From positions 1 to 64,000 of the forward strand of contig JAHJJD010000054.1 in assembly GCA_018822845.1 (NCBI GenBank): a DNA stretch of 64,000 bases. The letters run 5' to 3'. The DNA comes from Gammaproteobacteria bacterium. Its GTDB lineage: Bacteria; Pseudomonadota; Gammaproteobacteria; Thiotrichales; Thiotrichaceae. Each line of letters opens with the position of its first letter. Within the stretch, counting starts at the first letter, position 1. The notes beneath the pieces are model-generated. The model saw only the letters and a program-made list of their open reading frames with translations, did no database searches and was not told the origin of the DNA. Below, one piece after another: positions 1-64,000 of this stretch. A program made the position numbers and the translations under genes.

Positions 1-497
1 AGTGTTCAGAACGTGGCAGGGGAATAGCATGACAAAGGCAATATGTCTTAATCCCTTTTAAATCAGGGCAGTGTTCAGAAGTTTTCGCCGCTAAGAATGC
101 AGAAATCGCGCTGAGTCTTAATCCCTTTTAAATCAGGGCAGTGTTCAGAAGCAAAAATGATGCAGATGCAATTGCGGCTGAACGTCTTAATCCCTTTTAA
201 ATCAGGGCAGTGTTCAGAACAAATATACCGTGATATGGCAAAGCACTACGAGTCTTAATCCCTTTTAAATCAGGGCAGTGTTCAGAAGTCTAGCCCACAC
301 CGAATGCGTGCGTTATTGGGTGTCTTAATCCCTTTTAAATCAGGGCAGTGTTCAGAACAGCAGAAAATACGGCTTATCAGGACAAGAAAAGTCTTAATCC
401 CTTTTAAATCAGGGCAGTGTTCAGAACGGATAAAACACTTACCTCTCCCGGTGCAAGCCGGGTCTTAATCCCTTTTAAATCAGGGCAGTGTTCAGAA
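1..497 (-). CRISPR. Type III-B CRISPR array, left end cut by the window
   Basis: Seven complete identical 36-bp repeats (GTCTTAATCC...TTCAGAA on the plus strand) lie at 45-80, 115-150, 184-219, 252-287, 322-357, 391-426 and 462-497. The last 11 bases of another repeat lie at 1-11. Seven unrelated spacers of 32-35 bp separate them. The repeat carries a short CCCT/AGGG dyad. Read on the minus strand it ends in ATTAAGAC, close to the ATTGAAAC-type 5' tag of Cas6-processed type III crRNAs. I therefore infer minus-strand transcription, the same direction as the cas genes, with the leader on the right. The array continues beyond base 1. The array itself is certain; its strand is inferred. Confidence 0.97.
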
Positions 498-504
498 GGC
501 TCGT

Positions 505-540
505 GTCTAATCAGCCTTTTAAATCAATCGGTTACAGAGA
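505..540 (-). repeat. Degenerate copy of the CRISPR repeat
   Basis: Seven bases after the last perfect repeat, GTCTAATCAG-CCTTTTAAATCA-ATCGGTTACAGAGA aligns with the array repeat. It shares GTCT, AATC, CCTTTTAAATCA and CAGA, with small gaps. It looks like a decayed repeat or a leader-junction element. Decayed repeats usually mark the trailer end, which conflicts with the minus-strand orientation inferred from the repeat 3' end. Confidence 0.7.
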
Positions 541-1031
541 CCCTTAGCAGGAAACTCACTGTATAAAAAGTTACCTTGCGTAAAAAATGAACATAATAGA
601 TTGTTAAACAGGCGACACGCTCAGGTATTTTCGTGTTAATGCGATGATTTTACAGATATTTTTTGAAAAATGGAAGAATTATCCGGCAGTTTCGCTACTA
701 TTAGCTCCAAAGTTGATCCCTGACTGGAACCATCCGTGCTAATGGAACAATGGGCTACCCTTAAGACGAGACAAATCAAGCTGTTCTGGCCTCAACAAAA
801 TGAATATCAGCGATTTGGGGGAAGGAGACAGGCTGCACTCTGCACCGAACATGCGCAATTGTCTGAACCTGGATTTATGTGATTGGTATGATTAACTGTG
901 ATTTTGATGGTGGCACGCCCAAAAATCACAGTTAATCTGAAAAATCAGCGTAATCCCGGTTCAGACATATATTGCATACGCCACCGATGTTTTGCTCTGG
1001 ATGCTACCAGCCAGTTTGCACGAAAGTGAGA
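541..1031. other. Gene-free stretch beside the array (putative leader)
   Basis: About 490 bp without a credible gene. The part next to the array (roughly 541-680) is AT-rich and would be the leader if the array is read on the minus strand. The part next to csx2 contains a large imperfect palindrome, listed separately. A 46-codon ORF at 742-882 has no recognisable features and is not called. Confidence 0.5.
849..976. repeat. Large two-tier imperfect palindrome
   Basis: The inner arms are perfect 16-mers, GATTAACTGTGATTTT (890-905) and its complement (922-937), around a 16-nt loop. The outer arms TGTCTGAACC (860-869) and GGTTCAGACA (958-967) are also exact complements, and pairing continues imperfectly outward. 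The layout resembles dispersed intergenic hairpin elements that begin GTCTGAA and end TTCAGAC; that resemblance is from memory. It could be a MITE-like repeat or a structured RNA. It lies between csx2 and the array. Confidence 0.75.
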
Positions 1032-2204
1032 TTACGCCTTAAGTTTTGCTTCAAATTTGTCGATGAGTGCTTGTAAGTCCCGGATCAGACTGGTCGCAGG
1101 GTTACGCGCATCTTTTTCCTTAAAGCCCCCGTGTTGAATGTCATTTCTGACATTGCGTATCTGGTCGGCAATCCGTTCTGGTGAGTTTTTGCCTTCGGCT
1201 TCATTCCAGCGGCTTTCCATAGTGCTGCGAACATCGGATTTCAATTGTTGCTCATCTGCGCCTTGTGTCTGTGCGTACAGCGAAATCCAACCCTCGCGCA
1301 ACACGATAGCCGCTTCAGGGTAACGTTCGTAACTGACATACAGCTTTGCCAGTTCCAGCATTGCATGATGCCCTTGATGGTTAAACAACGAATCAGCAGG
1401 AATACCTTGCAGCTTGGCTTTCAACTGCTCCAACACCGGGAACAACGGCATGAAATGGGTACGCACTTCGGCTTCGCTTTGCGCAATCTTGGCGAGTACA
1501 TCGCTGGCACTGCCACGTTCTTTACCCGTGATGATTTGTGGCACACGCACGGTAGAAATATTATCCGAAAAAGCACGGATGGACTCCGCCAAACTCGCCA
1601 AAGTTCTGGGGCGTTCACCCTGCCCCGCCTTTTGGATAGCCGCATTTTCCTGACGTGCCAGCGTTGCCAAATCAGCACCATGCCCGGTTTTCATGAAGCT
1701 TTGCAGGCTGCTCGACCAATTCAGCAAACCGATGAAAGTGCTGATGTCCCAAACAGGCGAAGTGACTGCATCCTTGCGCCATTCACCGTAAAAAGCCTGC
1801 ATCGCTGGCACGCTATCCAGTGTCGAGCGCAGGTAGTTGATCACCGCAGCGGCAAAGAACGGCTGGGCGCGGAAACCGTGGGTAATGTCGAAACTGACAT
1901 GGGCAGCATTGCCCACCGTTACCGCATCACTAATGACCTCAAATTGTTGCCACAGCTCCTCAGTGTTACCACCAGAAGGAATACTGAGAATGGTCGGGCA
2001 CGGCAGTTGCAAACGCTCCAGCTCCTCACTCAGCCCTTGCGCGTGGGAAGCATATGCCTGCCCGGTTGCCAGCACGGTGATTTCATCGGCTTGCAGAAAG
2101 GTTGCCAAGGCTGCGGCGACGTAACGGGTTTGGCATTCCTGCCCGTTGAAGGTGTAACAGGTTTCGGCGTAGTTGCCTGTGCCGAGGAAGGTGATTAGGC
2201 GCAT
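1032..2204 (-). CDS. csx2: CARF-HEPN RNase, Csx2 / TM1812 (Cas_DxTHG) family
   Basis: A 390-aa type III accessory effector. The N-terminal MRLITFLGTGNY opening and DITHGFR (residues 106-112) are signatures of the Cas_DxTHG CARF domain, which binds cyclic oligoadenylate. The C-terminus has RNDIQH (353-358), the RxxxxH catalytic motif of HEPN ribonucleases. The expected role is a non-specific RNase switched on by cOA made by Cas10 after target recognition. It is the last protein gene before the array and follows the toxin-antitoxin pair by 25 bp. The family is clear; the exact cOA species is not visible. Confidence 0.92.
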   Translation of the reverse strand: MRLITFLGTGNYAETCYTFNGQECQTRYVAAALATFLQADEITVLATGQAYASHAQGLSEELERLQLPCPTILSIPSGGNTEELWQQFEVISDAVTVGNAAHVSFDITHGFRAQPFFAAAVINYLRSTLDSVPAMQAFYGEWRKDAVTSPVWDISTFIGLLNWSSSLQSFMKTGHGADLATLARQENAAIQKAGQGERPRTLASLAESIRAFSDNISTVRVPQIITGKERGSASDVLAKIAQSEAEVRTHFMPLFPVLEQLKAKLQGIPADSLFNHQGHHAMLELAKLYVSYERYPEAAIVLREGWISLYAQTQGADEQQLKSDVRSTMESRWNEAEGKNSPERIADQIRNVRNDIQHGGFKEKDARNPATSLIRDLQALIDKFEAKLKA

Positions 2205-2229
2205 GGGTTATCCGTTGTGTTAGCGGTTG

Positions 2230-2595
2230 TCAGGCAGCGGCAGCAAGCGGCAACCGCACATCAATTTCATCCCAAGGCACGAAGACCTTGCCGTGTTCGT
2301 CTTTCTCGATCACCAGCCATTCCGTAAGCAGGGCGACATCCTGATGCACATTGCGGTAGTGGCGATCCAGCCGCTTTGCCAGCTCGTAAATGGAAACCGC
2401 GCCGAACTTTTTGAGTTCGCTGATCAACTCCCAGCGTTTGGGGGTGAAGACCTTGGCGAACTGCGGCACGGTTTCAAAGCCGATGCTGAAATGCGGCGCG
2501 ACGGCTTGACCTGCTTCGAGGGCTTGCAGGGTTGCACCGAAGGTGTCGAGGGCAGCAGTGGCGGGTTGAATTTCGACGTGTAGTACATGGCTCAT
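2230..2595 (-). CDS. HTH antitoxin, TumA / HVO_A0114-like
   Basis: A 121-aa protein whose second half reads as a winged helix-turn-helix (about residues 50-105, including AVSIYELAKRLDRHYRNVHQ). This resembles the HVO_A0114-type DNA-binding proteins paired with TumE/DUF6516 toxins. Its ATG overlaps the end of the toxin gene by 4 nt (ATGA), so the two are translationally coupled, toxin first. Expected roles are neutralising the toxin and repressing the pair. It sits inside the cas gene run. Confidence 0.75.
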   Translation of the reverse strand: MSHVLHVEIQPATAALDTFGATLQALEAGQAVAPHFSIGFETVPQFAKVFTPKRWELISELKKFGAVSIYELAKRLDRHYRNVHQDVALLTEWLVIEKDEHGKVFVPWDEIDVRLPLAAAA

Positions 2596-2879
2596 GATGT
2601 TGCACCTTCTAGGTCACGTTTGAAGTCTGCCAGTAGTGTTGGTACATCTTTGAAAACATAAACCACTTCCAGTACCCCCATATGTTTATGGTCGCCTTTG
2701 CCGCGTTCGTTGTCGTAACCGATGACACGTTTACCCTCAACGATATAAACCAGACGGTATTTGTACGGGTGTTCAGAAGGCGGCACGGGAGTTGGAACTT
2801 CCCATACCACGCCTTCAATAATTCCGTCACCGTAGGCTTGGCGGAACTTGTGGAGGAGCTTTGCTTTCGATTCTGGCAT
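2592..2879 (-). CDS. TumE-like toxin (DUF6516 family)
   Basis: A 95-aa protein with the motifs YKYRLVYI and IGYDNERGKGDHKH, which I recognise from TumE/DUF6516 proteins annotated as toxins. It precedes the HTH antitoxin with a 4-nt overlap. A 50-bp gap separates it from cmr6. This gap contains a GATGCG/CGCATC dyad and two TAGGGTTT copies, so the pair may have its own promoter. The biochemical target cannot be inferred from sequence. Confidence 0.75.
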   Translation of the reverse strand: MPESKAKLLHKFRQAYGDGIIEGVVWEVPTPVPPSEHPYKYRLVYIVEGKRVIGYDNERGKGDHKHMGVLEVVYVFKDVPTLLADFKRDLEGATS

Positions 2880-2929
2880 GATGCGTCATTTATGTAGGGT
2901 TTGTAAAGCCATATAGGGTTTAAGGCGCA

Positions 2930-4057
2930 TCATACTATATCAAACAGCACATTCATATTGCCTTGGCTCTTAACCACAGCCGTTGCCACTAAACGTTGTT
3001 TTTCCAACAGTTTACGTTTGTCATCCGGTAGCTTTGCGAACAATGCCTTGGCATCGTCACCGCGTACTGTTGCCCGCTTTTTGTTACCTGTTGCGGTGAT
3101 TTCGCCACTGCCTTTCTGGTATTGGAAAGTGGACTTTTCCCAGCGTTCATCCTGTTGTTGGAAAGTGCCTGTATTGCCCTTGCCATCAGATTCTAGCTGC
3201 ATTCCACCGTAACCCGTTGCCGTTTTGCCACCTGCACCCGCTTGTTCCAAGGCGCGATTCAATACATCCGCAACATCGGCTAAATCAATCGCAGGGCGTT
3301 TACTGTCAGCATCTGGGTATTGGCGCAGAGCAAAGCTGAACAGCAAAGTGATCTCTTTTGCCACCAGAAATGAAACCGGCACAGGGTCATGCCAATCGGC
3401 TGGCACAGCTTCGGCTGTTCCTGCTGCCTGATCTGTTCCGCCTTTTTCGTACCACTTACCCATGTGCGGAGTCATAATGTCCACGCCGAGTGTCACGGGT
3501 TTGGTAGGCAGTGCATCAAAGAAAATCAGATTGCCCGCTTGGCTATCATAGGTTTGATCTTCAGGTTTTTTGTGGTCACTGCCGAACCAATCAAACAGTA
3601 ATTTTTCCTTGTCGGGGTTTTCTGGATTATCAGTATCCAGATTATTTTCAATGTAACTCCGCACCAAACCTTTAACCGCCGCTCCTGTCAAGTACGGCAC
3701 ACCCAAAGTTGGATGCCACGCAAAACCGTTTTCTACCGGGTGCGGATTGCCCATGCCTGTAACAAAATGCCAATTAGCTTTGAATATATGGCTTTGCCCT
3801 TGCAGACTGGCGGCTAACTGCATTTGGGCTTGTGCATGGGCGGCAAGTTGTTTGTTATTCCCTACTACTCCATTAGTATTGTTATTGAAATGATTCTTTA
3901 GCCATGCTGCATTAGCAGCACTCTCAGGCTTGGGATTTGCCCATTGTTGTTGATCTTTGTATTGGTTAAAAAATCGTTCAAACCAAAGTCCGCGATTACC
4001 TTTATTGGTTATCTCAGGTGGCACTGCTTGTAATTCAACATATAATGGTGTTGTCAT
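2930..4057 (-). CDS. cmr6: Type III-B RAMP protein Cmr6
   Basis: A 375-aa Cas7-group RAMP of the Cmr effector complex. WHPTLGVPYLTGAAVKG (about residues 133-149) is the hallmark Cmr6 glycine-rich segment, and GGKTATGYGGM is a C-terminal G-rich loop. Cmr6 caps the 3' end of the crRNA filament with Cmr1. Its start overlaps cmr5 by 4 nt, continuing a tightly coupled cmr1-to-cmr6 run. Confidence 0.93.
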   Translation of the reverse strand: MTTPLYVELQAVPPEITNKGNRGLWFERFFNQYKDQQQWANPKPESAANAAWLKNHFNNNTNGVVGNNKQLAAHAQAQMQLAASLQGQSHIFKANWHFVTGMGNPHPVENGFAWHPTLGVPYLTGAAVKGLVRSYIENNLDTDNPENPDKEKLLFDWFGSDHKKPEDQTYDSQAGNLIFFDALPTKPVTLGVDIMTPHMGKWYEKGGTDQAAGTAEAVPADWHDPVPVSFLVAKEITLLFSFALRQYPDADSKRPAIDLADVADVLNRALEQAGAGGKTATGYGGMQLESDGKGNTGTFQQQDERWEKSTFQYQKGSGEITATGNKKRATVRGDDAKALFAKLPDDKRKLLEKQRLVATAVVKSQGNMNVLFDIV

Positions 4058-4437
4058 TGCTGCTGCCCCCCACTATCACCATCGGTCATGAATGCTTTGG
4101 CAAATTTTTTCACCCAATCCATCAGCATTTGGGCTTCGGCTTGTGCAAGGCGGTATTTGTGCATATCTTCGCTAGTAATGCCAGCTAGTAAGTTGGCACA
4201 GCCTGCATACGGTTGATCTTGCTGGCACAACCAACCTGATAGCAAGTTATACAACTCACCATGTGTGCCGCCTTTAGACTTGAAGAATGCGGCGGCTTGC
4301 CCCAAGCCATTCATGTGAATCATGGCAGGCAAGTTGGAAGCATGAGCACGGTATTCTTTTTGATTTACGCCATTAGTAATAGCGGCATTCACTTGATCTA
4401 ATGCATACTTCGCCCGCTTTTGTTGCATGGTTTGCAT
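4054..4437 (-). CDS. cmr5: Type III-B small subunit Cmr5
   Basis: A 127-aa, probably all-alpha small subunit that forms the minor filament along Cmr4 in the Cmr complex. LPAMIHMNGLGQAAAFF (about residues 36-52) is the conserved Cmr5 segment. Length and position between cmr4 and cmr6 fit. It overlaps cmr6 by 4 nt and shares one base with cmr4. Confidence 0.92.
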   Translation of the reverse strand: MQTMQQKRAKYALDQVNAAITNGVNQKEYRAHASNLPAMIHMNGLGQAAAFFKSKGGTHGELYNLLSGWLCQQDQPYAGCANLLAGITSEDMHKYRLAQAEAQMLMDWVKKFAKAFMTDGDSGGQQQ

Positions 4438-5348
4438 TATTTACCCCCTGCTACAGTTGTAACTGCACACCAGCCCATGCCAACAGTTTCATTGCCACCG
4501 ACTTGCAGCCACGGCTTATCAGCAAACAAACCTGTCACTGCATTCAAAACCCATTGTGCAGATTCATCCTTGGATAAATCCACTGTTTCTGTTTTTGGTT
4601 TTCTAACCGAATTAGCGGATAAACCAACATATAGTAAGGTTTCCGGTGGCAAGGTTTCTTCGTACCATAATTGACCTTTAAGGACGGTTTTCTTTTCGGA
4701 ATCAATTGCAATGTGCGCATTCACGGGCGTGGCATGTTGGCAAAGGTGCGCGAACATATCATTGCTGACAATCACCAACTGTTCTTGCAATACCGGTTTC
4801 GCGTCGTCGACTCTCATCAGGCTTGCTATTGCGTCGATGATGTCCGTTAAATCCCGCAAATTCGTATCGAAACGATATTCTTCCAAAAATAATTTAGCGT
4901 TAGCGGGTTGTTGTGGCACAAGTGCAGGGGTTGTAGTTGCCGTATCTGTCACTGTTGGTATTGCGAATGTTAAATTCATACCAAACCGTTGCGCATCATT
5001 TTGATAGCGCTTCAGTACAGCAGGGCATGTCACCCATTTGAATTGCGAGGTAAGGGAGCGGATAGGCAACAACAGTAACCGCGCATCGCTGACCATAATC
5101 GCACCTGCATGATCACTGGCATTGTTGGTATCAGGGCCAAAAACAAATTTTACGCTGTCATTGTCTTCGCCGTATTGGCTTTCGGCACGGGTGCGCAAAG
5201 CACCTTTCATGCTTGATCCGAAAATGCACGGGTAGCCATTATGCCCTTCACGCTGAATCGGCAGGTCGATAACACCCGTCGTTGAGCCTGTACCCGCGTG
5301 GATGGAGGTTTGTGCCAATAAGCCCAAAATTGCGTTTGCTTGAGTCAT
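4437..5348 (-). CDS. cmr4: Type III-B backbone subunit and target RNase Cmr4
   Basis: A 303-aa Cas7-type backbone subunit. TGVIDLPIQRE contains Asp28, matching the catalytic Asp of known Cmr4 enzymes that cut target RNA every 6 nt. CIFGSSMKGALR is the typical RAMP G-loop. Cleavage activity should therefore be intact. The ATG overlaps the cmr3 stop by 4 nt. Confidence 0.95.
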   Translation of the reverse strand: MTQANAILGLLAQTSIHAGTGSTTGVIDLPIQREGHNGYPCIFGSSMKGALRTRAESQYGEDNDSVKFVFGPDTNNASDHAGAIMVSDARLLLLPIRSLTSQFKWVTCPAVLKRYQNDAQRFGMNLTFAIPTVTDTATTTPALVPQQPANAKLFLEEYRFDTNLRDLTDIIDAIASLMRVDDAKPVLQEQLVIVSNDMFAHLCQHATPVNAHIAIDSEKKTVLKGQLWYEETLPPETLLYVGLSANSVRKPKTETVDLSKDESAQWVLNAVTGLFADKPWLQVGGNETVGMGWCAVTTVAGGK

Positions 5349-6640
5349 GCTGAATGTCCTGAAGTGTTGTCGTTGTCATCCCAAACGCCGACGGCGAGGT
5401 GTCCGTAGCCGTATTCGGTGAAATCGCCAATGCGTTGGTCGTGTAATGCGTTGATTGCCGCTTGAATGTCGCCATCGTCCACGCTGCAAAAGAATACGCT
5501 GCCAGCAGGAACGAGACTTTTCACGGGGCGCGGTTTGTTGGCTGCCATGTCCCAGCCACCGACACGCTGGACTTTGCCCGTGATTGCACCATGCAAGGTG
5601 AGGGCAATACCGTTGAGTGTGCCGCGCCATACGGTCGGGTTGCATGCTTTGCGATGAAAATCAAGGCAGGGCGAGCCGTATAAAGGCGTGAGCAGATAAA
5701 GGGCAAACGTCGTACCACTGATGCTTACCTTGGGTAGAGTGTTACCTGTTGATTTCACGCTAAGGCTGGCTGTGCGTCCCTCACCGCCCAAACGGATGAT
5801 GGCGTTATTCGGCATGGCAGCGGGTAAGCCTTCTACATCCAATTCAATCGACATGCCAGCTTTGGGGCGAATGTGTTGGGTTTGGTACAACAAGCCTTTT
5901 TGTACGCTGCGCGTGGCGTTATCGCGGGCAATGCCAAGGCGTGATTCTTGCTCAAACAAATTTTTTGCATCGTGGATTTGTTCAGATGTTGGCTTGTCGC
6001 CCTGTAATACCGCTTTCCAACCTGCCTGGTTAAGCCATGCGTTTTCTAGAGGCTTGCTACCTTTGGGTTCGTCGCCGTCAGGGAGTTTTGGCAAGCGCAC
6101 GTTTTCACCCCAATCGCAGCGCACTACGTTTTCAACCACATCTAAGGTAAGTTGGAATAATTTCTCGCCTTTACGCATTAAATGCAGGGGTGCGGGATAG
6201 AAACGCTCACGCTTGTCATCTTCACCCCATGCCAGCCACGGGCCTTCAAAGCGTAGGTTGCCCAGCGATTCGCCGAAACCGATGTGAGTAGCGAGGGGAT
6301 GTTCGCCTTTTTTCTGATCAAACTCATCCCATTTAACGTGCAAATGTTCACCAATCAGGGTGCGCACCGCCCCAGCCAAGGTACGCACGGGAGGCGGGAA
6401 TACGCTTTGGGCTTCACCGAGTGCTTCCATTGGGCGCGACTCACGGAAAAACAGCGTGTCAGTGGCATTGAATACCAAGGTGGCTTTACCATTGACCGTG
6501 TGCTGCACTGCTATTTTTTCAAACGCTTGTTCCTGTGGTGGCGGCGATTTTGAGGTAGCAGGCTTAGTCAGTGACTGTTCTGATTTTTTACCGTAACGCA
6601 CAGGTTTGTATGGCGGTTTGTGCTTGTTAGGTTTACTCAT
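5345..6640 (-). CDS. cmr3: Type III-B protein Cmr3 (Cas5-like)
   Basis: A 431-aa Cas5-group protein that holds the crRNA 5' tag next to Cas10. FNATDTLFFRESRPMEALGE is the typical Cmr3 N-terminal signature, and FTEYGYGHLAVG forms the C-terminal G-rich loop. I start at ATG 6640 (MSKPNKHK), which overlaps the cas10 end by 8 nt. The longer ORF start at 6703 would run far into cas10. Confidence 0.92.
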   Translation of the reverse strand: MSKPNKHKPPYKPVRYGKKSEQSLTKPATSKSPPPQEQAFEKIAVQHTVNGKATLVFNATDTLFFRESRPMEALGEAQSVFPPPVRTLAGAVRTLIGEHLHVKWDEFDQKKGEHPLATHIGFGESLGNLRFEGPWLAWGEDDKRERFYPAPLHLMRKGEKLFQLTLDVVENVVRCDWGENVRLPKLPDGDEPKGSKPLENAWLNQAGWKAVLQGDKPTSEQIHDAKNLFEQESRLGIARDNATRSVQKGLLYQTQHIRPKAGMSIELDVEGLPAAMPNNAIIRLGGEGRTASLSVKSTGNTLPKVSISGTTFALYLLTPLYGSPCLDFHRKACNPTVWRGTLNGIALTLHGAITGKVQRVGGWDMAANKPRPVKSLVPAGSVFFCSVDDGDIQAAINALHDQRIGDFTEYGYGHLAVGVWDDNDNTSGHSA

Positions 6641-8558
6641 TTTCCATCCCCTTTTGTGCCAGGAAACGCACCAGTAACGCGCCATCAGCTTCCAATCGCT
6701 CACTACGTTCCCATTTTGTACTGTCTGCTTGATCTTTATCGCGGATGACAGGGCGACATTGTTTTAATAAAGGCTCTATCCGGTCTTTGGCTTGATCCAT
6801 TGTCTTTAAGTCAGATTTACCGGAGTTTAGATATTCCATCGCCATCAATGCCAGGGCATCTTCATCCTTTAAAACTCGCTCTTGTTTCTTGGCAAGATCC
6901 GGGTTCAGCAAGTCAAAACGCTCGCGGATTTTGTAGAAAAATTTGCTGGAGAACTGCTCTTTATCCTCTTGGATATTTTGGAAAGACTCAGCAATTTCCT
7001 CCAGATACGTTTTATTTGTTTCTGGTATCAGCGCAATATCCCACGGCTGTGACCATTCGAGTTGCAAGCCGCCCGGTTTCCACACCCGAATAGCGAGAGC
7101 ATCGCGTCCACGGCCATCTTTAGCTACTTCATCCAATAGTTTATGGGCATCATGCAGCACTTTGGTCAGCGGTGTTTTGATATGCACAAACTCAATCGCG
7201 CCGGAAAGTGTGGTGGGAATATCGTTATAGTCAAAGCAATTCATGTAGTGACTACGAAGTTCGGCAGCGCAAGGAATGGCATCTTCCAGCGGCAAAATTG
7301 CCAGTACGTCATCACCGCCTGCATATATCAGAAAACCATTGCACTGGTAGACAATCGGCTGTACACCTTTAGTAAAATCAGCTAAGCCTTCAGTAATAGC
7401 GCATTGCTTGAAGGTGTCACTCATGTGTGAGCCAAGCGAATCACCATCCATCATCAGAACTGCGTAAAATGGCGAAGGTTTAGGCAATTTAGGGTAGGTA
7501 CTGTCACGCACGGCATTCAATGCCTTCAACACCTTTTCAGCTTGTTTTTGATCTTCAACGATATTTGGGTTTTCAAGAGCACTTTCAAAGAATACATTGC
7601 CATCCAATGCTTTCCACTCACGCTTGCCCCATACTTCGGTTAAGCATTTAAGTTGTGTATCCCATTCTCCGTATTCACCTGCCAAGGTGCGAGCTTGGGT
7701 AAAGAAAGTGTTTAAGGTGAGTTCGTCAGCGGTATTCAAGGCTTTTTCCAGCCAATGCACTGCTGCCATGTAGGTTACGGATGGCACAGCACTGGATACT
7801 TTCCAGCCTTTCAATTGCCAACCTTGTGTCATTTTATGATCAAGATTCTTGAAGTGATGACTGAAGCGGCGTTTGACAAAAGCAATGGCACACAGGGCTT
7901 CATTTTTACGAAGATCACTTTTCATGCTTCCTTTGCCACTGTCACGCACTTTGTCCCAGAAATTTTCATTCATGGCTTTGCGGTTAGGGCGTTTTTCACC
8001 CGAAAGCTCTTGCCAGCCGTCCATCATGGCACATTTTACACCGGGTTCTTCGGGCGGGGCGTAAGTACGCCAGTTCTTGCGTTTGTCCAGCGCGGAACTG
8101 TCTTTCTCGTCTTCGGTAATGACCCAGCTCATATCCCAAAAGTTGCTGACCTGCCGATCCCAGATATTGCGCTGCACGCCATTGCTGACCGCTGCCAAAT
8201 CGGCTTCCCAGACTTTTTCGGCGAGGGCTTTCCATGCTTCTTGCACAGCATTTACGACGGCTTCGGGTTTAAACGTGGGGTCAACTGCTGCAACTAATCC
8301 TTTGAAACGGTTAGGAATGCTGCCTTGGGTTGGCTCAGTACCTTTTTTGCCGTCACCGACTAGCCAGGCCATATAATTATCATCCGGCTGTGGAAATTCC
8401 ACCTTGCCATTTTGATGTTTCACAGCTTGAATCGCTACGGCTGCCAGCCACGACAGGATAAATGACCCCGCCCAGAAATCACGGGTACGGCGAGCTTGTG
8501 ACACAAAGCCTTGTACCGGACCAAGGGTGAAGTGGAAATAGTGGGTGTTGTTACTCAT
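6633..8558 (-). CDS. cas10: Cas10 / Cmr2, GGDD-containing, HD domain not seen
   Basis: A 641-aa large subunit of the Cmr complex. GGDD at about residues 414-417 (YAGGDDVLA) marks an intact Palm/cyclase domain expected to make cyclic oligoadenylate from ATP. A first-Palm motif, MMDGDSLG, lies upstream. The protein begins directly with FTLGPVQGFVSQARRTRDF, the conserved Cmr2 segment that normally follows the HD nuclease. No HD motif is visible, and the length is well below that of HD-bearing Cmr2. The start is ATG 8558, overlapping cmr1 by 4 nt, not the upstream TTG at 8612. Confidence 0.95.
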   Translation of the reverse strand: MSNNTHYFHFTLGPVQGFVSQARRTRDFWAGSFILSWLAAVAIQAVKHQNGKVEFPQPDDNYMAWLVGDGKKGTEPTQGSIPNRFKGLVAAVDPTFKPEAVVNAVQEAWKALAEKVWEADLAAVSNGVQRNIWDRQVSNFWDMSWVITEDEKDSSALDKRKNWRTYAPPEEPGVKCAMMDGWQELSGEKRPNRKAMNENFWDKVRDSGKGSMKSDLRKNEALCAIAFVKRRFSHHFKNLDHKMTQGWQLKGWKVSSAVPSVTYMAAVHWLEKALNTADELTLNTFFTQARTLAGEYGEWDTQLKCLTEVWGKREWKALDGNVFFESALENPNIVEDQKQAEKVLKALNAVRDSTYPKLPKPSPFYAVLMMDGDSLGSHMSDTFKQCAITEGLADFTKGVQPIVYQCNGFLIYAGGDDVLAILPLEDAIPCAAELRSHYMNCFDYNDIPTTLSGAIEFVHIKTPLTKVLHDAHKLLDEVAKDGRGRDALAIRVWKPGGLQLEWSQPWDIALIPETNKTYLEEIAESFQNIQEDKEQFSSKFFYKIRERFDLLNPDLAKKQERVLKDEDALALMAMEYLNSGKSDLKTMDQAKDRIEPLLKQCRPVIRDKDQADSTKWERSERLEADGALLVRFLAQKGMENE

Positions 8559-9733
8559 AGTACGCGCACCTTTTCTGCGAAACGATCCATGTAGGTGTGA
8601 ATTACTTGCCAATCAATCATGGTTTTCTCATTAAAAAGCACCTTCACACTGCTCCCCACTTTAAACTCCAGATTATCTCCTTGAGGCAGAAAAGTTGCTG
8701 GCAGCAAGGTTTGAATAACAGCCACTTTTTTATCTGGGAACTGGTGGGTGTGGATAAATAGCGGAGACGCACGACGTGTACGTTCTTTTGCTGCGGGAGC
8801 AAAATCAGCTTTTTTCTTAGTTGATGAAAAGAAATAATTATGAGGTAAGCCAAAAACAGAACGATCAGGTATATTGGATGGTGATTTTTTATCGTCTATA
8901 ATTTTAGCAACCAAGTCATGATCTGCTCTGAAATTTTGTTCTGCATCTTTTTTCCCAACTTTTCCTTTTTGACCATAAGAACGATAAAGTTGCTGCTCCT
9001 CACCAACCTTATTTAAAACATCCAATGGCTTTGTACCTTGAGTTGCAACATCAATACGAGCTTGACTAGAAATCGCAGTAAAAGGAGGTAACCCCACGGT
9101 GCATTTCCAACTACTTAGAGCAGTTGTTAGTTCGGTAACATTTTTAGGAATAGCTACTGCATCTTTACCATTAGTTAATGACTCAATAGATAGCGATCCA
9201 AAACCCTTTCTTGCACGACTACCCAAGCCGCCCAGTAAGCCCAATGCAAACAATGCTTGAACCAGTTGTTCATTTTGAACATCGTAATCGGCTTGAGTTT
9301 GCTTTTCAGTTTTTGAATTAATATGCAATTCAACCTTGAGAGTTGCATCCAAGGCTAAGGCAGGGCGTAAATAGACATTGCGATATAGCCCTTGTCCCAA
9401 CAAATATATGATGCCCGGTTGGGGAGATGATAGAGTCGCAGCTTTTGCGTTCGATGTAACACGTAATGTAAACGCTGCTGCGTTGCCTTTATCCGCTGAT
9501 GAGCCAAACAACGAGCCTTCTTGGCAATGCAAACATTTCAAAGCAGAAGCGTCATCAGGGAAGTCAGCTCGAATCTTGCCCCACATCAACGCCCGCCACC
9601 AAAAGCGCAGCGCACCTTTGACCGAAGCGGGTGATATGCCCGATGCTTTTTGTTCCGCGTCCCCGATGAACATCGGAGTGACAATTCGGTATGTTGCCCG
9701 GATGACGTGTGGCTCTGTAAACTTTAAAGACAT
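8555..9733 (-). CDS. cmr1: Type III-B RAMP protein Cmr1
   Basis: A 392-aa RAMP subunit at the 3' end of the Cmr-crRNA filament. TPMFIGDAEQ, RPASVKGALRFWWRAL-like (here SPASVKGALRFWWRAL) and LGGLGSRARKGFGSL are Cmr1 hallmarks. I start at ATG 9733 because AAGGGA lies 6 nt upstream. The longer TTG start at 9754 lacks such a site. This is the first gene of the tightly overlapping cmr run and follows a region rich in TGACAAG palindromes. Confidence 0.94.
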   Translation of the reverse strand: MSLKFTEPHVIRATYRIVTPMFIGDAEQKASGISPASVKGALRFWWRALMWGKIRADFPDDASALKCLHCQEGSLFGSSADKGNAAAFTLRVTSNAKAATLSSPQPGIIYLLGQGLYRNVYLRPALALDATLKVELHINSKTEKQTQADYDVQNEQLVQALFALGLLGGLGSRARKGFGSLSIESLTNGKDAVAIPKNVTELTTALSSWKCTVGLPPFTAISSQARIDVATQGTKPLDVLNKVGEEQQLYRSYGQKGKVGKKDAEQNFRADHDLVAKIIDDKKSPSNIPDRSVFGLPHNYFFSSTKKKADFAPAAKERTRRASPLFIHTHQFPDKKVAVIQTLLPATFLPQGDNLEFKVGSSVKVLFNEKTMIDWQVIHTYMDRFAEKVRVL

Positions 9734-9795
9734 AAACAGTCCCTTCTGCTTCAATAAGTGGGTTTATTGAACCGATTATCAGCCAGTAAGCACCA

Positions 9796-9822
9796 CTTGT
9801 CACGGATGACAAGCTTGTCATC
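9796..9822. promoter_or_regulatory. Palindromic operator-like site upstream of cmr1
   Basis: GATGACAAGCTTGTCATC (9805-9822) is a perfect 18-bp palindrome 72 bp upstream of the cmr1 ATG. The half-site CTTGTCA also occurs at 9796-9802, so CTTGTCA/TGACAAG/CTTGTCA stand in tandem. TGACAAA recurs near 9855. This looks like a repressor or activator site for cmr1-csx2. No regulator is identified. Confidence 0.55.
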
Positions 9823-9890
9823 GACAACTTTATGCGTCAGAAAGCTGTATTGCGTGACAAACACCGCAGTTTGAAACAGAGGCGATTTTA

Positions 9891-10142
9891 TTAGCGGTTA
9901 ATGTTGTTGGTCAGTTCCGTGCGGATTTCCTGCAACAATTGGGGAGTCAATCGCTGGTTGTTATACGTTCCGGCAATGGTATTGGATTCGATCAGTTGCT
10001 TGCGCATATATTCCCTGACGCCAGCCCTGAAGCCGCTTGTTTCACCAGCGCGCCGCCCCTTCTCCATCCCATTATCATGACCAAGGCTCCAGCCTGACCA
10101 GACAAGTATCCCGGCAACACCCAACAGTATGAAAATTTCCAT
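9891..10142 (-). CDS. Small single-pass membrane protein in the cas locus
   Basis: An 83-aa protein with one predicted N-terminal membrane segment (IFILLGVAGILVWSGW) and a charged cytoplasmic-looking tail that includes GMEKGRRAG. I do not recognise the family. It lies between the ring nuclease and cmr1 on the same strand. The gap to cmr1 (about 157 bp) contains the palindromic site. Type III loci often carry small membrane accessory proteins, so a membrane effector or anchor is possible, but this is inference from position only. Confidence 0.7.
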   Translation of the reverse strand: MEIFILLGVAGILVWSGWSLGHDNGMEKGRRAGETSGFRAGVREYMRKQLIESNTIAGTYNNQRLTPQLLQEIRTELTNNINR

Positions 10143-10220
10143 GCCCTACCCCTGGAACGGTTTCACTCGTGGGGTTGAGTTTACATCTGAATGGATCAAT
10201 AAAACATCAAAGAAAGCAAT

Positions 10221-11345
10221 TTATTGAACAAATGCCACCACCTCCACCGGCAGTACCAGCCCAAACCGCGTTACCGGCCTGCTACCGTGCGAATGCAGGC
10301 AATATGTCTTCGCCGCGTGCACCCCCAACGCTTTTTTCAGGCATTTATGCACGCTGGACTTGCGCTCTTCGAAATAAGATTTGCCCATGCCATCACGTTC
10401 CAGCGCTTTGGCGGCTTGCTCGTAGCCTCCGGTTATGCCGTACAGGCGTTGGTAAACATTGAGGAATTGCGCCGCCAGTGGGGTGGTTTCCTCATCCGTC
10501 CAGTGGAGCGGTGGAAGGTTTTTAACGCGACGCTCCAGCATCCATGCGTAGAATGTCAGTTGCACGGGCGGCATTTTCACCTGCTTGCCACCACAGGTCA
10601 GGGTGGCGGTATGCCAGTCCAGATGCACGACGGGCGGAACGAAACGGCGCTGGGCAGCAGCAATGGTTTCGCTGAAACTGCTGCTGCCCGCCAGCAATTC
10701 CCCCGGCAGGCCATCACGCAGGCGCAGGAAGGGGATGTCAGCCAGCGTGACTTCAACGTTGGCAGTGTCAAACTCGCTGCCATCACGGTCTGTTTGCCAG
10801 CACGTTTGCGGTGCAGGGTAGTAAAAATCCTTGAGGAAAAAGTAACAGTCGTCCACCAGCACATGCTTGAGGCGGTCTTGCGGCCTGCCGAACAGCGACA
10901 GCGCGTAACCAATGTAATAGGTCATGGTGCGGCGTCCACCCGAGAGCAAGGCATAGACGCTTGAGGTCGGGTCGGCGGTATATGCCTGCAATTGCTGGCT
11001 GATGAAATCCGCCGTGTGCTCGTTATCCTGTTCCGAACGCACATCCCACAGCACCTTGCCTTGCGGGTCAGTTATCAGGTGGAAAACCGGGCTGGCGCAA
11101 GCATCCGGCAAACCGTAATCAGCGCATAGCCGCGCCAGCCAGCCTTCGTGCAGCAGGGATTGCTGAATCTGGTCGCGCCCGCGTTCGGTAGTGATGACAT
11201 GCACCTCGGTGGGAATCCACGGCGGTTGCGTGGTCTGGCTGAGGGCGAAGAGCGCTTCGGTGATGGTCTGCGGGGAATAGGCTTCGACCGCGACCAGGAT
11301 GCGGCGCGGGTAAGTGTGCGGTTGGGTGGGGTCGGGTTGGCTCAT
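10221..11345 (-). CDS. CARF protein, NE0113 family (putative ring nuclease)
   Basis: A 374-aa protein. RRILVAVEAYSPQTITEALF (residues 14-33) and LSGGRRTMTYYIGYALSLFG (134-153) are the conserved CARF motifs of the NE0113 family (Cas_NE0113), often labelled ring nuclease. Such proteins bind and can degrade cyclic oligoadenylate, damping the type III response. The C-terminal 120 residues, ending HGSRPVTRFGLVLPVEV, look helical and may form a winged helix. No HEPN RxxxxH nuclease motif was noticed. It lies between cas6 and the small membrane protein. Confidence 0.85.
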   Translation of the reverse strand: MSQPDPTQPHTYPRRILVAVEAYSPQTITEALFALSQTTQPPWIPTEVHVITTERGRDQIQQSLLHEGWLARLCADYGLPDACASPVFHLITDPQGKVLWDVRSEQDNEHTADFISQQLQAYTADPTSSVYALLSGGRRTMTYYIGYALSLFGRPQDRLKHVLVDDCYFFLKDFYYPAPQTCWQTDRDGSEFDTANVEVTLADIPFLRLRDGLPGELLAGSSSFSETIAAAQRRFVPPVVHLDWHTATLTCGGKQVKMPPVQLTFYAWMLERRVKNLPPLHWTDEETTPLAAQFLNVYQRLYGITGGYEQAAKALERDGMGKSYFEERKSSVHKCLKKALGVHAAKTYCLHSHGSRPVTRFGLVLPVEVVAFVQ

Positions 11346-11384
11346 GAGGAAATTATAGCCGACAAGTTCACAGCCTGCACCGGG

Positions 11385-11490
11385 CTTCGACTCTACTTCG
11401 ACAGGCTCAGCACAGCGCGCTCAGCCCTCGAATCTCACTCCGCACAAAAGAACTGGCACAACCCGTTGCCTGAGCGGAGTCGAAGGCAAC
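11385..11490. repeat. REP-like inverted repeat between cas6 and the CARF gene
   Basis: CTTCGACTC (11385-11393) is repeated inverted as GAGTCGAAG (11477-11485). The right end forms its own hairpin, GTTGCCT / AGGCAAC (11465-11471 and 11484-11490). GCTTCGACTC-type extragenic palindromes are common dispersed repeats. It fills the 150-bp gap after cas6. Confidence 0.65.
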
Positions 11491-11498
11491 TTAGGTCA

Positions 11499-12440
11499 TC
11501 AAAGCACATCCAGCGAATACTCGCCCATGCCCATCACAGCCCCCTTGCCCACATGCACCCACTGCCCCAGCCACAACCACGGCCAATAGGCTTCCAGCGC
11601 CTCAACCGGCAGACGGAAACTGCCCAGCAGCCCGCCCATCTGCACCTTGGTGTGCTGGCGGCTGGAATAGCGCGACCACTCATACCAGCGCAGCGCTTTG
11701 TCCAGCACCGCAAGCTGTTCCGCCGCATCACTCAGCGCCTTGAAATCCGCATCCAGCTCCACCCCGGCATGATGCACATGCAGCAACGAAATCCGCCGGA
11801 TCACCCCCATCATGAACGGCTGGAAATCAAACCGCCCCGCATGCACCAGCTTGCCCTCGTGCAGCGCCCGGTAAGGCGTGTGAAACTGCAAACGTACCTG
11901 TTCCGGCAGCGGTGGAATATCCGGCACACACCCCGGCAACGCCTGCAAACTGCCACCCGGCTGATGGATCGTGCGCCATTCCCCGCTACCCGGCGCTGTT
12001 TCCTGCTCCACCGCCTGCAATGCAAAGCGCCCATCCTGCTTGCCGACGCCACGCTCCCCCACCTGTTGCAGCGCATGGATCAGATACGGCAAATGTTCCA
12101 CCGCCTTGCCCATCAGGGTCAGGTACAGGCTGAAATCCTCCCCGCGCGCATACTGCCTGCCCGAAGTCGCCAGCGGATGCAAAATGTACGGGTGTGGTGC
12201 GGCATTAACCTTTTCCAGCAACGGCCCCTTGCCCGCAGGCGTCTCGAAAATCTGGCTGTAAACGCACGAACGCCACAACAAACACTGCCCGCACTCCGGC
12301 TCGCGGGTAATGCAAACAGTACGGCGCAAGGCATGACCAAACGCCCCCCGCCAGGTAGAACCAGCGTAGGCAGGAAAATGGATCAGGGTTTCAGCCCGCA
12401 ACCTGAAACGGTAACGGGCGACAGGCAACTGGAAATTCAT
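11499..12440 (-). CDS. cas6: CRISPR repeat endoribonuclease Cas6
   Basis: A 313-aa RAMP protein that processes pre-crRNA. The C-terminal GKGAVMGMGEY (about residues 298-308) is the Cas6 glycine-rich loop. WRGAFGHALRR near the N-terminus is typical of the PF10040 Cas6 group. Four cysteines (43, 50, 53, 59) form a zinc-site-like cluster in that segment. It is the first cas gene on the minus strand and is separated from the rest by a REP-like repeat. Confidence 0.9.
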   Translation of the reverse strand: MNFQLPVARYRFRLRAETLIHFPAYAGSTWRGAFGHALRRTVCITREPECGQCLLWRSCVYSQIFETPAGKGPLLEKVNAAPHPYILHPLATSGRQYARGEDFSLYLTLMGKAVEHLPYLIHALQQVGERGVGKQDGRFALQAVEQETAPGSGEWRTIHQPGGSLQALPGCVPDIPPLPEQVRLQFHTPYRALHEGKLVHAGRFDFQPFMMGVIRRISLLHVHHAGVELDADFKALSDAAEQLAVLDKALRWYEWSRYSSRQHTKVQMGGLLGSFRLPVEALEAYWPWLWLGQWVHVGKGAVMGMGEYSLDVL

Positions 12441-12520
12441 GGATACCCGGCTTGCTAATCAGATCAACCGAGTGTAAGCCACACCACCATGAATACCAAC
12501 CTTCACAAGCTTGCCAAATG

Positions 12521-12565
12521 CTTACTCCCTTCCCCCCTTGCGGGGGAAGGGCCGGGGATGGGGGT
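12521..12565. repeat. Family A palindromic GC-rich element, copy 1
   Basis: CCCTTCCCCCCTTGCGGGGG-AAGGGCCGGGGATGGGGG. The core CCCCC-TTG-CGGGGG hairpin recurs at about 27,871, 36,453, 36,546 and 53,876. This copy is intergenic between cas6 and the Xre-like gene. Confidence 0.85.
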
Positions 12566-12567
12566 CT

Positions 12568-13002
12568 TCAAGCCGTCGCAATCTTCTGCTGCTGCGCCGC
12601 ATGCAAGGCATCATTAATCGCGTAACCGTAGGCGCAATCCACCTCAATCCTCACCCGCATCAAGCCTTCCGCCCCCTCATCCAGCATCACCGCCAGTGGC
12701 GCACGGCGCTGGAAACGGCGGTGCGGCTTGCGCAGCCACAGCACGCGCATCTGGCTGCTGAACGGGAAAGTAGTACGCAAGGCGTCAGCAATACCGACGA
12801 TATGCTCAATGCGGTTCATCGTTTCCCCGGTCTGCGGGAACGCCTTCATCCCCATCCGGTACTGTTGCAGGTTGCGCGGGCGCACTTCCTCGCCAAGCCC
12901 CAGCACCGCAATCATTTCCTCGGAACTGATATTCCATTCATCCATATGATGCACCACCGCCTGGGTCAGCGCAGTCATTTCCTCTGGCGTAAACTGTTGC
13001 AT
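12568..13002 (-). CDS. Xre/MbcA/ParS-like antitoxin-family protein (orphan)
   Basis: A 144-aa protein. The N-terminal half looks like a divergent Xre helix-turn-helix (residues 20-70). The segment MNRIEHIVGIADALRTTFP followed by WLRKPHRRF...RAPLAVMLDEG matches the C-terminal toxin-binding domain of MbcA/ParS/Xre antitoxins. The ATG at 13002 has a GAGG site upstream. No RES-type toxin neighbours it; a 4-nt gap links it to a small conserved protein. It may have been co-opted as a regulator. Confidence 0.7.
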   Translation of the reverse strand: MQQFTPEEMTALTQAVVHHMDEWNISSEEMIAVLGLGEEVRPRNLQQYRMGMKAFPQTGETMNRIEHIVGIADALRTTFPFSSQMRVLWLRKPHRRFQRRAPLAVMLDEGAEGLMRVRIEVDCAYGYAINDALHAAQQQKIATA

Positions 13003-13006
13003 GGCC

Positions 13007-13288
13007 TCAATCCTTCTTTTTCAGCCCCTGGATGGGGACAATTTTGCTAATGCGCGGCTCATCGGTAAAACGCGGGCGATCCCGGTTCTCCAGACCCGCT
13101 TCCTGCGCCAGTTCACGCTCACGGGCAGAAATCAGGTCGAAGCACATTTTCACATCCGTCACCGTTTCATCCGACAGCGGGTAGCGCGTTGCCGAGTCCG
13201 ACGGGGTAAGGTCGCGCACGATTTTGGCGAGTGTTTTGCGCATCGCCATCAGGATGCGCTTTTCCTGGGAGAAATGTTCTTCAGACAT
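13007..13288 (-). CDS. Small conserved proteobacterial protein
   Basis: A 93-aa protein starting MSEEHFSQEKRILMAMRKTL. I recall similar short proteins in Pseudomonas and relatives, sometimes annotated (doubtfully) as segregation/condensation protein A. It has no membrane segment and a charged, mostly helical composition, with ISARERELAQEAG near the middle. ATG 13288 with an AGGA site is preferred over the upstream start at 13309. It is probably co-transcribed with the Xre-like gene. Function unknown. Confidence 0.75.
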   Translation of the reverse strand: MSEEHFSQEKRILMAMRKTLAKIVRDLTPSDSATRYPLSDETVTDVKMCFDLISARERELAQEAGLENRDRPRFTDEPRISKIVPIQGLKKKD

Positions 13289-13323
13289 ATCTGATCCTGC
13301 TAAAGCCATGAAAGTGGTGAAAC

Positions 13324-13366
13324 TATCCTACCATTGACACAAATACCATACCACAAAGGTAGGATA
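13324..13366. promoter_or_regulatory. Inverted repeat downstream of mnmH
   Basis: TATCCTACC (13324-13332) and GGTAGGATA (13358-13366) are perfect 9-bp arms 25 nt apart. They lie between the mnmH stop and the next minus-strand gene. There is no clear T-run, so this may be an operator or RNA hairpin rather than a simple terminator. Confidence 0.5.
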
Positions 13367-13369
13367 TGC

Positions 13370-14500
13370 CTAACGAATTCCCTGCCCGGCAAGGTATTCC
13401 CGCACCTCTTGCGGCGACCCGGTAAATACCAGCCGATCCTGCTTTTTGCTGATCTGGTAATCATACATCGGGTCGTAATAATCCAGCAGGATGAAACGCA
13501 CCCAGGCGTAATGCGCCTGCGTCTGCCCACTGGCTTGCTGTAGCGCCAGTGCATCCTGCATCTGTTTGCGCACCTGCTGGTAGCGCACGCCGCCCAGCCG
13601 CCGCTGAATCTTGTCCAGACTACCCAGCAAATAGGCACTGAAAGCAGCAAAACCAGCCTCGCCATCGCCGCCATGCAACTCGGTAAACGCAGCGCAGGTA
13701 TCCACCACGTATTCCTGATAACTGATCTCCACCCGCTCCTCATCAGAGACCTGCATCAGCACCAACGGCGCTTGCTGCAACTGGGCAAAGAAATGTTCCG
13801 GCAAATGCAGCGAGCCAATCATGCGGCTCTCATCCTCAAACAGCAGGGCAACATCGCCCTGATGGAACTTGCGCAGCAACTGGATGGCGAGTGTGTTCTC
13901 AAAACTGATTTGCGGCGGCTGCGGCGTAGGCTGGTTGCCAAACGCCGACCCCCGGTGATTGGCCAGCGCTTCCAGATCAATCTGCCGCTCAAAGGTACGC
14001 AGGAAACGGGTCTTGCCCGAACCGGTACGCCCGCTCAGCACCACCGGGCGGAAGCCTTCCGGCAGCGTTCCCAGTTGCTCCAGCAGGAAGCGGCGCATGG
14101 CCTTGTAGCCACCCGCGACGCGCGGATAGCGGATACCGGTCTGCTCAAACAGCCATTGCTGCGAAATGCGTGAGCGCAAACCACCCCGGAAGCAATACAA
14201 CAAGCCTTGCGGGTGTTGCCGCACGAACTCGGCCCATGCCGCCACCCGCGCCGCCTTGACCGCACCGCTGACCCGCGTCAAGCCCAGTTCAATGGCTGCA
14301 TCCTGCCCCTGATCCTTGTAACGCTTGCCAATGTTTTCCCGGTCGGCATCATCCATCAAGGGCAGGTTGGTACTGCACGGAAAAGCGCCTTCGCGGAACT
14401 CGACCGGTGCGCGCACATCCAGCATCGGGCGGTCTTGCAGGAACAGTTCCCGCAAGTCTTCGATGAGGGGTAAATCCTTGCCTGCGTCCTTAAGCGACAT
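13370..14500 (-). CDS. mnmH: tRNA 2-selenouridine synthase
   Basis: A 376-aa protein (SelU/YbbB) that replaces sulfur with selenium in 2-thiouridine at the wobble position, using selenophosphate. The N-terminal rhodanese domain (about 1-140) has the catalytic loop YCFRGGLRSR with its Cys. The C-terminal part has a P-loop, SGRTGSGKT. Length fits the family. The ATG lies one base after the selD stop, so selD and mnmH form one operon joining selenophosphate supply to its use. Confidence 0.95.
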   Translation of the reverse strand: MSLKDAGKDLPLIEDLRELFLQDRPMLDVRAPVEFREGAFPCSTNLPLMDDADRENIGKRYKDQGQDAAIELGLTRVSGAVKAARVAAWAEFVRQHPQGLLYCFRGGLRSRISQQWLFEQTGIRYPRVAGGYKAMRRFLLEQLGTLPEGFRPVVLSGRTGSGKTRFLRTFERQIDLEALANHRGSAFGNQPTPQPPQISFENTLAIQLLRKFHQGDVALLFEDESRMIGSLHLPEHFFAQLQQAPLVLMQVSDEERVEISYQEYVVDTCAAFTELHGGDGEAGFAAFSAYLLGSLDKIQRRLGGVRYQQVRKQMQDALALQQASGQTQAHYAWVRFILLDYYDPMYDYQISKKQDRLVFTGSPQEVREYLAGQGIR

Positions 14501-14501
14501 A

Positions 14502-15542
14502 CTATTCCACCGTAATCAGCGCAGCACCAGCCACTGGTTCGCGCAAATAGCCCATGGGCTGCAAATCAAAACCGGCAGCGCAGCACACCCGCAGGAAATC
14601 GGCTTCGCCCGCCGGGTCGACCGCTACCAGCAAACCACCGCTGGTCTGCGGGTCGCAAACGATCTGCCGTTGCCGTTCGCTCATTTCACCCAGCGCATAG
14701 CCGTAACTGTCGAAATTACGCTTGGCCCCGCCCGGTGAGCAATCGAGTTGCAGATACTGCGGAATATGCGGCAACACTGGCACTTGATCGAACTGAATGA
14801 CCGCCTGTACGCCGCTGCCTTCACACATTTCGCGCAAATGCCCGCCCAGGCCAAAGCCGGTGACATCCGTCAGTGCGTTGACGCAAGCCAGCTTGCCCAG
14901 TTCCGCACCGAGCGCGTTCAATTGGCACATCACATCCACCGCGAGGTTGCTGTGTTCCGGCAATAGCACCTTGCGCTTTTGTGCAGTGGTGAGGATGCCA
15001 ATGCCCAGCGGCTTGCTCAGATAGAGTTTGTCGCCGGGTTTGGCGGTGCTGTTCTGCTTGAGGTTGGCGGTGTCGACGATACCGGTGACAGCCAGGCCGA
15101 AAATCGGTTCGGGCGCGTCGATGCTGTGCCCGCCAGCCAGCGGAATACCGGCATCCTGACAGGCTTTGCGCCCACCTTCGACCACTTCGCGGCCCACTTC
15201 CGGCGGCAGTTTGTCCAGCGGCCAGCCGAAAATCGCAATTGCCATGATCGGTTTGCCGCCCATGGCGTAAATGTCGCTGATGGCATTGGTGGCTGCGATG
15301 CGCCCGAAGGTGAACGGGTCATCGACTATCGGCATGAAGAAATCGGTGGTGCTGATAACGGCAGTGCCATTACCCAGATCGTAGACAGCGGCATCGTCGC
15401 GCGAACTGTTGCCCACCAGCAGGGCGTCACAAACATCGGGGGGCAACTGGCTGTGCAGGATCACATCAAGCACGGAGGGGGCAATCTTGCAACCACAACC
15501 GGAGCCGTGGCTGTATTCGGTCATGCGGACAGGGGTTTGCAT
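14502..15542 (-). CDS. selD: Selenide, water dikinase (selenophosphate synthase)
   Basis: A 346-aa enzyme making selenophosphate from selenide and [12 protein letters not shown] carries the N-terminal catalytic Cys and Lys; the active residue is Cys, not selenocysteine. [13 protein letters not shown] and DPQTSGGLL are the family's conserved C-terminal motifs. I choose ATG 15542; the TTG at 15566 and the ATG at 15524 (MTEYSHGS) are alternatives, and none has a strong ribosome-binding site. No selA or selB is in the window. Confidence 0.95.
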
Positions 15543-15623
15543 ACAGGCTGATACCAAACGAAACAAAGCGTGGAATCATACCTGAAAGCCTGTCAGGGCG
15601 CGACAAGGCCCGCTGTTACGCTG

Positions 15624-16610
15624 TTACACACCCTGCCCGGTCACCACGATCCGCAGGGTTTGCAGCAGGATATGGAAATCCATCCAGCCGCTTTGGTGCT
15701 TGATGTAGTAAATGTCGTGGCGGTGCTTGTACATGGCATCTTCCACCGAAGAACCATAGGTATATTTGACCTGCGCCAGACCGGTTATGCCCGGCTTGAC
15801 CATGTGGCGGAAACGGTAAAACGGCACCTGCTTTTCCAGGTCGCGGATGAACACTTCACGCTCCGGGCGCGGCCCGATCAGCGACATTTCGCCTTTCAGC
15901 ACATTGATCAGTTGCGGCAGTTCATCAATACGGGTCTTGCGGATGAAGGAACCAACCCTGGTAATGCGGCTGTCATTCTTCGACGCCCAGCGCGCGCCAT
16001 CCTTTTCCGCATCCAGCCGCATGGAGCGGAACTTGATGATGTCGAATTCCTGATTGAACAGGCCAGTACGGCGCTGACGGAAGAATACCGGCCCTGGTGA
16101 TTCCAGCTTGATGGCCAGCGCGGTGAGTAACCATACCGGCAAGGTCATCAGCAGCAACAGGCCAGACAGAAAAATATCCAGCAGGCGCTTTTTCCACTGC
16201 CCACCATGATTATTGACTGCGCGCATAATGTTGTTGTCGAGCAGGTAATCGCCGTGCAGCAATTCCACTTCAACGAAGTTCAGACGCCGGTCAAGATAAT
16301 CCAGCAGGGCCTCCACCTGACCGCCAGCGCTGGCAGCATTCACCAGAAACTCGACCTGCGGGACGCTCAGTTCGGTACGTTTGAAAAAGCACAGGGTTTT
16401 ACCGGCAAAATCAGACACATCATATTGGTTTATGGCGTGAGGAATATTGGCGCGGCGCAGGACATCCCCAACATGTGCCACATCTTTCTCCGGCGCATAG
16501 ATATAAATCAGACGCTCATCGACTTTGTTTCCAGCAAAAAAACCTGAATGCTTTTGTTCCTGAAAAAATGAAGCAGCACTCAACCGGAATGCCAAACTGT
16601 TATCAGACAT
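15624..16610 (-). CDS. Undecaprenyl-phosphate sugar-1-phosphate transferase
   Basis: A 328-aa bacterial sugar transferase (PF02397 type). The catalytic half (about 140-328) begins with a membrane hairpin, GLLLLMTLPVWLLTALAIKL, followed by KFRSMR, RKTRIDELPQL, GPRPER and KPGITGLAQV, all conserved in WbaP/EpsB-like enzymes. The first 130 residues are a divergent soluble domain without the usual four membrane helices. It should prime exopolysaccharide synthesis at the inner membrane. The sugar substrate cannot be told from sequence. Confidence 0.88.
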   Translation of the reverse strand: MSDNSLAFRLSAASFFQEQKHSGFFAGNKVDERLIYIYAPEKDVAHVGDVLRRANIPHAINQYDVSDFAGKTLCFFKRTELSVPQVEFLVNAASAGGQVEALLDYLDRRLNFVEVELLHGDYLLDNNIMRAVNNHGGQWKKRLLDIFLSGLLLLMTLPVWLLTALAIKLESPGPVFFRQRRTGLFNQEFDIIKFRSMRLDAEKDGARWASKNDSRITRVGSFIRKTRIDELPQLINVLKGEMSLIGPRPEREVFIRDLEKQVPFYRFRHMVKPGITGLAQVKYTYGSSVEDAMYKHRHDIYYIKHQSGWMDFHILLQTLRIVVTGQGV

Positions 16611-16633
16611 GATTTACACTCCATGAAATCCTG

Positions 16634-16668
16634 ATCGGCAGATAATTTTTACTATTAAGCTTGCCGAT
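16634..16668. promoter_or_regulatory. Short dyad upstream of the sugar transferase
   Basis: ATCGGCA (16634-16640) and TGCCGAT (16662-16668) flank an AT-rich centre 24-58 bp upstream of the sugar transferase ATG. TTGCAT and TAGTAA at 17-bp spacing on the minus strand give a weak promoter candidate here. Nothing else was seen in the 149-bp gap to gspF. Confidence 0.35.
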
Positions 16669-16759
16669 ACTATGCAACTGGAGTGGTCAACCATCAATTG
16701 GACAATTCACAACCGTCCCTGTTTAGCTGACGAAGTGTAGTTAATCAGTATTTTTCACA

Positions 16760-17980
16760 CTAATGCATGATCTGTGACATGCCACCCATGACCGGCAGCA
16801 TGATGGAAAGGACAATCAGGGTAACGATGCCACCCATGAGCAAAATAAGGCCAGGTTCCAGCAGGCTGAGCAGGGTTGACACCCGCGCCTGGGTTTCGCG
16901 CTCCTGCTGGATGGCGGCGCGCTCCAGCATTTCATCGAGTTTGCCGCTGCCTTCGCCGCTGGCGATCAGGTAGACCATCATTGGCGGAAAATACCCTGAA
17001 CGTTCCAGCGCCCGGTTGATCGGCATCCCTTCCCGCACCCGGTCGGCAGCTTGCAGCACCGATTCGCGCATGGGGATATTGATGACGACTTCGGCAGAAA
17101 TCTTCATTGCATCCAGCACCGGTACGCCACTGCTGGCGAGGATGCTGAAAGTACGGGCAAAATGTTCCGTATTCACCCCGCGCACAATCCGCCCGATAAT
17201 CGGCAAGCGCAACAGCAGGCGATGGTAGCGGTGTTTCCACACGGGCCGTTTCAGCAGCCAGACAATTCCGGCGACCAGCAAACCGATGCCAACCAGTAAA
17301 GCCAGCCCGTAATCACGCAGGAAATCGCTGGAAGCAATCAGCATCCGCGTCAGCAGGGGCAGCTCGATTTCCAGCGTGGCGAAAGCTTCCACCACTTTTG
17401 GCACGACGAAACGTAACAGGGCGCTCACCACGCCAACGGCGACCAACAACAGCACAATCGGGTACACCAGCGCCGCCGTAATCTTCTGCTGGCTGTGTTG
17501 GCTGTTTTCGGTGTAATCGGCCAGCCGCTCCAGCACCTGGGGCAAATGCCCCGATTGCTCGCCCGCCCCCACCGTAGCGCGGTACAGGACAGGGAATGCG
17601 CCTGGAAACAGCCCCAGTGAATTGGCCAGCGAATGCCCTTCCGTCACCCGTGCGCGGATGGCGGAAAATACCCGGCGGGCGGAATTGCGCTCAGTCTGGC
17701 GCACCACCGCGCCGAGCGCTTCTTCCACTGGCGAACCAGCGCGCACCAGCGTCGCCAACTGACGGGTCATCAAGGCCAGATCAGCAGGACGCAAACGCCC
17801 GCCGCGAAACAAACCGCCACTTTCGGACTTCTTCTGTTTCTGCTCAACCTCGTTGACTTCCAGCGGAATCAGCTCGCCATTGCGTAACAACTGGCGCACC
17901 TGGCGGGGCGTATCCGCCTCCATGATGCCGCGTTCTTCCTTGCCCGCCGTATTCAGGGCGCGGTATTCAAAAGCGGGCAC
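16760..17980 (-). CDS. gspF: Type II secretion inner-membrane protein GspF
   Basis: A 406-aa platform protein of the type II secretion system. Two homologous T2SSF domains are visible, with membrane helices such as ALVYPIVLLLVAVGVVSALL and the C-terminal GLILLMGGIVTLIVLSIMLP. ASGEGSGKLDEMLERAA is a typical family motif. It starts with GTG at 17980, sharing one base with the gspE stop. It is the last gene of gspD-gspE-gspF. Confidence 0.95.
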   Translation of the reverse strand: MPAFEYRALNTAGKEERGIMEADTPRQVRQLLRNGELIPLEVNEVEQKQKKSESGGLFRGGRLRPADLALMTRQLATLVRAGSPVEEALGAVVRQTERNSARRVFSAIRARVTEGHSLANSLGLFPGAFPVLYRATVGAGEQSGHLPQVLERLADYTENSQHSQQKITAALVYPIVLLLVAVGVVSALLRFVVPKVVEAFATLEIELPLLTRMLIASSDFLRDYGLALLVGIGLLVAGIVWLLKRPVWKHRYHRLLLRLPIIGRIVRGVNTEHFARTFSILASSGVPVLDAMKISAEVVINIPMRESVLQAADRVREGMPINRALERSGYFPPMMVYLIASGEGSGKLDEMLERAAIQQERETQARVSTLLSLLEPGLILLMGGIVTLIVLSIMLPVMGGMSQIMH

Positions 17981-19497
17981 TAGCGGACATCCTCACGGGT
18001 GACGCGCAGCACTTCGTCCAGCGAGGTAAGCCCTTTCAGCACCAGCCGGATGCCGTCATCGCGGATGCTGGGGCTGGACTTGCGCGCCGCAACTTCCAGT
18101 TGCATTTCACTGCGGCGGTCGTGGATCATCTGGCGCAGCTCATCATCCAGCGCAATCAGTTCATAGATACCGGTACGGCCCGAGAAGCCGTTGAAATTGC
18201 AGGCCGGGCAACCGGTCGCCTTGTACAGCAGCGGGTGTTGCGCCAGTTGCGTATTGAGGTTAAGGATTTGCATTTCCTGGTCAGTGGCTTCGACCGGATG
18301 CTTGCATTCCGGGCACAAGGTACGCACCAGCCGTTGCGCCACCACGCCCAGCATACTGGAAGCCAGCAGGTAGGGTTCCACCCCCATGTCCTGCAAGCGC
18401 GTGACCGCACCCACGGCAGTGTTGGTATGCAGGGTGGAAAACACCAGATGCCCGGTCAGACTGGCCTGCACGGCGATTTCGGCGGTTTCGAGGTCGCGGA
18501 TTTCACCCACCATCACCACGTCCGGGTCTTGCCGCAAAATGGCGCGCAAACCACGCGCGAAAGTCATGTCGACCTTGCTGTTGACCTGGGTCTGGCCGAT
18601 GCCGTCGATATAGTATTCGATCGGGTCTTCTACCGTCAGGATATTGCGGCGGCTGTCGTTCAAATGGGTAAGCGCGGCGTACAGGGTGGTGGTTTTCCCC
18701 GAACCGGTCGGGCCTGTGACCAGAATGATGCCGTGCGGCTTTTCGATCAGGACTTGCAGGCGGGCATAAATGCCGGGGTCCATACCCAGATGCGACAGGT
18801 TCAGCCGCCCGGCCTGCTTGTCGAGCAGACGCAGCACCACCCGCTCATTGTGGCCGGAAGGCAGGGTGGAAACACGCACGTCCACCGCGCGCCCCGCGAT
18901 GCGCAACGAGATGCGGCCATCCTGCGGCAAGCGTTTCTCGGCGATGTCCATGCGCGCCATGACCTTGATGCGGGAAATCAGCAGCGGGGCCAGCTTGCGT
19001 GGCGGCTCAATGACCTCGCTCAGTACCCCATCGACGCGCATCCGCACCGACATGCGGGTTTCAAAGGTTTCGATGTGGATGTCGGAAGCATTCGCCTTGA
19101 CCGCCTGGGTCAAAAGCGCATTGATCAGGCGGATGATGGGCGCATCATCTTCCGATTCCAGCAAGTCTTCCGGCTCGGGCAGGGAACCGGCAATGTCCTG
19201 CAAGTCGGCATCGTCGCCGATGTCCTGGATCATGGCTGCGCCAACCTGGCTACGGTCGTAGTGGGCAGCCAGCATGCGGTCGAAGTTTTCTGCATCCACT
19301 GCCTGGACATGCAGCGTACCCGGTATGAAACGCTGTACCTCAGCCAGCGCCAGCGGCGTCAGCCCGGTACGGCACAGCACGTTGACTGCACCGTGCGCCC
19401 CTTCCTGCAACAAAACGCCGTGCCGTTTGGCGAAACTGTACGGCAGTTCCCTGATGGGAACCGGGGTCAATTCAACGCTGGATACCGCCTCGCTCAT
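17980..19497 (-). CDS. gspE: Type II secretion ATPase GspE
   Basis: A 505-aa cytoplasmic ATPase that powers pseudopilus assembly. Walker A is GPTGSGKTTTLYAAL. An Asp box and Walker B (RQDPDVVMVGEIRD) follow, then the four-cysteine zinc motif CPEC...CPAC. An N1E-like N-terminal domain is present. Its ATG overlaps the gspD stop by 4 nt and it runs into gspF, so the three are one translational unit. Confidence 0.96.
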   Translation of the reverse strand: MSEAVSSVELTPVPIRELPYSFAKRHGVLLQEGAHGAVNVLCRTGLTPLALAEVQRFIPGTLHVQAVDAENFDRMLAAHYDRSQVGAAMIQDIGDDADLQDIAGSLPEPEDLLESEDDAPIIRLINALLTQAVKANASDIHIETFETRMSVRMRVDGVLSEVIEPPRKLAPLLISRIKVMARMDIAEKRLPQDGRISLRIAGRAVDVRVSTLPSGHNERVVLRLLDKQAGRLNLSHLGMDPGIYARLQVLIEKPHGIILVTGPTGSGKTTTLYAALTHLNDSRRNILTVEDPIEYYIDGIGQTQVNSKVDMTFARGLRAILRQDPDVVMVGEIRDLETAEIAVQASLTGHLVFSTLHTNTAVGAVTRLQDMGVEPYLLASSMLGVVAQRLVRTLCPECKHPVEATDQEMQILNLNTQLAQHPLLYKATGCPACNFNGFSGRTGIYELIALDDELRQMIHDRRSEMQLEVAARKSSPSIRDDGIRLVLKGLTSLDEVLRVTREDVR

Positions 19498-21542
19498 AAC
19501 GCCCCGGTGCAGAATGGATCCGCTACATTGCAGGAATTAGTCGTTCTGACCGGTTTGCGCGGAACCGGCGGCGGAAGGTGCAGGTCGTCAGCCGACCCAC
19601 GCTCGACCTTGCCCATGTCGGCAGGCAGCACCGATGCCTTTTCCGTCAGGCGACCGCGCTTATCCAGATTGGTGCGTTGCTGCTGTTGCTGGAGGGTATG
19701 GTATTTGCGCCGCGTGTAAGCATCGGCTGACTGGCCATCCGGCAGGATGATGGGATGGATAAAGACCATCAGGTTCTGCTTGGTCTTGTTGGTCGTGTTG
19801 TTGCGGAACAGGCCACCCAGTAATGGCACATCGCCCAGCACCGGTACCTTGTTCTCGGAGTCGCGGTAGTTGTCTTCAATCAGGCCACCCAACACCAGAA
19901 TCTGCCCGTCTTCCACCATTACGTTGGTGGCAATGCGGCGCTTGTTGGTTATCAGGTCGGCAGCGCCAGTGCTGCTGGAAGCCACATTGGAGGTTTCCTG
20001 CTCAATCTTCAGGTTAACTGTTTCGCCCCGGTTGATCTGCGGCGTAATCTTGAAGGTCAGGCCGACATCCTTGCGTTCGATAGTAGTGAACGGGTTGGTA
20101 GTGTCATTGGCTGCACTGGTGGATTGGCCGGTAATGAACGGCACTTCCTGACCGACCGTGATTTCCGCTTCCTCGTTATCCAGTGTAACCAGGGTCGGGG
20201 TGGAAAGGATGTTGGTAGCAGCATCACCTTTCAACGCATCGACGATCGCACCGAAACTCTGGTTGCCCCCACCCATCAGGAAACCGCCGGGTACTGTCGT
20301 TGTCGTTCCCGCTGCCAGACCAATGATGGTATTCAGGCTGCCATTACCGAAATTGCTGTAACCGACTGCACCGGAACCGCCATTGGCCGCGCCATTGGAC
20401 AACAGCGTCGTGCCAAGCTGGTTGGTCAGGTCGGTGGAAACCTCGGCGATAACCGCCTCCACCAGCACCTGTGCACGGCGGCGATCCAGTTGCGCAATCA
20501 CTTTCATCATGTTCTTTTGCAGGGTCGGCGGGCCGCTGATGATGATGGAATTGCTGGCTTTGTCCGCCAGTACCGTCACGCCGCCCGAACTGGCGCTGCT
20601 GGCTGCCGGGGCTGCGCCGCCCGCCGGAACCGCACCCGACTGCTGCTGAAGCGCGGGCGAAACACCGTTCAATACCGCCACCACGTCTTCCGCCTTGGAA
20701 TAGCGCAGGGGAATGACCTTGGTATCACCTTCGGTAGCACGCTGCACATCCAGCCGGGCAATGGCCTTTTTCATCCGTTCGCGGGTCTGCCGGTCACCGG
20801 AAATCAGTACGCTGTTGGTGCGTTCATCCGCCGATACGCGCCCACCGGCTGGCAGTGCCGCACCACCTTCAGCCCCACCGGCAGACATCAAGCCTTGCAG
20901 GGTAGCCGCAACCTGTGAAGCCACGGCGAAATCCAGCGCCACCAGCTCAAAATCATCATTGTTGGGGTTGTCGATGTTTTCCACCACATTACGCAGCCGC
21001 TGCACGTTTTGCGCCCGCCCGGTGATGACCACGGAATTACTCGCCTGATTGGGCTGGATGCGGGTTTCGCCCTGGCCACTGAGCGGAATCAGGGTCTGCA
21101 TGGCAGTAGCCACCGGAATGTAATCCAGCTTGACGACTTCGGTGACGGTTTCATCCACATCGCTTTCACCAGCATCGGTAACCAGTGGTGCCACCTGCGA
21201 ACGAGCCTTGCCAACGGGTACGACCTTGGTCAGGTTGCCTGACTCCACTGCATCGAAACCATGTACCTGCAACACCGACAGAAAGGCTTCGTAAAGGTCA
21301 TCCTTGTCCAGCCCGCTACCGGAAACGAAAGTCACCTTGCCGCGCACCTGCGGGTCGACGATAAAGTTCCTGCCGGTATTTTTCGCCACGATGTCGACCA
21401 GGGTACGGATTTCCACATCCTGAAGGTTGATGCGCGGGGTGTCTTCCGCATGCAGCCCTGCTGGCGCAACCAGCAACATCAGGGAACACGCCAGCGTCAG
21501 ACTGGGGAGTAACGACCTGCAACGTTTGTTATATGATTTCAT
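19494..21542 (-). CDS. gspD: Type II secretion secretin GspD
   Basis: A 682-aa outer-membrane secretin. The signal peptide is MKSYNKRCRSLLPSLTLACS onward, ending near LHA. N0 (INLQDVEIRTLVDIVAKNTG) is followed by N1-N3 repeats, a Ser/Ala/Gly-rich N3 insertion, and the secretin domain with VPVLGDVPLLGGLFR and MVFIHPIIL near the C-terminus. I start at ATG 21542 because the signal peptide begins there; the ORF extension to 21725 would overrun the upstream gene. It probably forms an operon with the upstream Rossmann gene. Confidence 0.95.
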   Translation of the reverse strand: MKSYNKRCRSLLPSLTLACSLMLLVAPAGLHAEDTPRINLQDVEIRTLVDIVAKNTGRNFIVDPQVRGKVTFVSGSGLDKDDLYEAFLSVLQVHGFDAVESGNLTKVVPVGKARSQVAPLVTDAGESDVDETVTEVVKLDYIPVATAMQTLIPLSGQGETRIQPNQASNSVVITGRAQNVQRLRNVVENIDNPNNDDFELVALDFAVASQVAATLQGLMSAGGAEGGAALPAGGRVSADERTNSVLISGDRQTRERMKKAIARLDVQRATEGDTKVIPLRYSKAEDVVAVLNGVSPALQQQSGAVPAGGAAPAASSASSGGVTVLADKASNSIIISGPPTLQKNMMKVIAQLDRRRAQVLVEAVIAEVSTDLTNQLGTTLLSNGAANGGSGAVGYSNFGNGSLNTIIGLAAGTTTTVPGGFLMGGGNQSFGAIVDALKGDAATNILSTPTLVTLDNEEAEITVGQEVPFITGQSTSAANDTTNPFTTIERKDVGLTFKITPQINRGETVNLKIEQETSNVASSSTGAADLITNKRRIATNVMVEDGQILVLGGLIEDNYRDSENKVPVLGDVPLLGGLFRNNTTNKTKQNLMVFIHPIILPDGQSADAYTRRKYHTLQQQQQRTNLDKRGRLTEKASVLPADMGKVERGSADDLHLPPPVPRKPVRTTNSCNVADPFCTGAL

Positions 21543-21552
21543 TGAAAACCTG

Positions 21553-22329
21553 TTATTTTTTGGCTGTTCGGGCAGCCGCAATTCCACGCAGGGTAGGTAC
21601 GGCCAACCCTGCCTCATCCGCCATCTGCAAGGCGCGCTGCAAACGTGCCGGAGCACTGCGTCCCATGCATTTATGTTCCGGGTCGCCCTCAAATGCGACC
21701 AGCATGGCCTGCAACAGTTCCTCATGTTCCAGCCTGATGCCGGTCAGATGCTCCTGCAAGGCATGCACATCCAGCGCAACCGCCCGTGCCAGAGACTCGT
21801 GATTGTCCCACAATTCACGCACATTGCCGCCTGTTTCCAGCCCGGCAATGTTGCTGACCAGAATATAGTAATTTTTGCGCACCAGCTCGAATAAAAGCTG
21901 GTCACGATCATGCACCAGATAATTAGGTATATCCAGCACATCCAGACTGGCTGCCAACAAACCTGCGTGGGCACCGTAAATGGGGGATGGAACCACGACT
22001 TTCACATCCTGCCCTTGCTTTTTCTCGAACCAGACCGAAATCACGCTCGGGTCGGCTACGGCGTAACGTTCCCAGTCGGCGGGCAGCAATTCATTCTGGA
22101 TCAGGGCCAGCCGCTGCTTCCAGGGATCAGGCAACTCCGCCAGGGTAGCATGCAGGTCTGCCTCACCCACCGCCAGTATGACCAGCGCAGGCTCAGGAAT
22201 ACGCCGCAACTCCAGGGCAATATCCATGTCACGGGTAATGGGATAGACGGGGTGGCCGGTACGCAACATGCCCCGCGCAAAAACAGCACCTATTTCGCCA
22301 ATACCTATGATAACCACCGGATCTTTCAT
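21553..22329 (-). CDS. Rossmann-fold NAD(P)-binding protein, unassigned
   Basis: A 258-aa protein whose N-terminus VVIIGIGEIGAVFARGML is a GxGxxG dinucleotide-binding motif, as in ketopantoate reductases or F420-dependent NADP reductase-like proteins. The rest (SPIYGAHAGLLAA, IAGLETGGNVRELW) does not match a family I can name. ATG 22329 with GAGGA five bases upstream is chosen over the longer ORF. It is 10 bp from gspD on the same strand. Substrate unknown; a link to secretion is only positional. Confidence 0.75.
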   Translation of the reverse strand: MKDPVVIIGIGEIGAVFARGMLRTGHPVYPITRDMDIALELRRIPEPALVILAVGEADLHATLAELPDPWKQRLALIQNELLPADWERYAVADPSVISVWFEKKQGQDVKVVVPSPIYGAHAGLLAASLDVLDIPNYLVHDRDQLLFELVRKNYYILVSNIAGLETGGNVRELWDNHESLARAVALDVHALQEHLTGIRLEHEELLQAMLVAFEGDPEHKCMGRSAPARLQRALQMADEAGLAVPTLRGIAAARTAKK

Positions 22330-22521
22330 TTTATTCCTCATCTTTATGGCCGCATTGAGTCTAGCCAACCTGCCCCGGCGTCTCAAGCCCCATTCGGTTA
22401 TCTAACAAAAATGACTTATTTCCCGGTGTCATTGGAACAAAATACAGCAAGCCTGTCTCAAATACCGATATATGGGCTACAATTTAAGATAAATGGGCAT
22501 AAAATACAGGGGATCTACATC

Positions 22522-23865
22522 ATGGCTACAATTACTGATCATTTAAACGCCGCCAAGCGTGAACGACAGGAAGCTATCCGGCAGCAACAACTGGCGATCG
22601 AATCAACCCGGTTGGTACAGGAACGGCTGGAAGAAAAAAAGACAGAAATCAACAACCGCAATGAATTCAACCGGCGAAAATTTGCCGCCCTGCAAGCTGC
22701 CCAGCGGGCATCTTCAACGGCGGAAGCCAACCGGTTGCGTTCGGATGCGGCTTATTGCGACACCCGCATTGCCGCCAGCAATGCACGCATTGTCGAGTGT
22801 GACCGGCTGATTGTACTCTGGAAGGAACGTGCAGCCACGCAACGGGCCAACATGCAGGCATGCAATGAGCGCGCCGCCGGGCATGAGGAAGCAGCCAGAA
22901 GATTACGCGAGCAAGGCGGTAGTACCACCACTACTACCAACACCCTGCCGTTGCCCGACAATATCAAGGCAATGGTTATGAGCAACCCGGCCAATGCGGA
23001 AGGTATCTATAACAGCATCGTATCCTACCTGATGACCCGTTACCCGGACTACCCGGATACGCTTTACGCCCTGAACAGCGCCAACACGCACCCGCCAGCA
23101 CCCGGAGCCATCAAACAGGCTTACATTCACGATGCTTTCAAGATCATGCGTGATGGTCTGCAAATCCAGGGCTTTGAAGTGCAGGACAATATGCCGGGCA
23201 CGCCTTTCGCGCGCGATTTCAATACGCTGATCGGGCAGGCGAATGCACTGATCCGCACCCGCAACCAGAACGCTTCCCGCCCGTTTGCCTTGCTGAACAC
23301 CTTTGACAAACTGCCGCACCGTGACGCCTTCCAGTTGATTCCGCACTGGACAAGCAATTACGCAGGCGGCGCGCTCAGCAACGTGGAAATCAGCGATAAC
23401 AGCATCGTGTCGAGCGCCCAGTTGCAAGGCGTGTTTGCTTCGGATGGCGCATTCCACAACCTGCGCATCAACAACAACCGGATAGGCACACCCAGTGCCC
23501 ACCAGATCACCATTGCCGGAATGTTGAGCGGCGAAATCCGCAACAACAAGACCCTGCAAGGCAGCGCACTCAACAATATCGAGTTGCTGCCGATGCGCAT
23601 TGGCGGTGGGGAAAATGTATTCGTGCTGTCGTTCCACCCGTCTTCAAGCTACCAGTACCGCCCGATTGCGGGTATTGCCGCCAGCTCTGACAAGCGCCAG
23701 CAAAAACGCACCAGCGTATGGAACGCAAAACACTACTATAATTTTCGTATGGACGCCTTTCTGGCGGCTTATAACGAGCAGGCTGCAAACACCAGTATGC
23801 CCGGCGGTGAACGCGCCCGGCTGGCTGCGCAGCTTGCTCCGGAATTTGGAACACTTGTCGCGTAA
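22522..23865 (+). CDS. Coiled-coil protein with beta-rich C-terminal half
   Basis: A 447-aa protein of unrecognised family. Residues 1-140 are a long charged helix likely to form a coiled coil (many E/R/A/Q, for example RQEAIRQQQLAIESTRLVQE), followed by a Thr-rich linker (STTTTTNT). The middle (150-260) is globular. The later part has repeated short N-rich strands (VEISDNSIVSSAQLQG, LRINNNRIG, GEIRNNKTLQG) that suggest a small beta-helix. There is no signal peptide. ATG 22522 has AGGGG upstream; the ORF-track start at 21910 is antisense read-through. First gene of a three-gene plus-strand run. Confidence 0.75.
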   Translation: MATITDHLNAAKRERQEAIRQQQLAIESTRLVQERLEEKKTEINNRNEFNRRKFAALQAAQRASSTAEANRLRSDAAYCDTRIAASNARIVECDRLIVLWKERAATQRANMQACNERAAGHEEAARRLREQGGSTTTTTNTLPLPDNIKAMVMSNPANAEGIYNSIVSYLMTRYPDYPDTLYALNSANTHPPAPGAIKQAYIHDAFKIMRDGLQIQGFEVQDNMPGTPFARDFNTLIGQANALIRTRNQNASRPFALLNTFDKLPHRDAFQLIPHWTSNYAGGALSNVEISDNSIVSSAQLQGVFASDGAFHNLRINNNRIGTPSAHQITIAGMLSGEIRNNKTLQGSALNNIELLPMRIGGGENVFVLSFHPSSSYQYRPIAGIAASSDKRQQKRTSVWNAKHYYNFRMDAFLAAYNEQAANTSMPGGERARLAAQLAPEFGTLVA

Positions 23866-23883
23866 AGGATCGGAAGGATCAGG

Positions 23884-24582
23884 ATGTTGAAAACCGTTAT
23901 TACCCTACCCCTGCTACTAGCCGTGTCGCTGGCCGCAGGAACTACCGCTCGGGCAGAGCCTGAAGCCGCTTGTACAGCATATTGTCACATTACTGAAACA
24001 AATGCGGGAAAATCAGGTCAAATCTGTTACTTGAACGGGGAAAACGGAATGTCTGCAACACTTACTCAACACTGCCTCAACCTGCCGACAGCCAGCCTGC
24101 CCATCCCGTTGCCGGAAGACCTGCAACAACGCCTGCTGCAAGGCAAGGTCAAAAACCCGTTCCGCGAGCAATACCCGGTAGCCGAGGGCGTCAGCATCCC
24201 TGTTATTGACCACGACACGGTTAGCGGCTTGCAGGCCCTGCCCCTGCAACTGGACGATGACGACCGTACCGAAGAATGGCTGGTGTACCAGACATCCCCT
24301 GAAGAAGCCGCACCACCCTATTTCTGGGTAATCCAGTTTCAGGGCAAGGGCATCTACCGCATTGTGCTGGAACATGCCGGGCAAATGTTCTGGGTGGAAA
24401 CAGACAAGGCAGACAACCATCACCAACTGCGCACAGCCCGTTTCGCCGAACTGGACGAAGGCGGCAAGAGCGGCTCTTTCACCGATGTGCGCGAATGGCA
24501 GTTCACCAGCGGTTTCTATTCCCTGCTGGCCACTACCGGCATGGCTGCCGGGCCTGTGGAACAGCCGGAGCCGATGATGTAA
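23884..24582 (+). CDS. Secreted protein of unknown function
   Basis: A 232-aa protein with a clear signal peptide (LPLLLAVSLAAGTTARAEPE, cleavage near residue 24). The mature part has paired cysteines (ACTAYCH, QICYLN, QHCLN) that suggest disulfides, and an acidic central segment (LQLDDDDRTEEW). No family recognised. It follows the coiled-coil gene by 18 bp. Confidence 0.75.
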   Translation: MLKTVITLPLLLAVSLAAGTTARAEPEAACTAYCHITETNAGKSGQICYLNGENGMSATLTQHCLNLPTASLPIPLPEDLQQRLLQGKVKNPFREQYPVAEGVSIPVIDHDTVSGLQALPLQLDDDDRTEEWLVYQTSPEEAAPPYFWVIQFQGKGIYRIVLEHAGQMFWVETDKADNHHQLRTARFAELDEGGKSGSFTDVREWQFTSGFYSLLATTGMAAGPVEQPEPMM

Positions 24583-24616
24583 GCCACAAACAGGGCATTA
24601 CAGATGGAGGCAACTC

Positions 24617-25030
24617 ATGTTGAACAAACTTCCCAACCGGTTGGCTATTGGCGTGTGCCTGATGGCACTGGCCGGATGTGCAACCGTCACGCGCGGTACC
24701 AACGTATCCCTGCTGGTTGAATCAGAACCGTCAGGGGCTGAGGTCAGGCTTTCCACCGGGCAAACCGGCACCACGCCCAGCACCTTTTCCGTCAAACGGA
24801 GTGAACCGCTGGTAGTCACCATCAACAAACCCGGCTATGAAACCGCCACCATCAGCGTTACGCCGCAAATTGCCGACTCGGGCGCTGCTGGCGCGGCTAG
24901 TAACGCTTTTGCTGGCTTCGGCATTGGCATCATCGGCGCGGGGGTAGATGTTGCCACAGGGGCCATCAAGGAACTCAAGCCGAACCCGGTCAAGGTTACA
25001 CTGACGCCACAGAACTATTATTCCTACTGA
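24617..25030 (+). CDS. PEGA-like lipoprotein
   Basis: A 137-aa protein with a lipobox, LAGC (Cys21), after a short hydrophobic signal. VESEPSGAEVRL...TPSTFSVKRSEPLVVTI is the PEGA-domain pattern, common in surface-associated lipoproteins. A glycine-rich hydrophobic stretch (FAGFGIGIIGAGVDVATG) follows. It is preceded by GGAGG and ends the three-gene run. The outer-membrane location is inferred from the lipobox context. Confidence 0.8.
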   Translation: MLNKLPNRLAIGVCLMALAGCATVTRGTNVSLLVESEPSGAEVRLSTGQTGTTPSTFSVKRSEPLVVTINKPGYETATISVTPQIADSGAAGAASNAFAGFGIGIIGAGVDVATGAIKELKPNPVKVTLTPQNYYSY

Positions 25031-25051
25031 GGTGCAGCCTTTTCCAGGAAT

Positions 25052-25072
25052 CCCCTGGTACAGGGGTTAATT
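25052..25072 (+). terminator. Weak hairpin after the lipoprotein gene
   Basis: CCCCTG-GTA-CAGGGG followed by TTAATT lies 22 bp after the lipoprotein stop. The stem is short and the T-run poor, so termination is plausible but not certain. Confidence 0.4.
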
Positions 25073-25106
25073 GTCCATCGTGGTGTAATTGTCGGGGCCT
25101 GATAAT

Positions 25107-25895
25107 TCACTGACCATCAAACGCCACTCCCGTATAGGTAATACGCGGGAAGTTCATTTTTTTCAATTGTTGCCCATCAACACTGTAGCGGTACAAATTA
25201 TCTTTTGTGGAAAGGTAAACATCATTGCTGTCACCTGCCGCAATACCGGTTGGGCTAAAATCCGTTTCCACGAAATTTTCTTGTTCCAACTGGGCATCAC
25301 GGACAGTGAAACCGCGCTGCGAACCGTTGTAAGCGGCATAAACCTTGCCACCTTTAACAGCGATACCGGAATAGTTGATGCCTGACTCAGGGAAAGTCAT
25401 ATCAACCAATAACTGCCCATCATTACTGTATTTATACAAATGGTTACGTGCCGCCAAATAAATGAGGCCGTCATCATCAAGCGCAATCGCACTCGGCGCA
25501 AACGGTGTGGGGAACACATCGGATTGCTCCAGGGTTTCCGCATTGCGCACGCTAATACCCGTTTGTGAACCTGTGTAGGTCACATAAATATTCACACCAT
25601 GCAAAGCTACCCCGGTGTATTTGATGGTGGAATCACCCCACGCAAAATGAGCCAACTCCTGACCATCCTTGTCGTAGTGGTAGATATTGTTTTTCGACAA
25701 GGTATAAAACGTATCGCCTTCACCATCGCCAATCGCACCCGGTGCAAAAGTCATCGGTAAAAATGCCGACTGCGTTAAGTTCTCATCGCGCACCGTCACC
25801 CCGCGTTGTGAGTCGGTGTAGGAGGCATAAATTGTCCCTGCCTGGGCATGACCAAACATCCCCAATACCAAACCTGACAATAACCATTTTTTCAT
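25107..25895 (-). CDS. Secreted protein with three propeller-like repeats
   Basis: A 262-aa protein. The signal peptide MKKWLLSGLVLGMFGHAQA is followed by three copies of a roughly 75-80-residue unit. Each has Y-x-G/D-SQ-x-G-x-x-VR, then FxPxxIA, then LYKY / IYHY / LYRY-S-x-D-GQ, then a Y(T/S)G(V/I)A ending. This resembles NHL or YVTN beta-propeller blades. ATG 25895 with AGGGG upstream is the start. It is the last of three minus-strand genes for exported proteins. A periplasmic binding role is a guess from the fold. Confidence 0.8.
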   Translation of the reverse strand: MKKWLLSGLVLGMFGHAQAGTIYASYTDSQRGVTVRDENLTQSAFLPMTFAPGAIGDGEGDTFYTLSKNNIYHYDKDGQELAHFAWGDSTIKYTGVALHGVNIYVTYTGSQTGISVRNAETLEQSDVFPTPFAPSAIALDDDGLIYLAARNHLYKYSNDGQLLVDMTFPESGINYSGIAVKGGKVYAAYNGSQRGFTVRDAQLEQENFVETDFSPTGIAAGDSNDVYLSTKDNLYRYSVDGQQLKKMNFPRITYTGVAFDGQ

Positions 25896-25976
25896 AAACC
25901 CCTCGCTCTCAAATGACCAAAAACCGCTTACTTGGCAGTAACTTTCCAGCCACACCAGTTGCCACTGATAAACTTG

Positions 25977-26705
25977 TCACTTCACCGTGATCTTAAACGC
26001 GAATTTGCCTTTCCACGGATCAGCCTTCTTACACTCGACCACCTGAATTTTGTAGTCGCCTGCAATTGTGGGCTTGACCTTTGCATTGCTGTGGCAGGAA
26101 AGATCCATGTCATTGGCGTTTTCACCCTTGGGGTCAGTGATATAGATGGAAACGGAACCATCACTTTTCTTGTCCAGCTGTTCCACCGTCATGGTCTGGC
26201 CTTTACCTACGCCGATGAGATAGTTCTGCTCACCGTCGAAATCGGCAAGCTTGCCCGTAACTACCGCGCTGGATGCGCCCTTGGCAAACTTGATCCGGGT
26301 TGGAGCAGCACTGGCTTTACCCTTGGGCTTTGCTTCCTTTTTGTCCCATGCGCAAATCTCAGCATTTTTGCCAACCCAGCAACCACCCTTGAGTTTGAAA
26401 TCTTCACCCAGCAATTCCTGTGCGTGGGATGCCTGCTCTGTGCCATTCCAGGAAGCCCCCGCCACGCCTTTTTCCAGCATATTCAGGTAAACAAAATACT
26501 TGTCCCCAAACAGGCGGAAAGAACCATCCTTGTCGGCATCGTATATGCATGTACCCTTGAGGTAGGTTTTGCCCTTGACCTTCAGCGAGCAATCCACTTC
26601 GCGGCCTTCCGCTTCCTTGCGCCAATCTTCGGCATGGGCAACTGTTGCTTGCCCGAATAAGCTTGCGGCTAATAATGCAGCCACAGACAGTAATTTCATT
26701 TCCAT
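25977..26705 (-). CDS. Periplasmic protein with C-terminal PPC-like domain
   Basis: A 242-aa protein. After a signal peptide (VAALLAASLFGQATVAHA), residues 25-120 contain cysteines at likely disulfide positions. The C-terminal 100 residues (KGASSAVVTGKLADFDG ... YLIGVGKGQTMTV) look like a pre-peptidase/PliI-type beta sandwich. Three ATGs lie close together; 26705 is chosen because GAGGA is 6 nt upstream. A lysozyme-inhibitor role is possible but not supported by a specific motif. Confidence 0.72.
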   Translation of the reverse strand: MEMKLLSVAALLAASLFGQATVAHAEDWRKEAEGREVDCSLKVKGKTYLKGTCIYDADKDGSFRLFGDKYFVYLNMLEKGVAGASWNGTEQASHAQELLGEDFKLKGGCWVGKNAEICAWDKKEAKPKGKASAAPTRIKFAKGASSAVVTGKLADFDGEQNYLIGVGKGQTMTVEQLDKKSDGSVSIYITDPKGENANDMDLSCHSNAKVKPTIAGDYKIQVVECKKADPWKGKFAFKITVK

Positions 26706-26751
26706 AACCATTCCTCACTAAACTGGTTTGTAACAACTCAACTCGATTCGC

Positions 26752-27402
26752 CTAATCCCCAGCCAGCAGCGATGACATCTGCCAACGCCCGTTAACTTTC
26801 TCAAACGATGCACGGTAATCCACTGGACTACGCGCAAAACTGCGGGAAACATAGCCCTTTTTGCCGTTTGGCAGCTTGATAGCGACCCACTGATCATTGC
26901 CATGATCGGTTGTATCCACTGGCACAACTTCATAGCTAAGGGTTTGTAAAACTTCACTATCCGTTTTAGGTGCTTTGCGCACATTGACCTTGTTACCGAC
27001 AATAGCGGTATTTTCAAACCCATCCCCAGCCGTATCTGGCCAGCTCGAAGCCACATAGGGTGCTGAGAAACTGCCATCACTTTGGAAACCGCCACCTAAT
27101 GCCAACACTGCACCGAGTGTTTCCCACAGTTTGCTGTTAGGCTTGTCGATTGCCCAATTTTTCTTGAAATTGTCGATGCCGTTATCGTCGCCAAAGCCAT
27201 TTTGGACATTCTTGCTAACGACTGCCAAAACTGCCGCCTTGTCACGTTTCGCCAGGGCAATCTGCAATTGCGCACGAAAAGTGAAAAAGTCGGGCTGTTT
27301 TGCCGCTTCATCCACTGGCAACAATGGGGCTGCTTGCAACATGACAGGAAGAGCTAACAGTACCCCAACAAAACTGGCTGCTAACCATGAACGCTTTAAC
27401 AT
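26752..27402 (-). CDS. Exported SH3-domain protein
   Basis: A 216-aa protein. The signal peptide begins MLKRSWLAASFVGVLLALPV. A helical middle (TFRAQLQIALAKRDKAAVLA) is followed by a bacterial SH3 (SH3b) domain, VNVRKAPKTDSEVLQTL ... WVAIKLPNGKKGYV. ATG 27402 has GAGGG 5 nt upstream. An 18-bp palindrome lies about 120 bp upstream. It probably acts in the periplasm at the cell wall. Confidence 0.8.
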   Translation of the reverse strand: MLKRSWLAASFVGVLLALPVMLQAAPLLPVDEAAKQPDFFTFRAQLQIALAKRDKAAVLAVVSKNVQNGFGDDNGIDNFKKNWAIDKPNSKLWETLGAVLALGGGFQSDGSFSAPYVASSWPDTAGDGFENTAIVGNKVNVRKAPKTDSEVLQTLSYEVVPVDTTDHGNDQWVAIKLPNGKKGYVSRSFARSPVDYRASFEKVNGRWQMSSLLAGD

Positions 27403-27522
27403 ACATACCCTCGTTATCGTATTGATGAAGAAATACCCTATTAGGCAAACGGAGTGCGTAGCCATAGCCCATAAACTCACTTATATCTATGAATAATGAT
27501 AGAACATTCCAATCAGGATAGA

Positions 27523-27540
27523 ACTGTACAGTTGTACAGT
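27523..27540. promoter_or_regulatory. Perfect 18-bp palindrome (CTGT-N8-ACAG type)
   Basis: ACTGTACA-GT-TGTACAGT fits the CTGT-N8-ACAG pattern of gammaproteobacterial LexA boxes and could equally be a dimeric HTH operator. It lies upstream of the SH3-protein gene and 25 bp past the end of the LuxR-type HTH fragment. Confidence 0.5.
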
Positions 27541-27564
27541 ATTTTGCGAATTCTCAATGACAAT

Positions 27565-27807
27565 TCAAACGGAGGGGTCGTCCAGCAAACGCTGGTTGAT
27601 GGCTTGGGCGGCAGCTTCGACACGGGTAGCAACGCCCAGTTTGAGCAAAATCGCGCTGACGTGATAACGGGCGGTGGGTTGGGAGATATTTAGTTTGCCT
27701 GCAATTTCGGTATTGTTGAAACCTTGCACCAGCAAACCGAGCACTTTGTGCTGCTGCGCACTCAACTTGGCATTCATGCTGCTGACAGTAGATTTTTCTG
27801 CCGCCAA
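27565..27807 (-). pseudogene. LuxR/NarL-type HTH domain without sensor or receiver
   Basis: An 80-aa ORF holding only the GerE/LuxR helix-turn-helix (LSAQQHKVLGLLVQGFNNTEIAGKLNIS...RYHVSAILLKLGV). The only early starts are TTG 27807 and an internal ATG. The frame is closed by TAA about 30 bases further upstream, and no receiver domain is seen. It is most likely the 3' remnant of a response regulator, though a stand-alone HTH regulator is possible. Confidence 0.55.
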
Positions 27808-27833
27808 TGCCTTGGCTCTAAACAGTTAGCCCA

Positions 27834-27860
27834 TAAAAAAAGCCCCGACCAGCGAGGCTT
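27834..27860 (-). terminator. Rho-independent terminator after acnB
   Basis: Read on the minus strand, AAGCCTCG-CTGG-TCGGGGCTT is followed by a run of Ts, a classical terminator about 65 bp after the acnB stop. Family A copy 2 lies between. Confidence 0.8.
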
Positions 27861-27870
27861 CTTTCTCTTC

Positions 27871-27910
27871 CTCCCTTCACCCCTTGCGGGGGAAGGGTCG
27901 GGGATGGGGG
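27871..27910. repeat. Family A palindromic GC-rich element, copy 2
   Basis: CTCCCTTCACCCCTTGCGGG-GGAAGGGTCGGGGATGGGGG, closely matching copy 1. It lies between the acnB stop and its terminator. Confidence 0.85.
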
Positions 27911-27922
27911 GAACTCTTTCTC

Positions 27923-30526
27923 TTACCCCGCCACTACCGGAATCGGCACAACTTTCGCTGCTGCCTTCTGATAGCTTTCCATCTTGTCGAAGTTCAGGTA
28001 ACGGTAAATGTCAGCCGACATGCTATCCAGCTTGTTGGCGTATTCCATGTACTCTTCAACCGTTGGCAGTTTGCCCATGACCGCAGCCACGGAAGCCAGT
28101 TCGGCGGAAGCCAGGAATACGTCCGCACCTGTACCCAGACGGTTCGGGAAGTTACGGGTAGAAGTGGAAACCGCAGTAGAACCTTCCTGAATCCGCGCCT
28201 GGTTACCCATGCACAGTGAGCAGCCCGGCATTTCCATGCGCGCACCGGCACGACCGTAGATGTTGTAGTAACCTTCGTCGCTCAACTGGGAAGCGTCCAT
28301 CTTGGTCGGTGGCGCGATCCACATACGGGTTGGAATTTGCTTGTTGGCAGCATCCAGCAATTTACCCGCCGCACGGAAGTGACCGATGTTGGTCATGCAG
28401 GAACCGATGAAGACTTCATCGATCTTGCGACCAGCCACTTCAGACAGCAAACGTGCATCATCCGGGTCATTCGGTGCGCACAGGATAGGCTCCTTGATCT
28501 CATCCATATTGATTTCGATCACAGCCGAGTATTCCGCATCAGCATCGGCGCGCATCAGGCTTGGGTTGGCCAGCCATGCTTCCATTGCATTGATACGGCG
28601 TTCGATGGTGCGTGCATCACCGTAGCCTTCCGCAATCATCCACTTCAGCATGACGATGTTGGAACGCAGGTATTCAGCCACGGATTCTTCCGACAGCGCA
28701 ACCGTACAGCCAGCCGCAGAACGTTCCGCAGATGCATCAGACAGTTCAAATGCCTGCTCGACGGTCAGGTGATCCAGACCTTCGATTTCCACCACTGTGC
28801 CGTTGAATACGTTCTTCTTGCCTTTCTTTTCCACCGTCAGCAGACCCATCTGGATCGCTTTGTGTGGAATAGCATGAACCAGATCACGTAAGGTGATGCC
28901 CGGCTGCATTTTGCCAGTGAAACGTACCAGTACGGATTCAGGCATATCCAGCGGCATAACACCAGTCGCCGCAGCAAACGCCACCAGACCGGAACCCGCC
29001 GGGAAGGAAATACCGATCGGGAAACGGGTATGGGAGTCACCACCCGTACCAACCGTATCCGGCAGCAACATGCGGTTCAACCAGGAGTGGATAACGCCAT
29101 CGCCAGGGCGCAGCGAAACACCGCCACGGGTCATGATGAAATCAGGTAACGTGTGGTGAGTGACCACATCAACTGGCTTGGGGTAAGCAGCCGTGTGGCA
29201 GAAAGATTGCATGGTCAGGTCGGCAGAGAAGCCCAGGCAAGCCAGGTCTTTCAGCTCGTCGCGGGTCATCGGGCCAGTGGTATCCTGTGAACCAACGGTA
29301 GTCATCTTTGGTTCGCAGTACATGCCTGGGCGTACACCCGGCAGACCACAGGCTTTACCAACCATTTTCTGTGCCAGTGTGTAGCCTTTGCCAGTATCAG
29401 CAGGCTGCTCAGGAACGCGGAACAGGTCAACTGGTGGCAGACCCAGTGATTCACGCGCTTTCGCAGTCAAACCACGCCCGATGATCAGGTTGATACGGCC
29501 ACCAGCACGGGCTTCGTCCAGCAATACCTGGGTTTTCAGGCCAAAGTTGGCGATGACTTCATCCGTACCATGACGCTTGGCAACGCCTTCATACGGATAA
29601 ACGTCAACCACGTCACCCATGTTCATCTGGGAAACATCCATTTCGATCGGCAGTGCGCCCGCATCTTCCATAGTGTTGAAGAAGATTGGTGCAATCTTGC
29701 CACCGAAGCAGTAACCACCAGCACGCTTGTTGGGGATACCCGGCATGTCGTCACCGAAGAACCACAGTACAGAGTTGGTGGCAGACTTGCGGGAAGAACC
29801 CGTACCAACCACGTCACCGACATAAGCAACCGGGAAGCCTTTGGCTTTCACTGCTTCGATCTGCTGCAACGGGCCAACACTGCCTTGCACTTCAGGCTCA
29901 ATACCGTCACGCGCCATTTTCAGCATCGCGTTGGCATGCAGTGGGATGTCAGGGCGTGACCATGCATCCGGAGCCGGAGACAGGTCATCCGTGTTGGTTT
30001 CACCTGTAACCTTGAAGACAGTAACCGTGATTTTTTCAGCCACTTCAGGCTTGGAAGTAAACCATTCACCCGCAGCCCATGACTCCAGCACTTGCTTGGC
30101 AGCCGCATTGCCTGCCCTGGCTTTTTCTTCCACATCGTGGAAAGCGTCAAACATCAGCAAGGTGTGGGAAAGCGCCCTGGCAGCGGCTGCCGCAGTCACG
30201 TCGCTATCCAGCGCAGCAATCAGCGGCTGTACGTTGTAACCACCCAGCATCATGCCAAGAATTTCGACGGCGCGAACCTGGCTCACCAGACCACAGCTCA
30301 CTTCGCCTTTGGCAACTGCCGCAAGGAAACCGGCTTTGACATAAGCAGCTTCGTCAACGCCAGCAGGGACGCGGTTTTCCAGCAAATCAACCAGAAACGC
30401 CTCTTCACCGGCAGGCGGGTTTTTCAGCAGCTCAACCAGCGCAGCCGTTTGGGCAGCATCCAGCGGCTTGGGGGGAACGCCCTGTGCGGCGCGCTCTTCA
30501 ACGTGTTTACGGTAGGCTTCCAACAT
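27923..30526 (-). CDS. acnB: Aconitate hydratase B
   Basis: An 867-aa [4Fe-4S] enzyme converting citrate to isocitrate (and 2-methylisocitrate reactions). It starts [16 protein letters not shown], as in the AcnB family, with the swivel domain early. Cluster ligands lie in [11 protein letters not shown] and [10 protein letters not shown] near the C-terminus. ATG 30526 is preferred over the ORF extension. It is downstream of gltA, separated by a palindromic repeat, at the end of the minus-strand TCA group. Confidence 0.97.
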
Positions 30527-30566
30527 TACAATCAATCTCCTCAAAACAAACAAATTCTTTAAGAAA

Positions 30567-30667
30567 CCCCTCACCCCAACCCCTCTCCCTCAAGGGGAGA
30601 GGGGCTGAAGAATCCCCTCTTTGCTCCCCCTCGCCCCTTGAGGGAGAGGGGGCTGGGGGGTGAGGGG
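30567..30667. repeat. Family B bipartite palindromic element, copy 1
   Basis: About 100 bp beginning CCCCTCACCCCAACCCCTCT and ending with its near complement GGGGCTGGGGGGTGAGGGG. Inner hairpins CCCTC-AAGGGGAGAGGGG and CCCCTTGAGGGAGAGGGG lie either side of an AT-richer centre. It fills the acnB-gltA gap. A second copy is at 34,181. Confidence 0.88.
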
Positions 30668-31972
30668 TTATCTTTTATCCAGCGCCACATAATCGCGGCG
30701 TTCCGCCCCTACATACAACTGGCGTGGACGCCCGATGCGGGATTCTTCATCCCCCATCATTTCATTCCATTGTGAAATCCAGCCAATGGTACGTGCCAGC
30801 GCAAACATGACCGTAAACATGCTGACCGGGATACCCATACTCAGGAAGATAACACCGGAGTAGAAGTCCACGTTCGGGTACAAATTACGCTCCTTGAAGT
30901 AATCATCGTGCAGGGCAACCTGTTCCAGTTCACGCGCAATGTCGAACAGTTTCTGGTTGGGGTTGCCCGGCGGCAGGCGATCCAGAATCTTGTTGGCCAG
31001 TTGACGGATGATCTTGGCGCGCGGGTCATAGTTCTTATACACACGATGCCCGAAGCCCATCAGGCGGAAACGGTCGTTCTTGTCCTTGGCGCGCTCCACC
31101 CAATGGGACAGCGGCTGACCGGATTTCTCGATCTCGCGCAGCATGGTAATAACCGCTTCGTTGGCACCACCGTGCGCAGGCCCCCACAGGGACGCAATAC
31201 CTGCCGCAACTGCCGCAAATGGATTGGCCTCGGAAGAGCCAGCCAGACGCACGGTAGACGTGGAAGCATTCTGCTCATGGTCAGCGTGCAAAATCATGAT
31301 CACATCCAATGCCTTTGCCATCAACGGGTCAACCTCGTAAGGCTCGGTCGGCACGGCGAACATCAGATGCAGGAAGTCTTCCGAGTATTTCAAACGGTTC
31401 TGCGGGTAGTTGAACGGCAGCCCCATGGAATAACGGTAGCTCCAGGCCGCGATAGTCGGCATTTTCGCAATCAGGCGATGCGCAGAACGCTGGCGCTGCT
31501 CAGGGTCATGGATGTTCAGGTCATCATGGTAGAACGCAGACAATGCGCCAACCACGCCCACCATGGTCGCCATCGGATGCGCGTCACGGCGGAAACCACG
31601 GAAGAACCCCTGCACTTGATCATGCAGCAAGGTATGGCGGGTAATGATCTGCTCAAAGTCAGCCATTTCAGTCAGGGTAGGCAAGTTGCCATTCAGCAGC
31701 AGGTAGCATACTTCCAGGAACGTGCTGTGTTCCGCCAGTTGTTCAATCGGATAACCACGGTAGAGCAAAGTGCCCTCGTCCCCGTCCAGATAGGTAATCT
31801 GACTGGAGCAACTGGCAGTCGCCATGAATCCGGGGTCATAGGTGAAATAGCCCAGTTCCTTGTACAGCTTGCGGATATCGATGGTCTTCGGCCCGATAGT
31901 CGGGTTCAACACATCCAGCTCCACCTGCTTGCCTGTTGCGTTATCAGTAATGGTTACAGTCTGTTTGGTCAT
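30668..31972 (-). CDS. gltA: Citrate synthase (type II)
   Basis: A 434-aa enzyme condensing oxaloacetate and acetyl-CoA. [34 protein letters not shown] and the C-terminal GRPRQLY are conserved citrate synthase segments. ATG 31972 with GGAG 7 nt upstream is chosen over 31990. The length matches the allosteric hexameric type of Gram-negative bacteria. It lies 64 bp downstream of sucD. Confidence 0.97.
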
Positions 31973-32036
31973 GAGGGCACTCCAAAACAAAAATCAAAAA
32001 AGTAAATCAGCTATTCTGTTGGCAGCAAAGCCCACC

Positions 32037-32912
32037 TTACCTGGCAAGTTTTGCGAATGCGGCGGCAACGCCCTGCCCCAGCTCAGCTGGAGAACGTACA
32101 GTAATGACGCCTGCTGCTTCCAGTGCCGCAAATTTTTCATCCGCAGTACCTTTACCACCTGCAATAATCGCACCAGCGTGCCCCATGCGCTTACCTTTTG
32201 GTGCAGTCACGCCCGCGATGTAGGACACGACCGGCTTGCTTACATTGGCCTTGATGAAGGCGGCAGCCTCTTCCTCGGCTGAACCGCCGATTTCGCCACA
32301 CATCAGGATGACCTCGGTTTGCGGGTCAGCTTCGAACAGGGTCAGTGCATCAATGAAGTTGGTGCCCGGAATCGGGTCGCCACCGATACCAATACAGGTG
32401 CTCTGACCCCACGGGTTGGTCTGTTTGACCGCCTCATAGGTCAGTGTACCGGAACGGGAAACGATGCCGACGGAACCCGGCTTGTGGATATGGCCCGGCA
32501 TGATGCCGATCTTGCATTCGCCCGGAGTAATGACGCCTGGGCAATTTGGCCCGATCAGACGCACGCCGAGATTGTCCACGACCACTTTCGCCTCCAGCAT
32601 ATCCAGTGCAGGAATGCCTTCCGTGATGCAGACGATCAGTTTGATGCCCGCTTCAGCCGCTTCAATAATGGAATCTTTGCAGAAAGGCGCTGGCACGTAA
32701 ATTACACTTGCATCCGCCCCGGTTTCTGCTACTGCATCGCGCACGGTATTGAAAACCGGCAGGCCCAGATGGGTAGTACCGCCCTTGCCTGGCGTTACGC
32801 CGCCAACCATGTTGGTACCGTAGGCAATCGCCTGCTCGGAGTGGAAAGTGCCTTGCTTGCCAGTAAAGCCCTGGCAAATGACTTTGGTGTCTTTATTGAT
32901 CAAAACGCTCAT
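32037..32912 (-). CDS. sucD: Succinyl-CoA synthetase alpha subunit
   Basis: A 291-aa subunit with the CoA-binding Rossmann start ([20 protein letters not shown]) and the phosphohistidine region [16 protein letters not shown]. With SucC it makes succinate and ATP from succinyl-CoA. The ATG overlaps the sucC stop by 4 nt. Confidence 0.97.
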
Positions 32913-34078
32913 GCGGCTTCTCCTGTGGCAGCAACAACCTTGCGGGCAGCATCGCCCAAATCATTGGCAGTGATAACCGCCAGTCCACTTTGGTCCAGCA
33001 GTTCCAGACCCTTTTCGGCATTGTTGCCTTCCAGGCGCACCACCACAGGTACGCTGACATTCACTTCCTGCACAGCCTTGATAATGCCTTCGGCAATCAG
33101 GTCGCAGCGCACGATGCCGCCAAAGATATTGACCAGAATACCCTTGACGTTGGAATCAGACAGGATGATCTTGAAAGCAGCCGCCACACGCTCGGCAGTC
33201 GCTGTACCACCTACATCGAGGAAGTTGGCAGGCTGGCCGCCGGACAGTTTGATGATGTCCATGGTTGCCATTGCCAGACCGGCACCGTTAACCATGCAGC
33301 CAATGTTGCCTTCCAGTGCGACGTAGTTCAGATCCCATTCGGATGCTTCGATTTCACGTGCATCTTCCTGCGATTTGTCACGCATGGCGACCAGTTCAGG
33401 TTGACGGTACAGGGCATTGCTGTCAACGTTTACTTTGCCGTCCAGGCACAGCAGGTTGCCTTCGGCGGTGACCACCAGCGGGTTGATTTCAACCAGCGAT
33501 AGATCCTTTTCCTTGAACATTTTGCCCAGACCAGCCAGCAGTTTGCTGAACTGACCAATCTGTGCGCCTTCCAGACCCAGGCCGAAAGCCAGTTCACGGC
33601 CTTGATACGGCATCACGCCAACCAGCGGGTCAACAGTGGCCTTGAGGATTTTCTCGGGGGTTTCGTGCGCGACCTTTTCGATTTCCATACCGCCTTCGGT
33701 GGAAGCCATGATCACGATACGACGGCTGGAGCGGTCCAGCACTGCACCGAGGTACAACTCACGGGCGATGTTGCAGGTTTCTTCCACCAGAATGGAATTG
33801 ACCGGCTGGCCGTTTTTGTCAGTCTGGTAAGTCACCAAATGGGTGCCCAGCAGGCTAGCTGCCACTTCGCCAGCTTGCGCAGGCGTGCTGACCAGTTTGA
33901 CGCCGCCAGCTTTACCACGGCCACCCGCATGAACCTGAGCCTTGACAACCACTTTGGGAGTAGCAAGGGATGCAGCAGCCGCTTCGGCTTCAGCCGCCGT
34001 AGTGGCCACCTTGCCGTTCGGCACAGGCATGCCATACTGGCTGAAAACCACCTTGGCCTGATATTCGTGTAAATTCAT
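32909..34078 (-). CDS. sucC: Succinyl-CoA synthetase beta subunit
   Basis: A 389-aa ATP-grasp subunit, starting MNLHEYQAK as is typical. [12 protein letters not shown] lies in the ATP-grasp domain and [11 protein letters not shown] in the ligase domain. ATG 34078 is chosen over the extended frame. It is upstream of and overlaps sucD. A family B repeat separates it from lpd. Confidence 0.97.
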
Positions 34079-34180
34079 CCTCAGTCTTCCTTTGATAACA
34101 GTTAAACCCGCCACCAGATCAGGGGGGTATATTCGCACAAACGCCACGTATCGCCGTTAAAGCTGATCGTGGCGCGTTTA

Positions 34181-34283
34181 CCCCTCACCCCAACCCCTCT
34201 CCCTCAAGGGGAGAGGGGCTAAGAGGTATTTTCTCTTGCTCCCCCTCGCCCCTTGAGGGAGAGGGGGCTGGGGGGTGAGGGGT
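34181..34283. repeat. Family B bipartite palindromic element, copy 2
   Basis: Nearly identical to the copy at 30,567: CCCCTCACCCCAACCCCTCT ... GGGGGTGAGGGG with the same two inner hairpins and a differing AT-rich centre. It lies between lpd and sucC and makes up most of a gap of about 215 bp. Confidence 0.88.
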
Positions 34284-34293
34284 TCACAGCATT

Positions 34294-35736
<1,443 letters not shown>

Positions 35737-35741
35737 CTACC

Positions 35742-37022
35742 TCACACATCCAGCACCAGGCGAACCGGATTTTCAACCAGTTCCTTGATGGTTTTAAGGA
35801 AGGTAACAGCACCTTGACCATCAACGATGCGGTGGTCATAAGACAGGGCCACGTACATCATTGGACGAATAACGATCTGATCATTAACAACGACAGGGCG
35901 CTTCTGGATCGAGTGCATCCCCAGGATCGCGCTTTGAGGAGGGTTTAGAATTGGGGTTGATAGCAACGACCCAAAAACGCCCCCGTTGGTTATGGTGAAC
36001 GTACCACCGGACAAATCGTTCATATCCAGCTTGCCTTCACGGGCTTTGGCAGCGTAACCGGCGATGCCGGATTCGATGTCAGCCAACCCCATGTTTTCAG
36101 CATTACGCAGGATCGGAACGACCAGTCCGCGATCAGATGACACGGCGATCCCGATATCGCAGAAGCCGTGGTAAACAACATCATTGCCGTCGATAGAGGC
36201 ATTGATTTCAGGGAAACGTTGCAGCGCTACAGCGGCTGCTTTCACGAACAGGGACATAAAGCCCAGTTTCGCCTTGTGCTTTTTCTCGAATGCGTCTTTG
36301 TATTCGTTACGCAGATCCATCAACGGCTTCATGTCGATTTCGTTGAAGGTGGTCAGCATCGCGGTGGATTGCTTGGCATACATCAGGCGTTCGGCGATAC
36401 GCGCACGCAGGCGGGTCATCGGTACGCGCTGTTCCATGCGGGCTGCGCCCGTACCCCCCTTCCCCGGCCCTTCCCCCGCAAGGGGGGAAGGGAGTGAAGA
36501 AGAAGATGGAGCGGGTGCGGGTTTTGGTTCAGCAGGAGCATCTTGCCCCTTCCCCCCTTGCGGGGGAAGGCCGGGATGGGGGGGAGCGGCGATAGCAGCC
36601 TGCACATCTTCTTTCAGGATGCGACCCTGTTTGCCGGAGCCTTGTACATCAGCAGCAGACAGATCACTTTCGGCCATCATCTTGCGCACAGCCGGAGCAG
36701 TTTGCGCTTCACCAGCAGGTGCTTCAGCCTGAGGAGCTGGAGCCGCTTCAACTGCCGGAGAGGGAGCAGGAGCTGCGGCGACGGCACCAGCCGTCATGCG
36801 CCCCAGCAATTGGCTGCTGGTAACGGTTGCACCAGCATCTTCCACAATCTCGGTCAGAACACCATCAAACGGAGCTGGCACTTCCAGCACCACCTTGTCG
36901 GTTTCGATTTCAACCAGGACTTCATCCTGCTTGACGGCATCACCCGGTTTTTTGCTCCATGCAACCACGGTAGCATCGGCGACAGACTCCGGCAGCACCG
37001 GCGTCAAAATCTCACTGCTCAT
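35742..37022 (-). CDS. sucB: 2-oxoglutarate dehydrogenase E2 with in-frame repeat insertions
   Basis: A 426-aa dihydrolipoyl succinyltransferase. The lipoyl domain (1-78) has Lys43 in ETDKVVLEV. The E1/E3-binding domain (about 110-146) includes [11 protein letters not shown]. The catalytic domain (about 196-426) has [13 protein letters not shown]. The linker before the catalytic domain contains two family A palindromic elements in opposite orientations, translated as [14 protein letters not shown] (147-160) and [17 protein letters not shown] (176-192). Both keep the frame, so the enzyme should be functional. Confidence 0.96.
36453..36498. repeat. Family A palindromic element inside sucB, inverted copy
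   Basis: CCCCCTTCCCCGGCCCTTCC-CCCGCAAGGGGGGAAGGG is the reverse complement of the intergenic family A copies. It lies in frame in the sucB linker and encodes [15 protein letters not shown]. Confidence 0.88.
36546..36583. repeat. Family A palindromic element inside sucB, second copy
   Basis: CCCCTTCCCCCCTTGCGGGG-GAAGGCCGGGATGGGGGG, in the same plus-strand orientation as copies 1, 2 and 5. It is read in frame in sucB as [14 protein letters not shown], about 50 bp from the inverted copy. Confidence 0.88.
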
Positions 37023-37113
37023 CTATACACATCCTCATTTGTATTTATTGCGAAGCGCCCATTAGCATACAATGGATATGCGTATAGACGCATGAGTAAC
37101 TACCCAGCTCTTG

Positions 37114-37178
37114 ATTGTCGACATTATACCCGTATTTAGCCTTTATTAAAAGTCATTGACTGGCAAATTGTCGACATT
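37114..37178. promoter_or_regulatory. Two GntR-type operators upstream of sucB
   Basis: ATTGTCGACATT occurs twice, at 37114-37125 and 37167-37178, 92-156 bp upstream of the sucB ATG. The same motif is clustered in the sucA-gntR intergenic region, so the adjacent GntR/FCD protein is the likely ligand. Confidence 0.7.
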
Positions 37179-37186
37179 CCCGGTAA

Positions 37187-38314
37187 TCAACCCGCATCAG
37201 CGAGCCTTACCTGCTGATAGTCATCACCCTGCATTTCGTTCAAGCGGCTCAACGCGCGCTGGAATTCAAATTTCAGTTTCTGCCCCTGATACAAATTCTC
37301 CAGCGATATCGTGGTAGAAAATATGAACTGCACATTGCGGTCATACAGCTCATCGATCAGGTTGAGAAAACGCCGCGCCGCCGACTCGTGTTCCTCACTC
37401 AGGACATGCAATCCCGACAGGACAATATAATCAAACCGTTCGGCCAACTCGATGTAATCACGGGTGGAACGCGCCGTTTCACACAGGGTGCTGAAATCAA
37501 ACCAGACAATGTTTTCAGAAACCTTGTGGGCAGGCAGAATCCGCCCTTGCACTTCGATGTCCTGCCCGGTTTCGATAGCGCCCGTTGCCAGTTCAGCAAA
37601 GCACTTTTCCAGCTCATGCTCAACCAGAATAGCGTCATCATCTTCCAGGAAACTGTCATGGCTCACACGCTTGAGCATACGGTAATCGATGTTATTGTCC
37701 AATTCGACTACATGCGTGTGCTTTTTCAACATGGCAATGGCGGGCAGGAAACGTTCGCGCTGCAAACCGTTCAGGTAAAGATCATCCGGCACCCGATTGG
37801 AAGTGGTCACCAACGTAATGCCGTGCTTGCACATGGCTTCCAGCAAACCATGCAGCAACATGGCATCGACAATATCCATTACATGGAATTCGTCGACACA
37901 CATCAGCCGCACGTCCTTCGCCAGCTCTGCAACCAGTGCTTCCAGCGGATTACGCTTGTTGGCAAATCTTTTCAGCTCTTCGTGCACGAAGAACATGCAA
38001 TGGTGGTAGTGCATCCGCCGCTTTTCAGCCAGCGGAATGCGCGAATAGAACATGTCCATCAGCCAGGTCTTGCCGCGCCCGACGCCACCCCACAGGTAAG
38101 CGCCGCGCACTGGCTCAACCACGTTACGCCGGTTACCGGAAAACACCGACAGCAAACCGCGCGTTTGAGCTTTGGGACGCGGCTTGAGCAGTTCATTCCA
38201 GACATCCTGCAAAACCTTGATACCTTCCATTTGGGCGGGATCCTGCTGGATCGCGCCTTCCTTGACTGCATCGTGATAATGCTTCAACAGCGGCATAACG
38301 TTTACTTCCTTCAT
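37187..38314 (-). CDS. zapE: Cell division ATPase ZapE (AFG1-like)
   Basis: A 375-aa AAA-type ATPase. Walker A is WGGVGRGKTWLMD and Walker B is LMCVDEFHVMDI; VTTSNRVPDDLY is a further family motif. ZapE binds FtsZ rings and affects their stability in E. coli. Its ATG overlaps the sucA stop by 4 nt (ATGA), so it is translationally coupled to the E1 subunit and sits between sucA and sucB. Confidence 0.94.
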   Translation of the reverse strand: MKEVNVMPLLKHYHDAVKEGAIQQDPAQMEGIKVLQDVWNELLKPRPKAQTRGLLSVFSGNRRNVVEPVRGAYLWGGVGRGKTWLMDMFYSRIPLAEKRRMHYHHCMFFVHEELKRFANKRNPLEALVAELAKDVRLMCVDEFHVMDIVDAMLLHGLLEAMCKHGITLVTTSNRVPDDLYLNGLQRERFLPAIAMLKKHTHVVELDNNIDYRMLKRVSHDSFLEDDDAILVEHELEKCFAELATGAIETGQDIEVQGRILPAHKVSENIVWFDFSTLCETARSTRDYIELAERFDYIVLSGLHVLSEEHESAARRFLNLIDELYDRNVQFIFSTTISLENLYQGQKLKFEFQRALSRLNEMQGDDYQQVRLADAG

Positions 38315-41163
38315 GACATGACGATTCCCAGTGCCTGATTGACCAACGCCTGCTGCTGGGCAGCGTGAACCTTGGAACTACCTACCGCAGGCGAGGCAGA
38401 AGCAGGACGGCTGGCCACATCCAGCCGCGCCATTCCTCCCAGCACATGACGCAGGGATGGCTGGATACTCAGCCACGCACCCTGGTTCAGCGGCTCTTCC
38501 TGACACCAGACATTGACATCAACATTCGGATAGCGGTCGAGAATCGCATCCATGTCTACTTCAGGGAACGGGTAGAGTTGCTCAATCCGGACAACAGCGA
38601 CGTGTTCGAGCTTTTCAGCACGACGCTTTTCCAGCAGGTCGTAATAAACCTTGCCGCTGCACATGACCAGACGTGTCACCTTGTGTGGATCAATAGCGTC
38701 GATTTCATCAATGACATTCTGGAAGCCGCGTTCAGTCAGGTCTTCCATTGTGTTGACCGCCATCGGGTGGCGCAACAGGCTTTTCGGTGTCATGACAATC
38801 AGCGGTGTACGGTAATCACGCACCATTTGGCGGCGTAACATGTGGAAAGCCTGCGCTGGCGTACTCGGTACACATACCTGCATATTGTTCTGGGCACACA
38901 GTTGCAAGTATCGTTCCAAACGCGCGGAAGAGTGCTCCGGCCCCTGCCCCTCGAAACCGTGCGGCAGCAACATGACCAGACCACACAAACGGCCCCATTT
39001 CTGCTCGCCGGAACTGATGAACTGGTCGATAACGACCTGCGCGCAGTTGGCGAAGTCACCGAATTGCGCTTCCCAGATAGTCAGGGTATTGGCTTCGGTA
39101 GTGGCGTAACCGTATTCAAACGCCAGCACGGCCTCTTCCGACAGCAGCGAGTCAATGACCACGAATGGCAGTTGCGCGGGTGACAGGTTTTGCAGGGGCA
39201 CGAAGGTTTCGCCCGTTTCCTGCTCATGGAATACTGCATGACGGTGGAAGAAGGTACCACGCCCGCAATCTTCGCCAGACAGACGAATCGGGAAGCCCTC
39301 CTCAATCAAGGTAGCGTAAGCCAGGTTTTCGCAGAAACCCCAGTCCATCGGCTGCTCACCTGCGGCCATTTTCTTGCGGTCGGCAACGATGCGGGCCACA
39401 CGGGAGTTGAGCTTGAAACCTTCCGGCACAAGCGTGAGCTTTTCACCCAGATGACGGATGGTTTCCTCATCAATGGTAGTGTCGACCGGCATGTCCCAGG
39501 TTCCCTTGACATAACGCTTCCAGTTGACCGGATGCGGATTTTGTACCTCATCCTTGTTCAGCAGGTGCGGAACTGTCGGCATGCCATCCGTCAACTGCTG
39601 ACGGCAACGCTGCACGCGCTCTTGTGCATCTTCCGCTGTCACTGTTCCTTCAGCTGCCAGTTTTTGCGCATAGCGCTCACGGGTAGTTGGCAGGGAACGA
39701 ATCTTGCGGTACATGACCGGCTGGGTAGCGGATGGCTCGTCAGCTTCGTTATGACCATGACGGCGGTAGCAAACCAGATCGATCACCACATCCTTTTTGA
39801 AGTGGTTACGGTAATCCATCGCCAACTGGGTGACCAGCACCACTGCTTCAGGGTCATCACCATTCACATGGAATACCGGTGAGTCGACCATTTTGGCCAC
39901 GTCGGTACAGTAATAGGTGGAACGTGCATCAATGGAAGCGCTGGTGGTAAAACCAACCTGGTTATTGATGACGATATGGATGGTGCCATGGGTGCGATAG
40001 CCACGGGTATCGGCCATTTGCAGCATTTCCATGTTGACACCCTGCCCCGCGAAAGCAGCATCACCATGCAACACGACCGGCACGATTTTCTCGTAACCGT
40101 TTTCAGCCCAGCGATCCTGACGGGCGCGTACTGCGCCTTCCACGACCGGGCCAACGATTTCGAGATGCGAAGGATTGAACGCCATCGCTACGTGCACCGG
40201 GCCACCTTCGGTTTTCAGGTCGGAAGCGTAACCCATGTGGTATTTCACGTCACCAGTACGGCCAGTGTCGGCATACTTGCCTTCAAACTCGCTGAACAGC
40301 ATGGCGGGCGATTTACCCAGCACATTGATCAGTACGTTCAGACGGCCACGGTGCGCCATGCCGATAACCATTTCCACTGCACCGTGCTTGCCAGCGTGCA
40401 GGATCATGGTGTGCAGCATGGGAATCAGGCTCTCGCCACCTTCCAGCGAGAAACGCTTCTGCCCGACGTAATTGGTGTGCAGGTAACGCTCCAGACCTTC
40501 AGCCGCAGTCAGGCGGTCGAGGATTTCGATTTTCTCTTCCTTGTTGAAGGAAGGCGTGGAACGGATGGTTTCCAGGCGTTGCTGAATCCAGCGTTTCTGC
40601 TCGGTACTGGTGGTATGCATGTATTGCGCACCAATCGAGCCGCAGTAGGTTGCTTCCAACTGGGCAATGATGTCGCGCAATTTCATCTGGTCTGCACCAA
40701 ACAGGGAGCCGGTATTGAAGGTGGTATCCAGATCCTGCTTGCCGAGGGAATGGTATTCGAGGGTCAATTCCTTGACGAAAGCAGGGGTGTTTTCATCCAG
40801 CGGATTGGTCTTGGCATGGAAGTGCCCCTGAAAGCGGTAAGCGTTGATCAGCTGCAACACTTTTACCTGCTTGCGCTCATGTTCCAGATCGACAGAGTTG
40901 CCCGCAGCGGCATAGGCCTGCGGCTTGGCTGCATAAGCACGGAAATAGTCTTTTACCAGTGAGTGGCGGGTATCGCCATCATGGCCGTTGACTTGCGGTA
41001 GACCGTCAAAGTATTGCTGCCAGCTTGCCGGTATGGAAGCCGGTTCCTGCAAGTAACGCTCGTACATCTCTTCCAGATACAGGACGCTGTTGCCGTCCAG
41101 TTGGGTATCCGCATTCCAGGCCACAGCCTGCCCTTCTCCTTTATTCATATATTGAACCTGCAT
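38311..41163 (-). CDS. sucA: 2-oxoglutarate dehydrogenase E1
   Basis: A 950-aa thiamine diphosphate enzyme that decarboxylates 2-oxoglutarate. MAHRGRLNVLINVLGK, HGDAAFAGQGVNMEML, and VICYRRHGHNEADEP-like (here LVCYRRHGHNEADEP) are the family's cofactor and active-site segments. The start may be ATG 41163 or ATG 41148 (MNKGEGQ). It is the first gene of the minus-strand 2-oxoglutarate dehydrogenase group, and its upstream region holds several TGTCGACA palindromes. Confidence 0.96.
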   Translation of the reverse strand: MQVQYMNKGEGQAVAWNADTQLDGNSVLYLEEMYERYLQEPASIPASWQQYFDGLPQVNGHDGDTRHSLVKDYFRAYAAKPQAYAAAGNSVDLEHERKQVKVLQLINAYRFQGHFHAKTNPLDENTPAFVKELTLEYHSLGKQDLDTTFNTGSLFGADQMKLRDIIAQLEATYCGSIGAQYMHTTSTEQKRWIQQRLETIRSTPSFNKEEKIEILDRLTAAEGLERYLHTNYVGQKRFSLEGGESLIPMLHTMILHAGKHGAVEMVIGMAHRGRLNVLINVLGKSPAMLFSEFEGKYADTGRTGDVKYHMGYASDLKTEGGPVHVAMAFNPSHLEIVGPVVEGAVRARQDRWAENGYEKIVPVVLHGDAAFAGQGVNMEMLQMADTRGYRTHGTIHIVINNQVGFTTSASIDARSTYYCTDVAKMVDSPVFHVNGDDPEAVVLVTQLAMDYRNHFKKDVVIDLVCYRRHGHNEADEPSATQPVMYRKIRSLPTTRERYAQKLAAEGTVTAEDAQERVQRCRQQLTDGMPTVPHLLNKDEVQNPHPVNWKRYVKGTWDMPVDTTIDEETIRHLGEKLTLVPEGFKLNSRVARIVADRKKMAAGEQPMDWGFCENLAYATLIEEGFPIRLSGEDCGRGTFFHRHAVFHEQETGETFVPLQNLSPAQLPFVVIDSLLSEEAVLAFEYGYATTEANTLTIWEAQFGDFANCAQVVIDQFISSGEQKWGRLCGLVMLLPHGFEGQGPEHSSARLERYLQLCAQNNMQVCVPSTPAQAFHMLRRQMVRDYRTPLIVMTPKSLLRHPMAVNTMEDLTERGFQNVIDEIDAIDPHKVTRLVMCSGKVYYDLLEKRRAEKLEHVAVVRIEQLYPFPEVDMDAILDRYPNVDVNVWCQEEPLNQGAWLSIQPSLRHVLGGMARLDVASRPASASPAVGSSKVHAAQQQALVNQALGIVMS

Positions 41164-41215
41164 TGATGGTAAATCTCAAATACTCCTGACTTGACGCAGC
41201 GCAGCAAAATAGTGC

Positions 41216-41397
41216 ATTGTCGACATCTTGATGTCAAATGGTGCACTGCAAGCCTGTTTTCCAAGTCAAACACCGTCATGTACTTGTTATGATGTCGACA
41301 TTATAACTTGATAATGTCAACAATGTCAGGATGTTTTACTTGAAAAAACCCTCTTTCACGGTATTATTGTCAACATAAAGGACGAGATGTCGACAAA
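41216..41397. promoter_or_regulatory. Cluster of five GntR-type operators in the divergent sucA/gntR region
   Basis: Variants of ATTGTCGACAAT lie at 41216-41227 (ATTGTCGACATC), 41291-41302 (GATGTCGACATT), 41313-41324 (AATGTCAACAAT), 41366-41377 (ATTGTCAACATA) and 41386-41397 (GATGTCGACAAA). They lie 53-234 bp upstream of sucA and reach to 13 bp from the gntR ATG. Autoregulation plus control of sucA is the simplest reading. The rest of the 246-bp gap is AT-rich, with no gene. Confidence 0.75.
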
Positions 41398-41409
41398 ACG
41401 AGGAGCACC

Positions 41410-42099
41410 ATGGCTTTTTTAACTGCATGTAAATTGCACGAACCGGTGACAATTGCAGACAAGTTATTTCTTGATCTGCGCCGCGCCATTCTGGAGGGTG
41501 AAATCCCCGCCGGAAAAAAAATCAGTGAGCCGGAACTGGCGTCCGCATATGGCGTAAGCCGGGGTTCGTTGCGGGAAGCGATTGGCAAGCTGGAGAACTG
41601 TAATCTGGTGACGCGCAAGCCCAATATTGGCGCACGCATCATCGGGTTTTCGACCGAACAAATGATGGAAATCTATCAGGTTCGCGAAGCCATGGAGGGC
41701 ATGGCAGCGCGTTTGGCCGCTGATAACATGTCTGAAGAGGAAGTGACCCGGCTGCGTCGCATTCTCGATCGGCATCGCGAACAAATTGAGAAGCACCAGG
41801 ATTACTCCCAGCAAGATGTCGACCTGGATTTCCATTTCAGCATCATTCAGGGAAGTAAGAATTCACGCCTGATCCGCATGCTGTGTCAGGATTTGTACGA
41901 TCTGGTGCGGTTTTACCGTTTCCGGCTTAAATCCGGCTTCAACCGCAGCGAACAGGCTTATCAGGAACACAACCTGATTGTGTCCGCCATTGAGCGGCGC
42001 GACGGGGAAATGGCGGAGACCCTGATGCGCCATCACATCCGGGCTTCACAGGACAATGCCCGCAAGACGCTGGAAGCAATGTCGCAAGCCCAGTCCTGA
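41410..42099 (+). CDS. GntR-family regulator with FCD domain
   Basis: A 229-aa regulator. The winged HTH (about 17-80) includes ISEPELASAYGVSRGSLREA. The FCD domain (about 90-215) keeps likely metal/ligand residues in DLDFHFSIIQGS, YQEHNLI and MRHHIRAS. ATG 41410 follows AGGAG. It is divergent from sucA, lies 34 bp from sdhC, and its promoter region is packed with TGTCGACA palindromes. It probably senses a carboxylate and controls sucA, sucB-lpd and sdh. The exact ligand cannot be read from sequence. Confidence 0.9.
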   Translation: MAFLTACKLHEPVTIADKLFLDLRRAILEGEIPAGKKISEPELASAYGVSRGSLREAIGKLENCNLVTRKPNIGARIIGFSTEQMMEIYQVREAMEGMAARLAADNMSEEEVTRLRRILDRHREQIEKHQDYSQQDVDLDFHFSIIQGSKNSRLIRMLCQDLYDLVRFYRFRLKSGFNRSEQAYQEHNLIVSAIERRDGEMAETLMRHHIRASQDNARKTLEAMSQAQS

Positions 42100-42133
42100 G
42101 GCCAAACAGTATTTTATCCAACGGGAAACAGCT

Positions 42134-42511
42134 ATGAAGAATACGCACAACCGACCCCTTTCCCCTCACTTGCAGGTGTACAAGCCGCAACTGACATCCA
42201 TGTTATCGATCCTGCATCGTGGCACGGGTGTAGTGCTGGCGGTCGGCACACTGCTGGTAACGTACTGGCTGGCAGCCATTGCGGGCGGTGAGGAATCATT
42301 CAACAGCGCTAACGCCATCCTCGGCTCATGGTTCGGCAAGCTGGTGTTGTTTGGTTGGTCATGGGCGCTGTTCTATCACCTTTCCAATGGTATCCGTCAC
42401 TTGTTGTGGGATATCGGTTTCGGTTTTGACCTTCCTACTGTTTACCTGACTGGCAAGATTGTGGTGGGCGCTTCATTCGTGCTGACCATCCTGCTGTGGA
42501 TTGTTGCCTGA
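42134..42511 (+). CDS. sdhC: Succinate dehydrogenase cytochrome b subunit
   Basis: A 125-aa membrane anchor with three helices. RPLSPHLQVYKPQLTSMLSI and FYHLSNGIRHLLWD are conserved quinone/haem-site segments, including the haem His. ATG 42134 (MKNTHNRPL) is chosen over the longer ORF frame, which would overlap gntR. First gene of sdhCDAB. Confidence 0.94.
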   Translation: MKNTHNRPLSPHLQVYKPQLTSMLSILHRGTGVVLAVGTLLVTYWLAAIAGGEESFNSANAILGSWFGKLVLFGWSWALFYHLSNGIRHLLWDIGFGFDLPTVYLTGKIVVGASFVLTILLWIVA

Positions 42512-42536
42512 AGGCCGTATTCAAGGAGTTTTGCAG

Positions 42537-42917
42537 ATGAGTTTATTGACGCCTTTCAAACGGGCCAGCGGCCTTGGCAGCACCAGCGACGGGGTAAAGC
42601 ACTGGTGGATGCAACGCATGACCGCTGTTGCCCTGGTTCCACTCACATTCTGGGTCGCTTTTGCAGTTGCATCCCATACTGGATCGGATTACGCCACAGT
42701 AGCGGCCTGGTTCACCCAGCCGTTCACTACCACCATGCTGACACTGTTCGTGTTTACTGCGTTCCTGCACGCCAGCCAGGGTCTGACCGTGGTCATTGAG
42801 GATTATATCCATCATGACGGCGTGAAAGTCACCGCGCTGGTCGGCATGAAACTGGCGCTGGTATTACTGGGAACCAGCAGCATCCTGAGCATTTTACGTA
42901 CCGCTTTTGCAGGCTGA
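42537..42917 (+). CDS. sdhD: Succinate dehydrogenase membrane anchor SdhD
   Basis: A 126-aa hydrophobic anchor. GVKHWWMQRMTAVALVPL and FLHASQGLTVVIEDYIH are the typical quinone-site and haem-ligand segments. ATG 42537 is preceded by AAGGAG. It lies between sdhC and sdhA in the operon. Confidence 0.93.
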   Translation: MSLLTPFKRASGLGSTSDGVKHWWMQRMTAVALVPLTFWVAFAVASHTGSDYATVAAWFTQPFTTTMLTLFVFTAFLHASQGLTVVIEDYIHHDGVKVTALVGMKLALVLLGTSSILSILRTAFAG

Positions 42918-42936
42918 TTGAGGGAGCACACAACAA

Positions 42937-44724
42937 ATGTCCGAATACAAGATCGAACATCATACCTATGACGTAGTGGTTGTAGGCGCTGGCGGCGCGG
43001 GTTTGCGTGCCACTTTCGGGATGGCTGTGAAAGGTTTGTCCACTGCCTGCATCACCAAGGTTTTCCCGACCCGCAGCCATACCGTGGCGGCACAGGGCGG
43101 CATGTCCGCCGCACTCGGCAACATGGGGCCGGACAAGTGGCAATGGCACATGTACGATACCGTGAAAGGTTCCGACTGGCTGGGTGACCAGGATGCCATC
43201 GAATACATGTGCCGTGAAGCAGGCCCTGCCGTGATTGAACTGGAACATCAGGGCGTGCCGTTTTCCCGCACGGAAGACGGACGTATTTACCAGCGTCCGT
43301 TTGGCGGCATGACCACCGAATTTGGCAAAGGCATTGCGCAACGTACTTGCGCGGCGGCTGACCGCACCGGCCATGCCATCCTGCATACCTTGTACCAACA
43401 GTCCTTGCGCCATAACGCAGTATTTTTCATTGAGCATTTCGCTACTGACCTGATCATGGACGAAGACGGCGTTTGCCGTGGGGTCATGGCCTGGGATTTG
43501 GCGAATGGTATCCTGCGCCTGTTCCGTGCCCAGAAAGTGGTGCTGGCAACCGGCGGTTACGGGCGTGCCTACTTCTCGGCAACCTCCGCCCACACCTGTA
43601 CCGGCGACGGTAACGGCATGGTGACACGTGCTGGCCTGCCCTTGCAGGATATGGAATTCACCCAGTTCCACCCTACCGGCATCTATGGTTCAGGCTGCCT
43701 GATCACCGAAGGGGTGCGTGGTGAAGGCGGTTATCTGACCAACTCACAGGGCGAGCGTTTCATGGAACGTTATGCGCCGAACGCCAAAGACCTGGCTTCG
43801 CGTGACGTGGTAAGCCGCGCCATGACGGTGGAAATCAACGAAGGCCGTGGTGTTGGCCCGGAGAAGGATCATATCCATATCCATCTGGAACATCTGGGTG
43901 CAGAAGTCATCCACGAACGTCTGCCGGGTATTGCCGAAAGTGCGAAAATCTTCGCGGGCGTAGACGTAACCAAAGAACCGATTCCGGTGCTGCCAACCGT
44001 CCACTACAACATGGGCGGCATCCCTACCAACTACCACGGCGAAGTCGTCACCCTGAAAGACGGTAACCCTGACAGCACGGTTCCCGGCCTGATGGCGATT
44101 GGCGAATGTGCCTGTGTATCCGTGCACGGTGCGAACCGCCTGGGTTCCAACTCACTGCTCGACATCGTGGTATTCGGTCGTGCAGCGGCTAACCGTTGCG
44201 CCGAAACCCTGTCACCGGGCGCTGTCCAGCAAGACCTGCCCGTTTCCGGTGTAAACAAAGCCATGGATCGTTTCAAGCGCATCCATAATGCCAATGGCAG
44301 CAAGACCACCGCACAAATTCGCGACAATATGCAGCGCACCATGCAGAAACACGCTGCGGTATTCCGTACCGGCGAATCCATGCAGGAAGGTGTGGCGAAA
44401 ATGAACGAGATTTACGCCAGCTTCAACGATGTTGCCGTCAGAGACCGCAGCCTGGTGTGGAACTCTGACCTGATGGAAACCTTTGAGCTGGCCAACCTGC
44501 TGGATTGCGCCCAGACCTCCATCAACTGCGCCTTGAACCGTGAAGAAAGCCGTGGTGCACACGCCCGTGAAGACTTCCCTGATCGTAATGATGAAACCTG
44601 GATGAAACACTCCATTGCCTGGCTGGATGATGCTGGCAAGGTATCCATCGACTACCGCCCCGTCCACACTTACACGTTGACGGATGAAATCGACTACATC
44701 GCACCGAAGAAACGGGTTTACTAA
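42937..44724 (+). CDS. sdhA: Succinate dehydrogenase flavoprotein subunit
   Basis: A 595-aa catalytic subunit. The FAD site is [27 protein letters not shown] carries the His that binds FAD covalently. The active site includes [20 protein letters not shown] and [13 protein letters not shown]. It oxidises succinate to fumarate on the cytoplasmic side of the inner membrane. The two downstream SdhE-family genes are expected to act in its flavinylation. Confidence 0.97.
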
Positions 44725-44736
44725 GGGAGCATAGCC

Positions 44737-45516
44737 ATGGCTGAATTTACATTGCCTGCCAACTCGGTGATCAAGACTGGCAAAACCTGGGCAGCACCTG
44801 CTGGTGCAACCCGTGTTAAAAACTTCCGCATCTACCGTTACGACCCGGATAGCGGCGAAAACCCGCGCTGGGATACCTACCAGATCGACCTCGACCAGTG
44901 TGGGCCGATGGTGCTGGATGCGTTACTGAAGATCAAGAACGAGATTGATCCTTCCCTGACCTTCCGCCGCTCCTGCCGTGAAGGGATTTGCGGTTCCTGC
45001 TCAATGAATATCGGTGGTACCAATACGCTGGCCTGCATCAAGGCGATTGACGCATTTGACGGCGACCTGCAAATCAGCCCGCTGCCACACATGGAAGTCG
45101 TCAAGGATCTGGTTCCTGACCTGACCCACTTCTACGCGCAGTACTCCTCCATCAAACCATGGATGCAGACCCAGACCCCGGCTCCACCGGATCGCGAACG
45201 CCTGCAATCGCCGGAAGACCGCAAGAAGCTGGACGGCCTGTATGAATGCATCCTGTGTGCAAGCTGCTCAACCTCCTGCCCCAGCTACTGGTGGAACAGT
45301 GACCGTTACCTCGGCCCGGCAGTACTGCTGCAAGCTTACCGTTGGGTGGTGGACAGCCGTGACGAAGCGACTGGTGAGCGTCTGGACAATCTGGAAGACC
45401 CATTCCGCCTGTACCGTTGCCATACCATCATGAACTGCACCAATACCTGTCCGAAGGGCTTGAACCCGGCCAAGGCAATTGCAGAACTGAAGAAGAAAAT
45501 GATCGAACGTAGATAA
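44737..45516 (+). CDS. sdhB: Succinate dehydrogenase iron-sulfur subunit
   Basis: A 259-aa subunit with three Fe-S centres: [2Fe-2S] in [13 protein letters not shown], [4Fe-4S] in [12 protein letters not shown], and [3Fe-4S] in [15 protein letters not shown]. It passes electrons from SdhA to the quinone. It follows sdhA by 12 bp and is followed by a strong hairpin. Confidence 0.96.
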
Positions 45517-45525
45517 GACCGATGT

Positions 45526-45559
45526 GATGCAGGGGCGAAAAATCTTTCGCCCCTGCATC
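45526..45559. repeat. Perfect 15-bp hairpin between sdhB and sdhE
   Basis: GATGCAGGGGCGAAA (45526-45540) and its exact complement TTTCGCCCCTGCATC (45545-45559) flank AATC. No T-run follows, so it is more likely an mRNA stabiliser or attenuator that sets SdhE below SdhCDAB, or a dispersed GGGGCGAAA-type repeat, than a terminator. Confidence 0.8.
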
Positions 45560-45583
45560 CCTATAAAAACAGGACACAGCACC

Positions 45584-45820
45584 ATGAGCGAACTTTCCCG
45601 TTTGAAACTGCGCTGTCGGCGCGGCATGAAAGAACTGGATGTGTTGTTCCAGCGTTATCTGGAAGTTCACTACCCATCCGCCAGCGCGGAAGAAATCCAG
45701 CAACTGAATGAACTGCTGGACATACAGGATCCTCTACTGTTTGCCATGATTCTTGACATGGAACCGGTTCCTGGAACATATGCTGAGCTTGTTGCCAAAT
45801 TGAGGAAGGCACATGACTGA
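45584..45820 (+). CDS. sdhE: FAD assembly factor SdhE
   Basis: A 78-aa SdhE/YgfY-family protein that promotes covalent FAD attachment to SdhA. RRGMKELD carries the conserved RGxxE motif (Arg13, Gly14, Glu17). ATG 45584 is chosen because MSELSRLKLRCRRG matches family N-termini; the ORF-track start at 45524 lies in the hairpin. It overlaps the next gene by 8 nt. Confidence 0.92.
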   Translation: MSELSRLKLRCRRGMKELDVLFQRYLEVHYPSASAEEIQQLNELLDIQDPLLFAMILDMEPVPGTYAELVAKLRKAHD

Positions 45821-46094
45821 GCACCTGGAAAAGGAGCGGATGGTACGCCTGCGCTGGGCCTGCCGCCGCACCCTGCAAGTGCTGGATCGGCCCTTGGGAG
45901 ACTTTTTGCAGGACTGCTTCGCCGATCTGGACATGGGGGAACAGTTTGCATTTGAACGCCTGTTGAACTGCAAGGATCAGGAAATTCTCGACTGGCTGAT
46001 CGGCAATCGGCAACCACACGACGCCCGCATTTGCGGTATCATCGACAAGATACGCGCCCACAACGACACTAACGGAGGAAATTCCCATGCCTGA
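45813..46094 (+). CDS. Second SdhE-family paralogue with degenerate RGxxE
   Basis: A 93-aa protein that aligns with SdhE throughout: RLRWACRR...LD, FERLLNCKDQEILDWLIG and a C-terminal IIDKIRAH. The key motif reads RRTLQVLD, so the conserved Gly is Thr20 and Glu is Val23. It overlaps sdhE by 8 nt and the rhodanese gene by 8 nt. It may partner SdhE, bind another flavoprotein, or be a decaying duplicate. Confidence 0.8.
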   Translation: MTEHLEKERMVRLRWACRRTLQVLDRPLGDFLQDCFADLDMGEQFAFERLLNCKDQEILDWLIGNRQPHDARICGIIDKIRAHNDTNGGNSHA

Positions 46095-46509
46095 AATTCA
46101 TGACCTTTCCCCCAAAACTGCCTACACCTTCTTGCAGGAAACGCCCCGCAGCGTCCTGATCGACATTCGCTCATCCATGGAATACCTGTTTGTCGGTCAC
46201 CCGGTTGGCTCTGTGCACATTGCCTGGATCGATGAACCGGACTGGCAGGAAAACCCTGATTTCTCAATCGAAGTCCAGCGGCTGCTGGAACAGCGTTTCA
46301 AGGACTGCGACGCCAGACAGGATGCATCCGTCGTACTGATCTGCCGCAGCGGGAAGCGCTCCCAGGAAGCCGGGGCTGCCTTGCTGGCAGCCGGTTTCCA
46401 GAACGTCATGCACGTCGACGAAGGTTTTGAAGGCGAACGTGACGAGAACCACCATCGTGGCACCCTGGGAGGCTGGCGTTTTCATGGCCTACCGTGGGAG
46501 CAGTGCTGA
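46087..46509 (+). CDS. Rhodanese-like sulfurtransferase
   Basis: A 140-aa single rhodanese domain. SVLIDIRSSMEYLFVGHPVG is the N-terminal CH2-type motif and ICRSGKRSQEAG the active-site loop with its catalytic Cys. It is translationally coupled to the second SdhE-like gene (8-nt overlap), so it belongs to the sdh operon. A sulfur-transfer or Fe-S maintenance role is inferred from position. No sulfur acceptor can be named. Confidence 0.9.
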   Translation: MPEIHDLSPKTAYTFLQETPRSVLIDIRSSMEYLFVGHPVGSVHIAWIDEPDWQENPDFSIEVQRLLEQRFKDCDARQDASVVLICRSGKRSQEAGAALLAAGFQNVMHVDEGFEGERDENHHRGTLGGWRFHGLPWEQC

Positions 46510-46625
46510 AATAGCATCATCCCGCCAATCATTCATTCCAAGAACTCGTACATTATTCTGATTTATAAGCGCAATCATCGGCGCGCCCCTGCCTTTTATT
46601 CTATTTTCCCTGCCAGTTTCTCTGG

Positions 46626-46669
46626 TTGTAATTCAGCGTATCGCATACTATAAAAACATATGTTTTTAT
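46626..46669 (+). promoter_or_regulatory. Promoter and 20-bp palindrome upstream of the OmpA-like gene
   Basis: TTGTAA (46626-46631) and TATAAA (46649-46654) at 17-bp spacing form a sigma-70-like promoter. ATAAAAACATATGTTTTTAT (46650-46669) is a perfect 20-bp palindrome that starts in the -10 box and covers the expected transcription start. This is a good position for a repressor. The rest of the 200-bp gap after the rhodanese gene shows nothing clear. Confidence 0.6.
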
Positions 46670-46709
46670 GGCTTGATACTAAACCCTCAATAAAAGGAGT
46701 TTCCCCCGC

Positions 46710-47582
46710 ATGAAACTTAAATCGTTAATCGTACTGTTACTGGCTGGCATCTGGGGTGTCGGTGGCTGGTGGTGGTATACCTGTAAAGTCAAAGGTTTCT
46801 GTGGTGCAGACGTAACAACTGCCCAGGTTGCCGCCGGAACTGCGGCAGTTGGCGCAGCCGCAATGTCTGCTAATGAGGATCCTGACAAAGCACCAGCAAT
46901 GGCAGAAGCTGCTACTGAACAGCCTGAAGCCGAAAAAGCCGCCGCCGAGAAAGCTGCCGCTGAACAGGCTGAAGCTGAAAAAGCCGCCGCCGAGAAAGCC
47001 GCCGCTGAACAAGTTGAAGCTGAAAAGGCCGCCGCCGAGAAAGCCGCCGCTGAACAAGTTGAAGCTGAAAAGGCCGCCGCCGAGAAAGCCGCCACTGAAC
47101 AAGCTGAAGCTGAAAAGGCCGCTGCCGAGAAAGCCGCTGCCGAAAAAGCTGAGGCTGAAAAGGCCGCTACCGAACAAGAACAGGCAGATGCTGACAAGGT
47201 AACCATGGAAACCAGCGCTAGCGCTGCTGGTAACGGCTCAGGCATCGACCCTGCCACCCTGCACTTCCCGACCGGCTCCGCCAACACGCAACTGGCAGAT
47301 GACACCAAAGCCTATTTCGAGAAAGTCACAAACTTCCTCAAGGAAAACCAATCGGCCAAAGTCACCATCACCGGCCACACGGACGACCAGGGTGATGCTG
47401 GCAAAAACAAGGCTCTTGGCCTGAAACGCGCTGAACTGATCAAGCAGATGCTGTCTGACATGGGTGCACCAACAGACCGGATTACCGCTTCATCCGAAGG
47501 AGAAGACAAGCCGGTGGCGGACAACAAGACCCCTGAAGGCCGCAAGAAAAACCGCCGCGTCGAAGTAACCCCCGAGCAATAA
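46710..47582 (+). CDS. OmpA-family protein with Ala/Glu/Lys repeat spacer
   Basis: A 290-aa protein. The N-terminal hydrophobic segment (LIVLLLAGIWGVGGWWWY) is a membrane anchor or signal. Residues 72-156 are 15-residue repeats of the type xEAEKAAAEKAAAEQ, predicted as one long helix. The C-terminal OmpA domain (about 185-290) has TGHTDDQGDAGKNKALGLKRA and RKKNRRVEV for peptidoglycan binding. It could bridge the inner membrane to the wall. It leads a three-gene operon with two small membrane proteins. Confidence 0.88.
   Translation: MKLKSLIVLLLAGIWGVGGWWWYTCKVKGFCGADVTTAQVAAGTAAVGAAAMSANEDPDKAPAMAEAATEQPEAEKAAAEKAAAEQAEAEKAAAEKAAAEQVEAEKAAAEKAAAEQVEAEKAAAEKAATEQAEAEKAAAEKAAAEKAEAEKAATEQEQADADKVTMETSASAAGNGSGIDPATLHFPTGSANTQLADDTKAYFEKVTNFLKENQSAKVTITGHTDDQGDAGKNKALGLKRAELIKQMLSDMGAPTDRITASSEGEDKPVADNKTPEGRKKNRRVEVTPEQ
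46923..47177 (+). repeat. 45-bp tandem repeat in the OmpA-like gene
   Basis: Five full 45-bp units and a partial sixth, encoding P/A/V-EAEKAAAEKAAAEQ. The central units are nearly identical at DNA level, so copy number may change by slippage. Confidence 0.9.
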
Positions 47583-47602
47583 GCTGATTGGAGTTGTTCA
47601 CC

Positions 47603-47734
47603 ATGTTTAAAGACATAACAAGCCGTTACGACATGACCAGCGCCAGTCTGGATGTCATCATCATGCTGGCAGTCGCTTTTCTGCTGGGTTTCCTGTTTTG
47701 TTACTTCCGCAACAAAGCCAGTCAGGAGGACTAA
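47603..47734 (+). CDS. 43-residue single-pass membrane protein
   Basis: Too short for the ORF track. MFKDITSRYDMTS is followed by a hydrophobic helix (SLDVIIMLAVAFLLGFLFCY) and a short basic-acidic tail. It is preceded by GGAG (47590-47593) and ends 3 bp before the next gene's ATG. The FLLGFLFC / LLSFLLGMLLCW similarity with the next protein's helix suggests related membrane segments. Function unknown; conservation was not tested. Confidence 0.65.
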   Translation: MFKDITSRYDMTSASLDVIIMLAVAFLLGFLFCYFRNKASQED

Positions 47735-47737
47735 GCG

Positions 47738-48349
47738 ATGAACCAGAACCCCGATTACACTTTCGGCATAGCCAGTCTGGAAATCATCCTGCTGCTGCTG
47801 CTGTCATTCCTGCTCGGCATGTTGCTGTGCTGGCTGTTGCGCAAAATGGGCCTGTGCTGCGTCGCTCGTGAGCCTGATGACGGCTATGCGTATGACGAAA
47901 GAAAGATCAGCAACGGAGGAGGTTATACCGCCGACATCAACTCCCTGTTGCGCTCCCGCGAAGGCTCAGTCTCCAGTCATGACATGTCCCGCCCGCTGAC
48001 ATCCAAAATCCCGAGCGGAGCCACCCACGAAGTCTCCGGCATGGCAGCCGCAGCGACTGGCGTTGCCGCCAGCATTGCCGGTATCGGTGGTGGCCGCAAG
48101 GATGACCTGAAAAAACTGGAAGGTATTGGCCCCAAGCTGGAAAAAGTGCTGAATAGCGCTGGCATCCAGAACTATGAGCAACTGGCCGCAATGACGCCAG
48201 ACGCCATCAAGCCGTTGCTGGAAGCGGCTGGCAGCCAATTCAGGATGCATGACCCCAAGAGCTGGCCCTACCAGGCTGAACTCGCAGCAAAAGGTGAATG
48301 GGAACGCTTGCAGGAATACCAGAACCTGCTGATTGGTGGCCACGAGTAA
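47738..48349 (+). CDS. Membrane-anchored helix-hairpin-helix protein
   Basis: A 203-aa protein with one N-terminal helix (LEIILLLLLSFLLGMLLCWLL), a low-complexity linker, an Ala/Gly stretch, and a C-terminal HhH domain (about 125-200) with KKLEGIGPKLEKVLNSAGIQ. Such domains often bind DNA but also occur as protein-interaction modules in envelope proteins. Last gene of the OmpA cluster, followed by a terminator. Confidence 0.8.
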   Translation: MNQNPDYTFGIASLEIILLLLLSFLLGMLLCWLLRKMGLCCVAREPDDGYAYDERKISNGGGYTADINSLLRSREGSVSSHDMSRPLTSKIPSGATHEVSGMAAAATGVAASIAGIGGGRKDDLKKLEGIGPKLEKVLNSAGIQNYEQLAAMTPDAIKPLLEAAGSQFRMHDPKSWPYQAELAAKGEWERLQEYQNLLIGGHE

Positions 48350-48375
48350 TCCAGCCCCCAGACTCCCGTTCTGCA

Positions 48376-48416
48376 ACAAAGCCCTTTACCCATCAGGCAA
48401 AGGGCTTTGTTCATTT
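48376..48416. terminator. Hairpin between the HhH gene and pgsA
   Basis: ACAAAGCCCTTT (48376-48387) pairs with AAAGGGCTTTGT (48399-48410), and TCATTT follows on the plus strand. It sits between convergent genes and may terminate both. The T-run is short. Confidence 0.65.
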
Positions 48417-48970
48417 CAGGTCATGGAAGAAAACGCGCTCTTGAGATATTGCACCATCGAAACAACCGTCAATACGGTAGCAATCGCCAGCGCCACCATC
48501 CCCCATTCCCGCAACGGTAGCACACCAAACAGATCCTGATTGTACAGCAGGAAAATCAGCGCAATGATTTGCGCCGTGGTTTTCACCTTACCGATAAAAG
48601 CTACTGCCACCTTGCCACGCGCACCGACTTCCGCCATCCATTCGCGCAGGGCTGAAATGGTGATTTCCCGCCCGATGATAATGATTGCAGCCAGTGTTAT
48701 CCACACGCTGGCTTCACGCTCCACCAGCAGGATCATCGCCACCGCCACGATCAGCTTGTCGGCCACCGGGTCGAGGAACGCACCGAAACGTGATTCCTGC
48801 TGCCACAGGCGAGCCAGATAGCCATCCGCCCAGTCAGTCAGCCCCGCAATGCCGAACACGGTCGCAGCCGCCAGCGGAGCCCATGGCTTGTCCAGATAGA
48901 ACAGGTACACCAACAATGGAATGAATATGATCCGCAGCCATGTAAGCATTACCGGCAGGTTGAACACCAT
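48416..48970 (-). CDS. pgsA: Phosphatidylglycerophosphate synthase
   Basis: A 184-aa inner-membrane CDP-alcohol phosphotransferase making phosphatidylglycerophosphate from CDP-diacylglycerol and glycerol 3-phosphate. The CDP-alcohol motif DG-x2-AR-x8-G-x3-D-x3-D is visible in DGYLARLWQQESRFGAFLD followed by PVAD. It shares one base with the uvrC stop, the usual gammaproteobacterial uvrC-pgsA pair. Confidence 0.95.
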   Translation of the reverse strand: MVFNLPVMLTWLRIIFIPLLVYLFYLDKPWAPLAAATVFGIAGLTDWADGYLARLWQQESRFGAFLDPVADKLIVAVAMILLVEREASVWITLAAIIIIGREITISALREWMAEVGARGKVAVAFIGKVKTTAQIIALIFLLYNQDLFGVLPLREWGMVALAIATVLTVVSMVQYLKSAFSSMT

Positions 48971-50805
48971 TACTTATCTTCCCCGTTAAAAAAATCGTAA
49001 ATCCGCCGCGCCAGTTCCAGACTGATGCCGGGTACTTTTGCCAGTTCTTCGGCGCTAGCGCGCTCCACTGCCCGCAAGCCGCCAAACTGTTTCAACAGAA
49101 CCTGCCGCCGTTTTGCGCCCAGACCTTCGATCTGCTCCAGCGGTGACTGGGTGCGCGCCTTCTGCCGCCGCGCCCGATGCCCGGTAATGGCGAAACGGTG
49201 CGCTTCGTCACGTATCTGCTGGATCAGGTGCAATGCCTTGGAATATTCCGGCAGGGCGAGTCTACCATTACCCTGTTCGATAATGAGCGTTTCCAGTCCC
49301 GGTTTGCGCCCTTCGCCTTTGGCAATGCCAACAATCTCCACTCCGCTGACCTGCAATTCCGCAAGCACATCAAGCGCCTGGGAAACCTGTCCCTTGCCGC
49401 CATCGATGAAAAGAATATCAGGTAGCTTGCCATCGCTCGCACTTGCCCGACGAAACCGCCGGGTCAGCGCCTGATGCATGGCTGCGTAATCATCACCCGG
49501 CTGGATACCGTCGATATTATACCGCCGGTATTCGGACTTCGCCGGGCCATTCATGTCGAACACCACGCATGACGCAACAGTCGCCTCGCCCATGGTGTGG
49601 CTGATGTCGAAACATTCCATGCGGGAAGGAAGTTCATCCAGCCCCAGAACCTCCTGCAAGGCGAACAGGCGTTGTTGCATGCCGGATTTGGACAGCAACT
49701 GCATTTGCAGCGCCTGCTCGGCGTTACGCTGCGCCATTTCCACCCACTTGCTACGTTCGCCGCGCTGCGGCTGGCGGATGGCAACCTTGCGCCCCTGTTT
49801 CAGGGTGAGCATTTCTTCCAGCACTTCCGGCTCATCGGGCATGACCGATACCAGAATATCGCTGGGCACATCATGGTTCAGGTAATACTGGGCGAGGAAA
49901 TAGCCGAGGATCTCCGCCGGTTCCGCATCTTCATCCGGCAACTGGGGGAAAAAATTGCGGTTGCCGAGGTTATTGCCATTGCGCACGGTGAATACCTGCA
50001 CGCTGGCAATCCCTGAATCCAGATGGATGGCGACCACATCGACGTTGCCATTGCCACCGCTGACGTATTGTTGCTGGGAAATGTGCCGCAGACTTTCGAT
50101 CTGGTCGCGGAATTCAGCCGCTTTCTCGAAATTGAGGGTGGAAGCAGCAGCCTCCATTTTCTGCACCAGTTCCCCGACCACATCCTGGGTGCGGCCTTGC
50201 AGAAACTGGATGGCGTGGCGCACGCTCTGGTCGTAATCTTCCTTGCTCACCAAACCGACGCAGGGGCCGCTGCAACGCTTGATCTGGTATTCCAGGCACG
50301 GGCGCGAACGGTTGGCGAAAAAACTGTCTTCGCACTGGCGTACCTTGAACAGTTTTTTCATCAGGTGCAGGGTCTGGCGTACCGCCCCCGCACTGGGATA
50401 TGGGCCGAAAAATTGCCCTGGCAGCTTGCGCGAACCCCGGTAAAACTGGATGCGCGGGTATTCCTGTTTGCTGGTTATGTAGATGTAGGGGTAACCTTTG
50501 CCGTCCTTGAGCAGGATGTTGTAGCGCGGCGCATGTTTCTTGATCAGGTTGCTTTCCAGCAGCAGGGCTTCCGCCTCAGTGCCAGTGATGGCAATTTCCA
50601 CATTGCAGATTTGTTTGACCATCGCAAAGGTGCGCGAGTTGGCGATGGTTCCCCGGAAATAGCTCGACAGCCGGTTACGCAGATCCCTGGCCTTGCCGAC
50701 GTAGAGGATTTCGCTCTCTTTGCCCAGCATACGGTACACGCCGGGCTTGTGCGGCACGGTCTTGAGGAAATCCTGCGGGTCGAAAATCGGGGTTGGGGCT
50801 TGCAT
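48970..50805 (-). CDS. uvrC: Excinuclease ABC subunit C
   Basis: A 611-aa nuclease that makes both incisions in nucleotide excision repair. It has a GIY-YIG domain (PGVYRMLGKESEILYVGKA), a UVR motif (LNFEKAAEFRDQIESL), an RNase H-like endonuclease domain (MECFDISHTMGEATVASCVV), and C-terminal HhH repeats (LEQIEGLGAKRRQVLLKQFG). ATG 50805 gives the normal length; the ORF extension to 51027 has no family support. Confidence 0.96.
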   Translation of the reverse strand: MQAPTPIFDPQDFLKTVPHKPGVYRMLGKESEILYVGKARDLRNRLSSYFRGTIANSRTFAMVKQICNVEIAITGTEAEALLLESNLIKKHAPRYNILLKDGKGYPYIYITSKQEYPRIQFYRGSRKLPGQFFGPYPSAGAVRQTLHLMKKLFKVRQCEDSFFANRSRPCLEYQIKRCSGPCVGLVSKEDYDQSVRHAIQFLQGRTQDVVGELVQKMEAAASTLNFEKAAEFRDQIESLRHISQQQYVSGGNGNVDVVAIHLDSGIASVQVFTVRNGNNLGNRNFFPQLPDEDAEPAEILGYFLAQYYLNHDVPSDILVSVMPDEPEVLEEMLTLKQGRKVAIRQPQRGERSKWVEMAQRNAEQALQMQLLSKSGMQQRLFALQEVLGLDELPSRMECFDISHTMGEATVASCVVFDMNGPAKSEYRRYNIDGIQPGDDYAAMHQALTRRFRRASASDGKLPDILFIDGGKGQVSQALDVLAELQVSGVEIVGIAKGEGRKPGLETLIIEQGNGRLALPEYSKALHLIQQIRDEAHRFAITGHRARRQKARTQSPLEQIEGLGAKRRQVLLKQFGGLRAVERASAEELAKVPGISLELARRIYDFFNGEDK

Positions 50806-51064
50806 GTGGGTATTTTGCCACAGCGCAGCAATACTTACACAAAACAGAATGATGCTTAGCCCAACAATGCTTTTGCTTGCTATCCCGCAGCTCGATGAAA
50901 TTACCGGCCAAACCTTAAGAAACATCATGGTTTTGGCAAATTGTCGGCAATGGGAACTGAAATATCCACTGGCTTGCGCTACCCTATGCAGTGAACCTTT
51001 CTTCCACATGTAGAAAGCAAAAGTCATTCCAACAATCTAAATATTATTCTCAGGGTGACACCAC
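50806..51064. other. Divergent uvrC/ppdK intergenic region
   Basis: 259 bp without a gene. It must hold the promoters of uvrC and ppdK. An AT-rich TAAATATTATTCTC stretch lies just upstream of ppdK, but no -35/-10 pair stands out. No repeat or RNA gene seen. Confidence 0.5.
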
Positions 51065-53848
51065 ATGAAAAACAAATGGGTATATTCCTATCACGAAGGC
51101 GATGGCAAAAATAAACAACTGCTGGGCGGCAAAGGTGCAAACCTGTGCGAAATCACCCAGATCGGCCTCAATGTCCCCCCCGGCTTCGTCATCAGCACCG
51201 AAGCCTGCCTGAGCTACCTCGACCAGCCAGAACACCAGTTACCGGATGGCGTCATGCAGCAAACCCGCGAGCAGATGGCCGCGCTGGAAAAAGCCACGGG
51301 CAAACAGTTCGGCAGTGCCAGCAACCCGCTGCTGGTTTCGGTGCGTTCCGGTTCCGCCATGTCGATGCCCGGCATGATGGACACCATCCTCAACCTCGGC
51401 CTCAACACCCACACGCTGGAAGGACTGATTGCGCAAACCAGAAACGAGCGTTTCGGCTACGACTCCTACCGCCGTTTCATCCAGTTGTTCGGCAAGGTCG
51501 CACTGGGCGTGCCGGACGAATTGTTCGACGCACAGTTTGAAGCGGTGAAAAAGGACGCAGGCGTACAAGCCGACATCGGCCTGCAAGCTGCCGACCTCAA
51601 GGAAATCAGCCAGCGCTTCCTCAGCGTGGTGCGTAACCACACCGGCAAACCCTTCCCTGAAGACCCTTACGAACAGCTCGAAATCGCCATCAAGGCGGTA
51701 TTCAACAGTTGGTCAGGCAAGCGGGCAGTCGACTATCGGCGTGAATTCCACATCACACCCGAAATGGCCAACGGCACTGCGGTCAACGTCGTCACCATGG
51801 TGTTCGGCAACATGGGCAATGATTGCGCCACCGGGGTCGGCTTCACCCGCAACCCGGCCACTGGCGAAAACATACTCTACGGCGAATACCTCACCAATGC
51901 GCAGGGCGAAGACGTGGTAGCAGGCATCCGCACCCCCAAAGCCTTGCAGGAAATGGCGCGTGAAATGCCCGCCCTCTACACCCAGTTGCTGGATCTGCGC
52001 AACCGGCTGGAACGCCATTACTGCGAAATCCAGGACTTCGAATTCACCATCGAAAAAGGCGTGCTCTACTGCCTGCAAACCCGCAACGGCAAGATGAACG
52101 CCAGCGCCATGGTGCGCACCTCGGTGGAAATGGTGCACGAAGGCTTGATCAGCGAGCAGGAAGCCCTGCTACGCATCAACCCGCAACACCTGGAACAGAT
52201 GCTCTACCCACGGCTTGACCCGTCCTTCAAGGGCGACGCACTCGCCACCGGCCTGCCTGCCTCCCCCGGTGCTGCCAGCGGCCAAGCCGTATTCGACGCC
52301 GACCGCGCCGAACAACTGGGCAACCAGGGCATCAAGGTCATTCTGGTGCGCGAAGAAACCAAACCTGAAGACATCCACGGCTTCTTCGCCGCACGCGGCA
52401 TCCTCACCAGCCGGGGCGGCAAGACCTCACACGCCGCAGTGGTTGCACGCGGCATGGGCAAACCCTGTGTAGCGGGCGCGGAAGGCATCCACGTTGACGT
52501 GCAACTGCGCAAGGCGTTCGTCGGCAATACCATCATCAAGGAAGGCGATGTCATCACCCTCGACGGCACCCGTGGCGACATTTATCTGGGCGAAATCCCC
52601 AAGGTTGAACCGGATTTCTCCGAAGAACTGGTCACCCTGCTGAGCTGGGCGGACAAGGTAGCGCGCCTGAAAGTCATGGCCAACGCCGACACCCCGGTCG
52701 ACGCCGCGCGCGCCCTCAAGTACGGCGCGATGGGCATCGGCCTGTGCCGCACCGAACGCATGTTCAACGCCGTTGACCGCCTGCCACTGGTGATCGACAT
52801 GATCGTGGCCGACACCCCCGAACAGCGCCAGGCCGCCCTCGACCTGTTACTGCCAATCCAGCGCGCCGACTTCAAGGAAGTGTTCAAAACCATGTCGCCG
52901 CGCCCGGTCACGGTACGCCTGCTCGACCCGCCGATCCACGAATTCCTGCCCAGTGAACAGCAACTGATAGATGAACTGGAACAACTGCGCCACCTGCGCC
53001 TGTCCGTACAAGGCATGGAAGTGGTAGTGGAAACCGCCCGCGTACTGGCCAGCAGCCACGGCGAACCACTGCCTGCCAGCGTGCATGAACTGGGCGACAC
53101 CCGGCTGGTCGACAGCATCATCACCCGCAAGACCCAAATCCTGCAAAAGGTACGCACACTGCGCGAAGTCAACCCGATGCTGGGACATCGTGGCGTGCGT
53201 CTGGGCATCACTTTCCCCGAAATCTACACCATGCAAATCCGCGCGGTGCTGGAAGCCGCCGCCGATTGCGTCAAGTCGGGCATCCCGGTCGCGCCGGAAA
53301 TCATGGTGCCGCAAGTCTGCACCGTGCAGGAACTCAAGTATGTCAAACGCTTGGCGCAAGCCGTTCACCAACAGGTCGAAGCCACTTTCGGCGTCAAGGT
53401 CGACTACCATTTCGGCAGCATGATGGAAGTGGTGCGCGCCTGTATGCGGGCGGAAAGCCTGGCGGAAGAAGCACAATTCTTCTCCTTCGGCACCAACGAT
53501 CTGACCCAGGCCAGCTTTTCGTTCTCACGCGAAGACGCCGAGAACAAATTCCTGCCAATGTACAACGATCGCGGCATTTTGCAGGACAACCCGTTCGAGG
53601 TACTGGATGTGAAAGGCGTTGGGCGACTGATGAAACTGGCGGTCGAATGGGGCCGTAGCTCCCATCCGGATCTCAAGGTCGGTATCTGCGGGGAGCACGG
53701 CGGACATCCGGCTTCGATCCGTTTCTGCGATGAAATCGGCTTGAACTATGTATCCTGCTCCGGGCCACGGGTGCCAATTGCACGGCTGGCAGCAGCTCAT
53801 GCGCAGATACTGATGAACAAGGAAGGCAGCAGCGACAAGGCCGCCTGA
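51065..53848 (+). CDS. ppdK: Pyruvate, phosphate dikinase
   Basis: A 927-aa enzyme interconverting pyruvate, ATP and Pi with PEP, AMP and PPi. The N-terminal ATP-grasp domain has LLGGKGANLCEI and VRSGSAMSMPGMMDT. The swivel domain has the phosphorylated His in GGKTSHAAVVARGMGKPC (near residue 455). The C-terminal TIM barrel has GEHGGHPASI and the catalytic Cys of YVSCSGPRVPIARLA. Monocistronic, with divergent uvrC. In an autotroph or mixotroph it would feed gluconeogenesis. Confidence 0.97.
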   Translation: MKNKWVYSYHEGDGKNKQLLGGKGANLCEITQIGLNVPPGFVISTEACLSYLDQPEHQLPDGVMQQTREQMAALEKATGKQFGSASNPLLVSVRSGSAMSMPGMMDTILNLGLNTHTLEGLIAQTRNERFGYDSYRRFIQLFGKVALGVPDELFDAQFEAVKKDAGVQADIGLQAADLKEISQRFLSVVRNHTGKPFPEDPYEQLEIAIKAVFNSWSGKRAVDYRREFHITPEMANGTAVNVVTMVFGNMGNDCATGVGFTRNPATGENILYGEYLTNAQGEDVVAGIRTPKALQEMAREMPALYTQLLDLRNRLERHYCEIQDFEFTIEKGVLYCLQTRNGKMNASAMVRTSVEMVHEGLISEQEALLRINPQHLEQMLYPRLDPSFKGDALATGLPASPGAASGQAVFDADRAEQLGNQGIKVILVREETKPEDIHGFFAARGILTSRGGKTSHAAVVARGMGKPCVAGAEGIHVDVQLRKAFVGNTIIKEGDVITLDGTRGDIYLGEIPKVEPDFSEELVTLLSWADKVARLKVMANADTPVDAARALKYGAMGIGLCRTERMFNAVDRLPLVIDMIVADTPEQRQAALDLLLPIQRADFKEVFKTMSPRPVTVRLLDPPIHEFLPSEQQLIDELEQLRHLRLSVQGMEVVVETARVLASSHGEPLPASVHELGDTRLVDSIITRKTQILQKVRTLREVNPMLGHRGVRLGITFPEIYTMQIRAVLEAAADCVKSGIPVAPEIMVPQVCTVQELKYVKRLAQAVHQQVEATFGVKVDYHFGSMMEVVRACMRAESLAEEAQFFSFGTNDLTQASFSFSREDAENKFLPMYNDRGILQDNPFEVLDVKGVGRLMKLAVEWGRSSHPDLKVGICGEHGGHPASIRFCDEIGLNYVSCSGPRVPIARLAAAHAQILMNKEGSSDKAA

Positions 53849-53875
53849 AGAAAATCCGGGAAGCGGGATTTCCTG

Positions 53876-53913
53876 TCCCTTCCCCCCACGCGGGGGAAGG
53901 TTAGGATGGGGGC
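53876..53913. repeat. Family A palindromic GC-rich element, copy 5
   Basis: CCCTTCCCCCCACGCGGGGG-AAGGTTAGGATGGGGGCC. A diverged family A copy between the convergent ppdK and rhlE genes, where the hairpin could also act as a bidirectional transcription stop. Confidence 0.8.
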
Positions 53914-53918
53914 CTTTA

Positions 53919-55256
53919 CTACGCTACCGCTTGCGGCTTACTGGGGCGGCGACGGCGTGGCTTGCTGGCAGCATTGCCATCCGTGCGCTTGACCGGTGGT
54001 AATCCGGAAGCTACCCGTGCCTCATTCTTCTGCGAACGGCTAGGGCGTTTTTTCGGGCGATGTTGCGCTTTGGCGGGCCTGTCGGCTTCAATGTTCGCTG
54101 CTTTTTCAGGACGTGGGCATTCTGGTGCCACACTGATCACAGGCACTTCTTCACGTGGCAATTTCTGCTTGATCAAGCGCTCAATGCCTTGCAGGAATTT
54201 GTACTCTTCCGGCTCTACCAGTGAAATCGCTTCACCCGTGGAACCCGCACGCCCGGTACGGCCAATGCGGTGGACGTAATCTTCCGACACGTTCGGCAAC
54301 TCAAAATTGATCACGTGTGGCAATTGGTCAATGTCGATGCCACGCGCGGCAATGTCAGTCGCGACCAGTACGCGGATATTGCTTTGTTTGAAATCCGCCA
54401 GCGCCCGAGTGCGTGCACCCTGACTCTTGTTGCCATGGATCGCAGCAGCGGTAACACCATCGCGTTCCAGCTTCTCAGCCAAGCGGTTTGCGCCATGCTT
54501 GGTGCGGGTAAACACCAACACCTGCTCCCACTGGTTATCACGCACCAGATGGCTCAGCAGCGCAGTCTTGCGTGCCTTGTCGATCATGTACACGGATTGC
54601 TTGACGGTATTCGCCGCTGCATTGCGCGGGCTGACCGATATTTGCTGCGGATCGTGCAGCAAGCCTTTCGCCAGACCGGTAATGTCGTCGGAAAAGGTGG
54701 CGGAAAACAACAGGTTCTGACGGCGTTTCGGCAGCAGCGCCAGAATCTTGCGGATATCGCGGATGAAACCCATATCAAGCATCCGGTCGGCTTCATCCAG
54801 CACCAGCATTTCCACCTGGGAAAACTTCACCGCATTCTGGTTGTACAAGTCCAGCAAACGGCCCGGTGTTGCCACCAGCACATCAACCCCTTTACGCAGG
54901 GTCATCATTTGCGGATTGATGCTCACGCCGCCAAACACGACTGAGGAAGTCAGCGGCAGGTGGACACCATAATCACGCACACTTTCGCCAACCTGTGCCG
55001 CCAGTTCGCGGGTCGGGGTCAGCACCAGTGCACGGATGTGGTTGGCAGCAGGACGCTTGCCATCCATCAGGATTTGCAGCATCGGCAGGGTAAAACCAGC
55101 GGTCTTGCCAGTGCCGGTTTGTGCCGCAGCCATCAGGTCGCGGCCAGACAATACAGCAGGAATGCCTTGTTGCTGGATAGGGGTGGGCGTTGCATAGCCC
55201 TGCTCTGCGATTGCGCGCAGCAACGGCTCGGCCAGGCCGAGTTCAGTAAATAACAT
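53919..55256 (-). CDS. rhlE: DEAD-box RNA helicase, RhlE type
   Basis: A 445-aa ATP-dependent RNA helicase. It has a Q motif region ([14 protein letters not shown]), motif I ([10 protein letters not shown]), DEAD ([13 protein letters not shown]), SAT (FSATFSDD) and motif VI ([12 protein letters not shown]). A basic, low-complexity tail (about 380-445, [11 protein letters not shown]) is typical of RhlE-like proteins in ribosome assembly or RNA decay. It precedes a CYTH gene by 8 bp in the other direction of transcription order (CYTH is upstream). Confidence 0.92.
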
Positions 55257-55263
55257 TGTAAAA

Positions 55264-55749
55264 TTAACCTCGTTCCTCAGCCGTCCAGCGACTGTAGGGG
55301 TATTGGGTAAGGCAGACGTTGTAATAACGTTCCAGATGCGAAACGTCTTTTCCTGCCCAGCTGGGCATGGTTATTACTTCATCCTTGGAATCGAGTTCGA
55401 CTTCCGCGACCAGCAGGCCTGCGTTGTCACCGTGGAATTCATCTATTTCCCACAGTTTTCCGCCAAACTCGACAAAATGGCGGGTTTTCTCAATCAATGG
55501 GCGTTCGCACAACTGATCAAGCAGTTCTGCTGCATCATGCAGCGGAATTTCGTATTCATACTCAGGGCGTTCCACGCCCAGCGTCATACCCTTGATATTG
55601 AGGGTGGCCTTGTTATCTGCAATCCGCACCCTGACGGAGGCGCGTTTGTTGTTACTCAGATAACCCTGGCGGAAAGATTCGGAGCGGATAATTAATTGCC
55701 GCCACTCATCAGACACCAATAAAAATTTTCGTTCAATCTCGGTAGCCAT
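55264..55749 (-). CDS. CYTH-domain triphosphate tunnel enzyme
   Basis: A 161-aa single CYTH domain. [11 protein letters not shown] has the ExExK signature, and [15 protein letters not shown] and [20 protein letters not shown] supply the charged tunnel residues. Stand-alone CYTH proteins of this size hydrolyse inorganic triphosphate or related substrates. The start shares one base with the fabH stop, so it probably ends the lipid operon. Confidence 0.9.
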
Positions 55750-56717
55750 CAGAAACGGATCAGTGCCGACCCCCAGGTAAAGCCGCCACCGAAGGCTTCC
55801 AGCAGGATAATGTCGCCACGCTGGATGCGCCCATCGCGCACGGCAGTATCCAGCGCCAAAGGAACCGACGCCGATGAGGTGTTGCCGTGCTTGTCGACGG
55901 TCACCACCACGTTATCCATCGACATATCGAGCTTTTTCGCCGTAGCCTGGATGATGCGGATATTGGCCTGATGCGGAACCAGCCATTTCACATCGGATTT
56001 GGTCATGCCATTTTTTTCAAGCGTTTCATCCACAATGCGCCCCAGGGTATTGACCGCCACCCGGAACACTTCATTGCCACGCATCTGGATCAAGGCACCT
56101 TCCGCCCGCAGCAACTCCTGGTTGCGCGAAATCCCCGCGTTCACACTCAGCAGATGCTCATACGCACCGTCGGAATGGATGTGGGTGGACAGGATACCCG
56201 GTTCTTCCGTTGCTTCCAGCAGTACCGCCCCTGCGCCGTCGCCGAACAGGATGCAGGTGCCCCGGTCAGTCCAGTCGAGAATCTTCGACATGGCTTCGGT
56301 ACCCACCACCAGGGCACATTTGGCTGAACCGGCACGGATGAAATTGTCGGCCACACTCAGGGCATAAACGAAACCCGAACAGGCTGCCTGCACATCCATC
56401 GCCGCTCCGCCATTGCGGATACCCAGGTTGTTCTGCAACAGACAGGCCGTACTCGGAAACACCAGATCAGGGGTGGAAGTGCCGACCACGATCAGGTCGA
56501 CATCTTCAGGATTCTTGCCCGCCATTTCCAGTGCCCGGCGTGCGGCGTGTTCCGCCATGTCGGAAGCGCTTTCCATTTCCACGATGTGACGTTCACGAAT
56601 ACCGGTACGTTCGAAAATCCACTCATCCGTGGTATCGACGATTTTTTCCAGATCCTTGTTGGTAAGCACTTTCTCTGGCAGGTAACTGCCGGTTCCTGTA
56701 ATGCGCGAATAGATCAT
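55749..56717 (-). CDS. fabH: Beta-ketoacyl-ACP synthase III
   Basis: A 322-aa enzyme that starts fatty acid synthesis by condensing acetyl-CoA with malonyl-ACP. The catalytic triad is visible: Cys113 in [12 protein letters not shown], His in [11 protein letters not shown], Asn in [11 protein letters not shown]. The start overlaps plsX by 4 nt. Confidence 0.96.
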
Positions 56718-57742
56718 GCGTTCTGCCTCTGTGCGAGCAAACTTTCAAGTTGTTTATGAATGCGTTGGGGGACTTTTGCGATAACTTCCGTGCGGGCGAT
56801 GCCGATGGCGTTGGCGTAAGCGAGACTGTCCGCTCCACCATGACTTTTGACAACAATACCCTGCAAGCCCAACAAGCTTGCCCCATTATAGCGTCTGGGG
56901 TCAAACTTGCGCCGGAATGATTTCAGTACCGGCAGGGAAATCAGTGCCGCCAGGCGGGTAAACAGGTTGGCCGTGTATTCTGCCTTGAGCTGGGAAGACA
57001 CCATTTTCGCCAAACCCTCACTGGTCTTGAGCGCCACATTACCGACGAAACCATCACACACCACTACATCAACGTTGCCGTGGTAGATGTCATCACCTTC
57101 CACATAGCCGATGTAATTGAGTGGGCAATCCTGCAACAAGGCATTGGCGGCCTTGACCTGCTCGTTGCCCTTGATCGCTTCCTGCCCGATATTGAGCAAA
57201 CCAACCCTGGGATTGGAATTATTGTCGATGGCCTTGGCCAGCTCGGAACCCATCAGGGCAAACTGGTAAAGGTGTTCCGCTTCGGAATCGACATTCGCCC
57301 CCAGATCAAGCATGTGGGTATGCCCATTGGTGGAAGGAAGCACCGTGCAAATGGCTGGACGGTCGATACCGGGCAAGGTTTTCAGCACGAAACGCGCTGT
57401 CGCCATCAGTGCACCGGTATTCCCGGCACTGACTGCGGCATCGGCTTCGCCAGCCTTGACCATATTAATGGCGATGCGCATGGAAGAATCTTTTTTGTTC
57501 TTCATCGCGATAGCTGGAGATTCATCCATCGCCACAACCTGTGTAGCGTGCCTGATTTGTAATCTGTTACCGGGTGCGGCTTTGTGCTGTTGCAGGGCTT
57601 CAGTGATTTGTGTTTCATCACCAACCAGGGTCAGCGCAATATCGTTGTATTGTTGCAGGGCTTTCAGGGCAGCCGGAACCACCACTGACAATCCATGATC
57701 TCCCCCCATCGCATCCAGCGCGATGCGATACTGTTCACTCAT
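56714..57742 (-). CDS. plsX: Phosphate acyltransferase PlsX
   Basis: A 342-aa enzyme making acyl-phosphate from acyl-ACP for phospholipid synthesis. [11 protein letters not shown] at the N-terminus, [12 protein letters not shown], and [17 protein letters not shown] are family motifs. ATG 57742 with a GGGGAG site is chosen over 57778. It is downstream of rpmF and coupled to fabH. Confidence 0.96.
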
Positions 57743-57760
57743 GTTCTCCCCTTCTCCTGA

Positions 57761-57787
57761 AAAAAAATCGCGGGTCAAGCCCGCGAT
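57761..57787 (-). terminator. Terminator or attenuator between rpmF and plsX
   Basis: On the minus strand AATCGCGGG-CTTGA-CCCGCGATT is followed by a T-run. It lies between rpmF and plsX, so some transcripts probably stop after rpmF while others read into plsX-fabH. Confidence 0.8.
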
Positions 57788-57827
57788 TCTATATCATCTG
57801 GTTGTAGAAGTACCAAGCATTAGTGGC

Positions 57828-58025
57828 TTAGTCTTCGTCGTCTTCCACTTCCACTGCATTCTTGATGATCTGACGGCCACGGTAGAAACCATCCGCAGTC
57901 ATGTGATGACGCAGGTGAGTTTCACCGGATACCGGATCAACCGACAGGGTTGGGTTTTTCAGCGCATCGTGTGAACGACGCATACCACGCTTAGAACGTG
58001 TCATTCGGGCTTGACCGACTGCCAT
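57828..58025 (-). CDS. rpmF: Large ribosomal subunit protein bL32
   Basis: A 65-aa ribosomal protein. [14 protein letters not shown] at the N-terminus is the bL32 signature, and GFYRGRQ lies near the end. The cysteine-free form needs no zinc. GGAG precedes the ATG, 6 bp after the yceD stop. The acidic tail (VEVEDDED) slightly lengthens it. Confidence 0.96.
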
Positions 58026-58031
58026 CGTTAG

Positions 58032-58577
58032 TTACTCCGTTGTTTTCCAATCTTTCAAAACCGCAAAGGGATTTTTTTTGCCTTCCGGCGCATCATCCTC
58101 TTGCGAAGCCTGTGTTGCAGCTATCTCCGACGGCAATGCTTCAATCAGTTCCCGCACCGGTTCACACTGCTCATGCCGAGCCACCAAAGGCAAGGCAAGG
58201 AGAATTTCATCTTCAATAAAATCCTGTATGAACAGCCGGTCATCCTCCACCAGCCAGGCTTCAAGACCTTCCTGTTCGGGACGTTCATCCGACTCAAACG
58301 TCGTCAAGGCTACCTGTATCGGGTTGTCAATGGCGATTTCAACCGGTTGCAGACAATGCTGGCATTCCTGCACTACAATCCCACGCACATGCCCTTTGAT
58401 CATGGGCAAGCGGGAAATACTCCGGGTAAACTCCAGTTCCACCTCAAAATCCCCGGTTTCTGCCAGCGCAACTTCCGCTAAACGCGGCATTTGTTTAAGC
58501 AGCACCAAACCGGTCATGCATTTTTTCTGCTCAACCAATCGGAAGGGATTAACGTCTACGGGTAACCTGTTCAACAT
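58032..58577 (-). CDS. yceD: 23S rRNA accumulation protein YceD (DUF177)
   Basis: A 181-aa protein needed for 23S rRNA accumulation. QECQHCLQPV is the conserved Cys pair, EDEILLALPLV lies in the later domain, and KKNPFAVLKDWK is the family C-terminus. I choose ATG 58577 (MLNRLPVDVNPFRL) because it matches family N-termini. ATG 58601 would lie upstream of the likely transcription start. It heads yceD-rpmF-plsX-fabH-CYTH. Confidence 0.9.
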   Translation of the reverse strand: MLNRLPVDVNPFRLVEQKKCMTGLVLLKQMPRLAEVALAETGDFEVELEFTRSISRLPMIKGHVRGIVVQECQHCLQPVEIAIDNPIQVALTTFESDERPEQEGLEAWLVEDDRLFIQDFIEDEILLALPLVARHEQCEPVRELIEALPSEIAATQASQEDDAPEGKKNPFAVLKDWKTTE

Positions 58578-58586
58578 AAGCGCGCG

Positions 58587-58616
58587 ATTATAAGAATCCA
58601 TACCCGCTAGTGTAAA
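58587..58616 (-). promoter_or_regulatory. Sigma-70 promoter of the yceD operon
   Basis: On the minus strand TTTACA (58616-58611) and TATAAT (58592-58587) are spaced by 18 bp. The predicted start of transcription falls at about 58580, only a few bases before ATG 58577, so the mRNA would have almost no leader. Confidence 0.6.
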
Positions 58617-58702
58617 GAAATTTCTGGCTTTTTTACTTGGGGATTACATATATCTTGCGTATCATTTCGCGCTTTTCTACCAGATACGCCACAATAGACC
58701 AC

Positions 58703-59293
58703 ATGAGCGCACAACGTAAACTGATCCTCGGCTCCACTTCCCCCTACCGCCGCGAACTGATGCAACGCCTGCACACCCCGTTTGAAACTGCCGCCCCCGA
58801 CATCGACGAAACCCGTCTTGAGGGTGAAAGCGCCCGCGACATGGTACTGCGCCTGTCGCTGGAAAAAGCCCGGAAGGTGGCGGAACAGCACCCTGATGCC
58901 CTGATCATCGGCTCCGACCAGTGTGCCGTGCTGCACGAACAAATTATCGGCAAACCCGGCTCGCACGAAAATGCGGTGAAGCAGTTGCAGAATTCATCCG
59001 GCGAAACGGTCTATTTCCTGACAGGTCTGTGTCTGTATGACAGCCGCGATGGCAGCTACCAACTGGATGTCGTGCCCTTTCAGGTAGACTTCCGCCAACT
59101 GACGGATGGGGAAATCGACCGCTACCTGCGCAAGGATCAGCCTTATAACTGTGCAGGCAGCTTCCGCTCGGAAAGTCTGGGAATTACCCTGTTTAAACGT
59201 ATGCATGGCGACGACCCCACCGCACTGATGGGGCTGCCACTGATCCGTCTGAGCCAGATGTTCCAACAGGCAGGGCTGGATTTGCTGGGATAA
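58703..59293 (+). CDS. Maf-like nucleotide pyrophosphatase (YceF type)
   Basis: A 196-aa Maf-family protein that hydrolyses modified nucleoside triphosphates; the YceF group prefers m7GTP. LILGSTSPYRRELMQRL is the substrate-binding N-terminus, IIGSDQCAVL includes the catalytic Asp, and GKPGSHENAVKQL is also conserved. ATG 58703 is chosen over the long upstream frame. It is divergent from yceD, the usual gammaproteobacterial neighbour. Confidence 0.92.
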   Translation: MSAQRKLILGSTSPYRRELMQRLHTPFETAAPDIDETRLEGESARDMVLRLSLEKARKVAEQHPDALIIGSDQCAVLHEQIIGKPGSHENAVKQLQNSSGETVYFLTGLCLYDSRDGSYQLDVVPFQVDFRQLTDGEIDRYLRKDQPYNCAGSFRSESLGITLFKRMHGDDPTALMGLPLIRLSQMFQQAGLDLLG

Positions 59294-59309
59294 GCGGAGT
59301 TACATACCA

Positions 59310-59972
59310 TCATTTGCAGTCTTTTTGTGGTGAAACCCAACCCTTTTCCAGACTGCTCAACATGTATTCAATCATGGACTTGAATTCACTGATGGAACGG
59401 CTGTTGCTACCACCGTGTGCGTACATGTGACCTTTGCCATCAATCACGCTTCTTGCCAGCGCGTCAATATCCTTGTCCTTGCGTTCTTCCCAAGTTTCCG
59501 GACTACCCAGCTTGGGTGCTCCCAGATCGCCATAATCATGACACTTGAAACAAACCTGCTCATACAGCTTGCGACCGTGCAACAGATTCAAATGACGTTC
59601 CTTGTCTGCTGCACTGGCGGTATTGACCTGTTTTTGGCTGTCCGCATCCGTTACTGTGCCCATCATATAGCTGATCATGCTGCGCAGTTCCCACTCAGAC
59701 CAGACCGGACTGATACCTTTTGAATACATGTGACTGGGGCCGTCAATCACCCCCTTGAACAAGGTATCCTCCCCCAGCGGCAAACGTTTGGCCCAATCAG
59801 CCTTGTCAGCAGGACGCGGGGCATTGCCCAGACCCCGATCATGGCACATGAAACAATAGGTTTCATATAAGCTTTTGCCCGCAACCGGATCAAGCGGTTT
59901 GTCTTCAGCTACAGCACTCCATGTGCTAAGGGAAAGTGCGGCGAACAGGGTAGAAACCATCAGCCTTTTCAT
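59310..59972 (-). CDS. Dihaem periplasmic cytochrome c
   Basis: A 220-aa exported protein with a signal peptide (MKRLMVSTLFAALSLSTWSA) and two class I cytochrome c domains, each with a haem motif (CFMCH and CFKCH). Probable distal Met ligands are in SHMYSKG and GHMYAHGG. AAGGAG lies before ATG 59972. The cytochrome c5-like halves suggest internal duplication and a role as a soluble electron carrier. The partner oxidase or dehydrogenase is not in the window. Confidence 0.9.
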   Translation of the reverse strand: MKRLMVSTLFAALSLSTWSAVAEDKPLDPVAGKSLYETYCFMCHDRGLGNAPRPADKADWAKRLPLGEDTLFKGVIDGPSHMYSKGISPVWSEWELRSMISYMMGTVTDADSQKQVNTASAADKERHLNLLHGRKLYEQVCFKCHDYGDLGAPKLGSPETWEERKDKDIDALARSVIDGKGHMYAHGGSNSRSISEFKSMIEYMLSSLEKGWVSPQKDCK

Positions 59973-60058
59973 ACTGCTACTCCTTGCAGTTAATAGACAG
60001 CGTATCAAGAAACCTTCTATCCCCAGTCTAGTACATTCCCACAAGAAAAATAGCGATA

Positions 60059-61913
<1,855 letters not shown>

Positions 61914-61966
61914 TTATTTTGCCGATTAACGGCCACCTTTGCAAAACGCTCTGCTAACATCCGCGC

Positions 61967-63799
61967 ATGGAAATCATAATGCGCGAATACGGAAGCATCA
62001 TCCGCCAGAAATGGGGCTGGTTCCTGCTGGTCATGCTCGGCATTTCGGGTGGTGCGGGGCTGGAAGTGCTGGTTCCACTGTTTTACAAGGATATTGCCAA
62101 CAACCTGGTCAAACCTTTCAGCGATGCAACCTACCAGTTGCTGCTGGAAAGCCTGTTCGCCATCGCCCTCACCTACGGCGCGATCTGGCTGAGCTGGCGG
62201 GTGCTGGAACTGGGCATGATCATGTTCCAGAGCTGGGGGCTGAACAGGCTCGACAAGCGCTGTTTCGACGTGCTGACCCAACAGCGCCAGCACTTTTTCG
62301 AGAATAATTTCGCAGGCAGTCTGGTCAAGCAGGCATACCGCTTCATCAAGGCGTTTGAAACCGTCATCGACTGGCTGATTTTCCAGTTTTACGGCAACCT
62401 GCTGCAAATCACGCTGGCTTTCTTCATCTTCTTCCAGCAGCAACCGCGCTTCGCCCTGTACTTCCTGGTCTGGGTGGTGATTTTCCTCGGCTGGAGCGGC
62501 GGCTATCTGGTGTGGAAACTGAAATACGACAAGCGCGTGGCAGCGATGGACTCCAAACTCGGCGGCGCGTATGCCGATGGCGTCAGCAATATTGCCATCA
62601 TCAAAAGCTTCGCGCTGGAAACGCAGGAAAACGCCAATATCGGCGGCATTGCTGACGAATCCTACCAGAAGCGCAATGTGGCCTGGCTGCTGACCTTCGT
62701 CTCGTTTGCAGTGCAAAGCACGCTGGTGTTCGGCATCGAACTGCTGCTGATCTACTGGATGATCGGCGAATGGAAACAGGGTGCATTTGAAATCGGCGAA
62801 TTCGTGCTGTTCCAGACCGTGCTGCTGATCCTGATCAAGCACCTGTGGGAATTCGGCATGAATTTCCGGCGCTTTTTCAACGTGCTGGCGGATGCGCAGG
62901 AAATGGCCGATGTATTCCGCCAGACCGATCTGGATCGGGATCGGGAGGGGATGCAGGCGCATATCATCCGGCAGGGGGACATCCGTTTCGAGCAAGTGAG
63001 GTTTGCTTATGGCGGAGGAAAGAACCCCATCCCCAGCCCTTCCCTTGTCAGGGAAGGGAGCGAGGAGACTCCTCCCCTGACAAGGGGAGGCCGGGAGGGG
63101 TTTCTTCCAGGCTTGTTTGAGGGTTTCAACCTGCACATCAAGCCGGGGGAAAAGGTGGCACTGGTAGGGCATTCCGGTTCCGGCAAGACTTCGCTGACCA
63201 AGCTGCTGTTCCGTTTTGTCGACCCGCAGTCAGGCAGAATCCTGTTCGATGGGGTGGATGCGCAGGATTTCAGCCTGCGTTCGCTGCGCCAGCAGATCTC
63301 GCTGGTGCCGCAACAGCCGGAACTGTTCCACCGCAGCATCCGCGACAATATCGCGCTGGGCAAGGCTGTCAGCGAGGAACAATTGCGTGAGGTCGCCCGC
63401 AAGGCACGCGCGCTGGATTTCATCGACAAGCTGCCCAAAGGTTTCGACACGCTGGTGGGGGAACGTGGTGTGAAACTTTCCGGCGGGGAAAAGCAGCGGG
63501 TGGCACTGGCAAGAGCCTTCCTCGAAGACGCACCCATCGTAGTGCTGGACGAAGCCACCAGCGCACTGGATTCCCTCACCGAACAGCAGATTCAGGTGGC
63601 CATTTTCGAGCTGATCGAAAGCAAGACTGCGATGGTGATTGCACACCGGCTTTCCACCATCCTGCGCATGGATCGCATCATCGTGCTGGAAAACGGCCAG
63701 ATCATTGAGCAGGGTACGCACGCGGAACTGCTGGCGCTGCAAGGCCGTTATTACGACATGTGGCAGCACCAGAGTGGTGAATTCCTCAATAGCGACTAG
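61967..63799 (+). CDS. ABC exporter (fused TMD-NBD) with in-frame repeat insertion
   Basis: A 610-aa half-transporter. Residues 1-320 hold six membrane helices. The NBD has Walker A GHSGSGKT (about 401), signature LSGGEKQRVALARAF (about 504), Walker B IVVLDEATSALD and a switch His in VIAHRLSTIL. Between the A-loop tyrosine (FAYGGG) and LFEGFNLHIKPGEK is an extra segment of about 26 residues (353-378) encoded by a palindromic element. Substrate unknown; lipid, peptide or drug export are options. ATG 61979 is an alternative start. Confidence 0.92.
   Translation: MEIIMREYGSIIRQKWGWFLLVMLGISGGAGLEVLVPLFYKDIANNLVKPFSDATYQLLLESLFAIALTYGAIWLSWRVLELGMIMFQSWGLNRLDKRCFDVLTQQRQHFFENNFAGSLVKQAYRFIKAFETVIDWLIFQFYGNLLQITLAFFIFFQQQPRFALYFLVWVVIFLGWSGGYLVWKLKYDKRVAAMDSKLGGAYADGVSNIAIIKSFALETQENANIGGIADESYQKRNVAWLLTFVSFAVQSTLVFGIELLLIYWMIGEWKQGAFEIGEFVLFQTVLLILIKHLWEFGMNFRRFFNVLADAQEMADVFRQTDLDRDREGMQAHIIRQGDIRFEQVRFAYGGGKNPIPSPSLVREGSEETPPLTRGGREGFLPGLFEGFNLHIKPGEKVALVGHSGSGKTSLTKLLFRFVDPQSGRILFDGVDAQDFSLRSLRQQISLVPQQPELFHRSIRDNIALGKAVSEEQLREVARKARALDFIDKLPKGFDTLVGERGVKLSGGEKQRVALARAFLEDAPIVVLDEATSALDSLTEQQIQVAIFELIESKTAMVIAHRLSTILRMDRIIVLENGQIIEQGTHAELLALQGRYYDMWQHQSGEFLNSD
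63025..63101. repeat. Family C palindromic element inside the ABC transporter gene
   Basis: Two hairpins, CCCTTCCC-TTGTCA-GGGAAGGG (63037-63058) and CCTCCCCT...AGGGGAGG (63071-63090). TTGTCAGGG and CCCTGACAA also pair across them. It is translated in frame as NPIPSPSLVREG and PPLTRGGREG, in a loop of the ATPase domain. Confidence 0.85.
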
Positions 63800-63865
63800 C
63801 CGTTACAATCCCGCACCAGCCTGCCCTACCCTGGCAAAACCTGTGGACAGCGAGAGGGTTGCTGT

Positions 63866-64000
63866 TTACTTGGCGGTAACGGTGGTCGTCACCATATCGC
63901 CATCCTGCATCACCGGGCTATCCGCACCTTTGCCCTCACCAAACTCATAGATGCCGGGTTTCATGCCATCTTTCTCGGTATGCAGCATCAGCATCAACAT
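63866..64000 (-). CDS. C-terminal end of an unidentified gene, cut by the window
   Basis: A 44-codon open frame runs from the window edge to TAA at 63866-63868. It contains MKPGIYEFGEGKGADSPVM and ends MVTTTVTAK. An ATG sits exactly at the edge, but other ATGs follow and the true start is probably outside. The beta-rich, Gly-rich composition suggests an exported protein, but no family was recognised. Confidence 0.55.
   Translation of the reverse strand: MLMLMLHTEKDGMKPGIYEFGEGKGADSPVMQDGDMVTTTVTAK

Follow-up and report, generated by a model that had tools for sequence, protein, structure and literature searches.

A Conserved SdhE Paralog without the RGxxE Motif Encoded in Tandem with SdhE1 in the sdh Operon of Thiothrix and Some Thiolinea

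The window examined here is the whole 64,000-nucleotide stretch of DNA from a genome of the genus Thiothrix, and in it sdhB is followed by two overlapping genes for SdhE-like proteins. The second of these, denoted sdhE2, is a real and conserved SdhE paralog that has lost the RGxxE motif and is found in one clade only. We found no published account of tandem SdhE paralogs, or of SdhE in Thiothrix, in the open-access literature, and as far as that search extended sdhE2 is undescribed. We give about even chances to the proposal that SdhE2 is a nonflavinylating paralog that is probably made together with SdhE1, binds SdhA, and has an accessory role in holding it or handing it over.

SdhE (also YgfY or CptB; PF03937) is an FAD assembly factor of complex II and is known as SDHAF2 or Sdh5 in eukaryotes. 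In organisms ranging from bacteria to humans, RGxxE is regarded as the hallmark of SdhE; paraganglioma and deficiency of complex II have both been associated with alterations of its glycine. In the structure of the FrdA-SdhE complex from E. coli, SdhE covers the FrdB-binding surface, the carbonyl group of G16 touches the FAD-linking histidine of FrdA, and R8 is positioned near FrdA; flavinylation is lowered by mutation of G16 (PMC5773532). The G16R and E19A variants of SdhE from Serratia are nonfunctional (PMC8621075). A further report describes SdhE as raising the binding of FAD and the affinity for dicarboxylates of apo-SdhA, and as stabilizing the preassembly complex (PMC9557727).

Results

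The features of the sdh operon in the window are as follows.

sdhC, 42134..42511, + strand: cytochrome b556 subunit (TIGR02970, 137 bits vs a cut-off of 52.3)
sdhD, 42537..42917, + strand: membrane anchor subunit (TIGR02968, 86.3 bits vs a cut-off of 41.8)
sdhA, 42937..44724, + strand: flavoprotein subunit with the FAD-linking His (TIGR01816, 967 bits vs a cut-off of 727)
sdhB, 44737..45516, + strand: iron-sulfur subunit (NF004616, 379 bits vs a cut-off of 228)
Hairpin, 45529..45560, no strand: core GGGGCGAAA-aatc-TTTCGCCCC, in the gap between sdhB and sdhE1 (sequence and pattern scans)
sdhE1, 45584..45820, + strand: SdhE/Sdh5 flavinylation factor with RGMKE (PF03937, 69.6 bits)
sdhE2, 45813..46094, + strand: SdhE paralog with RTLQV in place of RGxxE (PF03937, 59.6 bits)
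Rhodanese gene, 46087..46509, + strand: single-domain rhodanese with a CRSGKRS loop (PF00581, 57.5 bits)

The sdhE1 gene begins 67 nt after the stop codon of sdhB and extends from the ATG at 45584 to the TGA at 45820; it encodes 78 amino acids with the motif in the context CRRGMKELD. The sdhE2 gene extends from the ATG at 45813 to the TGA at 46094 and encodes 93 amino acids with the corresponding context CRRTLQVLD. It overlaps sdhE1 by 8 nt (45813-45820) and the rhodanese gene by another 8 nt. A reading made from the sequence alone had described two SdhE-like genes after sdhB with an 8-nt overlap, the first with RGMKE and the second with RTLQV; the coordinates were found to hold, and the translations read as it stated. 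Both proteins clear the cut-off of 27 bits for the Pfam Sdh5 family (PF03937), and a search of the host genome found no third Sdh5 gene. The scores against the NCBIfam SdhE equivalog NF008130 were 48.1 bits for SdhE2 and 36.2 bits for SdhE1; the cut-off of 120 is far above both, and thus this model does not discriminate between the two copies. An SdhA with covalently bound FAD is encoded in the same operon as sdhE2, and the FAD-linking histidine and its context are intact in every relative with sequence covering that site.

The hairpin at 45529-45560, with its GGGGCGAAAAATCTTTCGCCCC core, is one of six similar dispersed palindromes in the genome (≤2 mismatches). A similar hairpin is found between sdhB and sdhE1 in one relative (G061), and other relatives have different G/C-rich hairpins at this position.

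Relatives were searched for the pair, as the sequence-only reading had proposed; the genera are coded, with g1 for Thiothrix and g8 for Thiolinea. Adjacent sdhE1 and sdhE2 genes were found in 16 of 16 Thiothrix and 4 of 9 Thiolinea genomes. Each of the Thiothrix genomes has the pair in the same operon with the same 8-nt overlap; in Thiolinea the two genes abut or are a short distance apart, with no fixed overlap. Recurrence in these 20 genomes makes the pair neither a chance occurrence nor a sequencing error. Elsewhere in the family, genomes have a single SdhE copy or none that was found, always with RGxxE; the exceptions are G008 and G020, with two nontandem copies each. The copies in G008 (L004 and L043) lie in two separate sdhB-sdhE arrangements, both with a canonical RGxxE, and are of two different tree types. 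Among 323 evenly drawn genomes of Gammaproteobacteria, Sdh5 was found in 284 and two copies in only 2, namely, the window genome and one Thiolinea. When an SdhE2 profile was searched against 399 Pseudomonadota, the window gene scored 164 bits and the runner-up 71 bits, and no genome had two matches at that threshold.

The sdhE2 gene is absent from six relatives (G038, G042, and G043, together with G041, G044, and G047, which are less complete), and it is thus apparently dispensable in part of its clade. On a tree of SdhA and SdhB, the carriers and noncarriers are intermixed within g7 and g8 and four changes are required; the simplest reading is an old gain of sdhE2 followed by losses. In Thiothrix fructosivorans ATCC 49748 (L068), the sdh operon and the sdhE pair are located on a contig of 446 kb that the title of the record names as plasmid pTfr446.

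AF2 models of both proteins were built, in each case from an alignment of the window sequence with those of relatives, and were compared with the PDB using Foldseek. The model of SdhE2 is a compact five-helix fold (pLDDT 87.6, pTM 0.78) that matches SdhE of the SdhA-SdhE complex 6C12 with a TM score of 0.81 by query and 0.87 by target (probability 1.00), and it also matches E. coli YgfY. The model of SdhE1 (pLDDT 85.1, pTM 0.69) matches the same SdhE with a TM score of 0.85 by query. The best 10 PDB matches of SdhE2 and the best 11 of SdhE1 all belong to the SdhE/YgfY/Sdh5/SDHAF2 family. SdhE2 is therefore a member of the SdhE family (PF03937) by descent, and the expectation that it keeps the SdhE fold, which a misfolded model would have contradicted, is borne out by the prediction.

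Residues are numbered according to SdhE from E. coli, and SdhE2 was compared with 125 aligned SdhE sequences that are not SdhE2 (20 partner SdhE1 proteins, 35 others from the family, and 70 from the class). Position 16 is threonine in 20 of 20 SdhE2 proteins and glycine in 125 of 125 of the others. Position 19 is glutamate in all 125 of the others, whereas in SdhE2 this residue has been lost from 17 of 20 proteins (Val in 12, Ala in 4, Met in 1, and Glu in 3). The RGxxE motif of a functional flavinylation factor is thus not found in SdhE2. It is still conceivable that SdhE2 is a working or conditional flavinylation factor, with the two copies either redundant or specialized for different conditions such as the level of oxygen or dicarboxylates. 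Only the backbone carbonyl of the glycine is reported to touch the histidine, and so another small residue might be tolerated; the remainder of SdhE2 is canonical, and three of the four Thiolinea proteins retain the glutamate (RTxxE), which may allow residual flavinylation. However, both residues are invariant in the 125 other sequences, substitutions of G16 and E19 reduce or abolish activity in several organisms, and the threonine is fixed rather than drifting. We therefore consider this explanation to be unlikely, although plausible enough to be kept in mind.

Outside of the motif, SdhE2 retains R8, W11, C13, R15, L20, F27, L35, F43, D51, and W57, and it has glycine at position 60, where the E. 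coli protein has asparagine. Twenty-four columns are invariant in SdhE2 across the two genera, and SdhE2 has an invariant signature of its own, which in the numbering of the window protein comprises P27 and, at residues 44-49, QFAFER. W11, F27, L35, and F43 have been lost from SdhE1, and W57 mostly so; the motif aside, SdhE2 is thus closer than SdhE1 to the canonical sequence. The pattern is complementary, since SdhE1 keeps G16 and E19 and SdhE2 keeps residues that SdhE1 lacks (W11, L35, F43, and W57). One could propose from this, and from the overlap of the genes in all Thiothrix, an obligate heterodimer in which SdhE1 supplies RGxxE and SdhE2 the canonical aromatic positions. W11 is also missing, however, from SdhE1 of G038, G042, and G043, relatives without sdhE2 in which the protein evidently works alone, and hence the complementary residues are no proof of interdependence. 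Moreover, W57 has already been lost from SdhE of other genera in the family, and in the E. coli complexes SdhE is bound to the flavoprotein by itself (PMC5773532). We regard an obligate heterodimer as quite improbable.

It might also be supposed that SdhE2 serves some other protein, for example the flavoproteins AprA or NadB, or that it acts with the rhodanese in the handling of sulfur or Fe-S. The host genome does encode AprA (TIGR02061, 887 bits) and a NadB-sized homolog, and in the window sdhE2 shares its last 8 nt with the rhodanese gene. However, genome searches for the SdhA superfamily (PF02910) in four sdhE2 carriers (G050, G039, G040, and G045) found only SdhA and one NadB-sized protein, with AprA absent, which rules out AprA as the common client; the NadB-sized protein is also found in genomes without sdhE2. 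SdhA is therefore the sole candidate for a covalent-FAD client that is common to all of the sdhE2 carriers examined, and it is presumed to be the client of both SdhE proteins. Nor is the rhodanese an obligatory partner: sdhE2 is present in G046, where no rhodanese was found in the ~5 kb downstream, and G038 (genus g7), G042, and G043 have sdhE1 and the rhodanese without sdhE2. The sequence-only reading had also suggested a chaperone for a rhodanese-coupled step, and this is thus not supported; the rhodanese is a neighbor of sdhE2 and a putative functional partner at most. A client other than SdhA, or a role with the rhodanese, seems to us correspondingly doubtful and decidedly unlikely.

D523/E was the single SdhA interface position with a consistent difference between carriers and noncarriers in a comparison of few genomes, and coevolution of SdhA with SdhE2 is not supported. 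Two Thiothrix genomes encode an additional SdhA-superfamily protein of ~635 amino acids, with a weak match to aprA, at roughly 35 kb or less from the sdh operon (G052:C2:79387-80634 and G053:C1:1689464-1690711). At positions 3009-4558 of L037 (G056), on the minus strand, the match to the rhodanese gene that follows sdhE2 is split into two pieces separated by ~1.1 kb, a pattern suggestive of an insertion.

Pairwise dN/dS values were determined within Thiothrix by the method of Nei and Gojobori, with the exclusion of pairs saturated at silent sites. The median values were 0.084 for sdhE2, 0.157 for sdhE1, 0.088 for the rhodanese gene, 0.044 for sdhA, and 0.032 for sdhB. Purifying selection is thus stronger on sdhE2 than on its partner, and for this reason sdhE2 is not a pseudogene. 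The pseudogenization in relatives that the sequence-only reading had named as a possible refutation did not occur; several Thiolinea genomes are simply without the gene. That sdhE2 is a nonfunctional or nearly neutral relic retained by its position in the operon is highly improbable, for although the gene is missing from these Thiolinea genomes and from G038, it has no internal stops, its invariant columns extend across two genera, and its median dN/dS is below that of sdhE1 and about equal to that of the rhodanese gene.

The SdhE2 proteins group as a single clade (support 100/99), the stem of which is long (1.33). The clade is located among canonical gammaproteobacterial SdhE sequences, apart from the SdhE1 proteins of its own family. 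Forcing SdhE2 to group with the SdhE1 proteins from g1, g7, and g8 was only marginally rejected (AU p 0.049), and the test thus does not distinguish tandem duplication from the acquisition of another sdhE.

Discussion

SdhE2 resembles SdhE/YgfY/CptB in sequence and predicted fold, in the location of its gene in the sdh operon, and in the residues R8, W11, C13, R15, L20, D51, and W57. It differs in the replacement of RGxxE, in its own signature, and in being encoded in tandem with a copy that bears the motif. The sequence-only reading had proposed a paired and specialized flavinylation factor. A paired, specialized SdhE-type factor is supported by the conserved pair of overlapping genes, the SdhE fold, the purifying selection, the invariant change from glycine to threonine, and SdhA as the only shared covalent-FAD client.

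In the mechanism that we favor, SdhE1 would have the canonical role of binding apo-SdhA and promoting the covalent attachment of FAD to the histidine of SdhA. SdhE2 retains the predicted SdhE fold and the residues at the end predicted to face SdhA (R8 and R15, and also W11 and C13), with threonine in place of the glycine whose backbone carbonyl meets the FAD-linking histidine and with the glutamate mostly gone. The retention of the fold and of R8 and R15, together with the loss of G16 and E19, leads us to expect that SdhE2 can bind SdhA without the catalytic contact. The overlap of the genes probably couples their translation, such that SdhE1 and SdhE2 are synthesized together. SdhE2 would most likely occupy the same SdhB-facing surface of SdhA as SdhE1 and would not drive flavinylation; it would be an accessory factor that holds SdhA or hands it over prior to the docking of SdhB.

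SdhE2 was also compared with SDHAF4 (Sdh8; PF07896), which binds covalently flavinylated SdhA and releases SDHAF2. Free SDHAF4 is disordered, and its C-terminal Asp-Phe is inserted into the active site of SdhA (PMC10784507). Homologs of SDHAF4 in alpha- and gammaproteobacteria are known to be limited in number (PMC10238741). The likeness of SdhE2 to SDHAF4 is a possible analogy of role only, as a second small SdhA factor in the sdh operon; SdhE2 is not homologous and lacks the C-terminal Asp-Phe, and a profile search with PF07896 (DUF1674) found no match to SdhE2 or anywhere in the host genome. Eight genomes of Thiotrichaceae have a PF07896 gene (six from g5, one from g3, and one from g2). In the three that were checked, L051 (G030), L049 (G031), and L052 (G018:1409-1618), the gene is directly upstream of sdhC and the protein ends in TRYGDWEKxGRCIDF. 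SDHAF4 and sdhE2 were never found in the same genome (sdhE2 is absent from all eight PF07896 genomes, and PF07896 from all sdhE2 carriers). Most of the other genomes have neither gene, and the mutual exclusion is thus a lead, rather than an indication that one has replaced the other. A more specific and rather improbable version of the mechanism is that SdhE2 in Thiothrix and Thiolinea is a counterpart of eukaryotic and proteobacterial SDHAF4 that arose convergently from the SdhE fold and would bind flavinylated SdhA, displace SdhE1, and shield the flavin until SdhB docks.

A natural SdhE that is maintained by selection without RGxxE is a ready-made tool for separating the binding of SdhA from its flavinylation. 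The characterization of SdhE2 may ultimately reveal how SdhA is handed over to SdhB in bacteria that lack SDHAF4.
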